From IMG/VR virus record IMGVR_UViG_3300046683_000116, positions 1 to 41,007 of that record: a stretch of 41,007 nt of DNA. One strand, 5' to 3'. Of the stretch, positions 1-41,007 are shown one piece after another. This DNA is from a virus. The translations under genes and the position numbers were made by a program. Within the stretch, counting starts at the first letter, position 1. The number at the start of each line of letters is the position of its first letter. The notes beneath the pieces were generated by a model. That model was not told where the DNA came from. It saw only the letters and a program-made list of their open reading frames with translations, and searched no databases.

Positions 1-127
1 AAATCCTGTTCGGATAGGCCTGGGACCGGCTGGTTGCCTTGGCCGAATACTGCCGCTGGGTCCAGCTGCATGCGTTGCGCCATTTCCTTCAGCAATCCAG
101 CCCGTTCATTCGGGTCTTTCGACATCG
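1..127. repeat. Terminal direct repeat, left copy (circular-assembly overlap)
   Basis: These 127 bases are identical to 40881-41007. Exactly 127 bp is a usual maximum k-mer overlap left by de Bruijn assemblers on a closed circle, so I read it as an assembly signature of a circular or circularly permuted molecule of 40,880 bp rather than a biological terminal repeat. It lies inside the scaffold-like gene, whose reading frame continues correctly through the junction. Confidence 0.93.
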
Positions 128-701
128 CCCTGACATGGAAGGAAGCCCACTGCTTAATCGCGTCAGCTGGGTGGACCCTTCCGCCTGTCTGGTAGTCGAC
201 CAGCGCTGCGGATACGCTGGGATGCTCAAATACTGGCGCGACGGCTTGCGTAAACTGTACTGCTGTCGCGTTGGCCTGCACCTTGCTTTGGTAGTCGCGC
301 TCCATTTCGTTATGCCGCTTCAGAAGGAAATCCTGTCCGTCCTTTGGCAGCTTGGCGAATGTCGTGCGGTCCTCGGCAGACCAGTGCGCTGGTGCTTCGC
401 TGCTACTCCCTGGGACAGGGGCTGGGCTTGGCTGCTGTACTGGTGGTGCGGTCTTGTCTGGCTGTTGCAGGGCTGGGTCCTGGGAGGACTGCTCACCTGT
501 CGCATCAGCTGGTGGTGCCGATGCAAATCGACCTAAATTATCGCGCGTTCTGCCGTCTTGTCCAGCAGGTAGCGGTTCGGTGCCTTCTGCAGGCGGTTCG
601 GCGGCCTCGACCTCATCCCAGGCTGCCGCTGCAATCTCGCGCAAAGACCGTGGCTGTTCCTCTGCGGCGCCGTTCGGTTCATTCGGGTTCTCGTTGGCCA
701 T
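1..701 (-). CDS. Scaffold-like head assembly protein, N-terminal part (gene crosses the circular junction)
   Basis: The start codon at 699-701 follows a strong GGAGG ribosome-binding site 9 nt upstream. The frame is open to the window edge and is in phase with the ORF at 40391-41007; together they encode 396 residues. The first ~100 residues are rich in Glu, Pro and Ala (low complexity), followed by a helical, Gln-rich region. The role is inferred from position between portal and major capsid protein, acidic/helical composition and length, which fit an internal scaffold of a P22-like head; I recognise no catalytic motif. It overlaps the preceding gene by 23 bp, so translation is probably coupled. 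Confidence 0.8.
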   Translation of the reverse strand, partial: MANENPNEPNGAAEEQPRSLREIAAAAWDEVEAAEPPAEGTEPLPAGQDGRTRDNLGRFASAPPADATGEQSSQDPALQQPDKTAPPVQQPSPAPVPGSSSEAPAHWSAEDRTTFAKLPKDGQDFLLKRHNEMERDYQSKVQANATAVQFTQAVAPVFEHPSVSAALVDYQTGGRVHPADAIKQWASFHVRAMSKDPNERAGLLKEMAQRMQLDPAAVFGQGNQPVPGLSEQD

Positions 702-972
702 TTGCCCTAACCTCCTTCAATTGTTCCTCGCGTCCTCTGCTGTAGACGTGACCTGGTGGCATATCGCGCGGGTCGTAACAGTCGTGCGCGTTCATCTCGC
801 GATCTCGCTGTCTCCAGCTGGTGACCTGGTCGCCGGTCACTGGGCTTTCGAAGCTGTCGAAATGGCCGATGCGCGGCGTTGGAAAGCCTTTGGCCGTCAG
901 CGCCATCTGCTCGACGGGTTCGCCAGTTGCCTTGTTGACCAGGACGCCGTTACGCCGAACATAGACCGTCAT
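679..972 (-). CDS. Small head-module protein of unknown function (97 aa)
   Basis: The start at 970-972 forms an ATGA overlap with the upstream 85-aa gene; the frame is open further upstream but that part overlaps the 85-aa gene and looks spurious. The protein starts MTVYVRRNGVLVNK and later holds a charged segment ending in a region rich in Asp, Arg and Pro. I do not recognise a family. Position between portal and scaffold genes and tight coupling suggest a minor head or assembly role. Its 3' end contains the scaffold gene's ribosome-binding site. Confidence 0.7.
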   Translation of the reverse strand: MTVYVRRNGVLVNKATGEPVEQMALTAKGFPTPRIGHFDSFESPVTGDQVTSWRQRDREMNAHDCYDPRDMPPGHVYSRGREEQLKEVRANGQREPE

Positions 973-1226
973 GGCGCCTCCAGTGCCGCGCGCCTGGCCA
1001 GGATCAATGCGATCTCCAGATGTTCGGCGGCCTTCTGCATGCGCTTGCTGCGGTAGTCCCAGCCATCGCTGGTCGAACTGCCTTCTGCGTCGTGCATGAT
1101 CTTGCACAAGGCTTCTGCAGCTTCTGTCAGGCTGTCCAGGCGGCCCAGCTGGGCGTCAGACAGCGGCAGCCCAGTCTCGATATTGACTGGGATGCCATAT
1201 TTGATTGGTGCGTCGCGCGGTCCCAT
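969..1226 (-). CDS. Small head-module protein of unknown function (85 aa)
   Basis: The 85-residue protein starts MGPRDAPIKYGIPVN and has a largely helical, Ala-rich second half (residues ~28-85). It ends in an ATGA overlap with the 97-aa gene downstream and lies 7 bp after the IPT-domain gene. No recognised domain. Context implies a minor virion or assembly component; this is inference from gene order only. Confidence 0.7.
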   Translation of the reverse strand: MGPRDAPIKYGIPVNIETGLPLSDAQLGRLDSLTEAAEALCKIMHDAEGSSTSDGWDYRSKRMQKAAEHLEIALILARRAALEAP

Positions 1227-1233
1227 GGTGGCC

Positions 1234-1746
1234 TCATGTAAAGGTGAAGTTGGAACCGTTCGATTTGACGCCGTGGTCGATCACCTTGACGACAACGATG
1301 CCAGGCGTCGAACGCGGGTCCTCCAGCATGTCGATCCTGGTCGGGCTGACATAGCGGCTGTAGGGCGTGACGACGCCACCAGTCTCGACCTGGGACCATG
1401 GCGTGAACTTGGTTCCCGTGATCGTCACCCAGATCGGCGCACCACCAGAGACGCCAGTATTTGGCGACAGACTGGTAATGGTCGGATCGTCAGCGGGTGA
1501 TACTGGCGCTGGTCCGTATGGTTCGCCAGGATCGATCCAGCCGCGTGGGCTGGTGACGTCCTGGGCAATCGGCATACCGACAATGGCGGCCTTTTCGACC
1601 TGCGTCTTTGGCGCAAAATCGTTGGTGACGTTGGCGGTCGAAACCGCCACGTCGTCGCCATATGCACCGCCGTAGTAGGTGATGACAGGCACGTAAGCCG
1701 GTGTCAGCGTGCCAGGCGGTGCTGGGACCGGATAGCGCTGGCTCAT
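1234..1746 (-). CDS. IPT/TIG Ig-like domain protein, probable capsid decoration or accessory protein
   Basis: 170 residues. The C-terminal half (about 88-170) has the hallmarks of an IPT/TIG immunoglobulin-like fold: a PTITSLSPNTGVSGG start, a VTITGTKF strand and a closing run of beta strands ending SNFTFT. The N-terminal half is Pro/Tyr/Gly-rich. Ig-like domains of this type are common on phage capsids and tails, where they bind weakly to cell-surface sugars. It sits between the portal and scaffold genes and overlaps the upstream 82-aa gene by 4 bp, which favours a head-associated protein. Surface display is inferred. Confidence 0.72.
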   Translation of the reverse strand: MSQRYPVPAPPGTLTPAYVPVITYYGGAYGDDVAVSTANVTNDFAPKTQVEKAAIVGMPIAQDVTSPRGWIDPGEPYGPAPVSPADDPTITSLSPNTGVSGGAPIWVTITGTKFTPWSQVETGGVVTPYSRYVSPTRIDMLEDPRSTPGIVVVKVIDHGVKSNGSNFTFT

Positions 1747-1991
1747 GGCGTGCCTCCATCAGGGTTGTGGAACGGGTCCGGTGGCGGGTTGCCTGACGGG
1801 TAAGGCTCCTGGGCGCCAACATCGATTGGCACGGCGGGGACCGGATCGACTGGCGGATCTGACGGGTTCGGCCCGCTCTTGAACTGTTCCGTATGATAGT
1901 CTTCCGGTGGCAAGCCCGTCGTCAGGTCCTCACCTTCAGTTGGCGTTGGTGCCGGTGCTTCATCGTCCGTTCGTATCGTTGCCTTTGCCAT
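1743..1991 (-). CDS. Small Pro-rich acidic protein (82 aa)
   Basis: 82 residues, rich in Pro, Asp, Glu and Gly with no predicted globular core; probably disordered. A strong purine-rich site (AGGAAAAGGACA) precedes the ATG. It lies 19 bp downstream of the portal stop and ends in an ATGA overlap with the IPT-domain gene. Function unknown; similar Pro-rich low complexity recurs in the portal and other virion proteins of this phage. Confidence 0.65.
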   Translation of the reverse strand: MAKATIRTDDEAPAPTPTEGEDLTTGLPPEDYHTEQFKSGPNPSDPPVDPVPAVPIDVGAQEPYPSGNPPPDPFHNPDGGTP

Positions 1992-2010
1992 TGTCCTTTT
2001 CCTTTCCTGG

Positions 2011-4419
2011 TTAGACGACTACACCGCCAGGGCCTTGCGGCATGGCTTGCGGTGGTGGCGGTGGCGGTGCATGGCCGTTGGCCTTTGACGGTGGTGGTCC
2101 GCCTGGCTGCGGTCCGCCTGGTGGCGGCATCGGTGGCGGTGGCGGCATCAGCGCCTGCTGCGCGATCTGCATCTGCAGCTGTTCGATAAAATCGTCGATC
2201 AGTTCGACGACACCGCGCGAGAACCGGACCGGATGCAGGAACATCTTCAGCAGTTCCAGCGACAGCATCACCACCTGCGGCGGCGGTAGGATGCCGGTCT
2301 GGATCATCTGGCTAGCGCCCTGCATGACGGCGGAAATCGACTGCATCACCATCTGCATCGATTGCTGTTCTTCCTGCTCGTCTGCGACGACGGTGCTATC
2401 GCTTTCGATGTCGACGGTGCAGGTGCGCATGAAGTCTGAACGCAGGATGGCCATCACCTCTGGCGTGACATCCTCACCCGTCATGGCCGACAGCGTCGAG
2501 GCGTCGAAATTCTTGGCGATCAGTTCGGCCTTCATCTTCAGCAGATCGGTGACGAAGTTGGACGCCTGCTGTTTCTGGTCCGACAGGCGCACCATGCCCA
2601 TCGAACCCTTGATGCGCTGGGCGGTGGCGGTCTCTGACGCCTTGGTGGCACCGCGCATGATGTCGCTGATGCCCATGATTTCATAAATGGCCTGTTTGAT
2701 CTCTTCGCGAGCGACGTAAAGCTCTTTCAGCGCCGTCATGAAATCGACAATCGGCAGCATCCAAATATGGTTCTGCAGGCCGCCATTGATCATATCGACG
2801 CCGTCGACAGGGATCATCTTCTGGTCGTCGGCGTTCAACAGGTCGGCAATATCCCTGGACGCCGAATTATAGGCGCCGCGCACCTTGATCTGTTTCGTCA
2901 GGTTGGAGATCCGGCGGCTGGTCTCGTCGAGATCTGAAGCCAGATCGGCGTAAAGATCATAGAAGGCGCGCGGGATCTGGGTGTCGGTGGTGGTGACGGC
3001 CAGCATCGGCCTGGGAATAGGATAGAAACCGTCCAGGCCGTATGTGTCTTCGTCGACACGCATCACCATGCCGCCCAGTTCGCGGACAAACCAGATGATG
3101 CGTTTGTTCTGGCGGTCCCAGATCTCCCAGATCATCATTTTCTTGATGACGTCGCCAAGCTTGGTGGCGGACCGCATTGGCGCACCACCGCCGACCAGGT
3201 TCTTGGCCGCGCTCTCTTCGGTCCAGCGGCATAGTTCGCTTTCGACCTTCCTGGTGGCGATCAGATTGTCGAACTTGGCGGACGAACCCTGGAATTCGTC
3301 GATGGCGGCCCTAGCGGTGAACAGGTGGCGAAAGGCAATCCAGTCGGTGTCGCCTGGCGCGCGCACCGGATCGAGCAGCAGGTCTTCCCAGTAGACATAT
3401 TCATCGTTGACCTGTTCCCAGACCTTGACGTCCTCCATCGGCGGTCCGCCATTGTCGCCCATGCCTCGACCAGCTGCGGCAGCAACAGGCGGCGGCAGCG
3501 GCGTTGTGCCGTCACCAGCCATCACTGGCCGCTGTTCCATGTGAGGTATCCAGCGCACGCGAACGCAGCCACGGCCAGGCAGCAGAACGTCCTTGATCGC
3601 GGCCTTGACGCTCTCATGGCTCATTTCGTCTTCGACGACAATTTCCAGGGTTTTTTCGATGACCGACGCGGCAGCCTCAATCGCCTTCTGCGACGGCTTG
3701 CCAGCTGATGGCACGCCTGGCGGCGGCATCATCGGCATTGGAGCGGGTGGCGGTGGTCCAGCAAGCAAACCACCACCACCCATGCCAGGGCCTGCGTCTG
3801 GAGGGAGTGCAGGGGCTCCTGGTCCTGGAACGTCCGATGGAAGTGACGGCGGTCCAGATCCTAACCCAGGCGCTCCATTTACAGGCGCTGCAGGTCCGGC
3901 TGGCGGCGGATTGGTAGCAGGAACAGCGCCCTGCGGCAATGGAGGACCTTGTAGCGGCGGACCGCCAGGCGATAGGCCCATAGGCGGTCCCATCGGCGGC
4001 ATTGGCGGCGGCACTTGCGGCTTATCTGGGTTCGAAAAGCGCGCCCGTACAATTGGCTCTGGTGGCTTAGTATAAATGGCCGGAAGCATAGTTTCGGTGT
4101 TGGCAAATAGAATATTGAAAGTAATTCGTCCGCCTTTACCTTTGGCGCGGGCTGCTGGCTGGCTATTCTTGTAAGTTTGATTGCTGCTTTCATTGCGGTA
4201 AATCTGGATGATCTCCCTGCCACGCTTGCGCCAATCGCTTTCAGCCCGTTCGGCATCTTCCAGGCACCTCTGCCAATAGCCAGCATCGATGCCCATATCC
4301 TCGACCTGGCCGGTGTCATCCTTCGCGGTCGCGGCCAGGTCCGGTGCATCCGGCTTGCCGCTTTCTGCTGGCGATGTCGGTGCAACGATTGGGGTCGTGA
4401 TGTCTGGATCTTTGGCCAT
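2011..4419 (-). CDS. Portal protein (P22-like), with large Pro/Gly-rich insertion
   Basis: 802 residues. The portal dodecamer forms the DNA channel at the capsid vertex and docks terminase and the tail. The N-terminal part (residues ~45-128: W-R-x-x-A-E region, the FNILFANTETMLPAIY segment, EPIVRARF) and the part after ~245 (helical VIEKTLEIVVED, GRGCVRVRW, WEDLLLDPVRAPGDTDW) match P22-type portals. Between them, residues ~131-243 are almost pure Pro/Gly/Met/Ala, and the C-terminus (~755-802) is also Pro/Gly-rich. P22-like portals are usually about 600-750 residues, so the insertion explains the length. It lies 2 bp after terL, as is normal. Confidence 0.92.
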   Translation of the reverse strand: MAKDPDITTPIVAPTSPAESGKPDAPDLAATAKDDTGQVEDMGIDAGYWQRCLEDAERAESDWRKRGREIIQIYRNESSNQTYKNSQPAARAKGKGGRITFNILFANTETMLPAIYTKPPEPIVRARFSNPDKPQVPPPMPPMGPPMGLSPGGPPLQGPPLPQGAVPATNPPPAGPAAPVNGAPGLGSGPPSLPSDVPGPGAPALPPDAGPGMGGGGLLAGPPPPAPMPMMPPPGVPSAGKPSQKAIEAAASVIEKTLEIVVEDEMSHESVKAAIKDVLLPGRGCVRVRWIPHMEQRPVMAGDGTTPLPPPVAAAAGRGMGDNGGPPMEDVKVWEQVNDEYVYWEDLLLDPVRAPGDTDWIAFRHLFTARAAIDEFQGSSAKFDNLIATRKVESELCRWTEESAAKNLVGGGAPMRSATKLGDVIKKMMIWEIWDRQNKRIIWFVRELGGMVMRVDEDTYGLDGFYPIPRPMLAVTTTDTQIPRAFYDLYADLASDLDETSRRISNLTKQIKVRGAYNSASRDIADLLNADDQKMIPVDGVDMINGGLQNHIWMLPIVDFMTALKELYVAREEIKQAIYEIMGISDIMRGATKASETATAQRIKGSMGMVRLSDQKQQASNFVTDLLKMKAELIAKNFDASTLSAMTGEDVTPEVMAILRSDFMRTCTVDIESDSTVVADEQEEQQSMQMVMQSISAVMQGASQMIQTGILPPPQVVMLSLELLKMFLHPVRFSRGVVELIDDFIEQLQMQIAQQALMPPPPPMPPPGGPQPGGPPPSKANGHAPPPPPPQAMPQGPGGVVV

Positions 4420-4421
4420 CG

Positions 4422-5849
4422 TTATTCCAGTTCGTCGAGTTTGAAGGCGTTGGCGACCAGGTACGGATTTTTGTCGCCATAGGTCTCGCGCCGTGCCAGA
4501 TAGGGCCTGGACATGCAGGCGTAACGGGTCTCATCCACGGCGTGATCTTCCAGATCGGTGTCGAGATCTTCTGGGTTCGAACTGTCATGGATCATCATCG
4601 GCAAAGTGCGGGTTATGTCGCGGCAATGATTGAAAAAGAAGATCATCGGGTGACCTTCCTCTGTTCCCAGCAGCCTGGTGCGCAGCTGGTCCCAGCCACC
4701 CATGCGCTTATCCCTGGAAACGCGGATGTTGTCAGCACGGCGGAAATACACTTCCTGCCTGGACATGGTTTCCGCGATGGAGGGACCGGAGATGACAGCA
4801 AAGGCGGCAGGGTCGAGAATGCCGTAAGCGACATACTCGCGCTTGCCCGTCGATGCGTCAGTCTCGCGCTGCAGGATACCCTTGCCGACAGCCTCTGCGG
4901 TCATTCGCAAGCCCTCATTGCCGAAACCTGGCTTGGCGCCGTACCACTCGCGATAGCGCACCATCGCGCCGCGTGGAACCAGGTGGCCATCATGCTCGAA
5001 AGTGTCCTGGCAGATGGCCCACCAGCCGACGCTGAACGGCTTGGCAGAACCCCAGTCCATGCTCCTGAACTTGATCCAGGCGTTAGGGATCGGAAACGGC
5101 GCCAGGACATGCCTGGCCTTGTCGTATTCGGGGAAGAAAGCGCCCTCGACGACGTCCCAGTCGCCCTCCAGCCAGGCCTTGACCAGCTGCGGAGATCCGA
5201 CCGCCTTCAGGCGATTGACGTAACCAGGATCGTTGCGGAGTAGGGCTGGATTGTCCTGGACGCGCGACGGGATGAAAACGCGGCTGACGCCAGTCTCTGG
5301 GTCCTTGATGATGGTATTCGGACCATAGTCGATGAACATCGCCTTGACGGCAAAATGGCTGGGTCCGCCAGGGTTGCAGGTTGCCTTCATCTGGCAGCGG
5401 ATACCTGCAGGGGACCGGAGTGTCGCCAGCAGCTTCAGCATCGGCGTCAGCGATAGAAACTGGGTGATTTCCTCCAGGTAAACCCGCGTCAGGCTCCAGC
5501 CCTGGTAATTCTCGGCGTCCTTTTCGTTTTCCAGATACGCCATGTAAAGCCTGGCGCCATTGGTAAACTGGAAGAAAGCATCCGGCTCTTTTTTCCACCT
5601 GGCGGCATTGCCGAACAGGGTTTCTGCCGTGGCAATCGTGTCCTTCAGGTCGGCACGCCGCTTGCGCAGCATCAGGCCGCGCGCATCAGGCCCATAGGCT
5701 TCAGCATGCAGCCACCAGTCGCCCAGAGATCCGAATGTCTTGCCGCCGCCGCGCGCACCACCAAACACTGTGATATCAGCCGGACTGGTGATATAAGGCA
5801 CCTGAGCGGGCTGCGGAATGAAGCGGTGAATTATGCGGCCATTTGCCAT
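4422..5849 (-). CDS. terL: Terminase large subunit (packaging ATPase and nuclease)
   Basis: 475 residues. The Walker A motif GGARGGGKT is at residues 30-38 and the Walker B-like VYLEEI at 123-128; the RNase H-like nuclease has acidic residues at D265 (SMDWGS), D347 (ILDPAAF) and the DHAVDETRY segment at 435-443. The length is typical for a Terminase_6-type subunit. It powers DNA translocation through the portal and cuts the concatemer. It is the first gene of the long late operon. A promoter lies immediately upstream and no good ribosome-binding site precedes the ATG. The small-subunit candidate is 8 kb away. Confidence 0.95.
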   Translation of the reverse strand: MANGRIIHRFIPQPAQVPYITSPADITVFGGARGGGKTFGSLGDWWLHAEAYGPDARGLMLRKRRADLKDTIATAETLFGNAARWKKEPDAFFQFTNGARLYMAYLENEKDAENYQGWSLTRVYLEEITQFLSLTPMLKLLATLRSPAGIRCQMKATCNPGGPSHFAVKAMFIDYGPNTIIKDPETGVSRVFIPSRVQDNPALLRNDPGYVNRLKAVGSPQLVKAWLEGDWDVVEGAFFPEYDKARHVLAPFPIPNAWIKFRSMDWGSAKPFSVGWWAICQDTFEHDGHLVPRGAMVRYREWYGAKPGFGNEGLRMTAEAVGKGILQRETDASTGKREYVAYGILDPAAFAVISGPSIAETMSRQEVYFRRADNIRVSRDKRMGGWDQLRTRLLGTEEGHPMIFFFNHCRDITRTLPMMIHDSSNPEDLDTDLEDHAVDETRYACMSRPYLARRETYGDKNPYLVANAFKLDELE

Positions 5850-5860
5850 GGCCGTAAGTA

Positions 5861-5888
5861 ATTATCTGAGTTGCCGGAAAACTGTCAA
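5861..5888 (-). promoter_or_regulatory. Probable late promoter upstream of terL
   Basis: On the minus strand TTGACA (5888-5883) and GATAAT (5866-5861) are separated by 16 bp: a perfect -35 and a 5-of-6 match -10. Transcription would start near 5854, leaving only about 5 nt before the terL ATG (5849), so the mRNA may be almost leaderless. All genes from terL round the circle to 23897 lie downstream on the same strand. Confidence 0.7.
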
Positions 5889-5897
5889 TTGAAGGCG

Positions 5898-5939
5898 AGG
5901 CGCCAGACCTGGGACATGGGCATGTTCGATCTGGCGCCT
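5898..5939. repeat. Inverted repeat upstream of terL (10-bp arms)
   Basis: AGGCGCCAGA at 5898-5907 is exactly complementary to TCTGGCGCCT at 5930-5939, with a 22-nt loop. It lies just upstream of the terL promoter in the 185-bp gene-free interval 5850-6034. It could be a terminator for the accessory operon, an operator or part of a packaging site; no T-run follows either arm. Confidence 0.6.
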
Positions 5940-5983
5940 TCCTCGACAAGACTGGGTGTCATCGTCCCCTTCCTGCCGAACTC

Positions 5984-6012
5984 TGAGCTATGCATACGTG
6001 CGGCATAGCTCA
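5984..6012. repeat. Inverted repeat (10-bp arms, 9-nt loop) between accessory and late operons
   Basis: TGAGCTATGC at 5984-5993 pairs perfectly with GCATAGCTCA at 6003-6012. It is 22 bp downstream of the last accessory gene stop (6035) on the minus strand, where a terminator would be expected, but no T-tract follows. Confidence 0.6.
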
Positions 6013-6034
6013 TGATACTAGGTATGCATTCACG

Positions 6035-6262
6035 TCATAGCCAGCACTCGACGATAACTGGATCGTCTTCGTCATAGCGTGGCATTCGATACAGGCCGCG
6101 CATGGCGAAATGCTCCTGCAGGCTTTTCAATTCGACCGCTTTCACGACATCATCCGTCTTCTCTTCACCGTTCCCGGTGATTTCCCAGCGACGCGCAATA
6201 AAGCCATCAGGAAAATCGCTGGGATGGTCGTAGATCGTCCAGATCGACAAGTGATCAGCCAT
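6035..6262 (-). CDS. Small hypothetical protein (75 aa), last gene of the accessory operon
   Basis: 75 residues from ATG 6262 (a GTG at 6268 would add two). It starts MADHLSIWTIYDHPSDFPDGF and has conserved-looking aromatic and acidic residues ending IVECWL. Proteins with this WTIYDHPSDFP-type opening are familiar to me as small uncharacterised proteins of alphaproteobacteria and their prophages, but I cannot assign a function. It overlaps the preceding gene by 8 bp. Confidence 0.72.
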   Translation of the reverse strand: MADHLSIWTIYDHPSDFPDGFIARRWEITGNGEEKTDDVVKAVELKSLQEHFAMRGLYRMPRYDEDDPVIVECWL

Positions 6263-6725
6263 CAGCACCGTGTCCGCCCTGGTCCTGAAAACGCTTCAGG
6301 ATGTATGTGTGACCGTCCTTTTCGATGTCGCCAGCCAGGTGCATCTGGTTCAACTGATACCAGATCCGGTTGGCGGTCTTTTTGTCGTCAGGCAGGCCGA
6401 TGGCTGGACCTATTTGCTTCAGCAACATGCCGCCCTTATTTGCCTCCAGCGCTGCCTTGGTGCGCTTGCGGATCTCCGGCCCAGTGATGCCACCTGCCGC
6501 CCTGGCGCCGCGACCGTCGCTTATCTTGCGGATTGTGATCGGTTCGCTTCTCCTGGCAGCCGGTTCGGCCTTCAGCATCAGCGTCTGCACACCGTCATTG
6601 CCGCGCAGCTGGGCGATAACCTCTGCGGCGCCCTCCAGCTTACTGATCTCATACTGCAGCGCTTCGATGGTCTGGCGATGCGCGGCGATCTTGTTTTCGA
6701 TCTGGTCGAGATAGGTGGCCTTCAT
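6255..6725 (-). CDS. Coiled-coil plus winged-helix-like protein (156 aa)
   Basis: 156 residues. Residues ~5-45 form an amphipathic coiled coil (MKATYLDQIENKIAAHRQTI onward). After a basic linker, residues ~82-150 look like a winged helix: the segment with RIWYQLNQMHLAGDIEKDGHT is typical of the recognition helix and wing. A DNA-binding or DNA-organising role is inferred. It forms an ATGA overlap with the upstream HTH gene, so the two may act together. Confidence 0.7.
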   Translation of the reverse strand: MKATYLDQIENKIAAHRQTIEALQYEISKLEGAAEVIAQLRGNDGVQTLMLKAEPAARRSEPITIRKISDGRGARAAGGITGPEIRKRTKAALEANKGGMLLKQIGPAIGLPDDKKTANRIWYQLNQMHLAGDIEKDGHTYILKRFQDQGGHGADG

Positions 6726-7015
6726 GCTCTTACCACCACTTCATAGCCCAGGGCGCGCAGCATCGCGAAGACGGTTTCCGCCCTTGGATGCTGGGTGACG
6801 CCTGTCGCCATGTTCTTGACGGTGCCATGCGTCATGCCAATTTCGGTGGCAAAGCGGCCATACTTCTTTTTCGAAAAAGCGATCTCCCTGGCCACGAAAG
6901 AGCAAAGATCATTGATGTTTTCGAAGGTGAATTCCGCCCTGCCGTTGACGATGTCTGGCCGCGTTTTTCCCCTAACACTGCGGGATGGTAACGTTGCAAT
7001 AGCCGCACTTTCCAT
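6722..7015 (-). CDS. XRE-like helix-turn-helix regulator (97 aa)
   Basis: 97 residues. The C-terminal half (about 45-95) reads as a Cro/CI-type helix-turn-helix: KKYGRFATEIGMTHGTVKNM, followed by helices ending LRALGYEVVVRA. The layout resembles small antitoxin-like or phage XRE regulators. A GAAGG ribosome-binding site precedes the ATG, and the gene ends in an ATGA overlap with the coiled-coil gene. No partner toxin is recognised. Likely represses or tunes its own operon; this is inference. Confidence 0.7.
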   Translation of the reverse strand: MESAAIATLPSRSVRGKTRPDIVNGRAEFTFENINDLCSFVAREIAFSKKKYGRFATEIGMTHGTVKNMATGVTQHPRAETVFAMLRALGYEVVVRA

Positions 7016-7017
7016 TT

Positions 7018-7221
7018 CTAGTTCCCTTCTTCCTTGCTTCGAAGTGATATCTGGAAATCAAACGCCTCCAGGAGTTTATCCGCCTGACGATCCAGGACGT
7101 CATGATCGGACCGTCCATAATCTGGGTGGCGCATCTTGCGCAGGATAACCAGGGCCTGGGCCTGCAGTTCCTTGCGCGTCATCGACATAAAGGCATTATT
7201 AGCCTGCTGAAACTTATGCAC
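7018..7221 (-). CDS. Small hypothetical protein (67 aa, GTG start)
   Basis: I chose the GTG at 7219-7221 because a GGGAGG ribosome-binding site lies 7 nt upstream and it limits overlap with the previous gene to 8 bp. In-frame ATGs at 7239 and 7188 lack good sites. The protein is helical and charged, with a basic MTRKELQAQALVILRKMRHPDYG centre split by a Pro. No family is recognised. It is part of the tightly packed accessory operon. Confidence 0.6.
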   Translation of the reverse strand: MHKFQQANNAFMSMTRKELQAQALVILRKMRHPDYGRSDHDVLDRQADKLLEAFDFQISLRSKEEGN

Positions 7222-7879
7222 TGATTTTCCTCCCTTCATTCTCTGGATACCATCTATCAAGAATATTGATCTGCCATAGACCAACTGTATGCGCCAGGGC
7301 GCGCAGGGCGCCCTCGCCTTCCTTTTCGGCTTCATCTTTGAGGAAGTGCAGGCCAGACAGGACGCTGTCGAGCAGTTCGTGCCTGGTGGCCTCTCGACCC
7401 TCGCGCCAGGCGGTCATCCCTATCGGATCACCCACGGTTATCAGCCAGCCGTCGTCGACCCTGAACGGCTTGTAGGATGTCGTCTCCCAGATCACCGTCA
7501 CGCCAGGATTGCGGTCGATCATCGTGCCATCGACAAACACCTCTCCCAGGTCTGACGTGTCGCGTCGCCTGGCCATCGGCTTTGTCAGGAAAGGACAGTT
7601 TTTGACCGCAAACTCGGCGCATAGCCGGTGACTGGGCGGTTCCATCGTGGTCCTGGTGATGCTGCACATCGGACCCAGGACGAACCATTTGCGTTTACCC
7701 ATGCGACCGCCGCAAAGCCAGCAGCGGTTCTTATTGTGGCACTCTTCGCGCCAGCCTGTCCTGACGACGCGAAAGTCTGGAACGCCTTTAATCCATTGGA
7801 CGAATTCAGGAACCGGATAGCCTCTGGCGTCGCGTGGCAATCTGGACATTTCAGGCGGCAAGCTAAACAGTTCTCGCAT
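7214..7879 (-). CDS. Hypothetical protein with CxxC zinc-ribbon-like element (221 aa)
   Basis: 221 residues. Cysteines cluster in the first half: CHNKNRCWLCGG (residues ~48-59), a Cys in GPMCSI and further Cys at about 87 and 94, which suggests a structural zinc site. The second half is acidic and aromatic with no motif I know. The ATG at 7879 is preceded by an in-frame stop, so the start is firm. Function unknown; the zinc-binding N-terminus hints at nucleic-acid or protein binding. Confidence 0.75.
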   Translation of the reverse strand: MRELFSLPPEMSRLPRDARGYPVPEFVQWIKGVPDFRVVRTGWREECHNKNRCWLCGGRMGKRKWFVLGPMCSITRTTMEPPSHRLCAEFAVKNCPFLTKPMARRRDTSDLGEVFVDGTMIDRNPGVTVIWETTSYKPFRVDDGWLITVGDPIGMTAWREGREATRHELLDSVLSGLHFLKDEAEKEGEGALRALAHTVGLWQINILDRWYPENEGRKISA

Positions 7880-7943
7880 TCACCTTCACCAGCGTCGGTT
7901 CCCGACGTCGACTATTGAATATCTTGGCGGCGTTGTGTTTCAT
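7863..7943 (-). CDS. Possible 26-aa coupled small ORF
   Basis: The ATG at 7941-7943 overlaps the TGA of the preceding gene (ATGA) and opens a short basic peptide, MKHNAAKIFNSRRREPTLVK plus six residues, ending inside the next gene. It fills the only gap in this string of coupled genes, so it may be a real micro-gene or simply keep ribosomes on the message. There is no other support. Confidence 0.3.
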   Translation of the reverse strand: MKHNAAKIFNSRRREPTLVKVNARTV

Positions 7944-8245
7944 TTGAAAATCACCTCATCCGGCATACCCATGGCGTGGCGTGCTGACGTCGCCTGCATT
8001 TCGGCTTCCGCTTCAGCGCCCTCTGCCAGGGCCTCCCATATTTCGATATCGGTGCAGATGCCTTTCGTCACCAGCAGCCTGGTAATGGCGCCCATGTCCG
8101 ACTTTGTCATATCGATGCCGGTGCGCATGTGTTTCGGTTCGGTGATACTGCTGGCGTGCATCGAAAAGCCAATGGCGCTTTGGACGGCATGGGCTGCCGC
8201 CATATAGCGGGCCTTTGCGGCCTCGATCCGCTCCTGGTCACTCAT
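7940..8245 (-). CDS. Hypothetical protein (101 aa)
   Basis: 101 residues, mainly alpha-helical: an Ala-rich first helix (residues ~5-26) and an acidic Glu/Ala-rich segment near 74-84. No motif recognised. It starts in an ATGA overlap with the upstream 74-aa gene (position 8242-8245), which implies translational coupling. Confidence 0.7.
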   Translation of the reverse strand: MSDQERIEAAKARYMAAAHAVQSAIGFSMHASSITEPKHMRTGIDMTKSDMGAITRLLVTKGICTDIEIWEALAEGAEAEAEMQATSARHAMGMPDEVIFK

Positions 8246-8466
8246 TGCGCCACCTTCACCACCTCAATCGCTGGCCGCTCGATAGCGACGCGATAGACGT
8301 CCTTTGGATGTTCGGTGGCGTAGCGCATCACTGTCACAGCTTCCGAAACACGGCCCTGGTTGACGTGAAAGGCTTCTGCGATCACCGCCAGTTCGATGCC
8401 GTGCACCAGGTGCAGGACGCCACAAGACAGGATCTGTTCAGGCGTCAGCGCCCGATGATTTTCCAT
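8242..8466 (-). CDS. Small HTH-like DNA-binding protein (74 aa)
   Basis: 74 residues. The centre (about 24-50, LAVIAEAFHVNQGRVSEAVT) has the pattern of a helix-turn-helix with the recognition helix beginning at NQGRVSEAV, as in small homeodomain-like phage regulators. Ribosome-binding site AAAGGG upstream. Coupled to the downstream 101-aa gene by ATGA. Likely a transcription factor; its target is unknown. Confidence 0.65.
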   Translation of the reverse strand: MENHRALTPEQILSCGVLHLVHGIELAVIAEAFHVNQGRVSEAVTVMRYATEHPKDVYRVAIERPAIEVVKVAQ

Positions 8467-8467
8467 C

Positions 8468-8779
8468 TTATTTACCCTTTGCTAATTCCCTGAAGGCTTC
8501 CTGGCCTTCAGGGCTCTTTGCCCAGTCGTCGCTTTCCTCTTTCGACGCATCGAATTCACCGTTCAGGTGCCGTTGGCGGATTGCCTCGATCAAGCGCGCC
8601 TGGATAGGATCAAGGGCGTGATCGCGGTTCCACCTCAATTCAGCTTCCAACGTCAAAGAGCACATCGCGTCTTCACTGAGAAAATCGTGATAGTGATCCT
8701 GGCGCGCACTTTTGGCCATTTCGGCCAGCCCGACATTATCCAGGGCTTGTGCAAGGATCTCTGAAGATTTTGCTGTCAT
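8468..8779 (-). CDS. Hypothetical acidic helical protein (103 aa)
   Basis: 103 residues, predicted all-helical, moderately acidic, with an SPEGQEAFRELAKGK tail. A GGAGGG ribosome-binding site lies inside the end of the upstream gene, which it overlaps by 4 bp. No family recognised. Confidence 0.7.
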   Translation of the reverse strand: MTAKSSEILAQALDNVGLAEMAKSARQDHYHDFLSEDAMCSLTLEAELRWNRDHALDPIQARLIEAIRQRHLNGEFDASKEESDDWAKSPEGQEAFRELAKGK

Positions 8780-9366
8780 ATCTTGCCCTCCAAGACCATA
8801 TCCATCGAAAAACCAGCGTCGAGGAAATCCTGGGCGCGGTGCGTGACGCTACCAACTTCAGACTTACTTTCAAACCAGTCACCGCTTTCGTTGATCGGTG
8901 GCGCGGCAATGAAGGTGGCGACATTGGACCCTTCGCGCACCAGGGCGGCCATTCTGTCTTCCAAGGCAACGCGGAAGATGTAGCGCATCAGATCGTCATC
9001 CTTGCGCCAGTCTCCTGGCCTGGCCGGATCGACCCAGATTTGCAGGACTGGCAAGTTAATGACGTCACCGTCGACATCACTTCTGACACCGACAAAATCA
9101 GGCAGGATGTCAATCACATATCCAGCCCTGTCAGGACGCCGCAAAGCCTCTGTTCGGTCATTAACCAGCCAGCGACAGTTCCACATTTTGCAGCAAGGCG
9201 GCATCGCAGGCTTGTCGTAGACCTGGCAGCCCTTGTGCACCTTTTGATGACGACAGCGCTGGTTTGCTTTCTTGTCGACCTCGACGACAGGCAGCAGTTT
9301 GCAGCAAAGCTGGCAATCGCCGCAATGTCGTTTTTGGTCTTCCGATTTGATAAATGTCACTCCCAT
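8776..9366 (-). CDS. YkgJ-like cysteine-cluster protein (196 aa)
   Basis: Starting at ATG 9366 (AGGG site 8 nt upstream), the protein opens with a CxxCxxCC motif (CGDCQLCCKLLPV, residues ~15-27) and further Cys at about 38, 47, 58, 59 and 64. This is the pattern of the YkgJ/UPF0153 family of putative zinc- or iron-binding proteins, whose biochemical role is not known. The remaining ~120 residues are unrelated to a catalytic family I know. A longer ORF from TTG 9402 exists but lacks a ribosome-binding site. Confidence 0.78.
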   Translation of the reverse strand: MGVTFIKSEDQKRHCGDCQLCCKLLPVVEVDKKANQRCRHQKVHKGCQVYDKPAMPPCCKMWNCRWLVNDRTEALRRPDRAGYVIDILPDFVGVRSDVDGDVINLPVLQIWVDPARPGDWRKDDDLMRYIFRVALEDRMAALVREGSNVATFIAAPPINESGDWFESKSEVGSVTHRAQDFLDAGFSMDMVLEGKI

Positions 9367-9427
9367 GCACCGGACCCTGACTCTATCCAGTTGCATTTGC
9401 AAGCACTGAAATACTTCTTTTAAGCTG

Positions 9428-9781
9428 TTATTTTGCAGCTATTCGAACTTTGCACTGCTCGACCATGGAGCTATGAAATTTTGCACATTCCTCGTAGGTA
9501 GCAAACCTAACAATATCATAATCACCCTCTGGCCGATGATCGACCATTGTCTCAAAAAGGAGCGGCAATTCTCGATCTGGCGTATGATCAAAGCCCAGCA
9601 AGATCGAGGACACGGACCAGCCATCGCCCTCGTCGAGCAGCAGCTGGCGGTGCTGTCCGAACCATTGCGCCCATTCGAACATCGGCACTTGGACCGGATT
9701 TTTGTCTTCGTCGAGGATGAAAAATTCCATCCCATCGGCGCCAGCCTCGAAATCGTCGAACAGCTTCTTGATATCAGTCAA
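9428..9781 (-). CDS. Acidic hypothetical protein (117 aa)
   Basis: 117 residues with a strongly acidic N-terminus (MTDIKKLFDDFEAGADGMEF) and a mixed alpha/beta body rich in aromatic residues. The size and charge are compatible with a small phage inhibitor or DNA mimic, but no homology supports this. It is ATGA-coupled to the upstream 91-aa gene. Confidence 0.7.
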   Translation of the reverse strand: MTDIKKLFDDFEAGADGMEFFILDEDKNPVQVPMFEWAQWFGQHRQLLLDEGDGWSVSSILLGFDHTPDRELPLLFETMVDHRPEGDYDIVRFATYEECAKFHSSMVEQCKVRIAAK

Positions 9782-10053
9782 TTCAGTGCACTCCTGCGCT
9801 TGAATTCAGCCTCGACGGCGGTTTTTAGATCGGCTGCCGACAGATCCTCGATGCGGTCGCGCAGCAGCGCGCGCAAGGCGCCCATGACGGCCAAAAGCAT
9901 ATCGTCCTGCAGGGCGTCAAACAGGATGCGGTCGCCATCGGCGTCCTGGCTGACGCAGCGGTCCAGATGTTCGGCCAGTTCGATGATCCTGCCGATGGTA
10001 TTCATCCGCTTGATTTCCATGCGGGCAATTTCATCGTTCAGATTGGTCATCAT
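9778..10053 (-). CDS. Hypothetical helical protein (91 aa)
   Basis: 91 residues, predicted all-alpha, starting MMTNLNDEIARMEIKRMNTI with heptad-like hydrophobic spacing. No domain recognised. An AAGGGC ribosome-binding site lies upstream, and the gene ends in an ATGA overlap with the 117-aa gene. Confidence 0.7.
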   Translation of the reverse strand: MMTNLNDEIARMEIKRMNTIGRIIELAEHLDRCVSQDADGDRILFDALQDDMLLAVMGALRALLRDRIEDLSAADLKTAVEAEFKRRSALN

Positions 10054-10068
10054 CGCCAGGCCCTTTCT

Positions 10069-10326
10069 TCAGTCATCGTCGGCGGCCTTCGTCAGGAGAT
10101 CCTGGCAGTCGATCAGGATCTTGCGAACCATCTGCAGCATGCTTTCGATGCCAAGCGGCTCAAACTCTTCGATCAGATCGGTGTCAGCCAGCAGTTCGTC
10201 GGTCTGTTCGGTCAATAGCTGGCACTCTTCAATCATGATCTGCCTGGACGTCTTCACGGGTCCTCTCCCAAATGCTTCGATTGTCCCTTTGAGTGTTGCG
10301 CGCAAATCGTCGTCGTTTTTGCTCAT
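10069..10326 (-). CDS. Acidic hypothetical protein (85 aa)
   Basis: 85 residues, very acidic in the centre (TEQTDELLADTDLIEEFEP) and ending KAADDD. Probably helical. Such small acidic early-type proteins sometimes act as DNA mimics or inhibitors of host enzymes, but that is only a suggestion. It starts in an ATGA overlap with the upstream regulator-like gene. Confidence 0.68.
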   Translation of the reverse strand: MSKNDDDLRATLKGTIEAFGRGPVKTSRQIMIEECQLLTEQTDELLADTDLIEEFEPLGIESMLQMVRKILIDCQDLLTKAADDD

Positions 10327-10796
10327 ACCTGATATTCCCCCCAGGCTGCGCTGCCGACAACGATCACGCCAGGTTCGCGGTCCAGCCCCATCAGCTTGTC
10401 GAATTTCCGGTTCAATTCCTGTTCGATGGCTGGGATGATGGTTTTGACGGCGGCCAGAGCAATCGTCCGCTTGTCCTTTTCAGGAACTGCGATGACGGCG
10501 GCCTTGCGTTTCTTGGCGCTGTTGGCGTCAGCCATCCTGGCCGTAACCCAGCCTGGCAGCGCGGTGTCCTTATCCCAGACATCGGGCCTGAGAATATGCG
10601 GCGGAATGCCTGTCCTTGCCGCCACCGTCAGGGCGCGCTTGGCTGGAATTAGTGCAAATCCGACCTCCCAGCGCCAGAGTGCCTGGTAGCTGTTCATGCC
10701 GAACAGCTTTGACGCCTCTTGCAGCGTCAGGCGATTGTCGATGCGCCATTGCACCAGTTCCTTGATCGTCGGAAACTCGTATTTTTTCTTCCTCAT
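10323..10796 (-). CDS. YdaS/Cro-like HTH DNA-binding protein (157 aa)
   Basis: The start at ATG 10796 has a strong GGGAGGGG site; a longer frame upstream overlaps the next gene and lacks one. Residues ~12-72 form a helix-turn-helix: LTLQEASKLFGMNSYQALWRWE, then ALTVAARTGIPPHILRPDVW. The closing LTVxxxTGIxxHxLRPDxx segment is the signature of YdaS-type Cro relatives and parallels the protein at 19143-19595. The C-terminal ~80 residues are basic and helical. Likely a regulator of this operon or of the lysogeny switch. Confidence 0.72.
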   Translation of the reverse strand: MRKKKYEFPTIKELVQWRIDNRLTLQEASKLFGMNSYQALWRWEVGFALIPAKRALTVAARTGIPPHILRPDVWDKDTALPGWVTARMADANSAKKRKAAVIAVPEKDKRTIALAAVKTIIPAIEQELNRKFDKLMGLDREPGVIVVGSAAWGEYQV

Positions 10797-10806
10797 ATTC
10801 CCCTCC

Positions 10807-11052
10807 CTAAAGGTTATCTGCTGGCTTGATCGTCGAAAGCACCGTCCGTTCTGAAAACTCGACCATCTGGATCGTCTTGCCAGTTTCCCTGGCCAGCACC
10901 TTGGCGATTTTCTCGATATCCTGAAAACGGGCCTCATCTGCGGAAACCAGCGGCATCCATTGGCCGTTGGAATTCATGAAAGCACAAAGGCCCTCGACCT
11001 GGTCCTGCGGATCAAGTGAGACAGCTGCGCGAATGCGATCGATCTTTTTCAT
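10807..11052 (-). CDS. Hypothetical protein (81 aa)
   Basis: 81 residues, basic N-terminus (MKKIDRIRAAVSL) then a mixed body with a helix around 42-60. No recognised domain. Its start overlaps the stop of the membrane-protein gene upstream (ATGA). Confidence 0.68.
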   Translation of the reverse strand: MKKIDRIRAAVSLDPQDQVEGLCAFMNSNGQWMPLVSADEARFQDIEKIAKVLARETGKTIQMVEFSERTVLSTIKPADNL

Positions 11053-11249
11053 CGTTGCCTTGCCCTACTGGAATTGGTTGGATTTTTGTCGCTGTCCTTC
11101 ATCTGCTCGACCTCCTGTCGCAGCAGCTGCACCAGCTGGGCGTATGTGTTGACCTCATGCATCAGCACGCCCAGCCGGTGGCACAAGATGACATAGACCA
11201 CGAAGGCCCATGCTATGACCAGAAAAGTGATTAACCACGGGCCTGTCAT
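11049..11249 (-). CDS. Small single-pass membrane protein (66 aa)
   Basis: Residues ~4-25 (PWLITFLVIAWAFVVYVILC) form one clear transmembrane helix followed by a heptad-like, charged cytoplasmic or periplasmic tail (LVQLLRQEVEQMKD). GGAGG ribosome-binding site. The layout (short N-terminus, one TM, coiled coil) suits an i-spanin-like or membrane-anchored accessory protein, but no partner is recognised. Function unknown. Confidence 0.7.
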   Translation of the reverse strand: MTGPWLITFLVIAWAFVVYVILCHRLGVLMHEVNTYAQLVQLLRQEVEQMKDSDKNPTNSSRARQR

Positions 11250-11262
11250 TCTATCCTCCAGA

Positions 11263-11281
11263 GGCTTTCAGTTCGAAAGCC
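11263..11281. repeat. Short hairpin between coupled genes
   Basis: GGCTTTC (11263-11269) pairs with GAAAGCC (11275-11281) across a 5-nt loop, between the stop of the paralogue gene at 11289 and the ribosome-binding site of the membrane-protein gene. It may affect mRNA stability or translation; no T-tract follows. Confidence 0.4.
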
Positions 11282-11288
11282 AGCCCAT

Positions 11289-11585
11289 TTATTGCACCGT
11301 CGTATTTTCGTCTTGCCCTCCAAAGAACAGTTCGAACCCGTCAAAACCCTTGTCGGCAATATGGCGGAAGACATCGCGCAGGTTATCGTCGTGCGGGATG
11401 TTCTCGGCCATACCGTCGAGGATGAAGGCGGCGGCGGTCATCAGCATCAGGACGCCCTCCATCGGGCTCTTGCCGTTTTCCTCGCAAAGCATCTTGCAAA
11501 CCTTCACCAGGGCGATGACGCCTTTCTTTGGGTCGCCGTCGAGATCGACCGAAAACGCATGTACTACGGTCTCATTGTAATTCAT
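11289..11585 (-). CDS. Tandem paralogue B, small helical protein (98 aa)
   Basis: 98 residues from ATG 11585 (ATGA overlap with paralogue A). It shares with the upstream gene the order VDL-x3-DPKKG-V-x-A-I/L-V-x-V/I, then a central MTAAA block, and a C-terminal acidic aromatic helix, so the two arose by duplication. No family is recognised. The conserved MTAAAFI/K-x-DG helix may be the functional surface. Its tail is more acidic than that of paralogue A. Confidence 0.75.
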   Translation of the reverse strand: MNYNETVVHAFSVDLDGDPKKGVIALVKVCKMLCEENGKSPMEGVLMLMTAAAFILDGMAENIPHDDNLRDVFRHIADKGFDGFELFFGGQDENTTVQ

Positions 11586-11863
11586 TGCAGCATGTCCTTG
11601 TCGCTGAAGAACTCCTGGGCGCATTCGAATGCCACCATGGCGTTCTGGGTGAAGCCGTCGCAATTGTCAGGGCGCTGGGCGTGGTCGCGATAGATCTTCG
11701 CGGCGGCGGTCATCAGGGTAATGATCGCCTCTGGCGGTCCCTGGTCCAGTTCCTGGGAAAATTGGGTGATGATACGGACGATGGCCAGCACCTGTCCCTT
11801 TGGGTCGGCTGCGTTCAGGTCGACATGCAGCCTGGTATAAAATCTGTTGTCGTTATCGGCCAT
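11582..11863 (-). CDS. Tandem paralogue A, small helical protein (93 aa)
   Basis: 93 residues, GGAGG ribosome-binding site. It aligns along its length with the next gene: VDLNAADPKGQVLAIVRIIT matches the VDLDGDPKKG segment and LMTAAAKIYRD matches LMTAAAFILDG. No known domain. Two adjacent, translationally coupled copies suggest a heteromeric complex or recent diversification under selection. Confidence 0.75.
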   Translation of the reverse strand: MADNDNRFYTRLHVDLNAADPKGQVLAIVRIITQFSQELDQGPPEAIITLMTAAAKIYRDHAQRPDNCDGFTQNAMVAFECAQEFFSDKDMLQ

Positions 11864-11990
11864 TGCGGCGGTCCTCCAGCCATTCCATCAGCCGGATTGC
11901 AGGGTCCAGGCTGGGTGGTATCACGACAACGATGATGCAGGCCGCCAGGACGATCAGCCCTGACAGCCACATTCCCAGTTCGACGGTCAT
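11853..11990 (-). CDS. Small single-pass membrane protein (45 aa)
   Basis: Starts at ATG 11990 within an ATGA overlap. Residues ~7-28 (MWLSGLIVLAACIIVVVIPP) form one transmembrane helix, followed by an amphipathic, charged tail (LMEWLEDRRNGR). The size and layout fit a small phage membrane effector, but no family is recognised. It overlaps the next gene by 11 bp. Confidence 0.6.
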   Translation of the reverse strand: MTVELGMWLSGLIVLAACIIVVVIPPSLDPAIRLMEWLEDRRNGR

Positions 11991-12193
11991 GTGACTTCCT
12001 CCAGCAAGACTATCCCCTCCAGCTGCATCGCCAGGCACTTGTAGCAGTCCTCGTAGCGATACTTGCGGTGGCTGCAGCGGTCGTAGCTGTCCTTGATGCC
12101 AGGCACGCCCTCGCGCATGCCGTAGCGGTGCACGTCGCCACCCTGGACGATCTCGACCGCTTTCATCAGGCCCAGCTTGAAATCGTCAGTCAT
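11987..12193 (-). CDS. Small Cys/His-containing protein (68 aa)
   Basis: 68 residues. C, H and C residues in the middle (DRCSHRKYRYEDCYKC, about 39-54) form a possible zinc-binding knuckle. The rest is helical. It starts in an ATGA overlap with the 52-aa gene upstream and ends in one with the membrane-protein gene. Function unknown. Confidence 0.66.
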   Translation of the reverse strand: MTDDFKLGLMKAVEIVQGGDVHRYGMREGVPGIKDSYDRCSHRKYRYEDCYKCLAMQLEGIVLLEEVT

Positions 12194-12348
12194 GGCATCC
12201 TCACCCGAAACAGGGACCAGGGTTTTTCAGCCATCCATAGGCGGCCAAAAGCATCTTTGAAGGCATAGATCGGCGTGCCTGCGACCGCGTCGACGAACAG
12301 GAAATGAAGGCGGCGCATCGGTCTGCCGCCTGTCAGCCACTTAATCAT
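12190..12348 (-). CDS. Short basic hypothetical protein (52 aa)
   Basis: The ATG at 12346-12348 opens a 52-codon frame, MIKWLTGGRPMRRLHFLF onward, ending ...FRVRMP with its TGA overlapping the next ATG (ATGA). It overlaps the upstream stop by 8 bp and fills an otherwise empty 147-bp gap in a chain of coupled genes, which supports it being real. It is basic and aromatic (W at 4, 38 and 44). Function unknown. Confidence 0.6.
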   Translation of the reverse strand: MIKWLTGGRPMRRLHFLFVDAVAGTPIYAFKDAFGRLWMAEKPWSLFRVRMP

Positions 12349-12592
12349 GATCCACCGCCTGGACGAAATGTCCGCGCAGCTGGTCCGCCTTGCTGGCGAT
12401 GTAGCTGGTTTCCGCCCTGATATGCTTCAGGTCCTGCTCGACCTCCAGCAGCTTCTGCTCGACGTCATAGACCTTGCCGAAAACCCAGCGGATCTCGCGC
12501 AGGATGTTGCCGACGAAGACGGTGGCGGAGAACAGCGCCACCACGTTCAGGCCCAGCAGGACCCAGATCATGAAATGAACGTTGTTGATCAT
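12341..12592 (-). CDS. Membrane-anchored coiled-coil protein (83 aa)
   Basis: Residues ~7-30 (FMIWVLLGLNVVALFSATVF) form a transmembrane helix, followed by a heptad-rich helix (EQKLLEVEQDLKHIRAETSY) to the end. One TM plus a long coiled coil resembles i-spanins and other inner-membrane phage accessory proteins, but no lipoprotein partner was seen nearby. ATGA overlap with the upstream gene. Confidence 0.7.
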   Translation of the reverse strand: MINNVHFMIWVLLGLNVVALFSATVFVGNILREIRWVFGKVYDVEQKLLEVEQDLKHIRAETSYIASKADQLRGHFVQAVDHD

Positions 12593-12780
12593 GAGCCACC
12601 TATACTCAAAGACACCGCCACATCCTGCAGTTTGCCAGGCACCTGCAGCGTTGCGCCATCGAACAGGACGATGTTCACGACATCCTCCCTGTTGCCGTTG
12701 TCCTGCCAGGCGCGGACGACATAATTCGGATTGACGTATGTGGTCCCCATCGATCTGTCTTGAACCCTAACCAGCCTCAT
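12589..12780 (-). CDS. Small beta-rich hypothetical protein (63 aa)
   Basis: 63 residues with alternating hydrophobic strands ([26 protein letters not shown]). Probably a small beta-barrel or SH3-like fold by pattern only. It is coupled on both sides by ATGA overlaps (serine recombinase upstream, membrane protein downstream). Confidence 0.65.
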
Positions 12781-13436
12781 GCTGCTGCATCCTCCATCCT
12801 AGCCAGAACGCGATTGACCATCGACGCCGACCATTTGCCGTTCTGGGCTGTCTTGACGCCCATTTCATTCAGCTGGTCGGCAATCGCCCTTAACGTCATT
12901 CCCTGGGCGCGCATCGGCAGTACCAGCTTGGCCACCTTCCTGGCATGAGTGACGGCAGCGTTCGCCCTGGCGACATTGGCCTTTTCCAGCGCATCGCCGC
13001 GCAGGCCACCCAGCTTGACGCCACGGGCCTTTGCGGATGCGAGTGCCGCCTTGGTGCGGACTGAAATCATCTTGCGTTCTTCCTCTGCCAGGGCTGCAAA
13101 AATATGCAGCGTCACTGTCGATGCTTCCGGCATGCTGGCCACCCTGAAGGCGATATCCTTGTTCTTCATCAGGTTTGCAATCATTGCGACATCACGACTG
13201 AGACGGTCGAGCTTGGCCACCAGGATTTCCGCTCCGGTCTTTGCTGCCAGCTTCAAGGCCTTTGCCAATTCAGGCCGGTCATCGTCGGCACCGGAACCCG
13301 TATCGCAAAAGCTGGCAATCACTTCTCCATCGCGGCTTTTCAGGAAAGCTTGAATTTCCCTGGTCTGCCCTTCCAGCCCTAATCCCGAACGCTGTTGTTC
13401 CTGCGTCGAAACTCGGGTGTATGTCACATATTGCAT
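12777..13436 (-). CDS. Small serine recombinase (resolvase/invertase family)
   Basis: 219 residues from ATG 13436; the family normally begins with the YxRVS strand, seen here as YTRVST with the catalytic Ser at residue 10. The conserved KLDRLSRD lies at 75-82, the long E-helix ([20 protein letters not shown]) at about 115-135, and a C-terminal helix-turn-helix ([20 protein letters not shown]) near 183-202. The length fits a small resolvase/invertase, not a large serine integrase. An ATG at 13454 could add six residues. Because the phage already has a tyrosine integrase, a role in dimer resolution or inversion is more likely than integration. No invertible segment was recognised. Confidence 0.9.
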
Positions 13437-13455
13437 GGTCGTTTCTCGCCTCATA

Positions 13456-13470
13456 GCGCCCCACTGGCGC
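13456..13470. repeat. Small hairpin upstream of the serine recombinase start
   Basis: GCGCC (13456-13460) and GGCGC (13466-13470) can pair across 5 nt immediately upstream of the recombinase start codons. It may sequester the translation start region, or be part of a recombinase site; the evidence is structural only. Confidence 0.35.
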
Positions 13471-13519
13471 GGTTTAGTGATCTGGCTGGTGAATGATACC
13501 CCTGACAGCCTAAAGGCTC

Positions 13520-13801
13520 TCAGCGGGCTTCTGTGTTGGTTTGGTTTGGGTGAAGTGGGTAGAATGGCGGGGACCCTTTTTCCGCCCCCACCCCCGCCAC
13601 CGGCGAAGGCCGCCCCCGCCCCTGGGCCTGGCTGCCTCGCGCTTCGCCCTGGTCGAGGTGGTGACCTGGCCTAGAGCCAGGCCCAGCCCCCTTGATCTGC
13701 GTCGTAGTCCTTTGCGTCTTTCCGTTGTTCCTTGCTGTTGTGTCTCCCTTATATGGTGCCTTGTTCCACATGTCAACGTCCGTTGTGGCCTGGAACGTCA
13801 T
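13520..13801 (-). CDS. Doubtful 93-aa ORF coupled to terS
   Basis: The ATG at 13799-13801 overlaps the terS stop (ATGA) and the frame stays open for 93 codons. The first ~40 residues ([20 protein letters not shown] onward) look protein-like; the remainder is Gly/Pro/Arg-rich and lies over the G-rich tract. Coupling favours a gene, composition argues against a folded product. It may be a real N-terminus with a disordered tail, or a remnant of an HNH-like gene often found beside terS; I cannot confirm that. If it is rejected, 13471-13797 has no gene. Confidence 0.35.
13565..13686 (-). other. G-rich tract with 12-bp inverted repeat near terS
   Basis: On the minus strand this stretch has several runs of 4-5 G separated by short spacers (around 13575-13625), a G-quadruplex-type pattern. 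Next to it CTGGGCCTGGCT (13622-13633) is perfectly complementary to AGCCAGGCCCAG (13675-13686), with a smaller hairpin (CCTGGC/GCCAGG) in the loop. Base composition differs sharply from the flanking genes. Its position between terS and the recombinase makes a packaging or recombination site possible. Confidence 0.55.
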
Positions 13802-14259
13802 TTCTTGGACACAACTTTAAGGACCTGATGCTTGCCTTCTACACCAAACTGGGCCTTCCATTCGTCCTCGGAAAGCTCAAGCACCTTTGTCGGCAAAGGT
13901 GCGGGCCTATGGCTCACTGTCACCTCTGCTCGATCAACCATGAACCCATGAAGCTTTGCGATTGTCTGCGTTGCCTGGACCGCTGGACCGAACGAACCTG
14001 CAGCCCTTGCTGCCTGGCGGATCTCGATCAAATCATCCGTAAGGCTTTCCAGGGTTATCAGCGTCCGTCTCTGCAGTTGTCCCTGCAATCCCTGGATACG
14101 ATTTTGGATGTTAGGCATTCTTAGCAATTTGGAAGCCTGCACTTGTGCCACGGTTTTTGACTTCACCGAGTAGCCAGCCTGTTCATAAGCCGTAGGCTTA
14201 GTTTCGCCCTGGACGATCAACAAACAGAACTTCTCCTGCCTTGCGGTCATTGGTCTCAT
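13798..14259 (-). CDS. terS: Terminase small subunit-like protein (Terminase_2 type)
   Basis: 153 residues. The N-terminus MTARQEKFCLLIVQGETKP followed by AYEQAGYSVKSKTVAQVQASKLLR is the DNA-binding helix-turn-helix of Terminase_2 (P27/SPP1-type) small subunits, which recognise the packaging site and load the large subunit. A helical oligomerisation region follows and a variable C-terminus ends VSKK. It is 8 kb upstream of terL, separated by the accessory operon, and coupled to the endolysin gene by ATGA. The family resemblance is good; use by this terL is inferred. Confidence 0.78.
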   Translation of the reverse strand: MRPMTARQEKFCLLIVQGETKPTAYEQAGYSVKSKTVAQVQASKLLRMPNIQNRIQGLQGQLQRRTLITLESLTDDLIEIRQAARAAGSFGPAVQATQTIAKLHGFMVDRAEVTVSHRPAPLPTKVLELSEDEWKAQFGVEGKHQVLKVVSKK

Positions 14260-14987
14260 GTCGTCACCTGTTCCCCATTGATCCTGATTAAAAACCTGAC
14301 GCCTGGCGGTGCCTGGATGTCGAACGTTACCTGCTCGACCGCTTCAGGGTCTGGGCCTGGTTCGCTGTCATCCTCGATCAGTGATGCCTCCAGGGCGCCC
14401 AGAAAGCCTTCATGATAGCCAGCGATCAGTTTGCCAATGCTGACGCCACCAGACCAGGACGGCACCGTTTTCTTGTCCCCGTTGATGATGTCGCGAGCGT
14501 TGTAAGGATCATCGACCGTCGTCGAGAAATAGCGCGCCAGGTCATGCCCAGATCGAAACCAGCCCTGCATCATGCCCATGAACATCACATCTGCCGATAT
14601 CCTGGGATCAAGCGCTTTGTCGGCGTGCCAGTAGAGATCGTTTTCCCCTGACAGGCCCAGCCTGCTGCTGGCGTTCTTGTAATTGTAGTCCCAGGTCAAC
14701 TGCACGTCGCCGCGACCGTAGTAAGCCCAGCCGGTTTCAGTCACCACCTTGCCATAGTCCTTGCCAGCGCCCTTGCCGTATTCCTCCAGCGGCCACATGG
14801 CGCTGGCGGTCTCATGCTTGGATGTTGCCAGCGCATAAGCCAGCCATCGCAGATCTTCGTCGAGGTGCCTGCGTTCCCAGACGCCCAGCTTGAAATTCAT
14901 GCCGTCGACCTGCTGCTGCGTCAGCTTGCCACCAAACACTTGCGCCCTGACGACGTCGAAAAACATCTGCCTGTCAAAGGTGGTCAT
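14256..14987 (-). CDS. Endolysin, glycoside hydrolase family 19-like
   Basis: 243 residues from ATG 14987, with AGGAG 8 nt upstream. The catalytic region has SKHETASAM (E59 as probable acid), an EEYGKGAGKDYG stretch (acidic pair at 68-69) and the substrate-cleft signature YYGRGDVQLTWDYNY (~89-103), all typical of GH19 chitinase-like phage lysozymes. It hydrolyses the peptidoglycan glycan backbone. No signal peptide or anchor, so a holin is needed. The last ~30 residues add a short beta-like tail. It is the first gene downstream of the regulated divergent control region. Confidence 0.9.
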   Translation of the reverse strand: MTTFDRQMFFDVVRAQVFGGKLTQQQVDGMNFKLGVWERRHLDEDLRWLAYALATSKHETASAMWPLEEYGKGAGKDYGKVVTETGWAYYGRGDVQLTWDYNYKNASSRLGLSGENDLYWHADKALDPRISADVMFMGMMQGWFRSGHDLARYFSTTVDDPYNARDIINGDKKTVPSWSGGVSIGKLIAGYHEGFLGALEASLIEDDSEPGPDPEAVEQVTFDIQAPPGVRFLIRINGEQVTT

Positions 14988-15058
14988 GATTTTTGCTCCT
15001 GGTGAACTGCCAGGCATTTTCGCTGATGCGCCCAGATGCTGTCACGACATCATTTTTA

Positions 15059-15073
15059 TTACGATTTTCGTAA
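15059..15073. promoter_or_regulatory. Operator O1 (palindrome TTACGA-N3-TCGTAA)
   Basis: A perfect 6-3-6 palindrome, TTACGA TTT TCGTAA. It is repeated almost exactly at 15093-15107, centre to centre 34 bp. It lies about 70 bp upstream of the endolysin start and may overlap a weak leftward promoter. It is probably bound by one of the phage HTH proteins as a dimer. Confidence 0.75.
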
Positions 15074-15081
15074 CAAGGGGC

Positions 15082-15110
15082 TTGACCATCTGTTACGAAT
15101 TTCGTATCAA
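15082..15110 (+). promoter_or_regulatory. Rightward promoter overlapped by operator O2
   Basis: TTGACC (15082-15087) and TATCAA (15105-15110) are separated by exactly 17 bp. Operator O2 fills most of the spacer and the first half of the -10, so a bound repressor would block RNA polymerase. It drives the five-gene plus-strand cluster beginning at 15146. Confidence 0.75.
15093..15107. promoter_or_regulatory. Operator O2 (palindrome TTACGA-N3-TCGTAT)
   Basis: Second copy of the O1 palindrome with one mismatch in the last base of the right arm. It sits between the -35 and -10 elements of the rightward promoter. Paired sites about three helical turns apart suit cooperative repressor binding. Confidence 0.75.
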
Positions 15111-15145
15111 GTAATCACACAACGAACAGCAAGGAACAACACGAC

Positions 15146-15379
15146 ATGAAAAACATCTCTGGCCACACTGGCACGCTGCAGATCATCAAGCGCCTGCCGT
15201 CGTCGATCAACGGTAACCCGCGCTTCCTGGTGCAGGTGGCTGGCTTCACCTGCCGCACCGAAGTCGACAGCGCCCTCGGCTATGAGATCCAGAATATGGA
15301 TGGCCGCCAGGTCATCGCTACCATCGGCACGCATTACGGCGTTGCCACCCTGAATTCCGTATCCGCCATCAAGCTCTAA
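15146..15379 (+). CDS. Small hypothetical protein with S-x-N-G-N-P-R motif (77 aa)
   Basis: 77 residues, predicted beta-rich. It contains RLPSSINGNPRFLVQVAGF (16-34), then SALGYEIQN and a further strand pair. Small phage proteins with an S-S/R-x-N-G-N-P-R motif followed by a strand are familiar to me from several phages but have no known function; I have not verified homology. An AAGGA ribosome-binding site precedes the ATG. It is the first gene of the operator-controlled cluster, so it is expressed when the repressor is off. Confidence 0.75.
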   Translation: MKNISGHTGTLQIIKRLPSSINGNPRFLVQVAGFTCRTEVDSALGYEIQNMDGRQVIATIGTHYGVATLNSVSAIKL

Positions 15380-15390
15380 GGATTATCATC

Positions 15391-15816
15391 ATGCTCGACA
15401 CCATCCAGAACCGCGCAGCCGTCCGCGCTCGTCTCCAGGCCCTTCGCGAAGAACTGGGCGCCATCGCTGCTGAACTCGACCACGTCGACCACGATGCAGC
15501 CCGCGCCTTGCACCAGGCACGCGACGCCATGCACGACAGCTGGTCGACCCTGCGTCAGGCACCGCTGGGCCAGGTCATCAAGGCCCAGGTGGTGCTGACG
15601 GTCGAGGGGCTGACGTTCGTTCACGACGTCGACCTGGATAACCTGGACGCCTTCATGGAAGTGCGCGGCTATCCCTTCACCAAGCTGAACGACAATCGCG
15701 GCCAGCGCGCCGAATTGATCGGCCAGCCAAAATTTCAGGGCGTCTGCGGTCCAATGTGGAATGGCGACCGTATCCGCTACGAATGCCCAGAAACTTACGC
15801 CCAGATGAGCAAGTGA
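15391..15816 (+). CDS. Hypothetical protein (141 aa)
   Basis: 141 residues. Residues ~1-60 are a coiled-coil-like Ala/His/Asp-rich helix; the second half has a short beta segment (AQVVLTVEGLTFVHDVDLDN) and ends with an aromatic, basic part (GQPKFQGVCGPMWNGDRIRY). AAGGA ribosome-binding site. No family recognised. It is 11 bp downstream of the 77-aa gene, in the same operon. Confidence 0.7.
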   Translation: MLDTIQNRAAVRARLQALREELGAIAAELDHVDHDAARALHQARDAMHDSWSTLRQAPLGQVIKAQVVLTVEGLTFVHDVDLDNLDAFMEVRGYPFTKLNDNRGQRAELIGQPKFQGVCGPMWNGDRIRYECPETYAQMSK

Positions 15817-15827
15817 GGACCAGGACG

Positions 15828-16088
15828 ATGGCGCGCATCATCATCGACAACACGAAAATCGAATTCCCTGGCACCTCGATTGCCGACCTGGCGCAGTTCA
15901 CGCCAGGCCTGGACGCATCGTCGAGAGACATCAGCGTCTATGACGTCGAGGACGCCCTGGTGGCTGCCTGGGCCTTTGAGATTGCACCAGGCACCATGCA
16001 AGCCGAATATCCGAACTGGTGCGAAGTCTCGTTCAAGGATGGTTCGCGCATCAGGGTCGGCGCCTGGGCGGCGGCGGAAATCCGGTGA
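15828..16088 (+). CDS. Hypothetical protein (86 aa)
   Basis: 86 residues, alpha/beta, moderately acidic (DASSRDISVYDVEDALVAAW). An AGGA ribosome-binding site lies 8-9 nt before the ATG at 15828; a longer frame starts inside the previous gene and is less likely. Function unknown. Confidence 0.68.
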   Translation: MARIIIDNTKIEFPGTSIADLAQFTPGLDASSRDISVYDVEDALVAAWAFEIAPGTMQAEYPNWCEVSFKDGSRIRVGAWAAAEIR

Positions 16089-16160
16089 CGTTTGATCTCC
16101 AGCCCGCACCAGGGCTGGCTTTCAGACTTCACCGTTCCAACAGCAAGGGGACATGGGCAA

Positions 16161-16628
16161 ATGACGCAGAAATTCGGATACCTGGCAATCGATCCAGACG
16201 GCGTTAAGCATAAGCGCAGATCGGACCGGACATACACGCACACCGTCGTTTACAAAGGCGGGTATGCGCGTGCGGTGGCCTCTGTCGAGGACCAGGCATG
16301 GGCCATCACAGACCAAAACAATTACCGCTATTACCTCGACATCGTCGAGGGTCGCACCGGCAAGGCACCATGGGAGACAGAAGCCCAGCACGAAGCTCGC
16401 AAGGGCGACGCCGCTGGTCACCTGGCAGGTTGCCAATGCGCTGCAGACTACATCGCCAAGTGCAAGGCGCACCGCCTGGCACGCATCGAGGCAAACAGGG
16501 CTGAAGGGAAATACGATACCTGGCAGAACGCTGGGTGGTGCGGTCGCAGTGACCTAGCCCAGAAGGTGGCCAGCGACTGGTCAAGCAAAGGCTTCCAGGT
16601 CGAGATCCTGGAAATAGTGCAGAAGTAG
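16161..16628 (+). CDS. Hypothetical protein (155 aa)
   Basis: 155 residues. The N-terminal ~50 (MTQKFGYLAIDPDGVKHKRR) look like a small beta domain; the C-terminal ~60 are helical and basic with WCGRSDLAQKVASDWSSKGF, which may form a DNA- or RNA-binding helix. Two cysteines lie close together (GCQCA). AAGGGG precedes the ATG by 10 nt; an upstream TTG-started extension is less likely. No family recognised. Confidence 0.68.
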   Translation: MTQKFGYLAIDPDGVKHKRRSDRTYTHTVVYKGGYARAVASVEDQAWAITDQNNYRYYLDIVEGRTGKAPWETEAQHEARKGDAAGHLAGCQCAADYIAKCKAHRLARIEANRAEGKYDTWQNAGWCGRSDLAQKVASDWSSKGFQVEILEIVQK

Positions 16629-16637
16629 GAGATAGTT

Positions 16638-16844
16638 TTGAGCGGCTTTGAATTTCAGGCGTGGCTGGAAGCCATGAGGGTAAAAGGCTTGATCGTCACT
16701 GAAGGCGATGCAGGCGACCTGTTAGGCCGCCGCAAGCAATGGGTCTCCCTGGCAAAGGCCCAGGGCGTCGACAGGATGGCAGCGCTGGCTTGTGCAGCGC
16801 TGCTGTTTGGGATTGAACCCTTCAGATCTGGCCGCGAAGCGTAA
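16638..16844 (+). CDS. Small HTH-like protein, TTG start (68 aa)
   Basis: An AGGAG site followed 6 nt later by TTG at 16638 sets the start; there is no upstream alternative. The 68-residue product has the length and helix pattern of a diverged helix-turn-helix (TEGDAGDLLGRRKQWVSLAK), with the position of the recognition helix around 29-42. A regulator is possible but weakly supported. It ends convergent with the minus-strand gene at 16822, with a 23-bp overlap. Confidence 0.55.
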   Translation: MSGFEFQAWLEAMRVKGLIVTEGDAGDLLGRRKQWVSLAKAQGVDRMAALACAALLFGIEPFRSGREA

Positions 16845-17067
16845 TCGCGTCGGATATCAGATGATCCAGCATCGCCTGGATCTGGGTCTTCTGCCGCTCC
16901 AGGTCTTTCAGAACCTCGCTCACCGTGACAGGTGCAGCGGGGTTTTTTGTGATGAAGCTGGACGGTCGCAGGTTCGGCGGTTGGCCGCCTGGGTTTTGGT
17001 TCAAGGCTGGACCATTGTCACCTGCCAGTGACAGGCTGTCGCGGATCGTCGTCGGTGCTTCAGTCAT
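16822..17067 (-). CDS. Hypothetical protein with C-terminal coiled coil (81 aa)
   Basis: 81 residues: a low-complexity first half (Pro, Asn, Gly) and a coiled-coil helix at ~46-80 (TVSEVLKDLERQKTQIQAML). Coupled by ATGA to the gene at 17064. It closes the minus-strand replication/regulation cluster and may be an assembly partner of the replication proteins; this is inference from order only. Confidence 0.65.
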   Translation of the reverse strand: MTEAPTTIRDSLSLAGDNGPALNQNPGGQPPNLRPSSFITKNPAAPVTVSEVLKDLERQKTQIQAMLDHLISDAITLRGQI

Positions 17068-17567
17068 GGTTTGTCCTCCAGTTGTGGTGCGGTGTAGAAG
17101 GCGCGCAGGATTGCGCTATAGAGCGAACCGGCAGGCACGGCGCCGGTCTTTGCCATATGCTGGGCCTCTGGCAAGCCTTCGGCCTGGCATAGGTACTTCC
17201 GGCCCTCCTGGGCCATGCGGTGCCGCGCGTCGTCGATCCTGGCCTGGATCGTCAGGAAGGCGACGGGGTTGATATCTGGCCTGGCCGTCAGCTGCTGCAG
17301 CCTGGTGATCGAATGTCCCATTTCGCGGACCGCCCTGGCCAGTTCCGGTGCGGTCGGTGCGAAGGTCTGCGACAGGTCGAGCATTTCGCCGCGTATCAGT
17401 CGCTTCACCGTGACCTCCAGCGCGTCCCTGGTGCAGCCCGATAGGGCAAACACGTATCCATCCAGCTGGTCGTCAGCCTTGCCCTTCCTGGGAGGAAGGA
17501 CCGCGAATACTTTTCCCAGGGCTGAATAAATCTCTGCGCTCGTAGCTAGTCTCGATTGTTCGGGCAT
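17064..17567 (-). CDS. Helical protein next to DUF1376, possible helicase loader (167 aa)
   Basis: 167 residues from ATG 17567. The N-terminal half (YSALGKVFAVLPPRKGKADD through TFAPTAPELARAVREM) has the helical layout of small loader/inhibitor proteins such as G39P, in which a bundle domain is followed by a hinge with a conserved Pro. The second half is helical. The resemblance is weak and from pattern only. It is just downstream of the DUF1376 gene, the usual place for a helicase loader, but overlaps it by 95 bp. Confidence 0.55.
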   Translation of the reverse strand: MPEQSRLATSAEIYSALGKVFAVLPPRKGKADDQLDGYVFALSGCTRDALEVTVKRLIRGEMLDLSQTFAPTAPELARAVREMGHSITRLQQLTARPDINPVAFLTIQARIDDARHRMAQEGRKYLCQAEGLPEAQHMAKTGAVPAGSLYSAILRAFYTAPQLEDKP

Positions 17568-18354
17568 TCTCTTCGTCCAGTGCTTTCCTGGTGCGTTCAG
17601 CAATGACGTCAGCCATCGACGGTTCACCAGGCGGCCCTCGACCACCGCGATGGCCGTTGACGCGATCTGCGGCCCAGGAAGGATCGAAGCCTTGCCAGCC
17701 GTTCATCACCATCATGTCGGCAGCCTGGTTGGCGTCAGGGCTGGCCGCGAACTTCTCTGCCAGGAGTTTGGCCGCGAATGCCGTCAAGGGTTTTCGGATG
17801 CGTTGCCGGTGGTCGATGACAGCGGACACATGCGCATCGTCGAGGACCAGCGACAGTTCAGATCGAGGCGTGGGCTTTGGTCCTGGTGCACTACCATCCG
17901 AACGCAGTGAGGATGGTTTTATAGATGCTGAACGTAGTGAAGTATCTATATCTGGTTCTGGAACGGGCGCGCGATGCTGCAGCGAATTTGCAGCAATCGC
18001 TGCTCTCACCTTCTTTGTTTTCAATGCTGTAGCTTTCCCGCCAAGGCTTCCGTTTTCGCGATATCGGAGGACCTTTTCGGAGTAACCGTTAATCTCTTTT
18101 TGGAGCCTGGCCTGGGTGATGAAATTGCCCTCGATCTGGAAAAATTCCATCACCTCAGATCCTACCAGGTGCCACCGCTTGGCGCTGACGCGGGTGATCC
18201 TGGCCAGCAGTTTGTCATCGTTCGGCAGCTGGCCGCCAGCGTTCCACATGGCCATCAGCAACAGCATGTAGGCGCCAAGCTGTTCGGTATTCAGGTGCAG
18301 CGTGTCGCCAATGAAATCGGACTGATAGAACTGCATGTAGGGATGCTTGCTCAT
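17473..18354 (-). CDS. DUF1376-containing replication protein (293 aa)
   Basis: 293 residues from ATG 18354. Residues ~1-95 carry the DUF1376 pattern: HPYMQFYQSDFIGDTLHLNTE then GAYMLLLMAMWNAGGQLPND and a winged-helix body (LLARITRVSAKRWHLV). In other phages this family replaces lambda O-type initiators and works with a helicase loader. The middle is basic and disordered; the C-terminal ~100 residues hold helices that may bind the loader. It probably recognises the origin. ATGA-coupled to the VRR-NUC gene. Confidence 0.82.
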   Translation of the reverse strand: MSKHPYMQFYQSDFIGDTLHLNTEQLGAYMLLLMAMWNAGGQLPNDDKLLARITRVSAKRWHLVGSEVMEFFQIEGNFITQARLQKEINGYSEKVLRYRENGSLGGKATALKTKKVRAAIAANSLQHRAPVPEPDIDTSLRSASIKPSSLRSDGSAPGPKPTPRSELSLVLDDAHVSAVIDHRQRIRKPLTAFAAKLLAEKFAASPDANQAADMMVMNGWQGFDPSWAADRVNGHRGGRGPPGEPSMADVIAERTRKALDEENARTIETSYERRDLFSPGKSIRGPSSQEGQG

Positions 18355-18782
18355 AGCGTGACCTTGACAGCGCCCCACGCCTTCAAAGCCATCACCGCTT
18401 CGTCGAACGTATCGACCCAGGCGCCCTTGCCACCGGCTGCGTTGACCTGGCCTAAGAACTGCATCTGGATCATCGTCGGCTTAAGGCCTCGACGCTTCAG
18501 TTCCAGGGCGTGCAACATGCCACCAGTCGGTGACACTAGCAGGAAGTCCGAGACGCCAGCCTTGACGCCCATGCGCTTCAGGCGGCCACCGGCTGATTTT
18601 GTCCGCTGTTCGCCATTGGGGACATGAAACCAGATCCAGCCAGGTTCGATGGTCTTGCGCAGCAGATCGGCAATGGCGCAATGGACTTGGAATTCCTCGA
18701 CAGGCGGCAGGTTATGGCCTGGCTTACCAGGCGCAAACAGGTTCAATTGACGGGCGCGGGTCCTGGCTTGGCTGGTGCTCAT
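18351..18782 (-). CDS. VRR-NUC domain nuclease (143 aa)
   Basis: 143 residues. The PD-(D/E)XK VRR-NUC core is complete: E30 (VEEFQ), the HVPNGEQR loop at 53-60, G-V-S-D79, and the catalytic HALELKR with E94 and K96, followed by a Gln-containing helix. The family includes phage Holliday-junction or structure-specific nucleases (related to FAN1). Here it probably resolves branched replication or recombination intermediates. Start at ATG 18782, in an ATGA overlap with the gcrA-like gene. Confidence 0.88.
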   Translation of the reverse strand: MSTSQARTRARQLNLFAPGKPGHNLPPVEEFQVHCAIADLLRKTIEPGWIWFHVPNGEQRTKSAGGRLKRMGVKAGVSDFLLVSPTGGMLHALELKRRGLKPTMIQMQFLGQVNAAGGKGAWVDTFDEAVMALKAWGAVKVTL

Positions 18783-19297
18783 TGCGCTTGCCTCGACTTT
18801 GCCAGGTGATCCTGGCAGTAGGGCTTGAACGGTTCGGTCGCCGCACCGCAACAGATGAACCCGCCGACTGTGTCCCTACTCGGTGACACTGGCCATTTGC
18901 ACCAGTGCGTTCCGGTTCCTATCAGCGCCATCGGATGCGGTCTGCATGCCTTCCTGGTGACCTCGACGACAGGCGCCAGGACCTGGACAGGCGGTCGCAC
19001 AACGGGCCTGGATATCATATCACCAGGCGGTGACACGGTCGCGGCAATGTGACGCTGGATCTTTGGTTTTGCGGGGAATTTGGCTAGAAGTTGATTGCGG
19101 CGCCTGGTCTTGACTTGCTTGCCTTGTAATTTCAATTCGGGATCACGCCAGATCCGGCCCAGTGCGGCGTTGCGGCCAATGCCCATTTCCGTGGCCACCT
19201 TGGCTGCCGTCGCGCCGCGATCCAACATCGCCTTGACTTTCTGTCTTTCTTCCGTCGACCAGCGCCTTTGCAATATCGGGTCTGGTGGTATCGGCAT
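18779..19297 (-). CDS. GcrA-family transcription regulator
   Basis: 172 residues from ATG 19297 (GGGAG 8 nt upstream). The N-terminal helix-turn-helix (WSTEERQKVKAMLDRGATAA, then KVATEMGIGRNAALGRIWRD) and the C-terminal segment HWCKWPVSPS with paired Cys/His (CCGA, YCQDH) match GcrA, the alphaproteobacterial cell-cycle activator that binds sigma70 and GANTC-methylated promoters. Cellular GcrA is about 170 residues, so the length is normal. A phage copy could redirect host or phage promoters. It overlaps the 3' part of the YdaS-like gene by 155 bp. Confidence 0.85.
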   Translation of the reverse strand: MPIPPDPILQRRWSTEERQKVKAMLDRGATAAKVATEMGIGRNAALGRIWRDPELKLQGKQVKTRRRNQLLAKFPAKPKIQRHIAATVSPPGDMISRPVVRPPVQVLAPVVEVTRKACRPHPMALIGTGTHWCKWPVSPSRDTVGGFICCGAATEPFKPYCQDHLAKSRQAQ

Positions 19298-19595
19298 GGC
19301 CTTGGCTCCCATCTTGCTGCGGCACCAGCAAGCCAAACCTGTCTTTCGTCCGTCCGCCACGGCGCCCACCTGGGAGAACGCCATAAAGGTCCGGTCGCAG
19401 GCGGTGAATGCTGATGCCGGTTAGCCGCTGAACATCCATGCACCTATCCCCTGGGCACAATTCCCAGTTGCTGACAGCTTGCGGTTTGATACCAATAGCC
19501 CGCGCCAGTTTCGTGGGTCCGCCAGCCATGTCGATGGCTAGCTGGCAAACGACTACGCGGATATCTTGATCGGGATAGCGGCGGGTCTTTTTCAT
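19143..19595 (-). CDS. YdaS-like Cro/repressor-type DNA-binding protein (150 aa)
   Basis: 150 residues from ATG 19595. Residues ~12-72 form the Cro/YdaS fold: GGPTKLARAIGIKPQAVSNW, then DVQRLTGISIHRLRPDLYG. This is the region shared with the protein at 10323. The rest (about 73-150) is low-complexity and overlaps the gcrA gene in another frame for 51 residues, which is unusual and may mean the functional protein ends earlier. There is no clear ribosome-binding site, as seen for some leaderless repressors. It diverges from the recombination operon and is the best candidate regulator of that region. Confidence 0.7.
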   Translation of the reverse strand: MKKTRRYPDQDIRVVVCQLAIDMAGGPTKLARAIGIKPQAVSNWELCPGDRCMDVQRLTGISIHRLRPDLYGVLPGGRRGGRTKDRFGLLVPQQDGSQGHADTTRPDIAKALVDGRKTESQGDVGSRRDGSQGGHGNGHWPQRRTGPDLA

Positions 19596-19823
19596 AGCGG
19601 CATGATGAAACGCACACCTGAAGTTGATGGTCAAACGCAATCTCGTAAAACTGAGCCCTACCATCTATCAATTAAATTCATTAGCTTTCAAAATCGGTCG
19701 CCTACTACTTGTTTTTATTACGCTTTGCTAATTCAGATGGTTGATGCTCCTTTCGTAAAATAAATTCCCTTGCCAGAACGGGTGGTTAGGTCTTAAATCC
19801 GGGCCTTCTGGAGGTGACCCACC
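19596..19823. promoter_or_regulatory. Divergent regulatory region (YdaS-like gene / YqaJ operon)
   Basis: 228 bp without a gene, unusually AT-rich for this genome. It holds the rightward promoter listed separately, two TCGTAA half-sites (19643-19648 and 19753-19758) like the arms of O1/O2, and a weak leftward TTGAAA...ATAGAT pair. No strong full operator was found. Confidence 0.5.
19770..19798 (+). promoter_or_regulatory. Candidate promoter for the YqaJ recombination operon
   Basis: TTGCCA (19770-19775) and TTAAAT (19793-19798) are 17 bp apart. The start would be near 19805, just before the GGAGGTG ribosome-binding site of the gene at 19824. The -35 matches 5 of 6 and the -10 4 of 6. Confidence 0.55.
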
Positions 19824-20741
19824 ATGATCGAGGTTCGACCAATACGAAGCCGCGCGGAGTGGCTGGACTGGCGTCGCGATGTCTTGACGGCTTCAGATAT
19901 AGGGGCTGCAGCAGGTGTCGACGCATACCGCTCCAGGTTGTCCGTCTATGCCGACAAAATCGGTGGTATAGCAACAGAAGAAAACGACATCATGCGTCGC
20001 GGTCGACTGTTCGAAGCGGCTGCCGTCGAATACCTGCGCGAGGAACATCCGACCTGGAACATTGAACGTCCTTACAACTTTTGCGTCGACGTCGACCTGA
20101 AATTGGGTTGCACGCCAGATGTTGCAGCGACCACCGAAACTGGCAGTCATATCAACATTCAAATCAAAGTCGTCAGCGCGCCAACTTTCGACGCCTGGAA
20201 CGGCAATCCGCCAAAATCGTATCTGTTGCAGACAGCCTGCGAAAACATGCTGACGAAGGCAGATGAAGGCATTTTGGCGGTCTTGGTGGTGTCGACCTAT
20301 GCGGCGGAATTGCATGAATTCCTGGTCCCCAGGCATCCGGCAGCCGAACGCAGGATCTGCGAAATTGCCAGGGGCTTCTGGGAGAATGTCAAACAGGGCC
20401 TGGTGCCAGCGCCGGACTATCACCAGGACGCAGACGTGATCGATGCACTGTTCCCGCCTGACGTCGCGGTGCCTGTTCCCCTGGATCTGTCAAAGGACAA
20501 TCGCATCGGCACTGTCCTGGAAGAACGCGAGCAGCTGAAGGAAACCATCAAGGCAGCCGAAACCAGCATCAAGGCGCTAAACGCCGAGATCGTTCACAAG
20601 CTCGACGGTGCCACCCTGGCCACGCTCGACGGCTGGAAGATTACGAACAAGCTGACGAACCGCAAGGAATACACGGTCAAGGCTGCCAGCTATCCCGTGC
20701 TCCTGGCCAGCCGCGTCGACACAATGGAGGGACCGCAATGA
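19824..20741 (+). CDS. YqaJ-family viral recombinase exonuclease
   Basis: 305 residues. It has the lambda-exonuclease fold signatures: LTASDIGAAAG at 21-31, RGRLFEAAAVEYL with E64, CTPD at 96-99 and the QIK segment at 113-115, where Gln occupies the place of the usual catalytic Glu. The C-terminal ~80 residues form a coiled coil (ERQL/ETSIKALNAE region). It degrades the 5' strand to give ssDNA for the annealing protein encoded downstream. GGAGGTG ribosome-binding site 7 nt before the ATG. The next gene overlaps it by 4 bp. Confidence 0.87.
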   Translation: MIEVRPIRSRAEWLDWRRDVLTASDIGAAAGVDAYRSRLSVYADKIGGIATEENDIMRRGRLFEAAAVEYLREEHPTWNIERPYNFCVDVDLKLGCTPDVAATTETGSHINIQIKVVSAPTFDAWNGNPPKSYLLQTACENMLTKADEGILAVLVVSTYAAELHEFLVPRHPAAERRICEIARGFWENVKQGLVPAPDYHQDADVIDALFPPDVAVPVPLDLSKDNRIGTVLEEREQLKETIKAAETSIKALNAEIVHKLDGATLATLDGWKITNKLTNRKEYTVKAASYPVLLASRVDTMEGPQ

Positions 20742-21028
20742 TTGCTGTCATGATCTCTTCGTCCGGTGCTTCCTGGACGTTTTACGCTGCAGCCGGTGAC
20801 AAGATTTTCTTGATCGAGAATATGTCACCACCTGATGACAAGACAGGCGAAGCGATGCAGCACCTGGTCCGCGAAAGCCGCTGGCTGTTCGGTGACCGCC
20901 GCATTGTCTATCAAAACCGCGACAAGAAATGGATGGAGCTATTGCACGACGGCACTGGCCGCTTGTGGGATATCATCCACTATGACGGTCCGGTCCCTAT
21001 CCAACAGGAGACGAACCCAGATGTCTGA
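20738..21028 (+). CDS. Hypothetical protein between exonuclease and annealing genes (96 aa)
   Basis: 96 residues, mixed alpha/beta with aromatic and charged positions (ESRWLFGDRRIVYQNRDKKW). Not recognised. It starts in an overlap with the exonuclease stop (ATGA) and its last 8 bp overlap the next gene, so all three are likely translated together; it may assist the exonuclease/annealing pair. Confidence 0.7.
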   Translation: MIAVMISSSGASWTFYAAAGDKIFLIENMSPPDDKTGEAMQHLVRESRWLFGDRRIVYQNRDKKWMELLHDGTGRLWDIIHYDGPVPIQQETNPDV

Positions 21029-22163
21029 TACTCGTTACGCCGACCTGGAAGAATTTGCCACGCAGACGGTCACTGAGCGGCAGCAGCTGGTCCCTGCTAC
21101 AATCACCCACGCCGCACCGCCGTCGCTTATCCACGGTGCCATGGCGGTCAACGTCAGCCGCGATGAAACGAAGATCCTGGCGCGCATCAAGACGCTTGCC
21201 CAGGCCGCTGGCGATGCCTGGTTCTATCGTATCCCGTTCAAGGACAAAAAGACTGGCCGCACCACCTTCGTCGAGGGACCCAGCATCAAGCTGGCCAACG
21301 ATGTCGCGCGCATCTATGGCAACTGCGACGTCGACGAATGGGTGTCAGGTGAAGGCCTCGACTATTGGGAATTCACCGCCAGGTTCATCGACCTGGAAAG
21401 CGGCTATTCGCTGACGCGGGTTTTCCGGCAGCGCAAGGACGCCGCAAAGGTCGGCAAGGACGAAGGCCGCAATCATGAGATCGGCTTTTCCATCGGCGCA
21501 TCGAAGTCGGTCAGGAACGTGATTATCAATGCGCTGCAGACCTATTCCGATTTTGCCTATGAGGAAGCGCGCGGCGCCCTGGTGACGCAGATCGGCAAGG
21601 ACGTCGAGCGCTGGCGCGGTGAAGTGTCCAGGCGCATCGGTGAACTGGTCGAGATCCAGCGCGTCGAGGCGGTGGTTGGCCGGACCGTCAAGGACTGGTT
21701 GGCGCCTGATATCGCCACGGTCGCAGCCATGGGCAAAGCCATCAAGGACGGCATGGCCACCGTTGACGAAAGTTTTCCACCGCTCCAGAAAGGACAGGTC
21801 AAGACTGACACTCAGCTTGATGACATTGCCAGCGAAGACCAGTCGTCTCAAACTCGCCAGGATGAGCCAGCCACGTCTTCACCTGGCGATACGGCAGCAG
21901 CAGATAAGGAGCGCCGCACCTCAGTCTCTGCTGCTGCCGCCCCCAACAAGGCCCACGCTGAAGCCGCTGCGAAGATGCTGACGCTGGCAGGTGACGCCAA
22001 GCTGAAGGTCGAGGACCGGCTTGATGCGTTGGAAGACATCGCACCGCTATGGGAGGATAAACTGTCGCCAGAGTTTTTCGCCAAGCTGGTGAAAACCTGC
22101 GTCGCGGTCGCAAAGGGATACATGACGCAGGCTGAAGGCTTCCAGGCACTGGAGGGACAATGA
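21021..22163 (+). CDS. Putative ssDNA annealing (recombination) protein
   Basis: 380 residues from ATG 21021 (AGGAG 10 nt upstream). The conserved-looking core spans ~40-200: RDETKILARIKTLAQAAGDA, WFYRIPFKDKKTG, GPSIKLANDVARIYGN, FTARFIDLESGYSLTRVF and FSIGASKSVRNVIINALQTY, followed by an acidic, disordered linker and a C-terminal helical part. Its place right after a YqaJ exonuclease is where RecT/Erf/Sak-type annealing proteins are found, and proteins with a GPSI(R/K)LA block occur there in other phages. I do not see RecT or Erf motifs, so function is inferred. Confidence 0.68.
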   Translation: MSDTRYADLEEFATQTVTERQQLVPATITHAAPPSLIHGAMAVNVSRDETKILARIKTLAQAAGDAWFYRIPFKDKKTGRTTFVEGPSIKLANDVARIYGNCDVDEWVSGEGLDYWEFTARFIDLESGYSLTRVFRQRKDAAKVGKDEGRNHEIGFSIGASKSVRNVIINALQTYSDFAYEEARGALVTQIGKDVERWRGEVSRRIGELVEIQRVEAVVGRTVKDWLAPDIATVAAMGKAIKDGMATVDESFPPLQKGQVKTDTQLDDIASEDQSSQTRQDEPATSSPGDTAAADKERRTSVSAAAAPNKAHAEAAAKMLTLAGDAKLKVEDRLDALEDIAPLWEDKLSPEFFAKLVKTCVAVAKGYMTQAEGFQALEGQ

Positions 22164-22384
22164 TGAACGCCGATCTTGACCAGGACGATCTGGTTTTCTG
22201 GCGCTACAAGGATCTGGTCGAACGGCGGATCGTCAGCGGTCGGTCGGATCTATCCCGCAAACAGCAACAGCACGGGTTCCCCCGTGCTGTTAAGTTGATT
22301 GGTGGTCAAGGTGGCGTCGCGTTGTTTCCGCGCGCCCAGGTCTCTGCCTGGGTTAGGAAACAACTTTCAAGACAGGGCGATTGA
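22160..22384 (+). CDS. AlpA/Xis-like excisionase or DNA-binding protein
   Basis: 74 residues. The pattern FWRYKDLVERRIVSGRSDLS ... HGFPRAVKLIGG ... ALFPRAQVSAWVRKQL is that of AlpA/MerR-like winged helix-turn-helix proteins, in which GFPxPxKL leads to the wing. These act as excisionases or activators of integrase. It is convergent with the integrase gene, overlapping it by 32 bp at the 3' ends, which supports an Xis role. A perfect 11-bp hairpin lies inside the coding sequence. Confidence 0.78.
   Translation: MMNADLDQDDLVFWRYKDLVERRIVSGRSDLSRKQQQHGFPRAVKLIGGQGGVALFPRAQVSAWVRKQLSRQGD
22266..22291. terminator. Perfect 11-bp hairpin in the xis gene (possible bidirectional terminator)
   Basis: AACAGCACGGG (22266-22276) and CCCGTGCTGTT (22281-22291) flank a 4-nt TTCC loop. 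On the minus strand it lies ~62 nt downstream of the integrase stop, where a terminator is expected. It also lies on the plus-strand xis message. No true T-run follows either way, so attenuation rather than strong termination is possible. Confidence 0.55.
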
Positions 22385-23561
22385 TGCCCAGGATACCTTC
22401 CAGCTTTTCCGCCCAGAGACGCAGCGCGCGTTCTTTGTCCTCTATCATCAGTGACCGCATATAGACGCCACCGACGCCAGGGATGGCATGGTTCAATACG
22501 CCCTCGATCACTTCCTGGATCACTAGGCCCTGCATGCCGGTGGCGGCAGTGCGGCGCAAGTCATGCAGGCGCCAGTCGCTGGTCCCTGACAATTCCTGCA
22601 GCAGCGTCTTCAGCTTCGAAAACCCAGAGATCTTATTGCCGGTGCGGCCACCGAACGCCAGGTGGTCGGCTTCACCATGCGGGATCTGTTCCAGCGCCAG
22701 GCGCGGCAGCTTCAGCGACTGCGGACGATTGGCCTTGTTCTTCTCAAAAGCCCAGGCGCCGTTTTCGATGTCACCTATCAGGATAGATCCGGCTTCATCC
22801 TTGCGCTGGGCTGTCACCAGCAGGAACCGGATCATCTTGGCGTAGCTCTTTGCCACGCCTGCATCCATCTTGGCGCATGCATTCCAGATCGCGATGATCT
22901 CTTCGTTTGACAGGACGCGGTCGCGCTTCTTTTCGCCACCGTGGCGCATGATGTCGAGCACCAGGTTATGCTGGATGATCTCTTCAGATGACGCCCAGCG
23001 GGTGACTGGTCCCAGGTAGGCCATGAAGCGGTTCGATGCATAGGGCGCTGGCTGGCCGCGCTTGGCTTTCTTCTGGGTGGCGCCAGCGGCGATCTGGTCG
23101 CGCATCAGACGCAGGTCCGCCTTGGTGAAGTCTTCCGCGATGGTGCCGATAAAGCCCAGCTGGGTGAAGGCGTAGCGCAGCGCGCGCATCGCCTCTGGCA
23201 CGCTCTTATTGCGCTTGTCATTCTGACGCAGGCGCCAGGCTTCATAGCGGTCGAGCATGTCACCGATGGTAGGACGGGCCTTTGCATGCACTGGAGCTAA
23301 TACAACCACCGGCACGCCCTGCTCGATCCTGGCTGCGATGCCTGCTGCCTGGTCCCTGGCTTCCTTGACGTCGACCTCTGGGAAATAGCCCAGGCGTTCG
23401 AACTGGTACTTATCGCCCTGCAGAAAACGCATCTGCCAGGTCTTCCGGTTTTTGCCGACGCGAATATGCAGACCCTGGGTCTGGGTGTCCCAGTAGGTCC
23501 CAGGCTTGGCGGTCCTCAGAAAGAGCGGTGTCAGGTTCTTCATGGCCATGGCGGTTTCCAT
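22353..23561 (-). CDS. int: Tyrosine integrase (site-specific recombinase)
   Basis: 402 residues. The N-terminus has an arm-binding domain (DUF4102-like: LHIRVGKNRKTWQMRF), a SAM-like core-binding region in the middle and a C-terminal catalytic domain with R253 (AQRKDE), HDLRRTAA (H333, R336), H358 (VLNHAI) and the nucleophile Y367 (GGVYMRS). It recombines attP with a host tRNA gene. A start at ATG 23549 is a good alternative, with a GGAAA site; 23561 overlaps an arm-type repeat. It is next to attP and convergent with the xis-like gene. Confidence 0.94.
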   Translation of the reverse strand: METAMAMKNLTPLFLRTAKPGTYWDTQTQGLHIRVGKNRKTWQMRFLQGDKYQFERLGYFPEVDVKEARDQAAGIAARIEQGVPVVVLAPVHAKARPTIGDMLDRYEAWRLRQNDKRNKSVPEAMRALRYAFTQLGFIGTIAEDFTKADLRLMRDQIAAGATQKKAKRGQPAPYASNRFMAYLGPVTRWASSEEIIQHNLVLDIMRHGGEKKRDRVLSNEEIIAIWNACAKMDAGVAKSYAKMIRFLLVTAQRKDEAGSILIGDIENGAWAFEKNKANRPQSLKLPRLALEQIPHGEADHLAFGGRTGNKISGFSKLKTLLQELSGTSDWRLHDLRRTAATGMQGLVIQEVIEGVLNHAIPGVGGVYMRSLMIEDKERALRLWAEKLEGILGINRPVLKVVS

Positions 23562-23603
23562 TTTTGTGTTATTGGAAGGCGTTTTTTGTGTTAATTTGTG
23601 TTA
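23561..23603. repeat. Left attP arm: three arm-type sites
   Basis: Copies of TTTTTGTGTTA or ATTTGTGTTA at 23561-23571, 23583-23593 and 23594-23603, the last two in tandem. The same sequence occurs four times in the right arm. These are probably integrase arm-type binding sites. Confidence 0.7.
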
Positions 23604-23709
23604 TAGCCTTCTACACTACGATGATACGGGATGGAAGCCCCTGGGACAAATATTTAATGATTTCAATGGCTTGTAGGTACTTAAGTGATTGATATTATTG
23701 GCCATTTGG

Positions 23710-23758
23710 CTGACTTTTAATCAGTAGGTCGACGGTTCGAGCCCGTCCGCTCTCACCA
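23710..23758 (+). other. 3' fragment of tRNA-Lys(UUU): attP core
   Basis: The sequence contains a complete anticodon arm (CTGA CTTTTAA TCAG, anticodon TTT), a variable loop, a T-arm (GACGG TTCGAGC CCGTC) and an acceptor end with CCA. The 5' half (a GAGAGCG-like strand to pair with CGCTCTC) is missing upstream, so it is a partial tRNA that would complete the host gene. The crossover is probably within the anticodon arm or just 3' of it. Confidence 0.85.
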
Positions 23759-23821
23759 AAAAACCCCATAAAATCAACGATTTAGCTCTCCGCGGCGGTT
23801 AGCCGACTAAGCCCGATACCG

Positions 23822-23892
23822 TTTTTGTGTTACGATTTGTGTTATTGGCCAAATGCTGCCGTGACACAAAAATCGAATTCCGTAACACAAAT
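23822..23892. repeat. Right attP arm: four arm-type sites (two direct, two inverted)
   Basis: TTTTTGTGTTA at 23822-23832, ATTTGTGTTA at 23835-23844, and inverted copies at 23862-23872 (one mismatch) and 23883-23892. Confidence 0.7.
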
Positions 23893-23896
23893 CTGG

Positions 23897-24085
23897 CTAG
23901 ACGTGCGGCACGGATATTCCGAATGCCTGCAGCACCAGCAGCAAGATGAAGATGAAAGCCAGCACCACACTGCCGACCATCACCACCCTGGCCAGCGGCT
24001 GCGGCACGCCCAGGGCTGGCACCGCCCAGTAAATCAAAGCCACCAGGGCGCAGATCACCAGGACATAAACCAGGAGCATAATCAT
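23897..24085 (-). CDS. Small membrane protein with two TM helices, holin-like (62 aa)
   Basis: 62 residues: MIMLLVYVLVICALVALIYW (TM1), a short loop, and VVMVGSVVLAFIFILLLVLQ (TM2). GGAGG ribosome-binding site 9 nt before the ATG. Size and two-TM topology fit a class II holin; no definite family. It is the last gene of the late operon, ATGA-coupled to another membrane protein, and is a plausible partner of the endolysin. Confidence 0.62.
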   Translation of the reverse strand: MIMLLVYVLVICALVALIYWAVPALGVPQPLARVVMVGSVVLAFIFILLLVLQAFGISVPHV

Positions 24086-24288
24086 CGCGTCGATCCTCCA
24101 TTTTTGAAGTAGCTCATGACAATCGGATTGAGCAGCGCCGTCAGATATCCGACGATGACGCCGACCAGCTTTGCAATCTCTGGGTTGCCTATGTCGACGA
24201 ACCCGATCAGCACAATAAGGACGATGGCGAAGAACCCGATCAGCACCAGGACGGCGATGATGGTCGAGGCTGATGGCGTCAGGTTCAT
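24082..24288 (-). CDS. Small membrane protein, one or two TM helices (68 aa)
   Basis: 68 residues with a long hydrophobic stretch (STIIAVLVLIGFFAIVLIVL, ~8-30) and a second hydrophobic helix near 40-60. It is coupled by ATGA to its neighbours on both sides. A holin, antiholin or related membrane protein is likely; a role is inferred from topology and position at the end of the late operon. Confidence 0.6.
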   Translation of the reverse strand: MNLTPSASTIIAVLVLIGFFAIVLIVLIGFVDIGNPEIAKLVGVIVGYLTALLNPIVMSYFKNGGSTR

Positions 24289-24518
24289 CGTGTTTCATCC
24301 TTCGGCGGGTGGTAATCCAGGTGCGCTGGATCGAAACACCTGGTGATCATCAGATTGATCGCGGCGCCTCTGCGGTCGGCGTCGCGCTGGTAGGCAAAGA
24401 ACGTCAGCACCGAAAACAGCGCGGCCAGCAGGATCGCAGCCAGGCAGGTCGGGCTGCCCTTCAGGGCGTCGATGGCGGATGTCGCCACCTTGCTCGCCTC
24501 CTCTGGGATGTTGCTCAT
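24285..24518 (-). CDS. Small membrane protein (77 aa), possible lysis accessory
   Basis: 77 residues: an amphipathic N-terminus (ATSAIDALKGSP), one TM helix (TCLAAILLAALFSVLTFFAY, ~29-48) and a charged tail. Proteins with this ALKGSPT-x-L-A-x-I-L opening followed by one TM occur in several rhizobial-type prophages near tail fibre genes, as far as I recall, without known function. ATGA overlap with the upstream 66-aa gene. Confidence 0.62.
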   Translation of the reverse strand: MSNIPEEASKVATSAIDALKGSPTCLAAILLAALFSVLTFFAYQRDADRRGAAINLMITRCFDPAHLDYHPPKDETR

Positions 24519-24715
24519 GCGGCCTCTGGCGGCGGTTCGTCAGCCGGTGCGATGCTGCCGCCACCGATGATGTAATCAGGCCAGGGCGGCACGTCCGTAT
24601 TCCATGACGGGATGAAATATTCTTTGTCATCATCGCCGATAGCAGTGATGGTCTGCGGCATGCCTGGAATGTCCGCCACCACCCATTTTGCCGAAACGTA
24701 TTTTGAGAGAGCCAT
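24515..24715 (-). CDS. Small hypothetical protein following the fibre genes (66 aa)
   Basis: 66 residues from ATG 24715 (a GTG at 24721 would add two). The ribosome-binding site is the GAGGATG element at the end of the preceding fibre gene. It starts MALSKYVSAKWVVADIPGMP and contains an IPSWNTDVPPWPDYIIGGG segment with an acidic Pro-rich tail. No family recognised. It may be a fibre-tip or fibre-assembly accessory, judging by position only. Confidence 0.6.
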   Translation of the reverse strand: MALSKYVSAKWVVADIPGMPQTITAIGDDDKEYFIPSWNTDVPPWPDYIIGGGSIAPADEPPPEAA

Positions 24716-24717
24716 AT

Positions 24718-25803
24718 TCACATCCTCGCGCTTAGAGTGCCGTTAGACGAAGTATCGAATGAGCAGTTCCCTGTTGTGCCGATGATTGCCCTAACCAGGA
24801 CAGAGGTATTGCCAAGAGCGACCACGGCGCCAGTGGCCATGTTCACGTAGCTGAATGTTGGCTGGCCCACGGTCGGGGTTACCCTCATTGGCACCGGCAG
24901 CGCCATGGATGGACCGTCATAATTCCCGGTGCTTCCGTAGCCAGATATATTGGCCCTTGGAAATGGTTGGAAATACGCCATGCAGTCCAGCAACGCATCG
25001 CGATATAGCGGCGCCACAAAAGGCGGCGGCACGCCAGTTTTATCAGGGTCGGCGTATAGGCCGACATCGAACAATTCCACAACGTTGCCGTTGGTAGCGA
25101 CCATGTTGGAGTTAGCGGCAGTGCCAAGGAAGTTGCCAGCCTGCCAGCCTTCCACGCCTTGATACGTCGAGCCAACACCGTCAGAAATTATCAAACCCAA
25201 ACCTAGCGTAGTATCAACCGTCCATGTTCCAGTGACGTCACCAGGGATAACGAATGCCTGCACCGTGTCGGTGTTTGCCTGCGCCGCTAAAATGGTGAAA
25301 TTTTTGACGTAGGAACGATTGCCAGCGCCATTGCGCAGCACAAAAGAATAGGTGCCTGCAGGTCCCCTAAAGCCGAAACGCAGGACCGATTGAAACGCCG
25401 CTGCAGCCCCAAAGCCAAGACCAGAAATTCGGCTCCCTTCGATGTTCTGCGAAATACTGGAAAAATCCGCCGCCGCTAACGACGCTTTCGGTGTCGTCAC
25501 TGTCTTGCGAATGCGTGCCAGACTGCCATCTGGCGTATAAGAGGCGACCTGCTGCGCTGAACATACGGCGCCAGTAAAAACCATCTGCCATTGGTCAACT
25601 GGCCAATAACCGTTAGTGTTTCCAGCTGAAGAACCGTTCTGCTGACTGATATGCATCGCCGGGTTAACGATAAGATTGGTATCTCGCGCCGTCTTCAGCT
25701 GCACTGGCGACAGGTTCCAGGCGACGCCGTCCCAGGTGTAAATCATGCCGGTGCCAGGATTAAAGGTCTGGCCGATAAAGGTCGGGACGGGGAAATCGAT
25801 CAT
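24718..25803 (-). CDS. Tail fibre paralogue 1 (361 aa)
   Basis: 361 residues from ATG 25803, with GAGGA from the end of the preceding gene as its ribosome-binding site. The N-terminus IDFPVPTFIGQTFNPGTGMIY is a virion-attachment type of sequence shared with paralogue 2. The body matches the other fibres: RNLIVN-like, RIRKTVTTPKASLAA, GFRGPAGTYSF, EGWQAGNF, SNMVATNGNVVELFDVGLYAD, PDKTGVPPPF. The C-terminal ~100 residues differ and would form the receptor-binding tip. It ends in SARM. Confidence 0.85.
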   Translation of the reverse strand: MIDFPVPTFIGQTFNPGTGMIYTWDGVAWNLSPVQLKTARDTNLIVNPAMHISQQNGSSAGNTNGYWPVDQWQMVFTGAVCSAQQVASYTPDGSLARIRKTVTTPKASLAAADFSSISQNIEGSRISGLGFGAAAAFQSVLRFGFRGPAGTYSFVLRNGAGNRSYVKNFTILAAQANTDTVQAFVIPGDVTGTWTVDTTLGLGLIISDGVGSTYQGVEGWQAGNFLGTAANSNMVATNGNVVELFDVGLYADPDKTGVPPPFVAPLYRDALLDCMAYFQPFPRANISGYGSTGNYDGPSMALPVPMRVTPTVGQPTFSYVNMATGAVVALGNTSVLVRAIIGTTGNCSFDTSSNGTLSARM

Positions 25804-25804
25804 C

Positions 25805-27031
25805 TCACATCCTCGCATTCAATCGGTATTTTCGGTAAAGCAGGGAACCGGAATTAGCCGTGGTCTGCAGCTGAAAATAACCACTCTTATTGTCAGCGAC
25901 AGCATCGCCAGAAGCGACTGCATTGGCGGCAGTGCCAGCGGAGATAACCACCAGCGTCGGTGCCGTCCGCATTATTTCCTGCATATACCAGGGGACAATA
26001 AAGAACCCAGGCGTGCCTTGTTGCCCGTGAACCAAGGCTTCCTGGTAGTAGCGGCTGCAATCGCGCAGCGTGTCGTTATAGTCCTCGATCTCGTATGGTG
26101 GCGGCACTGCAGTCTTATCGGGATCGGCATAAAGACCCACGTCGAACAGTTCGATGATGTTGCCGTTGGTGGCCACCATATTGCTGTTCGCGGTGGTGCT
26201 GGTGAAATTGCCAGCTTGCCAGCCCTCGACACCCAGAGACGTCGAGCCTGCAGCGTCAGTGACGCCAAGCCATAGGCCGATTGTGTTGTCACCTGCCCAG
26301 GCGCCAGTGACGTCGCCTGGAATGACAAAGACCTGCACAGTATCAGTGTTGGCTTGGCCTGCAGTAATAGTGAAATTCTTGACATAGGAACGGGTGGTGC
26401 CATTGCGCAGCGAAAAGGAATAGGTGCCTGCCGGTCCCTTGAAACCAAATCGCAGGACCAGTTGAACCGCTGCGGCATTGCCGAACGCCAGGCCAGCCAT
26501 GCGAGTGCCTTCGATTGCCTGAAGCAATGTCGAGTAATCGCCAGCGGCCAATGATGCCTTTGGCGTTGTGACCGTCTTGCGGATACGGGTCGGACTGCCA
26601 GCAGGTGTTAGACTTTGGACCATCCCCACTGATTGAACAGGACCGACAAACGCTGATACCCACTGGTCGGCTGGATAGTAGTTAGCGATGCTGCCAGCGA
26701 CAAAACCGTTTTCTTGACCTAGTAACATCGCGCCATTTATGACCAGGTTCCTGGATCTTGCCGTCTTTACCAGGTAGCCATCGCCAGCCACACCGCCAGC
26801 GGCCTGGACCCACTGCTTTGAATTCCCATCGTTGTAGTAGAAATACAGTTGGCCGTTGGTCGACCGCCACCATTGCTGGTTATCGGCAGGGTTAGCCGGT
26901 GGCGTGTCAGATGCGAACGCGGCGGCCATGACAGGAACGATGTTCCAGCCCACGCCGTCCCACTGCCAGGTGGTGCCGCCCTGGGAGATCTGCTGGCCGA
27001 TGATCGGCGTCGAGGGGAAATCTATCGCCAT
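25805..27031 (-). CDS. Tail fibre paralogue 2 (408 aa)
   Basis: 408 residues from ATG 27031 (a GTG at 27034 would add one). The N-terminus (AIDFPSTPIIGQQISQGGTT) and most of the body repeat those of paralogue 1, notably the shared KTVTTPKASLAA, GPAGTYSF and GDVTGxW blocks, so this pair is the more recent duplication. The C-terminal domain ends NARM. Start TGATG overlaps the stop of paralogue 3. Likely host-binding fibre or tip. Confidence 0.85.
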   Translation of the reverse strand: MAIDFPSTPIIGQQISQGGTTWQWDGVGWNIVPVMAAAFASDTPPANPADNQQWWRSTNGQLYFYYNDGNSKQWVQAAGGVAGDGYLVKTARSRNLVINGAMLLGQENGFVAGSIANYYPADQWVSAFVGPVQSVGMVQSLTPAGSPTRIRKTVTTPKASLAAGDYSTLLQAIEGTRMAGLAFGNAAAVQLVLRFGFKGPAGTYSFSLRNGTTRSYVKNFTITAGQANTDTVQVFVIPGDVTGAWAGDNTIGLWLGVTDAAGSTSLGVEGWQAGNFTSTTANSNMVATNGNIIELFDVGLYADPDKTAVPPPYEIEDYNDTLRDCSRYYQEALVHGQQGTPGFFIVPWYMQEIMRTAPTLVVISAGTAANAVASGDAVADNKSGYFQLQTTANSGSLLYRKYRLNARM

Positions 27032-29040
27032 CACATCCTCGCATTCACTGCCAGTTCAACGGCATAGTAAGCCAGGCCGTTCGCGGCATCCTTGATTGAT
27101 TGCATGGCAAACCCTAGCGCGTTGATGCCCGATATCGTTGGCACGCCTGTATTCAGGTTATTGTTGTAGATGAACCCAGTTGTCGGTGCCGTTCGCTTTG
27201 GAACGGCCCATAGCCTGGACGTCAGGGACCCAGCTGTGGCGATGGTATAAACTTGCTCGACATAGCGATAAGTGCGCTCGTAGTAACGCATGCACCTGGC
27301 CAGGTCGTCGGCGTAATTCGGGATCTCAAACGCTGGCGCCAGGCCGGTCTTGTCGGGATCTGGATAGAGCCCAAAATCCCAGAACTGGAACGTCTGCACT
27401 GCAGCGATGCCGTTTGACATACCTACAAGGCCATTGAAGACGCCGCTATTCCAGCCAGCCGCTGGCGCTGAATAGGTGGCGCCGCAAGCCAGCGTAATCA
27501 CAAGATAGATGCCAGCCGAATTGTCCGTTGCCCATGTTGTCATGCTACCTGGTGGCGCTGGAACCTTGATGACCTGGACGGTGTCCGTAAGAGCCTGGGC
27601 TGCGCTGATGGTGAACGAAGCAATAAAGGAATGTGTCGTGACGCTGCCATTGAAGTTGCGAACGCTGACGGCATAGGTGCCAGCAGGCCCGTTAAAGCCG
27701 AACGTCAGGACGGCATCCTTTGGGGTCGCGGTATTCCATCCCAGGTCTTGAATGTTCAGGCCTTCGATGGCCGAAAACACGCAGATCAAATCACCAGCAC
27801 CAAGCGACACTTTGGCGGTGGTGACGCGCAGACGCAGGCGAAACTGGCTGCCGCTGGGATTGAGTGCCGCGACGCGCCCAAACCCACATGCGGCGCCTGA
27901 TGCGACCAACGCATCCCAGAAATTATCAGCCGCGAAATAGTTATCTGTCGTGCCCTCGACGCTGCCGTTTTGCTGGGAGATATTCAGGGCGCCGTTGATA
28001 AGCAGGTTCTTCCGGCTGGCTGTCTTCCTGGAATAGTTCTGGTCGATGATCTGCGGGCTGGCTGACGTCATCACCCACTGCTGCGAATTGCCATCGTCAT
28101 ACCAGAGATACAGGACGCCAGTGCTCGATTTCCACCAGAACTGACCATCCTGCAGCGGTCCTGGCGGCGGCAGATCGTCAGTATGAGCACCACCGGATGA
28201 TGGCGCCCAGGCACCGTTTTTGCGGGAATAGCCCAGGCCATCGATTGGCGCTTCCTCTGTGACGTCGACCCAGGCTGCAGCCTTCCTGCCATAGGCGTTG
28301 GCGTCGCTGGGCGCATCCGTCAGCCGCAAGGCAATGGCGGTGTCCTGCGCATCGTTGCGGTTCTTCTCTGTCGTGATACGGCCATCAAGCGCGGTATCGG
28401 CAGCGGTCCTGGCCGCCGTCTCTGCCGTCATGGCGGCCTGGGTGGCGAAATAGGTGCTGTCGTGTCCGTCGAGCGTGTCGGCGTCCAGGCCAGATCCAGG
28501 CCCGTCGACGGTCTTGATCTTTGCCAGGATCTCGGCTGGCGTCGTCTCTTCAGTGATCGTCAGCGACAGGTTATCGATAGCGATGGTATTGGCGGTGATG
28601 CCATCGGCATTAGCCTGGATCTGGCTATCCTGGATGACGTCGTGCGCATCGTTGGCGTCCAGGCCTGCCTTGGTGGCGTAGTAGGCACCATGCTGGCCGT
28701 CGAGCAGATCGGCGTCGAGGTTCGACCCTGCACCGTCGACCGTGATCAAGGCCGCCAGGATCTCTTCAGGCGTCAGGGTCGATGGCGCAAAGGTGCCTTC
28801 GAAGATCCAATCGTCGCCGTTCCAGCGATAGACGTCGCCAGTGTCAATATCCAGATACATGTCGCCGGTCTGGCCGCCCTGCTCTGTCGGCGGACCAGAT
28901 CCGGTCATCCACATGGAACCGCGCGTAACCACCTGGTTGATCTCGACCAGGCCGATTTTCGGCGGCGGTGCGGTCGGCGGCACAATCGGCTGCTGGACCT
29001 CGACCACGATATCCTTTGAGGTAACGATGACGTCCGTCAT
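27031..29040 (-). CDS. Tail fibre paralogue 3, large (669 aa)
   Basis: 669 residues from ATG 29040. Residues ~1-80 form an attachment region. A 77-residue period then appears: PEEILAALITVDGAGSNLDA at 91-110 and PAEILAKIKTVDGPGSGLDA at 168-187, each followed by DxLDGxxxxYxAT, a common fibre-shaft repeat. A coiled-coil-like AETAARTAADTALDGR region follows. The C-terminal ~270 residues align with the other two fibres and end NARM. ATGA overlap with the gene upstream. Confidence 0.86.
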   Translation of the reverse strand: MTDVIVTSKDIVVEVQQPIVPPTAPPPKIGLVEINQVVTRGSMWMTGSGPPTEQGGQTGDMYLDIDTGDVYRWNGDDWIFEGTFAPSTLTPEEILAALITVDGAGSNLDADLLDGQHGAYYATKAGLDANDAHDVIQDSQIQANADGITANTIAIDNLSLTITEETTPAEILAKIKTVDGPGSGLDADTLDGHDSTYFATQAAMTAETAARTAADTALDGRITTEKNRNDAQDTAIALRLTDAPSDANAYGRKAAAWVDVTEEAPIDGLGYSRKNGAWAPSSGGAHTDDLPPPGPLQDGQFWWKSSTGVLYLWYDDGNSQQWVMTSASPQIIDQNYSRKTASRKNLLINGALNISQQNGSVEGTTDNYFAADNFWDALVASGAACGFGRVAALNPSGSQFRLRLRVTTAKVSLGAGDLICVFSAIEGLNIQDLGWNTATPKDAVLTFGFNGPAGTYAVSVRNFNGSVTTHSFIASFTISAAQALTDTVQVIKVPAPPGSMTTWATDNSAGIYLVITLACGATYSAPAAGWNSGVFNGLVGMSNGIAAVQTFQFWDFGLYPDPDKTGLAPAFEIPNYADDLARCMRYYERTYRYVEQVYTIATAGSLTSRLWAVPKRTAPTTGFIYNNNLNTGVPTISGINALGFAMQSIKDAANGLAYYAVELAVNARM

Positions 29041-29735
29041 GGCTGGACCCCTGCGATAGTGACTGTTCCCTGGCAAAGGGTCGTGACACCGCCAGCCGTC
29101 GAGGCGCGCAGCGACCACCAGCAGATCGGCGGCAGCGTGGCGATCTGGTCCGCCGTCAGTCGCAGGATCACCTCGCCTGGCGTCGCCGTGGTGGTGACAT
29201 CGAACGGCACCAGCGCGGTCGGATCTGCCGACGATGGATAGATCGCTGCAGTGATGGTGGCGGTCGACAGGTCGAACGGTGCGCCCTTGTCGGCGTCCTG
29301 CCATAGCCGGATCGAGACAGCGGCATCGAAGGCATAGGACAGATAGAGCGGCACGTCGTCGATAGTGTCTTCAGGCGTCGCCTGCAGTCCAGCGGCTTCA
29401 GTGATGCGCAGGCTGCCAAGTGCGAGCAACGTCGCCTCGCCTCTGTAGGTTCCAGCCAGGCGCAAGCGATAGCCGTTGATATCCGTCAGGACGTCGGCGC
29501 CGATGGTCACCCTGGCTTTGCCGTTGATGATGTCGGTGGCTGGTGCCGCATGAAACGTCGTCTGGTCGCCGGTCCGCGATGTCAACTGCAGCTGGGCTGC
29601 CAGGTCTGACGTGTAAACCTGGCCGTTGATATCCAGGTACTGGAGATCGAGCGACAGCGGCATGCCGTTCGGCACGCGCAGCGACATCTGCTGCGGTTCA
29701 ATCGGGTTCATCGCGACGGTCCTGGTGATCCTCAT
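29037..29735 (-). CDS. Fibre-module structural protein (232 aa)
   Basis: 232 residues, mainly beta-strand with two similar halves (each has a T-P/A-x-TIT or ATITAAIYPS-like strand series). The opening MRITRTVAMNPIEPQQMSLRV and the regular strands suggest a baseplate-proximal connector or Ig-like virion component. No recognised family. It overlaps the next fibre and the previous gene by 4 bp each, so it is made stoichiometrically with the fibres. Confidence 0.68.
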   Translation of the reverse strand: MRITRTVAMNPIEPQQMSLRVPNGMPLSLDLQYLDINGQVYTSDLAAQLQLTSRTGDQTTFHAAPATDIINGKARVTIGADVLTDINGYRLRLAGTYRGEATLLALGSLRITEAAGLQATPEDTIDDVPLYLSYAFDAAVSIRLWQDADKGAPFDLSTATITAAIYPSSADPTALVPFDVTTTATPGEVILRLTADQIATLPPICWWSLRASTAGGVTTLCQGTVTIAGVQP

Positions 29736-30079
29736 GTCGCGGTCTCCTTCGCCTGCGGCGGGAATAGCTGTTCGCCGTCCCAGTAGCTGCCGACCTGGAT
29801 TTCATCGATTGCCGCGTCGATGCCCAGGATGCGGCGGTCGCCAGGCATCAGCCGTGACGGGTCGTATTCGATGTTGGTGACGATGCCAGCGGCGTCGACC
29901 ATCGCCCAGGCGCCATAGACGGCATTGATAAACCGGCCCTCCCTGTCCCAGGTCGTCAGCGCCCAGCGCATATCATACCAGTCCTGGCCGTCCTGGTTTT
30001 CAAAGAACAGGATGACGGGTCCAGCCGGATCTGGATCGCGCAGATGGAACATTCCGAAATCTGTGATTTCCATAGTCAT
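29732..30079 (-). CDS. Fibre-module hypothetical protein (115 aa)
   Basis: 115 residues from ATG 30079; an ATG at 30073 has a better spaced AGGG site and is an alternative. It contains aromatic, beta-rich sequence with VGSYWDGEQLFPPQ at the C-terminus. No family recognised. Coupled on both sides (TGATG, ATGA). Likely a minor tail or fibre accessory by context. Confidence 0.62.
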   Translation of the reverse strand: MTMEITDFGMFHLRDPDPAGPVILFFENQDGQDWYDMRWALTTWDREGRFINAVYGAWAMVDAAGIVTNIEYDPSRLMPGDRRILGIDAAIDEIQVGSYWDGEQLFPPQAKETAT

Positions 30080-31098
30080 CACCCTGAAAATCCGACCCAG
30101 CCACGCACCGGATCATAAACCTGCAGATACATGTAATAGAGCCCAGTCACCTGGCCGCTGACGCCGCTGTCACGGGCATAGCCAACGATGACGGCGCCAC
30201 CAATATTGGAGAACCCGCCAGAAGTGCCGTTGTAGGCCAGCGACACCTTGCGATATTGCAGGCTTTGGACGCGGTCGTTTGCCCAGGCCTGGCTGCGCGC
30301 CTCGATCCTGGCGCTAATGGCGCTGAAAGCATCCGCTGCACCCCAGCCAGACCAGACGGTGCCTGAGACGTTGCCGGTGTTTGCCTGCAGATAGGCGGTC
30401 CCAGCGTTGACGTTGCCAGGCGCCTTGAACTGGCCATCCGCCAGGAAGCTAAACGCCTGGGCGCCGACCGTCAGGACGCCAGGACCCTGCACACCGCTAT
30501 CGGTGGCCAGCGACATCCTGGTGGTGCCGTCCGCCGCGTACCAGATAACGATGCCGGACCCAGTGCTGGGCTTTATGCCGACCTCGATCTTTGCCCAGAC
30601 CTTGCTGGCCAGGAATGAACCGTCATCGTTGGCGACAACAACGTCAGCGCCAGAACCGTCCGGCTTGTCGTTCAGCACCAGGCGGTTCAATAGCGGCGGC
30701 ACTGCTGCACCGTCCGCCAGCTTTGCCAGCCAGGACAGATCAGCGCCAGTAAACGAAAGGCCGTTCTTGCCTGTCGTCGAGGTGAATTTCAGCTGGCCGT
30801 TAGCGTCGGCGCCAGAGATCTCCAGGCCGGTCGAAAACGCCTTCAGGGCGTCGACATACTTCTTGTTGGCGGCATCGGTGACAGCGGTCGGATCTCCCAG
30901 GTTGGTGATCTTCTTGCCGTTCATCGGGATGTTGTTCGTCGGCTGGGTCTGGCCATCCTTGGTGATGCAGTTCGTCAGGCCAGAGGCGAAATCATCGTCC
31001 TGCTGGTCGTGCCTGTCCGCCTTGATCTTGATCGCACTGGCAGCATCCTGGACCCAGTTCATGATGCGCTGGAAGGTGCCGTTTCCGTCAAAGGCCAT
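30079..31098 (-). CDS. Tail fibre/appendage protein with N-terminal virion-binding repeat (339 aa)
   Basis: 339 residues, strong AAGGAGGA ribosome-binding site. The N-terminus (MAFDGNGTFQRIMNWVQDAA) and the PMNGKKITNLGDPTAVTDAA-N-KKYVD segment are the classical head-proximal repeat of phage fibres. Beyond ~110 the body is beta-rich, ending in a distal domain around VGYARDSGVSGQVTG. It has no paralogy to the three downstream fibres that I can see. It may be the proximal fibre to which they attach. Confidence 0.82.
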   Translation of the reverse strand: MAFDGNGTFQRIMNWVQDAASAIKIKADRHDQQDDDFASGLTNCITKDGQTQPTNNIPMNGKKITNLGDPTAVTDAANKKYVDALKAFSTGLEISGADANGQLKFTSTTGKNGLSFTGADLSWLAKLADGAAVPPLLNRLVLNDKPDGSGADVVVANDDGSFLASKVWAKIEVGIKPSTGSGIVIWYAADGTTRMSLATDSGVQGPGVLTVGAQAFSFLADGQFKAPGNVNAGTAYLQANTGNVSGTVWSGWGAADAFSAISARIEARSQAWANDRVQSLQYRKVSLAYNGTSGGFSNIGGAVIVGYARDSGVSGQVTGLYYMYLQVYDPVRGWVGFSG

Positions 31099-31099
31099 G

Positions 31100-33079
31100 T
31101 TATTTTTCCTCCTTATGGGCGTGCGCACCAACGGCAGCGCGCGCGGCACCTTTGGCACCGCCCTGCATCATCAAGGTTGCTAGCGTGCGACGGTCGGCAG
31201 GTGACAGGGCTTCTCTGGCGGCCCGTGGGCCTTGGACGTAACGGTCCAGCGCGCTAATGGCCTTGCTGCCGCCATAGGCGATGGCCGCCGCTGGCCAGCT
31301 GCCGATCAAGGCGCCGATGGTAGCTGCTGCGTTGGCGCTAGTCTTGGCGCTGCCTTTGGCCATTTCCTTGACCACCGGATAACTGGTCCCTGATGCATTG
31401 CGCGCCCTTGGATCTGGCACCAGGCGCTGGTTTGTCGTTCCCAGGCTGCGCAGGTTTTCCAGTTCAGCCGGTGAAAACAGCGCTGATGCAGCGGTCGGGT
31501 TCTGGTCGAGGAAGTTGGCGATACGGGTGGCGCGGCGGCCAGGGAAACCGCCAGTCGTCAGCTGGTCAAGAACGATGCCGCGCACCTGGTCCAGTTCGCC
31601 TGGCGTGGCGCCGGTCGATGTCAGCCTGGTGATGGCGTCCGTCGCCTGCGGTGACAGCATGCCTCTATCGTTCGGCTGGAACAGGCGCCGCGTGTCCTCT
31701 GGGTGGTTTTTCAGCGCCAGGTCGGAAATGGGCTTGGCGCCTGGTTGTTGCTTCTCATTGCCGCGTGGTCGCTCGACGCGCGCCCCTTCGCGATAGGTGG
31801 CGCGGCCAGACTGCAGATCTGCCAGGGCTGCACCAGGCCCAGCTGGATCTGGTGACGTTCCACCCTGCACCGACTGTTCCAGCCAGTCGTCAAAGTGCTG
31901 GCGTATCCGTCCCAGGGCGCGCGCATCTTCGGTGCCTGGCTGGGCGGCCAGGCCGTTAATCCTGCGTCGCAGATGTTCGCCACCTGCCAGGCTGAACTCC
32001 CTGACATTGGGGTCTTGCGCCTGGGCGGCAAAGGTCGACAGCCGCGACATGGCTTCATTGGCCATTGGCGTATTCGGTCCCAGGACAACGTCAGGGACAT
32101 GCGGCACGTTGCCTGCCAGGTTGCGCCCGATATCGCCTGTCAGGCCGCGCAGCCGGTCGGCGTCGACCATCACGCCTGAATTCAAGGCATCGTTGATCTG
32201 CTGGCCGCCTGCCGTCTTCAGCCGGTCGACACGGTCCCTGACAGATTGATTGAGCAGGTCACCGGCCTGCACCGGATCTGCACCGCGCGTAGGTGCGACG
32301 CGGTCACCCAGGCTGGTTGTCGCCTGCTGCAGGGCGCCTTCGTTGGCGTTTTCGCGGCCCTGCATCATCCGTTGCGCCAGGTCGCCGCGCGTGCCTCTCA
32401 GCAGCTGTTCTTCGGTCGCCTGCTGGGTGATGTTGCCGCTGCGCTGGCCTTTCGTCAGGTTGACGCCGTGCTGCCTGGCGGCATCTTCTGCCGCGCGCTC
32501 GGCTATCAAGCCAGGTTCCCTTACGGCGCCCTCGACGCGCGACGCCAGGCCATGGCCGGTCAAGCCTGCAGCGATGCCGGTGGCGGCCCGCGCATAGGGT
32601 TCGGCGGCGGTGCCTTCCGTTGCCTGGCCAGCGGCTTCCGATGCCAGGCCAGCACCAGCGCCCAGGGCCAGCTTGCCAGCGAACTTGGCGCCACCTGCCA
32701 GCGGATTGCCGACAAAGGCCGGTGCGAACTCTGCAGCGGTCCTGGCATACTTGCCTGCCGTGGTCTGCGGCTCATAGCTTTCGCCCAGCAGCGGCGTCGT
32801 CGCGGCATGGATGTTTTCGGTGGTGACGTCAGGGACCCACGGGATGTCATAGTCGGTGATAGCCTTGCTGGTCTCTGGCGATGCGCCCAGCCAGCCAGCC
32901 AGTTTTGAGATGCCCGCGCGGCCCAGCTGCGACACATCACCCGCCATCCCTGGGATTGCCTCGACGCCTCGACGCAGGCCAGCAGCGGTCGAGCGTGCGA
33001 CATCTTCGGCGGTGCCGGTGACTGGGATCGAGAACGCCGTTTCCGGCTGGTCCTTGCCGATAGGGATGACGAAAGGCAT
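31100..33079 (-). CDS. DNA ejection / internal virion protein (659 aa)
   Basis: 659 residues, high in Ala/Gly, with long helical stretches and a small amount of hydrophobic sequence (about 120-190), followed by Gln/Arg-rich helices. This composition, its large size and place between the virion lytic protein and the fibres fit the ejected proteins of P22/T7-like phages, which are expelled into the envelope to make a DNA channel. No catalytic motif is visible. GGAGG ribosome-binding site; TGATG overlap with the upstream gene. Confidence 0.72.
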   Translation of the reverse strand: MPFVIPIGKDQPETAFSIPVTGTAEDVARSTAAGLRRGVEAIPGMAGDVSQLGRAGISKLAGWLGASPETSKAITDYDIPWVPDVTTENIHAATTPLLGESYEPQTTAGKYARTAAEFAPAFVGNPLAGGAKFAGKLALGAGAGLASEAAGQATEGTAAEPYARAATGIAAGLTGHGLASRVEGAVREPGLIAERAAEDAARQHGVNLTKGQRSGNITQQATEEQLLRGTRGDLAQRMMQGRENANEGALQQATTSLGDRVAPTRGADPVQAGDLLNQSVRDRVDRLKTAGGQQINDALNSGVMVDADRLRGLTGDIGRNLAGNVPHVPDVVLGPNTPMANEAMSRLSTFAAQAQDPNVREFSLAGGEHLRRRINGLAAQPGTEDARALGRIRQHFDDWLEQSVQGGTSPDPAGPGAALADLQSGRATYREGARVERPRGNEKQQPGAKPISDLALKNHPEDTRRLFQPNDRGMLSPQATDAITRLTSTGATPGELDQVRGIVLDQLTTGGFPGRRATRIANFLDQNPTAASALFSPAELENLRSLGTTNQRLVPDPRARNASGTSYPVVKEMAKGSAKTSANAAATIGALIGSWPAAAIAYGGSKAISALDRYVQGPRAAREALSPADRRTLATLMMQGGAKGAARAAVGAHAHKEEK

Positions 33080-34230
33080 CAGCCACCTCCTGGCGCTGTA
33101 CTGACGATAGTCCAGCTTTGGCCGATTTTCGGATCACCGCCCTTGTAGGTGGCGACGTTGCCGGTTTTATCGATGTAGGTCTGGCCAGCCTTCAGCTGTG
33201 TCAGGTCATCGTCAGGGACCGGCATCGGCGGCCCTGCCTGCGGTCCTGGTGGCGTTGTTGGTCCGCCTGGTACTGGTGGCTCATTTGGCGCTGGCGTGAC
33301 TGTCGGTGCCGGTGGCTTGTTCGGGTCCTCCTGCTTTGGTGGCGGCATCGCAAAATCTGGCACGACGTCCAACGGGTCGACGCCATGCCTGATGGCCACC
33401 TGGCGATAGAAATCGGCCTTTTGCTTATAGGCGTCGCTGTAGCCTGCCATGCGGCTTTGACCTTCACGCAACAGGCCAGCGCGCACCTCTGGCGCCAGGC
33501 GAGATCCAGGCTGGGCTGACAGGTATTTCCATTGCGCCATCAGTGACGACGGCAGGTCGCCCGTCAGTTCGACGGCGCCAGTTTCCGACTGCCTGACGAC
33601 ACTGGTCGGGTCGAACAGCTTGGCCATGCCGATGACGATGTTCAGGTCCGACTGTGGCGTGTCGCGGGTCGAGGCGTCTTGAATAGATGTCCAGATCGGC
33701 GTTGCCTGGGCCATATTCTTGTAGGACGGGTCGCTGATGACATCCTGGCGCAAGCTGGAAATATCGCTGGTCTTGTAGTCACCAACTTTGGCCGTCTCCC
33801 AGTCGTGCTTGGTATTCATGTCGGCTATCTGGTCTGCGCGGGTCCTGGCGTATTCGGCGTTGGCGCGGCGGGTGGCCATGGCGTCGGCAATGTATTTCAT
33901 GCCGGTGTCAGGATCGAGTTTCATCAGCTGCGCTGTCTGGTCCGGTGTCGCGCCAGTCTCTGGGTTGATACCAGCGATGGTCTGGGCGAACAGGTTGCGG
34001 CCAGCCTTCTCCTGGTCCTCTGCTGCGTTCTGCTGCAGGCCGTTGACGAAGGTGTTGGCCATCAGCGCGGCACCTTGCCAGGGCGATGCGATCTGGGCTG
34101 GGACCTCTGGCTTTTGCTGCTGCAGTTGCTTCTGACGCAGCATCAGGGCGTCGAGCGTGGCGCCACCAGTCGGGTCGCTGGGATCGACCGTCTTATGAGT
34201 GATGGATGTCGGAATAAGTCTCATCCCCAT
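33079..34230 (-). CDS. Ejection-type internal virion protein with Pro-rich tail (383 aa)
   Basis: 383 residues. The first ~280 are helical (Gln/Ala/Asp-rich with ATRRANAEYARTRADQIADM), followed by a Pro-rich linker (~285-330) and a small beta-like end (AGQTYIDKTGNVATYKGGDP, ~343-362). It matches the pattern of P22 gp20/gp16-type ejection proteins in size and order. The ATG at 34230 and one at 34224 are both possible. It overlaps the lytic protein gene by 10 bp. Confidence 0.68.
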   Translation of the reverse strand: MGMRLIPTSITHKTVDPSDPTGGATLDALMLRQKQLQQQKPEVPAQIASPWQGAALMANTFVNGLQQNAAEDQEKAGRNLFAQTIAGINPETGATPDQTAQLMKLDPDTGMKYIADAMATRRANAEYARTRADQIADMNTKHDWETAKVGDYKTSDISSLRQDVISDPSYKNMAQATPIWTSIQDASTRDTPQSDLNIVIGMAKLFDPTSVVRQSETGAVELTGDLPSSLMAQWKYLSAQPGSRLAPEVRAGLLREGQSRMAGYSDAYKQKADFYRQVAIRHGVDPLDVVPDFAMPPPKQEDPNKPPAPTVTPAPNEPPVPGGPTTPPGPQAGPPMPVPDDDLTQLKAGQTYIDKTGNVATYKGGDPKIGQSWTIVSTAPGGG

Positions 34231-34982
34231 AGTCTCCCAGTGTTAAGCCGCTGCATGGCCATCGCCAGGTTCTGGCGCTGTTGTGCCACCTGGTTTTGAT
34301 CGAAGTTGGCAATCTCTGGCGTGTCGATCCTGGCGGCGCCTGGCATCGCCATGGCTGACAGCGTCGTGTCATTCTTGGCAATCGCTGGCATCTTGAAGCC
34401 GGTGGCGGCCTTTGCCAGTTTCTTGCGAAGGTCACTAAATGGCGATTTAGCGGCCACCTCTGTATTGCCGGTTGGCTGGACTGGGCCTTGAACGGGTGGC
34501 TGCACTGGGCCTTGAACCTGCGGTGCGGTCGGACCCTGGACGCCTGGAGCAAGCGGCGCCTGGGCCTGGCCGTTCAGCGGCATCGTCGACTGCGCGACCG
34601 TTGGCGCACCGTTGATACCCATGCGGCCCGTGATGCCTTCAGCAGCGGCGCCCATCCATGGTTTCCAGGTGCCGCCGTTGACGAAATGGTCGAGGACGAA
34701 ATCGGTCTGCTGCCGCCAGGTCGAGGGGTCCTTTGCGCTTAGGCCGGTCTTTGCGGTGAAGTCATCGCCCATGCCAGCGTTCGGCATCGATTTTGAAATG
34801 CCTTTGTAGTGCAGCTGGTAGGGTCCGAAACTCGACCCTTCATCACCGCCCATATCCGGCTTGTTTGGATCAAAGACGTTCAGCCCTTCATGGCCAAAAG
34901 CGCGCACGACTGTCGCAGGGTCGATGCCCCTGCGCTTGGCGCCTTCGATCAGATAGTTCAGAACGTCTGGGTTCGCGGCCAT
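34221..34982 (-). CDS. Virion-associated lytic protein (lysozyme/transglycosylase-like)
   Basis: 253 residues. The N-terminal domain (1-~110) resembles a lytic transglycosylase/lysozyme: a helix, RAFGHEGLN with a possible catalytic Glu near residue 32, and GSSFGPYQLHYKG, the usual G-x-x-G-x-Y-Q element. The remainder is Pro/Gln-rich linker (PVQPPVQGPVQPTG) and a helical tail. It would cut peptidoglycan during DNA entry. It directly abuts the Pro/Gly-rich gene (TAAATG). Confidence 0.8.
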   Translation of the reverse strand: MAANPDVLNYLIEGAKRRGIDPATVVRAFGHEGLNVFDPNKPDMGGDEGSSFGPYQLHYKGISKSMPNAGMGDDFTAKTGLSAKDPSTWRQQTDFVLDHFVNGGTWKPWMGAAAEGITGRMGINGAPTVAQSTMPLNGQAQAPLAPGVQGPTAPQVQGPVQPPVQGPVQPTGNTEVAAKSPFSDLRKKLAKAATGFKMPAIAKNDTTLSAMAMPGAARIDTPEIANFDQNQVAQQRQNLAMAMQRLNTGRLWG

Positions 34983-35399
34983 TTACCTCGCGCCCCCTTG
35001 CTGCATCCGCTGCATCAGCGCCTGCATCATCGCCGGATTGCCCTGCATCGGTGCACCACCAGGCGGACCACCCATTGGCGGACCTGGTGGCATGGCGCCC
35101 ATCGGCGGCGGACCGCCTGGCACTGGTCCTGCCATCGCTGGCATCGGTGCCTGCTGCGGCATCAGCTGCGCGGGTGGTGGCGGTGCCATCGCAGGTCCGG
35201 CATCCATCGGCTGGACTGGCGGCGGTCCGCCACCCCCTCCCCCGCCTTGACCTTTCAGACCCAGCAGGCCAGGACCGCCACGAATGCCCAGCAGGCCGCC
35301 AGCCAGCTTGCCAGGATCTGCGTTCTGCGGAATGCCGCCAGCCTGTTCTTGCGGTGATGGAACCTGGCTTCCGCCCATCATCTGGTTGATAAATGGCAT
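34983..35399 (-). CDS. Pro/Gly/Met-rich low-complexity virion protein (138 aa)
   Basis: 138 residues, almost entirely Pro, Gly, Met, Ala and Gln: repeated GGPP, PPMG and MQ patterns with a poly-Gly tract near 51-58. AGGAGA ribosome-binding site. It shares the PPMGPPM/GGPP style of the portal insertion, and must be largely disordered. Function unknown; located between tail hub/ejection genes, so it is probably a virion or assembly component. Confidence 0.7.
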   Translation of the reverse strand: MPFINQMMGGSQVPSPQEQAGGIPQNADPGKLAGGLLGIRGGPGLLGLKGQGGGGGGGPPPVQPMDAGPAMAPPPPAQLMPQQAPMPAMAGPVPGGPPPMGAMPPGPPMGGPPGGAPMQGNPAMMQALMQRMQQGGAR

Positions 35400-35411
35400 G
35401 TCGTTTCTCCT

Positions 35412-36320
35412 TTAGAGCAGGCCCATGAAGGCGCTGCCTAGACCGAAAATCCCTGCATTCGTGTTGGCGGCGGCGTTGGCCTGGTTGGCGTAATTCTGGC
35501 TGATGTACTGGCCGATTGGCGCGGTATCGACGCCCTGACGGCTGAACGGCTGGAACTGCGGCACCGACACCTGGGACCCTGACATCAGGGCTGAAATCTC
35601 ATTGATCGGTGCATTTCTGACGGTCTGTTTTTCACCCAGCTGGGCGCCGCGCAGATTGTTCAGGAAGGACGCATAATCCATCTGCTGGGTGTTTCCGGCC
35701 CGTTCGTCTGCCAGCATCCTCGATTGTTCGGTGCCACCTGCCAGGATGGCGGCCATGCCTGCATCGGTGTCTGCGCGGTTCTCGCTGTCCTGGACAGACC
35801 CCCAATTCTTAGAACCTGGCGCCAGCCCACGCGCGGCCAGCTGGCTTTCCTGGGCCTGGCGTGCTGGATCTGCCTGGGTCCGATAGCGTTCCATCAGCGC
35901 GTTCGTCACCTGGTCGCGCTGGGTTGCATAGGCGTTCGGATCGTAGGCGGTCGGCGCCACGCCACGGTTCCAGTCCTCAATCCCTGACGTGTCCAGGTTG
36001 GTTCCCAAAAGGCCCTGAAGCCTCGACGACTGGGACACGCCCAGTTCGCCCAGGTTGCCCTGCATCTGGCTTTGGAGATCGTAAAGCCGCTGCTGTTCCG
36101 GTGACAGCTGGACGTCGCGCTCATAGCGCGGAACTGACATGGCCTTGCCGTTGGCATCATAGACGGTGCCGCTGCCAATCTGGTTATAGGTCACAGTGCC
36201 ATAAGGGTTTTTCTCATTGGCATTGTTAATGATAGCGCTGGCCGCCGCTGACCCTACGTTGGCGTTCTGTTGTGCTGACGCCGTGTCGTAGGGGTCCGGT
36301 GACTTCGGCTGGCTGACCAT
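35412..36320 (-). CDS. Tail/ejection-module protein (302 aa)
   Basis: 302 residues, AGGAGG ribosome-binding site 8 nt before the ATG. It begins with a Ser/Asn/Ala-rich region, has a helix-rich centre rich in Gln (SPEQQRLYDLQSQMQGNLGE) and ends with an Ala/Asn-rich hydrophobic segment (ANTNAGIFGLGSAFMGLL), which may insert in membranes. Similar proteins lie in this place in P22-like alphaproteobacterial phages, I believe, often unnamed. A DNA-transfer or tail-tip role is inferred. It overlaps the upstream GNAT-like gene by 95 bp. Confidence 0.68.
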   Translation of the reverse strand: MVSQPKSPDPYDTASAQQNANVGSAAASAIINNANEKNPYGTVTYNQIGSGTVYDANGKAMSVPRYERDVQLSPEQQRLYDLQSQMQGNLGELGVSQSSRLQGLLGTNLDTSGIEDWNRGVAPTAYDPNAYATQRDQVTNALMERYRTQADPARQAQESQLAARGLAPGSKNWGSVQDSENRADTDAGMAAILAGGTEQSRMLADERAGNTQQMDYASFLNNLRGAQLGEKQTVRNAPINEISALMSGSQVSVPQFQPFSRQGVDTAPIGQYISQNYANQANAAANTNAGIFGLGSAFMGLL

Positions 36321-36786
36321 CGGGCCTTCCTCCTTTGGGTCGAGCGGCCCTAACGCTCGGCAGATAATTGCAATCTTCTCTCAGCATGCCGTAAAGCAGT
36401 GCGTCCTTGTTTCCGTCCAGGCCACGTCGCAGGAAGCCCTCGTAAATGAAGCCCAGGCGCACCACGACGTTTTCGGCGTGATCGTTGCCTGGTTCGACCA
36501 GCGCGGTGATGCGTCGTGCCTTCGAAAACAGCGCATTGAAGATGCCGAAAAGCAGGCGCCTGGTGATGGCGTCTGGGTCGTCGATGGCGGCAGAAAACGA
36601 CACGTCGAACGGGGTCTTAAACTCGCACGCCAGGGCGGCCACCACCTGGCGGCTGCGCTGGTCGCGGACCGTGACGCAAAACCAATTCGGACCGTCCAGG
36701 TTCTGACCGCGCAGATCCAGGTTGATCCGGTCGAGCATGAAATCGACCATATCGGGTTCATTGTCGACGGCGTAAATAAAGCTCAT
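36226..36786 (-). CDS. GNAT-like acetyltransferase (186 aa)
   Basis: 186 residues. The central sequence with RRITALVEPGNDHAENVVVR then LGFIYEGFLRRGLDGNKDAL is typical of the GNAT fold (beta4, the P-loop region, beta5 and following strand with Gly-Phe). The last ~31 residues overlap the next gene in another frame and may be an unimportant tail. GNAT proteins found in podovirus head/tail regions may modify virion or host proteins; substrate unknown. It is ATGA-coupled to the tail-hub gene. Confidence 0.75.
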   Translation of the reverse strand: MSFIYAVDNEPDMVDFMLDRINLDLRGQNLDGPNWFCVTVRDQRSRQVVAALACEFKTPFDVSFSAAIDDPDAITRRLLFGIFNALFSKARRITALVEPGNDHAENVVVRLGFIYEGFLRRGLDGNKDALLYGMLREDCNYLPSVRAARPKGGRPDGQPAEVTGPLRHGVSTTERQRRVSGGQRYH

Positions 36787-38366
36787 CCGATGGCACTCCC
36801 TGTCTCATAGAGAACGTCAGAACCGGATAGCGCGAATTCGCAGCCAGAGATCAGCGCCTGCAGCCGAACAGCGCCGACCGTTCCCAGGCGGCCCACGCCA
36901 GACCATTTGCCGACCATCGTCGACGGTGGCGCCCAGTCGCTCTCATCCCAGGGCGCATCATCCCAGGAAGCGCCTGCGGTGGAGAACGTCAGATCCGGCT
37001 GGTTCACTGGCGGGTTCGTCTCGTAATCGACCTGCATGTCGATCACGGGCGATGGCTGGCCATCGGTGATGATGTAGGGCTTCAGCATCTTGAAATGCTT
37101 GACGCCAGGTGTCTTGAAGTTTGACCAGGCAAACTGGACGTCGACCTTGATCGCGGCGCCGTCATCGTCGAGATACAGGCGGCTGACAGCGTAAAGGTTG
37201 CCCTTGTCGTCACCGACATAAAGCGTGTTGTTCAGCCAGCCCCAGCAGCGCGACGGGATGGCGGACCAGGTTGTCCAATAGCTGTTCGGCATAAACCTAA
37301 CCATCTGGTCATAGTGGTTCACGCCACCGGCTGGCATGTTGCAGATGATCCTTGACGTCGACGGGTCGAGAAACGCCATCCATCCTGGCTGGTCGCGAAA
37401 CCGCCTGGCGGCATCCATGAACGCGGAATAGACGTCCTTGTCGGTCTGTCCCAACTGTTCGACCTGGGCGCGCATCAGGGTCGACATCGGCACCAGGCCG
37501 GTGGAAATCAGCACGTACAATTCACCACCGTATTGCACGACGCAGTCTTTCGACATCGGCGCATCGAAGCGGAAAACACCGTCCAGCTTGTAGTCGGTGT
37601 CTGGATCTGTTCCAGAATAGATGGCGCATTCACCGTTGCTGGAGAAAATCACCAGCTTGTCGTTCATGCCGTCGCCACCGTCGACCGTCCAGGAATAGAT
37701 CGCCCTGACGATGCCGCCGCGCTTGAAAATGGCACTGAGCGGCAGGACGGCCAGGTCGCCGCTCTTTTGCTGCAGCGGCAGATAAAAAACCGCCAGGTTA
37801 TCCTGGTCGGCAAACCAGAGGTGGTTCTGGTGGCTCATGATGATATTCATGCGGTCGGGATCGATCCAGGTCGCTGTCGTCGGCGCCGTGACCACTTCCT
37901 TGACCAGGCCAGCGGCCAGGTTGGTTCCATCCCAGGACCAGACGCCGTCAGCGCCGTTGCACATGACGGTATATGTCGTGTCGCCCAGGTTGGAGAACGA
38001 GGACCAGGACCATTCATTCGACAGAAAGCCAGAATGCAGATCGATGCCGCTGTAACTGGTCAGCTTGCCGAACGTCGCCAGCGCCATGTTCTGGGTCGGG
38101 AACCCGTAATAAGGCACCAGCGTTTCCACCGGCTTGGCGTCAGGATGCGAAAAGATCTTCTTGCGGCCATGGCGGCAGCGGATCTTGTCTTCGTCGAGGA
38201 CCCAATTATCCAGGATAGTGGCCTTCAATGGGTCGCCGGTCGACAGTTTCGACGACAGCGACAGGCCCTTCAATGGCGCCGTGACATGGGCGATGGCCGC
38301 CGTGTTGCCTTGCTTCACCTTCACCGGCTGGGCTTTGGCAGCGTATTTGGAAGCCATCATCCTCAT
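36783..38366 (-). CDS. Tail hub / DNA-stabilisation protein, P22 gp10-like
   Basis: 527 residues. The sequence is beta-rich with many W/Y/G-containing strands (DGVWSWDGTNLAAG, NHLWFADQDNLAVF, GWLNNTLYVGDDKGNLYAV), compatible with a propeller-like hub. In P22, gp10 (472 aa) closes the portal under the adaptor; size and position directly after the gp4-like gene agree. An internal ATG at 38357 would be an alternative start. Start overlaps the adaptor stop (TGATG). Confidence 0.78.
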   Translation of the reverse strand: MRMMASKYAAKAQPVKVKQGNTAAIAHVTAPLKGLSLSSKLSTGDPLKATILDNWVLDEDKIRCRHGRKKIFSHPDAKPVETLVPYYGFPTQNMALATFGKLTSYSGIDLHSGFLSNEWSWSSFSNLGDTTYTVMCNGADGVWSWDGTNLAAGLVKEVVTAPTTATWIDPDRMNIIMSHQNHLWFADQDNLAVFYLPLQQKSGDLAVLPLSAIFKRGGIVRAIYSWTVDGGDGMNDKLVIFSSNGECAIYSGTDPDTDYKLDGVFRFDAPMSKDCVVQYGGELYVLISTGLVPMSTLMRAQVEQLGQTDKDVYSAFMDAARRFRDQPGWMAFLDPSTSRIICNMPAGGVNHYDQMVRFMPNSYWTTWSAIPSRCWGWLNNTLYVGDDKGNLYAVSRLYLDDDGAAIKVDVQFAWSNFKTPGVKHFKMLKPYIITDGQPSPVIDMQVDYETNPPVNQPDLTFSTAGASWDDAPWDESDWAPPSTMVGKWSGVGRLGTVGAVRLQALISGCEFALSGSDVLYETGSAIG

Positions 38367-38782
38367 CAGATCTGCCTCCCCTCATCGACATCCAGGTCGA
38401 GGACCCTGGCATTACTGCGGCCAGCCAGCTTGTTCATGCGCGCGACGTAATCGCGCATCTCTTCGCCGAATTCCAAGCCCTTGGCTTTGAGGAAGCGGTA
38501 TTTCAGGCCGTCGATGGCCAGGCGTCCGTCGAACAGGATCAAGTCCGTATCGGTGGTTGGCCTGGCCTTCGGCGTTCCCTGGGCGTCCGCCACCCAGAAA
38601 CCATCACCCAGGGTTATCTTGTATGGTTCTTCCAGGAGCACATCGTCAGCGACGGCAGACATCAAAGCCACCATCTGGACAACGTCTTCGTCGAGCGATG
38701 TCACAACGGTCGATATCGGCTTTTGCGCTATGCCGATCTCCATTTGCGCGTCTGACACTACCTGGTTGATGGTTAGCAACAT
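38366..38782 (-). CDS. Head-tail adaptor, P22 gp4-like
   Basis: 138 residues, helical N-terminus (TINQVVSDAQMEIGIAQKPI), then a short beta hairpin and a C-terminal helical part (DGRLAIDGLKYRFLKAKGLE). Size, order (capsid protein, small gene, adaptor, hub) and the DxRL-x-x-x-GL-K/R-W/Y-R-x-x-KAKG pattern are typical of gp4-like adaptors, which bind the portal bottom. It ends coupled to the hub. Confidence 0.82.
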   Translation of the reverse strand: MLLTINQVVSDAQMEIGIAQKPISTVVTSLDEDVVQMVALMSAVADDVLLEEPYKITLGDGFWVADAQGTPKARPTTDTDLILFDGRLAIDGLKYRFLKAKGLEFGEEMRDYVARMNKLAGRSNARVLDLDVDEGRQI

Positions 38783-38786
38783 TTCT

Positions 38787-39332
38787 TCACACCGCCGTCG
38801 ACATGCGCAGTCGATCGATCACTGTTTTCTGGGCTGCGATGGTCTTTGCGCCTTCCTCGACCTGCTCGCGCAGCGCTTCGATCTGGCCGTCCTTGTCGAG
38901 CAGGATCTGCTCGAATTTGCCGACATCCTTCTGCATGGAAATCATCTTGGCGGCCCGTTCGGCCAGGATCTTGATTTCAGCTGGCATGCCGTCGTCAGCC
39001 CTGCGGCCAGCCAGCTTGGCCAGCTGCTCGACCGTGACGATGTCGCGCACCGCCAGGATCTTGAATTCGGTTTCGGTGCAGGCTGGCCAGAGGGATAGCG
39101 GGTAACCGTCCTCGACGCCGACCTTGCGGCTGCTGCGTTCCTTCTCAAAGGCCGCGTAAGGCCCTGGATAGGTGTCAACGTCTTCATCGGTCGCGGCCCG
39201 TTCGATGCGCAGCAGCGGCGGCCTGGACAGGACGATCATCAGCTGGTCGGTGTAGAGCGGCAGTCCATCCTTGCCGGTGCCGTTCTCGACCCAGCCCATG
39301 TTAAATTTTACCAGTGTCGGCGTGTCGTTCAT
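38787..39332 (-). CDS. Hypothetical head-module protein with C-terminal coiled coil (181 aa)
   Basis: 181 residues from ATG 39332 (AGGGAA site); an upstream in-frame ATG at 39374 runs through the hairpin and is unlikely. The first ~105 residues are globular; residues ~125-175 are a coiled coil (QILLDKDGQIEALREQVEEG). Located between the major capsid and adaptor genes. Function unknown; probably a structural or assembly partner. Confidence 0.72.
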   Translation of the reverse strand: MNDTPTLVKFNMGWVENGTGKDGLPLYTDQLMIVLSRPPLLRIERAATDEDVDTYPGPYAAFEKERSSRKVGVEDGYPLSLWPACTETEFKILAVRDIVTVEQLAKLAGRRADDGMPAEIKILAERAAKMISMQKDVGKFEQILLDKDGQIEALREQVEEGAKTIAAQKTVIDRLRMSTAV

Positions 39333-39360
39333 GATCTTTTCCCTTTGCCCTAACGAAGGT

Positions 39361-39397
39361 TGGCAGGCCCGCAAGTTAGGGCTTTACGGGCCTGCCA
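39361..39397 (-). terminator. 11-bp hairpin downstream of the major capsid gene
   Basis: TGGCAGGCCCG (39361-39371) pairs perfectly with CGGGCCTGCCA (39387-39397), with a 15-nt loop. It lies 17 bp after the capsid stop on the minus strand. There is no T-run, so it may be a partial terminator or an mRNA-stabilising hairpin that raises capsid yield relative to downstream genes. Confidence 0.65.
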
Positions 39398-39413
39398 GTG
39401 CGGACTGGTGCGC

Positions 39414-40367
39414 TCACGTACCAGTCAACAGGAGACGTCCCTGCATGGCGCGGTTCGACAGCGTCAGGCAGCCCATGAAGGCGATATGACGGGTGACGGC
39501 ATCCATGTCAGGGGTCTGGTCTGGAAGGTCGAGGCTTTCGAAATTGCGGCCCTCGTAGACTTCCAGCTTCATGTATTTGGTATTGATCATATAGCCACCG
39601 ACAAGGCCGGTCGCTGCACCATCGAATACCATGGCAGCAGACTTGTATTTCAGCGTTTCAAAGCCCAGGGCGCCAAGCTTGGCGTCGGCATAGCGCTGGT
39701 TTTCCTGCAGGCCGCTTTCATACGTCGAATAGATTTCAGCGTCTGCGACTACCAGGTCTGGCTTTTCAGTGCCGCGTATCAGCTTCATCCACAAGGCGTT
39801 CATGCCAGCTTTCAGGGCTGGATATTGCAGGCCGGTTGCCCTGGCGACAGACTGGAACTGGTTCTTCCAGAACGGCCAGGTGGTGGCGTCGATGCCGCCA
39901 ACGATGCCGGTGCCTGCATCAGTGACGAACGCTTTCAGGCCCGCGAAAGACTTCGCCACCGTACCATCCGAATAGACGGCTTTGGTGATGTTGTTTTTCA
40001 TGGTGGCTTCAGCGTTGGACAGCTTGCCTTCCAGAAGGTTCAGGATGCGTTCTTTGCCACGGTTCATGGCCAGGTCTGGACCTGAGAGGGTGACCGATGC
40101 CACGGCATTGGCCGGTGCATAATCAGCCTCTGAGATCGTTTCCTTGACCGCGCGGGAAAGCAGGTCCGTTCCTGTATACCAGGCGAATGTTTCTTCGGCG
40201 TAAGTCAGCGGAGTGCTGATTTGTTTGCCGCCGTCGACGGTGCGGATGCGATCTCCCATGCGCAGCAGCGCAGTGATCGCGTTGGAATTCGAAACGTTGT
40301 CTGCGAATTCCTTGTGGTAATTCGCAATGGTGGTGGCCACCAGTTGCGAGACGGTTGGCGATGGCAT
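39414..40367 (-). CDS. Major capsid protein
   Basis: 317 residues. The size, the N-terminal helix with SNSNAITALLRMGDRIRTVD, the MYSTY-like and long beta/helix pattern (IDATTWPFWKNQFQSVARAT), and the C-terminal arm (VTRHIAFMGCLTLSNRAMQG) fit an HK97-fold capsid subunit of the kind found in alphaproteobacterial podoviruses. Position right after the scaffold-like gene is the rule. A strong hairpin follows the gene. I recognise the family by order and length more than by a specific motif. Confidence 0.85.
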   Translation of the reverse strand: MPSPTVSQLVATTIANYHKEFADNVSNSNAITALLRMGDRIRTVDGGKQISTPLTYAEETFAWYTGTDLLSRAVKETISEADYAPANAVASVTLSGPDLAMNRGKERILNLLEGKLSNAEATMKNNITKAVYSDGTVAKSFAGLKAFVTDAGTGIVGGIDATTWPFWKNQFQSVARATGLQYPALKAGMNALWMKLIRGTEKPDLVVADAEIYSTYESGLQENQRYADAKLGALGFETLKYKSAAMVFDGAATGLVGGYMINTKYMKLEVYEGRNFESLDLPDQTPDMDAVTRHIAFMGCLTLSNRAMQGRLLLTGT

Positions 40368-40390
40368 AATCGGCTCCTATGGGCAGCGCC

Positions 40391-41007
40391 CTATAGGCCG
40401 ACCTCGTCAGCTGCAGCGGCGATAATCGCGCGCATTCCCTTTGGATTGTCCCCTTCGGTCTCCGGTTTGGCCACTGGCGATGTTCTGCCGCGCACGTTTC
40501 CGCGTGCTGCTGCGGCTGCTTTCGCATTGGCTTGCCTTTGCTCGACGGTCTGACGCTCCTGCTGTATCAGCGTGTTGCGCAGCTGCGGGTTCATCCAGAC
40601 GGCAGTATCGTAAGTGTCGTGCAAGTTGCGGTTCGGGTTCGCCTGGAAAAGCTCGATCATCTGCGGCAGAACGGTATCGAAATGCGGGTGCAATAGCTTG
40701 CCCTGCGCATCCTTTTCGTCCGCAAATGTGTCGATGCCCCATCTGGTGACCCTTAGCGTTTCCTGCGACGTCGCTTCCTGCTGCTGCCTGTTAAAATCCT
40801 GCAGCTGGCCTCTTAGGGCCTGCACCTCTTGCGCCGTCTTCGTGACGTGATCAGCGAAGTAACGGATAGCCGGATCTGCCAAATCCTGTTCGGATAGGCC
40901 TGGGACCGGCTGGTTGCCTTGGCCGAATACTGCCGCTGGGTCCAGCTGCATGCGTTGCGCCATTTCCTTCAGCAATCCAGCCCGTTCATTCGGGTCTTTC
41001 GACATCG
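40391..41007 (-). CDS. Scaffold-like head assembly protein, C-terminal part (continues at 701-1)
   Basis: 3' portion of the 396-residue gene that begins at 701. The visible frame runs from the window edge to a stop at 40391; an internal ATG at 41005 is not the real start. This part is helical and rich in Gln, Glu and Arg (QQERQTVEQRQANAKAAAAA), a pattern of scaffold C-terminal coat-binding regions. It ends 23 bp before the major capsid gene. Confidence 0.8.
   Translation of the reverse strand, partial: MSKDPNERAGLLKEMAQRMQLDPAAVFGQGNQPVPGLSEQDLADPAIRYFADHVTKTAQEVQALRGQLQDFNRQQQEATSQETLRVTRWGIDTFADEKDAQGKLLHPHFDTVLPQMIELFQANPNRNLHDTYDTAVWMNPQLRNTLIQQERQTVEQRQANAKAAAAARGNVRGRTSPVAKPETEGDNPKGMRAIIAAAADEVGL
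40881..41007. repeat. Terminal direct repeat, right copy (circular-assembly overlap)
   Basis: Second copy of the 127-bp sequence found at 1-127. Joining the copies restores one uninterrupted minus-strand gene, which supports circular closure. Confidence 0.93.

Follow-up and report, generated by a model that had tools for sequence, protein, structure and literature searches.

A long, predicted disordered proline-rich wing loop distinguishes the portal protein of one uncultured lineage of short-tailed phages

Results

The window, i.e., the whole stretch of 41,007 nucleotides analysed here, is a virus record (IMGVR_UViG_3300046683_000116) with a 127-base direct terminal repeat (positions 1-127 and 40881-41007), and it is therefore probably circular and a complete genome. 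All genes described below lie on the minus strand. Across the joined ends, the gene order matches that of Mx8: terminase large subunit (terL), portal, small genes, a 396-aa protein in the scaffold position, major head protein. TerL (4422-5849; PF03237, phrog_979 and phrog_2) is directly followed by the portal gene, an open reading frame of 802 aa (2011-4419). The scaffold-position protein, which occupies the same position as Mx8 p47 and has a Pro-rich N-terminal stretch of its own, spans the record ends: its N-terminal part is encoded at 3-701 and it continues at 41005-40391. The major head protein (39414-40367) matched phrog_9953 (E 1.9e-77), and the neighbourhood of the four genes is that of a podophage-type portal.

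Four small genes lie between the portal and the scaffold-position gene, and their presence in other loci was scored by tblastn (E <=1e-3) against a clade of relatives, defined below, and 149 loci outside it. The first, directly after the portal, encodes an 82-aa Pro-rich protein (1743-1991), which was found in 3 of 42 clade loci and in none outside; short ORFs occupy its place in the clade loci examined, L004 excepted. The other three were detected in the clade only (0/149 other loci): a 170-aa protein with an IPT/TIG domain (1234-1746; PF01833, E 1.2e-6; 26/42 clade loci), perhaps a fibre protein or one that decorates the head, an 85-aa protein (969-1226; 16/42), and a protein starting MTVYVRRNG... 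that precedes the scaffold-like gene (679-972; 23/42). Elsewhere in the window, a 383-aa tail-module protein (33079-34230) is Pro-rich over a stretch close to the C-terminus (MPPPKQEDPNKPPAPTVTPAPNEPPVPGGPTTPPG...), and an integrase (phrog_1; 22353-23561) is encoded, so the phage may be temperate. No tRNA genes were found in the window.

The phrog_12082 profile, which also matches the Mx8 portal, recognised the conserved core of the portal (residues 45-656, E 1.6e-119). The original prediction had compared the protein with standard P22-like portals; however, a Pfam profile search matched no family, P22_portal (PF16510) gave no match even at E <=1, and membership of the P22 family was rejected on this ground. 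A match to phrog_156 was weak (E 1.1e-4) and confined to the C-terminal half. A PDB sequence search with the portal returned no portal among its matches, and a scan with P22 found nothing beyond close relatives of that phage and led to no useful profile. An AlphaFold2 monomer model, built from an alignment of 93 sequences, is confident in the core (mostly pLDDT >90, with 384 residues at pLDDT >=90), and a Foldseek search of the PDB gave 88 matches at E <=0.001 (best E 1.3e-12), those listed being phage portals or portal-tail complexes; the core resembles the solved podophage portals of Pan3, N4, Pa223, VP1 and T7. Core model and Foldseek matches together correspond to the podophage portal fold with wing, stem, clip and crown. 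The protein is an Mx8-type podophage portal (phrog_12082) of a divergent branch, with 121 residues at a wing site and a Pro/Gly tail; the short wing turn of ~9 residues and the helix-forming C-terminal tail that are usual outside the clade, neither of them a formal criterion of phrog_12082, are absent.

The wing site is occupied by a block rich in Pro, Gly, Ala and Met (residues 129-245; 3685-4035), as supported by composition, site length and pLDDT. It had been predicted at residues ~131-243 within positions 2890-4100; the block is real and its limits shift slightly, and that range falls short of the complete gene, containing the block and a portion of the portal downstream of it. Pro makes up 36% of the block but 8% of the remainder of the portal, aromatic residues are absent, and the highest Pro density over 100 aa in any frame of the genome is found here. 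Model confidence is mostly below pLDDT 50, and residues 147-221, all at pLDDT <50, have no secondary structure. Alignment and model thus bear out the prediction that two conserved portions of the portal are set apart by a long disordered stretch, and because the alignment places it internally, a natural terminus was rejected. If 12-fold symmetry is assumed, about 1,400 disordered residues would gather at one vertex, slightly more than the ~1,300 first estimated.

In the model, a beta strand (residues 121-126; 4042-4059) precedes the block and a helix (residues 244-262; 3634-3690) follows it. The insert-less relative L052 has at the same site a confidently predicted strand (67-71), a short turn and a helix (78-97), and the block is therefore placed by these models as a loop of the N-terminal wing rather than a channel loop or a terminus. 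HHalign and HMMER alignments to P22 or T7 were not significant at this site, so P22 residue numbers were not assigned.

To place the block among relatives we compared 192 distinct portals drawn from viral contigs, species genomes and phage records, with site length counted between a conserved Phe (128) and a conserved Ala (250). Among the 149 portals outside the clade the length is exactly 9 in 141 and 10-20 in the remaining 8, whereas it is 57-154 in the 42 clean clade sequences (121 in the window portal; 53-149 for the loop by a stricter count), and no clean sequence among the 192 portals falls between 20 and 57. One further clade member, L036, has 35 residues at the site, its left flank apparently being out of frame. 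In a midpoint-rooted FastTree phylogeny of 546 core columns, the 43 insert-bearing portals form a monophylum (support 1.0) on a stem branch of 0.75. Identity to the window portal drops from 57% to 37%, the interval between being empty in the set compared; no clade member occurs among the 50,697 phage records searched, and in 84,980 species genomes scanned, every relative returned lay outside the clade (best-segment identity <=37%). The block is thus retained throughout its own clade (43/43) and missing from the wider relatives (0/149), which bears out the claim of no counterpart as far as relatives outside the clade are concerned and restricts any description of it as common in the portal family to this clade. 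Across these sequences, it is a sharp marker of one uncultured lineage of short-tailed phages.

Pooled over the clade, the block consists of 41% Pro, 16% Gly, 9% Ala and 8% Met, with no Trp, Tyr or Cys; Pro always lies at ~32-51% per sequence, and clean lengths are never under ~53 residues. Between close pairs the block diverges faster than the core and with many indels, e.g., L008 and L009 share 86.5% identity in the block, with 7 gap positions, vs. 98.8% in the core. Estimates of dN/dS are ~0.1-0.5 in the block and 0.06-0.3 in the core, rough for distant pairs, in which dS is high or saturated. Codons for Pro are mixed (CCA 13, CCG 18, CCT 10, CCC 1), as are synonymous Gly codons, and GC3 is 0.48 in the block vs. 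0.72 in the remaining gene, which rules out GC or codon bias as its cause. In 36 of 36 clade members tested, Pro, Gly and Ala codons of the block were less often GC-ending than those of the flanks, possibly an avoidance of GC-rich repeats. Since dN/dS is below 1 and the codons are mixed, the composition appears to be held by selection and not by GC bias, and the comparisons suggest a block constrained in composition and free in sequence and length. Two further origins were rejected: tandem-repeat slippage, as arrays in the block are very short and weak, and an antisense gene, as the frames opposite the block are interrupted by stops in many relatives.

Two more Pro-rich regions of the portal had been missed in the original prediction. 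Alignment and loop lengths reveal a short Pro-rich wing loop at residues ~303-328 (3436-3513), and composition and pLDDT a Pro/Gly-rich C-terminal tail at residues 758-802 (2014-2148), in place of the relatives' helix-forming tail. In the relative L015 (4001-6559), another wing loop has also been extended by a long Pro-rich insert, with 134 residues between reference columns vs. 22-42 in other relatives, and the first block is short. Across the clade, lengths of the block and of the second loop showed no significant trade-off (Spearman -0.27, p 0.09). In the tail, median Pro+Gly is 0.48 in the clade vs. 0.07 outside, and the fraction of Gln, Glu, Lys, Ala, Arg, Met and Asp is 0.32 vs. 0.65, by which the tails outside the clade read as helix-forming and barrel-like. 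A C-terminal helical barrel as in P22 was not found in the window portal, the tail being Pro/Gly-rich and the AlphaFold2 confidence low past residue 757. In P22 the corresponding region forms a helical barrel (PMC5290284); in the virion about half of it is disordered, and a role in binding ejection proteins has been proposed for it (PMC4992974).

Discussion

Few machines of tailed phages are as highly conserved as the portal. Here a turn of 9 residues in 141 of 149 relatives has given way, in one clade and with no loss, to up to ~150 disordered residues, and the helix-forming tail has been lost. We infer, with a confidence a little short of even, that the disordered wing loops, together with the Pro-rich tails, serve as flexible internal spacers or docking arms near the portal and perhaps replace part of the barrel. 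In one lineage of Mx8-type podophages, the 9-residue wing turn has become a disordered loop rich in Pro, Gly, Ala and Met, and the helix-forming C-terminal tail a disordered Pro/Gly-rich one. On the ring, 12 loops that are neither charged nor sticky would then arise from the wing and 12 Pro-rich tails from the crown, all projecting into the head interior or into the gap between wing and shell. There they might act as spacers that hold space open during packaging, or as weak multivalent docking arms for internal virion proteins, candidate partners being the scaffold, the ejection proteins and the small clade-specific proteins encoded beside the portal; bulk, flexibility and composition would matter rather than the exact sequence. 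Such a polymer-like role fits because length varies while composition stays constant, and the clade-wide retention of the block, the change of the tail in the same clade and the three clade-only small genes also speak for spacers or docking arms. In P22, the partly disordered barrel (PMC4992974) and the wing that touches the scaffold (PMC12005531) offer precedents. On the other hand, the strong length variation and fast divergence would also suit a tolerated loop.

The main rival, which we consider rather unlikely, is indeed such a tolerated low-complexity expansion, in which the wing turn faces free space and a Pro/Gly stretch simply grew there without function. The variable site length (57-154), the faster divergence of the block with more indels than in the core, its low complexity and the expansion of a second, different loop in L015 are all as this explanation would have it; however, not one loss is seen in 43 diverse clade members and the outgroups are held nearly all at exactly 9 residues, the composition persisted through sequence turnover with dN/dS below 1, the mixed synonymous codons disfavour repeat growth at the DNA level, and the C-terminal tail shifted in the same direction.

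The spacer or docking reading could be taken further, in that wing loops and Pro-rich tails would together form a disordered proline brush at the inner portal vertex that has assumed the function of the helical barrel. We regard this as unlikely, but if true, an ordered coiled-coil tube would have been swapped for a polymer-like collar that organises the ejection proteins and the last DNA. One protein of the tail/ejection module (31100-36320), 138 aa long (34983-35399), is Pro/Gly/Met-rich like the portal block (58% P+G+M), a richness shared with L019 and weaker in L251; in the outgroup records that were inspected, no ORF in this position was seen to be equally rich. That the protein stands out in no more than the window and a few relatives weakens the case for a common Pro-rich compartment.

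The block may, as originally suggested, bind scaffold or ejection proteins, and would do so within the head. In P22, scaffold and portal touch at the wing (PMC12005531), where the scaffold C-loop occupies the cleft that neighbouring wings leave between them and is held largely through hydrophobic contacts (PMC12005531, PMC13386823). A narrower explanation, in which scaffold subunits are guided to the wing or tethered there by the loop during procapsid assembly, would agree with this and with the Pro-rich N-terminal stretch of the scaffold-position protein; it is nevertheless distinctly improbable, as the block showed no sequence motif that is conserved, whereas the P22 scaffold contacts are specific, and the mapping onto P22 residues is not significant by sequence.

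External display of the loop, or a place along the wall of the DNA channel, had also been suggested. Pro/Gly chains could make a lubricating lining in the channel. We hold both to be very improbable. In solved podophage portals the channel and the outside part are formed by the stem helices, the tunnel loop and the clip (PMC6702177, PMC12005531), the clip being the portion that points out of the capsid (PMC6702177), whereas the models of the window portal and L052 put the block in a strand-turn-helix of the N-terminal wing, remote in sequence and fold from these elements. That the block is an artefact, i.e., a sequencing or assembly error or the GC-driven translation of a non-coding or antisense-coding stretch, is a negligible prospect despite GC-rich DNA and long antisense ORFs opposite the block, as it is refuted by conservation (the frame is open in 42 clean relatives from other contigs), the codons are mixed, and the antisense frames carry stops in many relatives.

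If the block is functional, a disordered polymer can do part of the portal's work within the head, and the lineage would offer a natural experiment on the purpose of the barrel. The block also makes an uncultured phage lineage easy to recognise.

Among known systems, Mx8 and Mx9 are the nearest: their portal belongs to the same PHROG family (phrog_12082), and they share the order terL, portal, small gene(s), scaffold-position protein and major head protein. However, their portal is only ~29% identical, has 10 residues at the site compared with ~120 in the window portal, and ends in a tail rich in Gln, Glu, Ala and Lys instead of Pro and Gly. The portals of the cyanopodophage Pan3 and of N4, Pa223, VP1 and T7 have the same fold (Foldseek E 1e-12 to 1e-6) at only ~10-14% identity. 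P22 gp1 (P22_portal, phrog_156) has the general podophage portal architecture in common with the window portal, and its C-terminal tail is likewise partly disordered and a proposed binder of ejection proteins (PMC4992974), but it forms a helical barrel (PMC5290284) where the window portal has a Pro/Gly tail. No description of a Pro-rich region in a phage portal was found in the literature searched, most subscription papers lying outside its scope. The portal belongs to a known machine, of which the block and the tail are a lineage-specific variant for which we found no earlier description.
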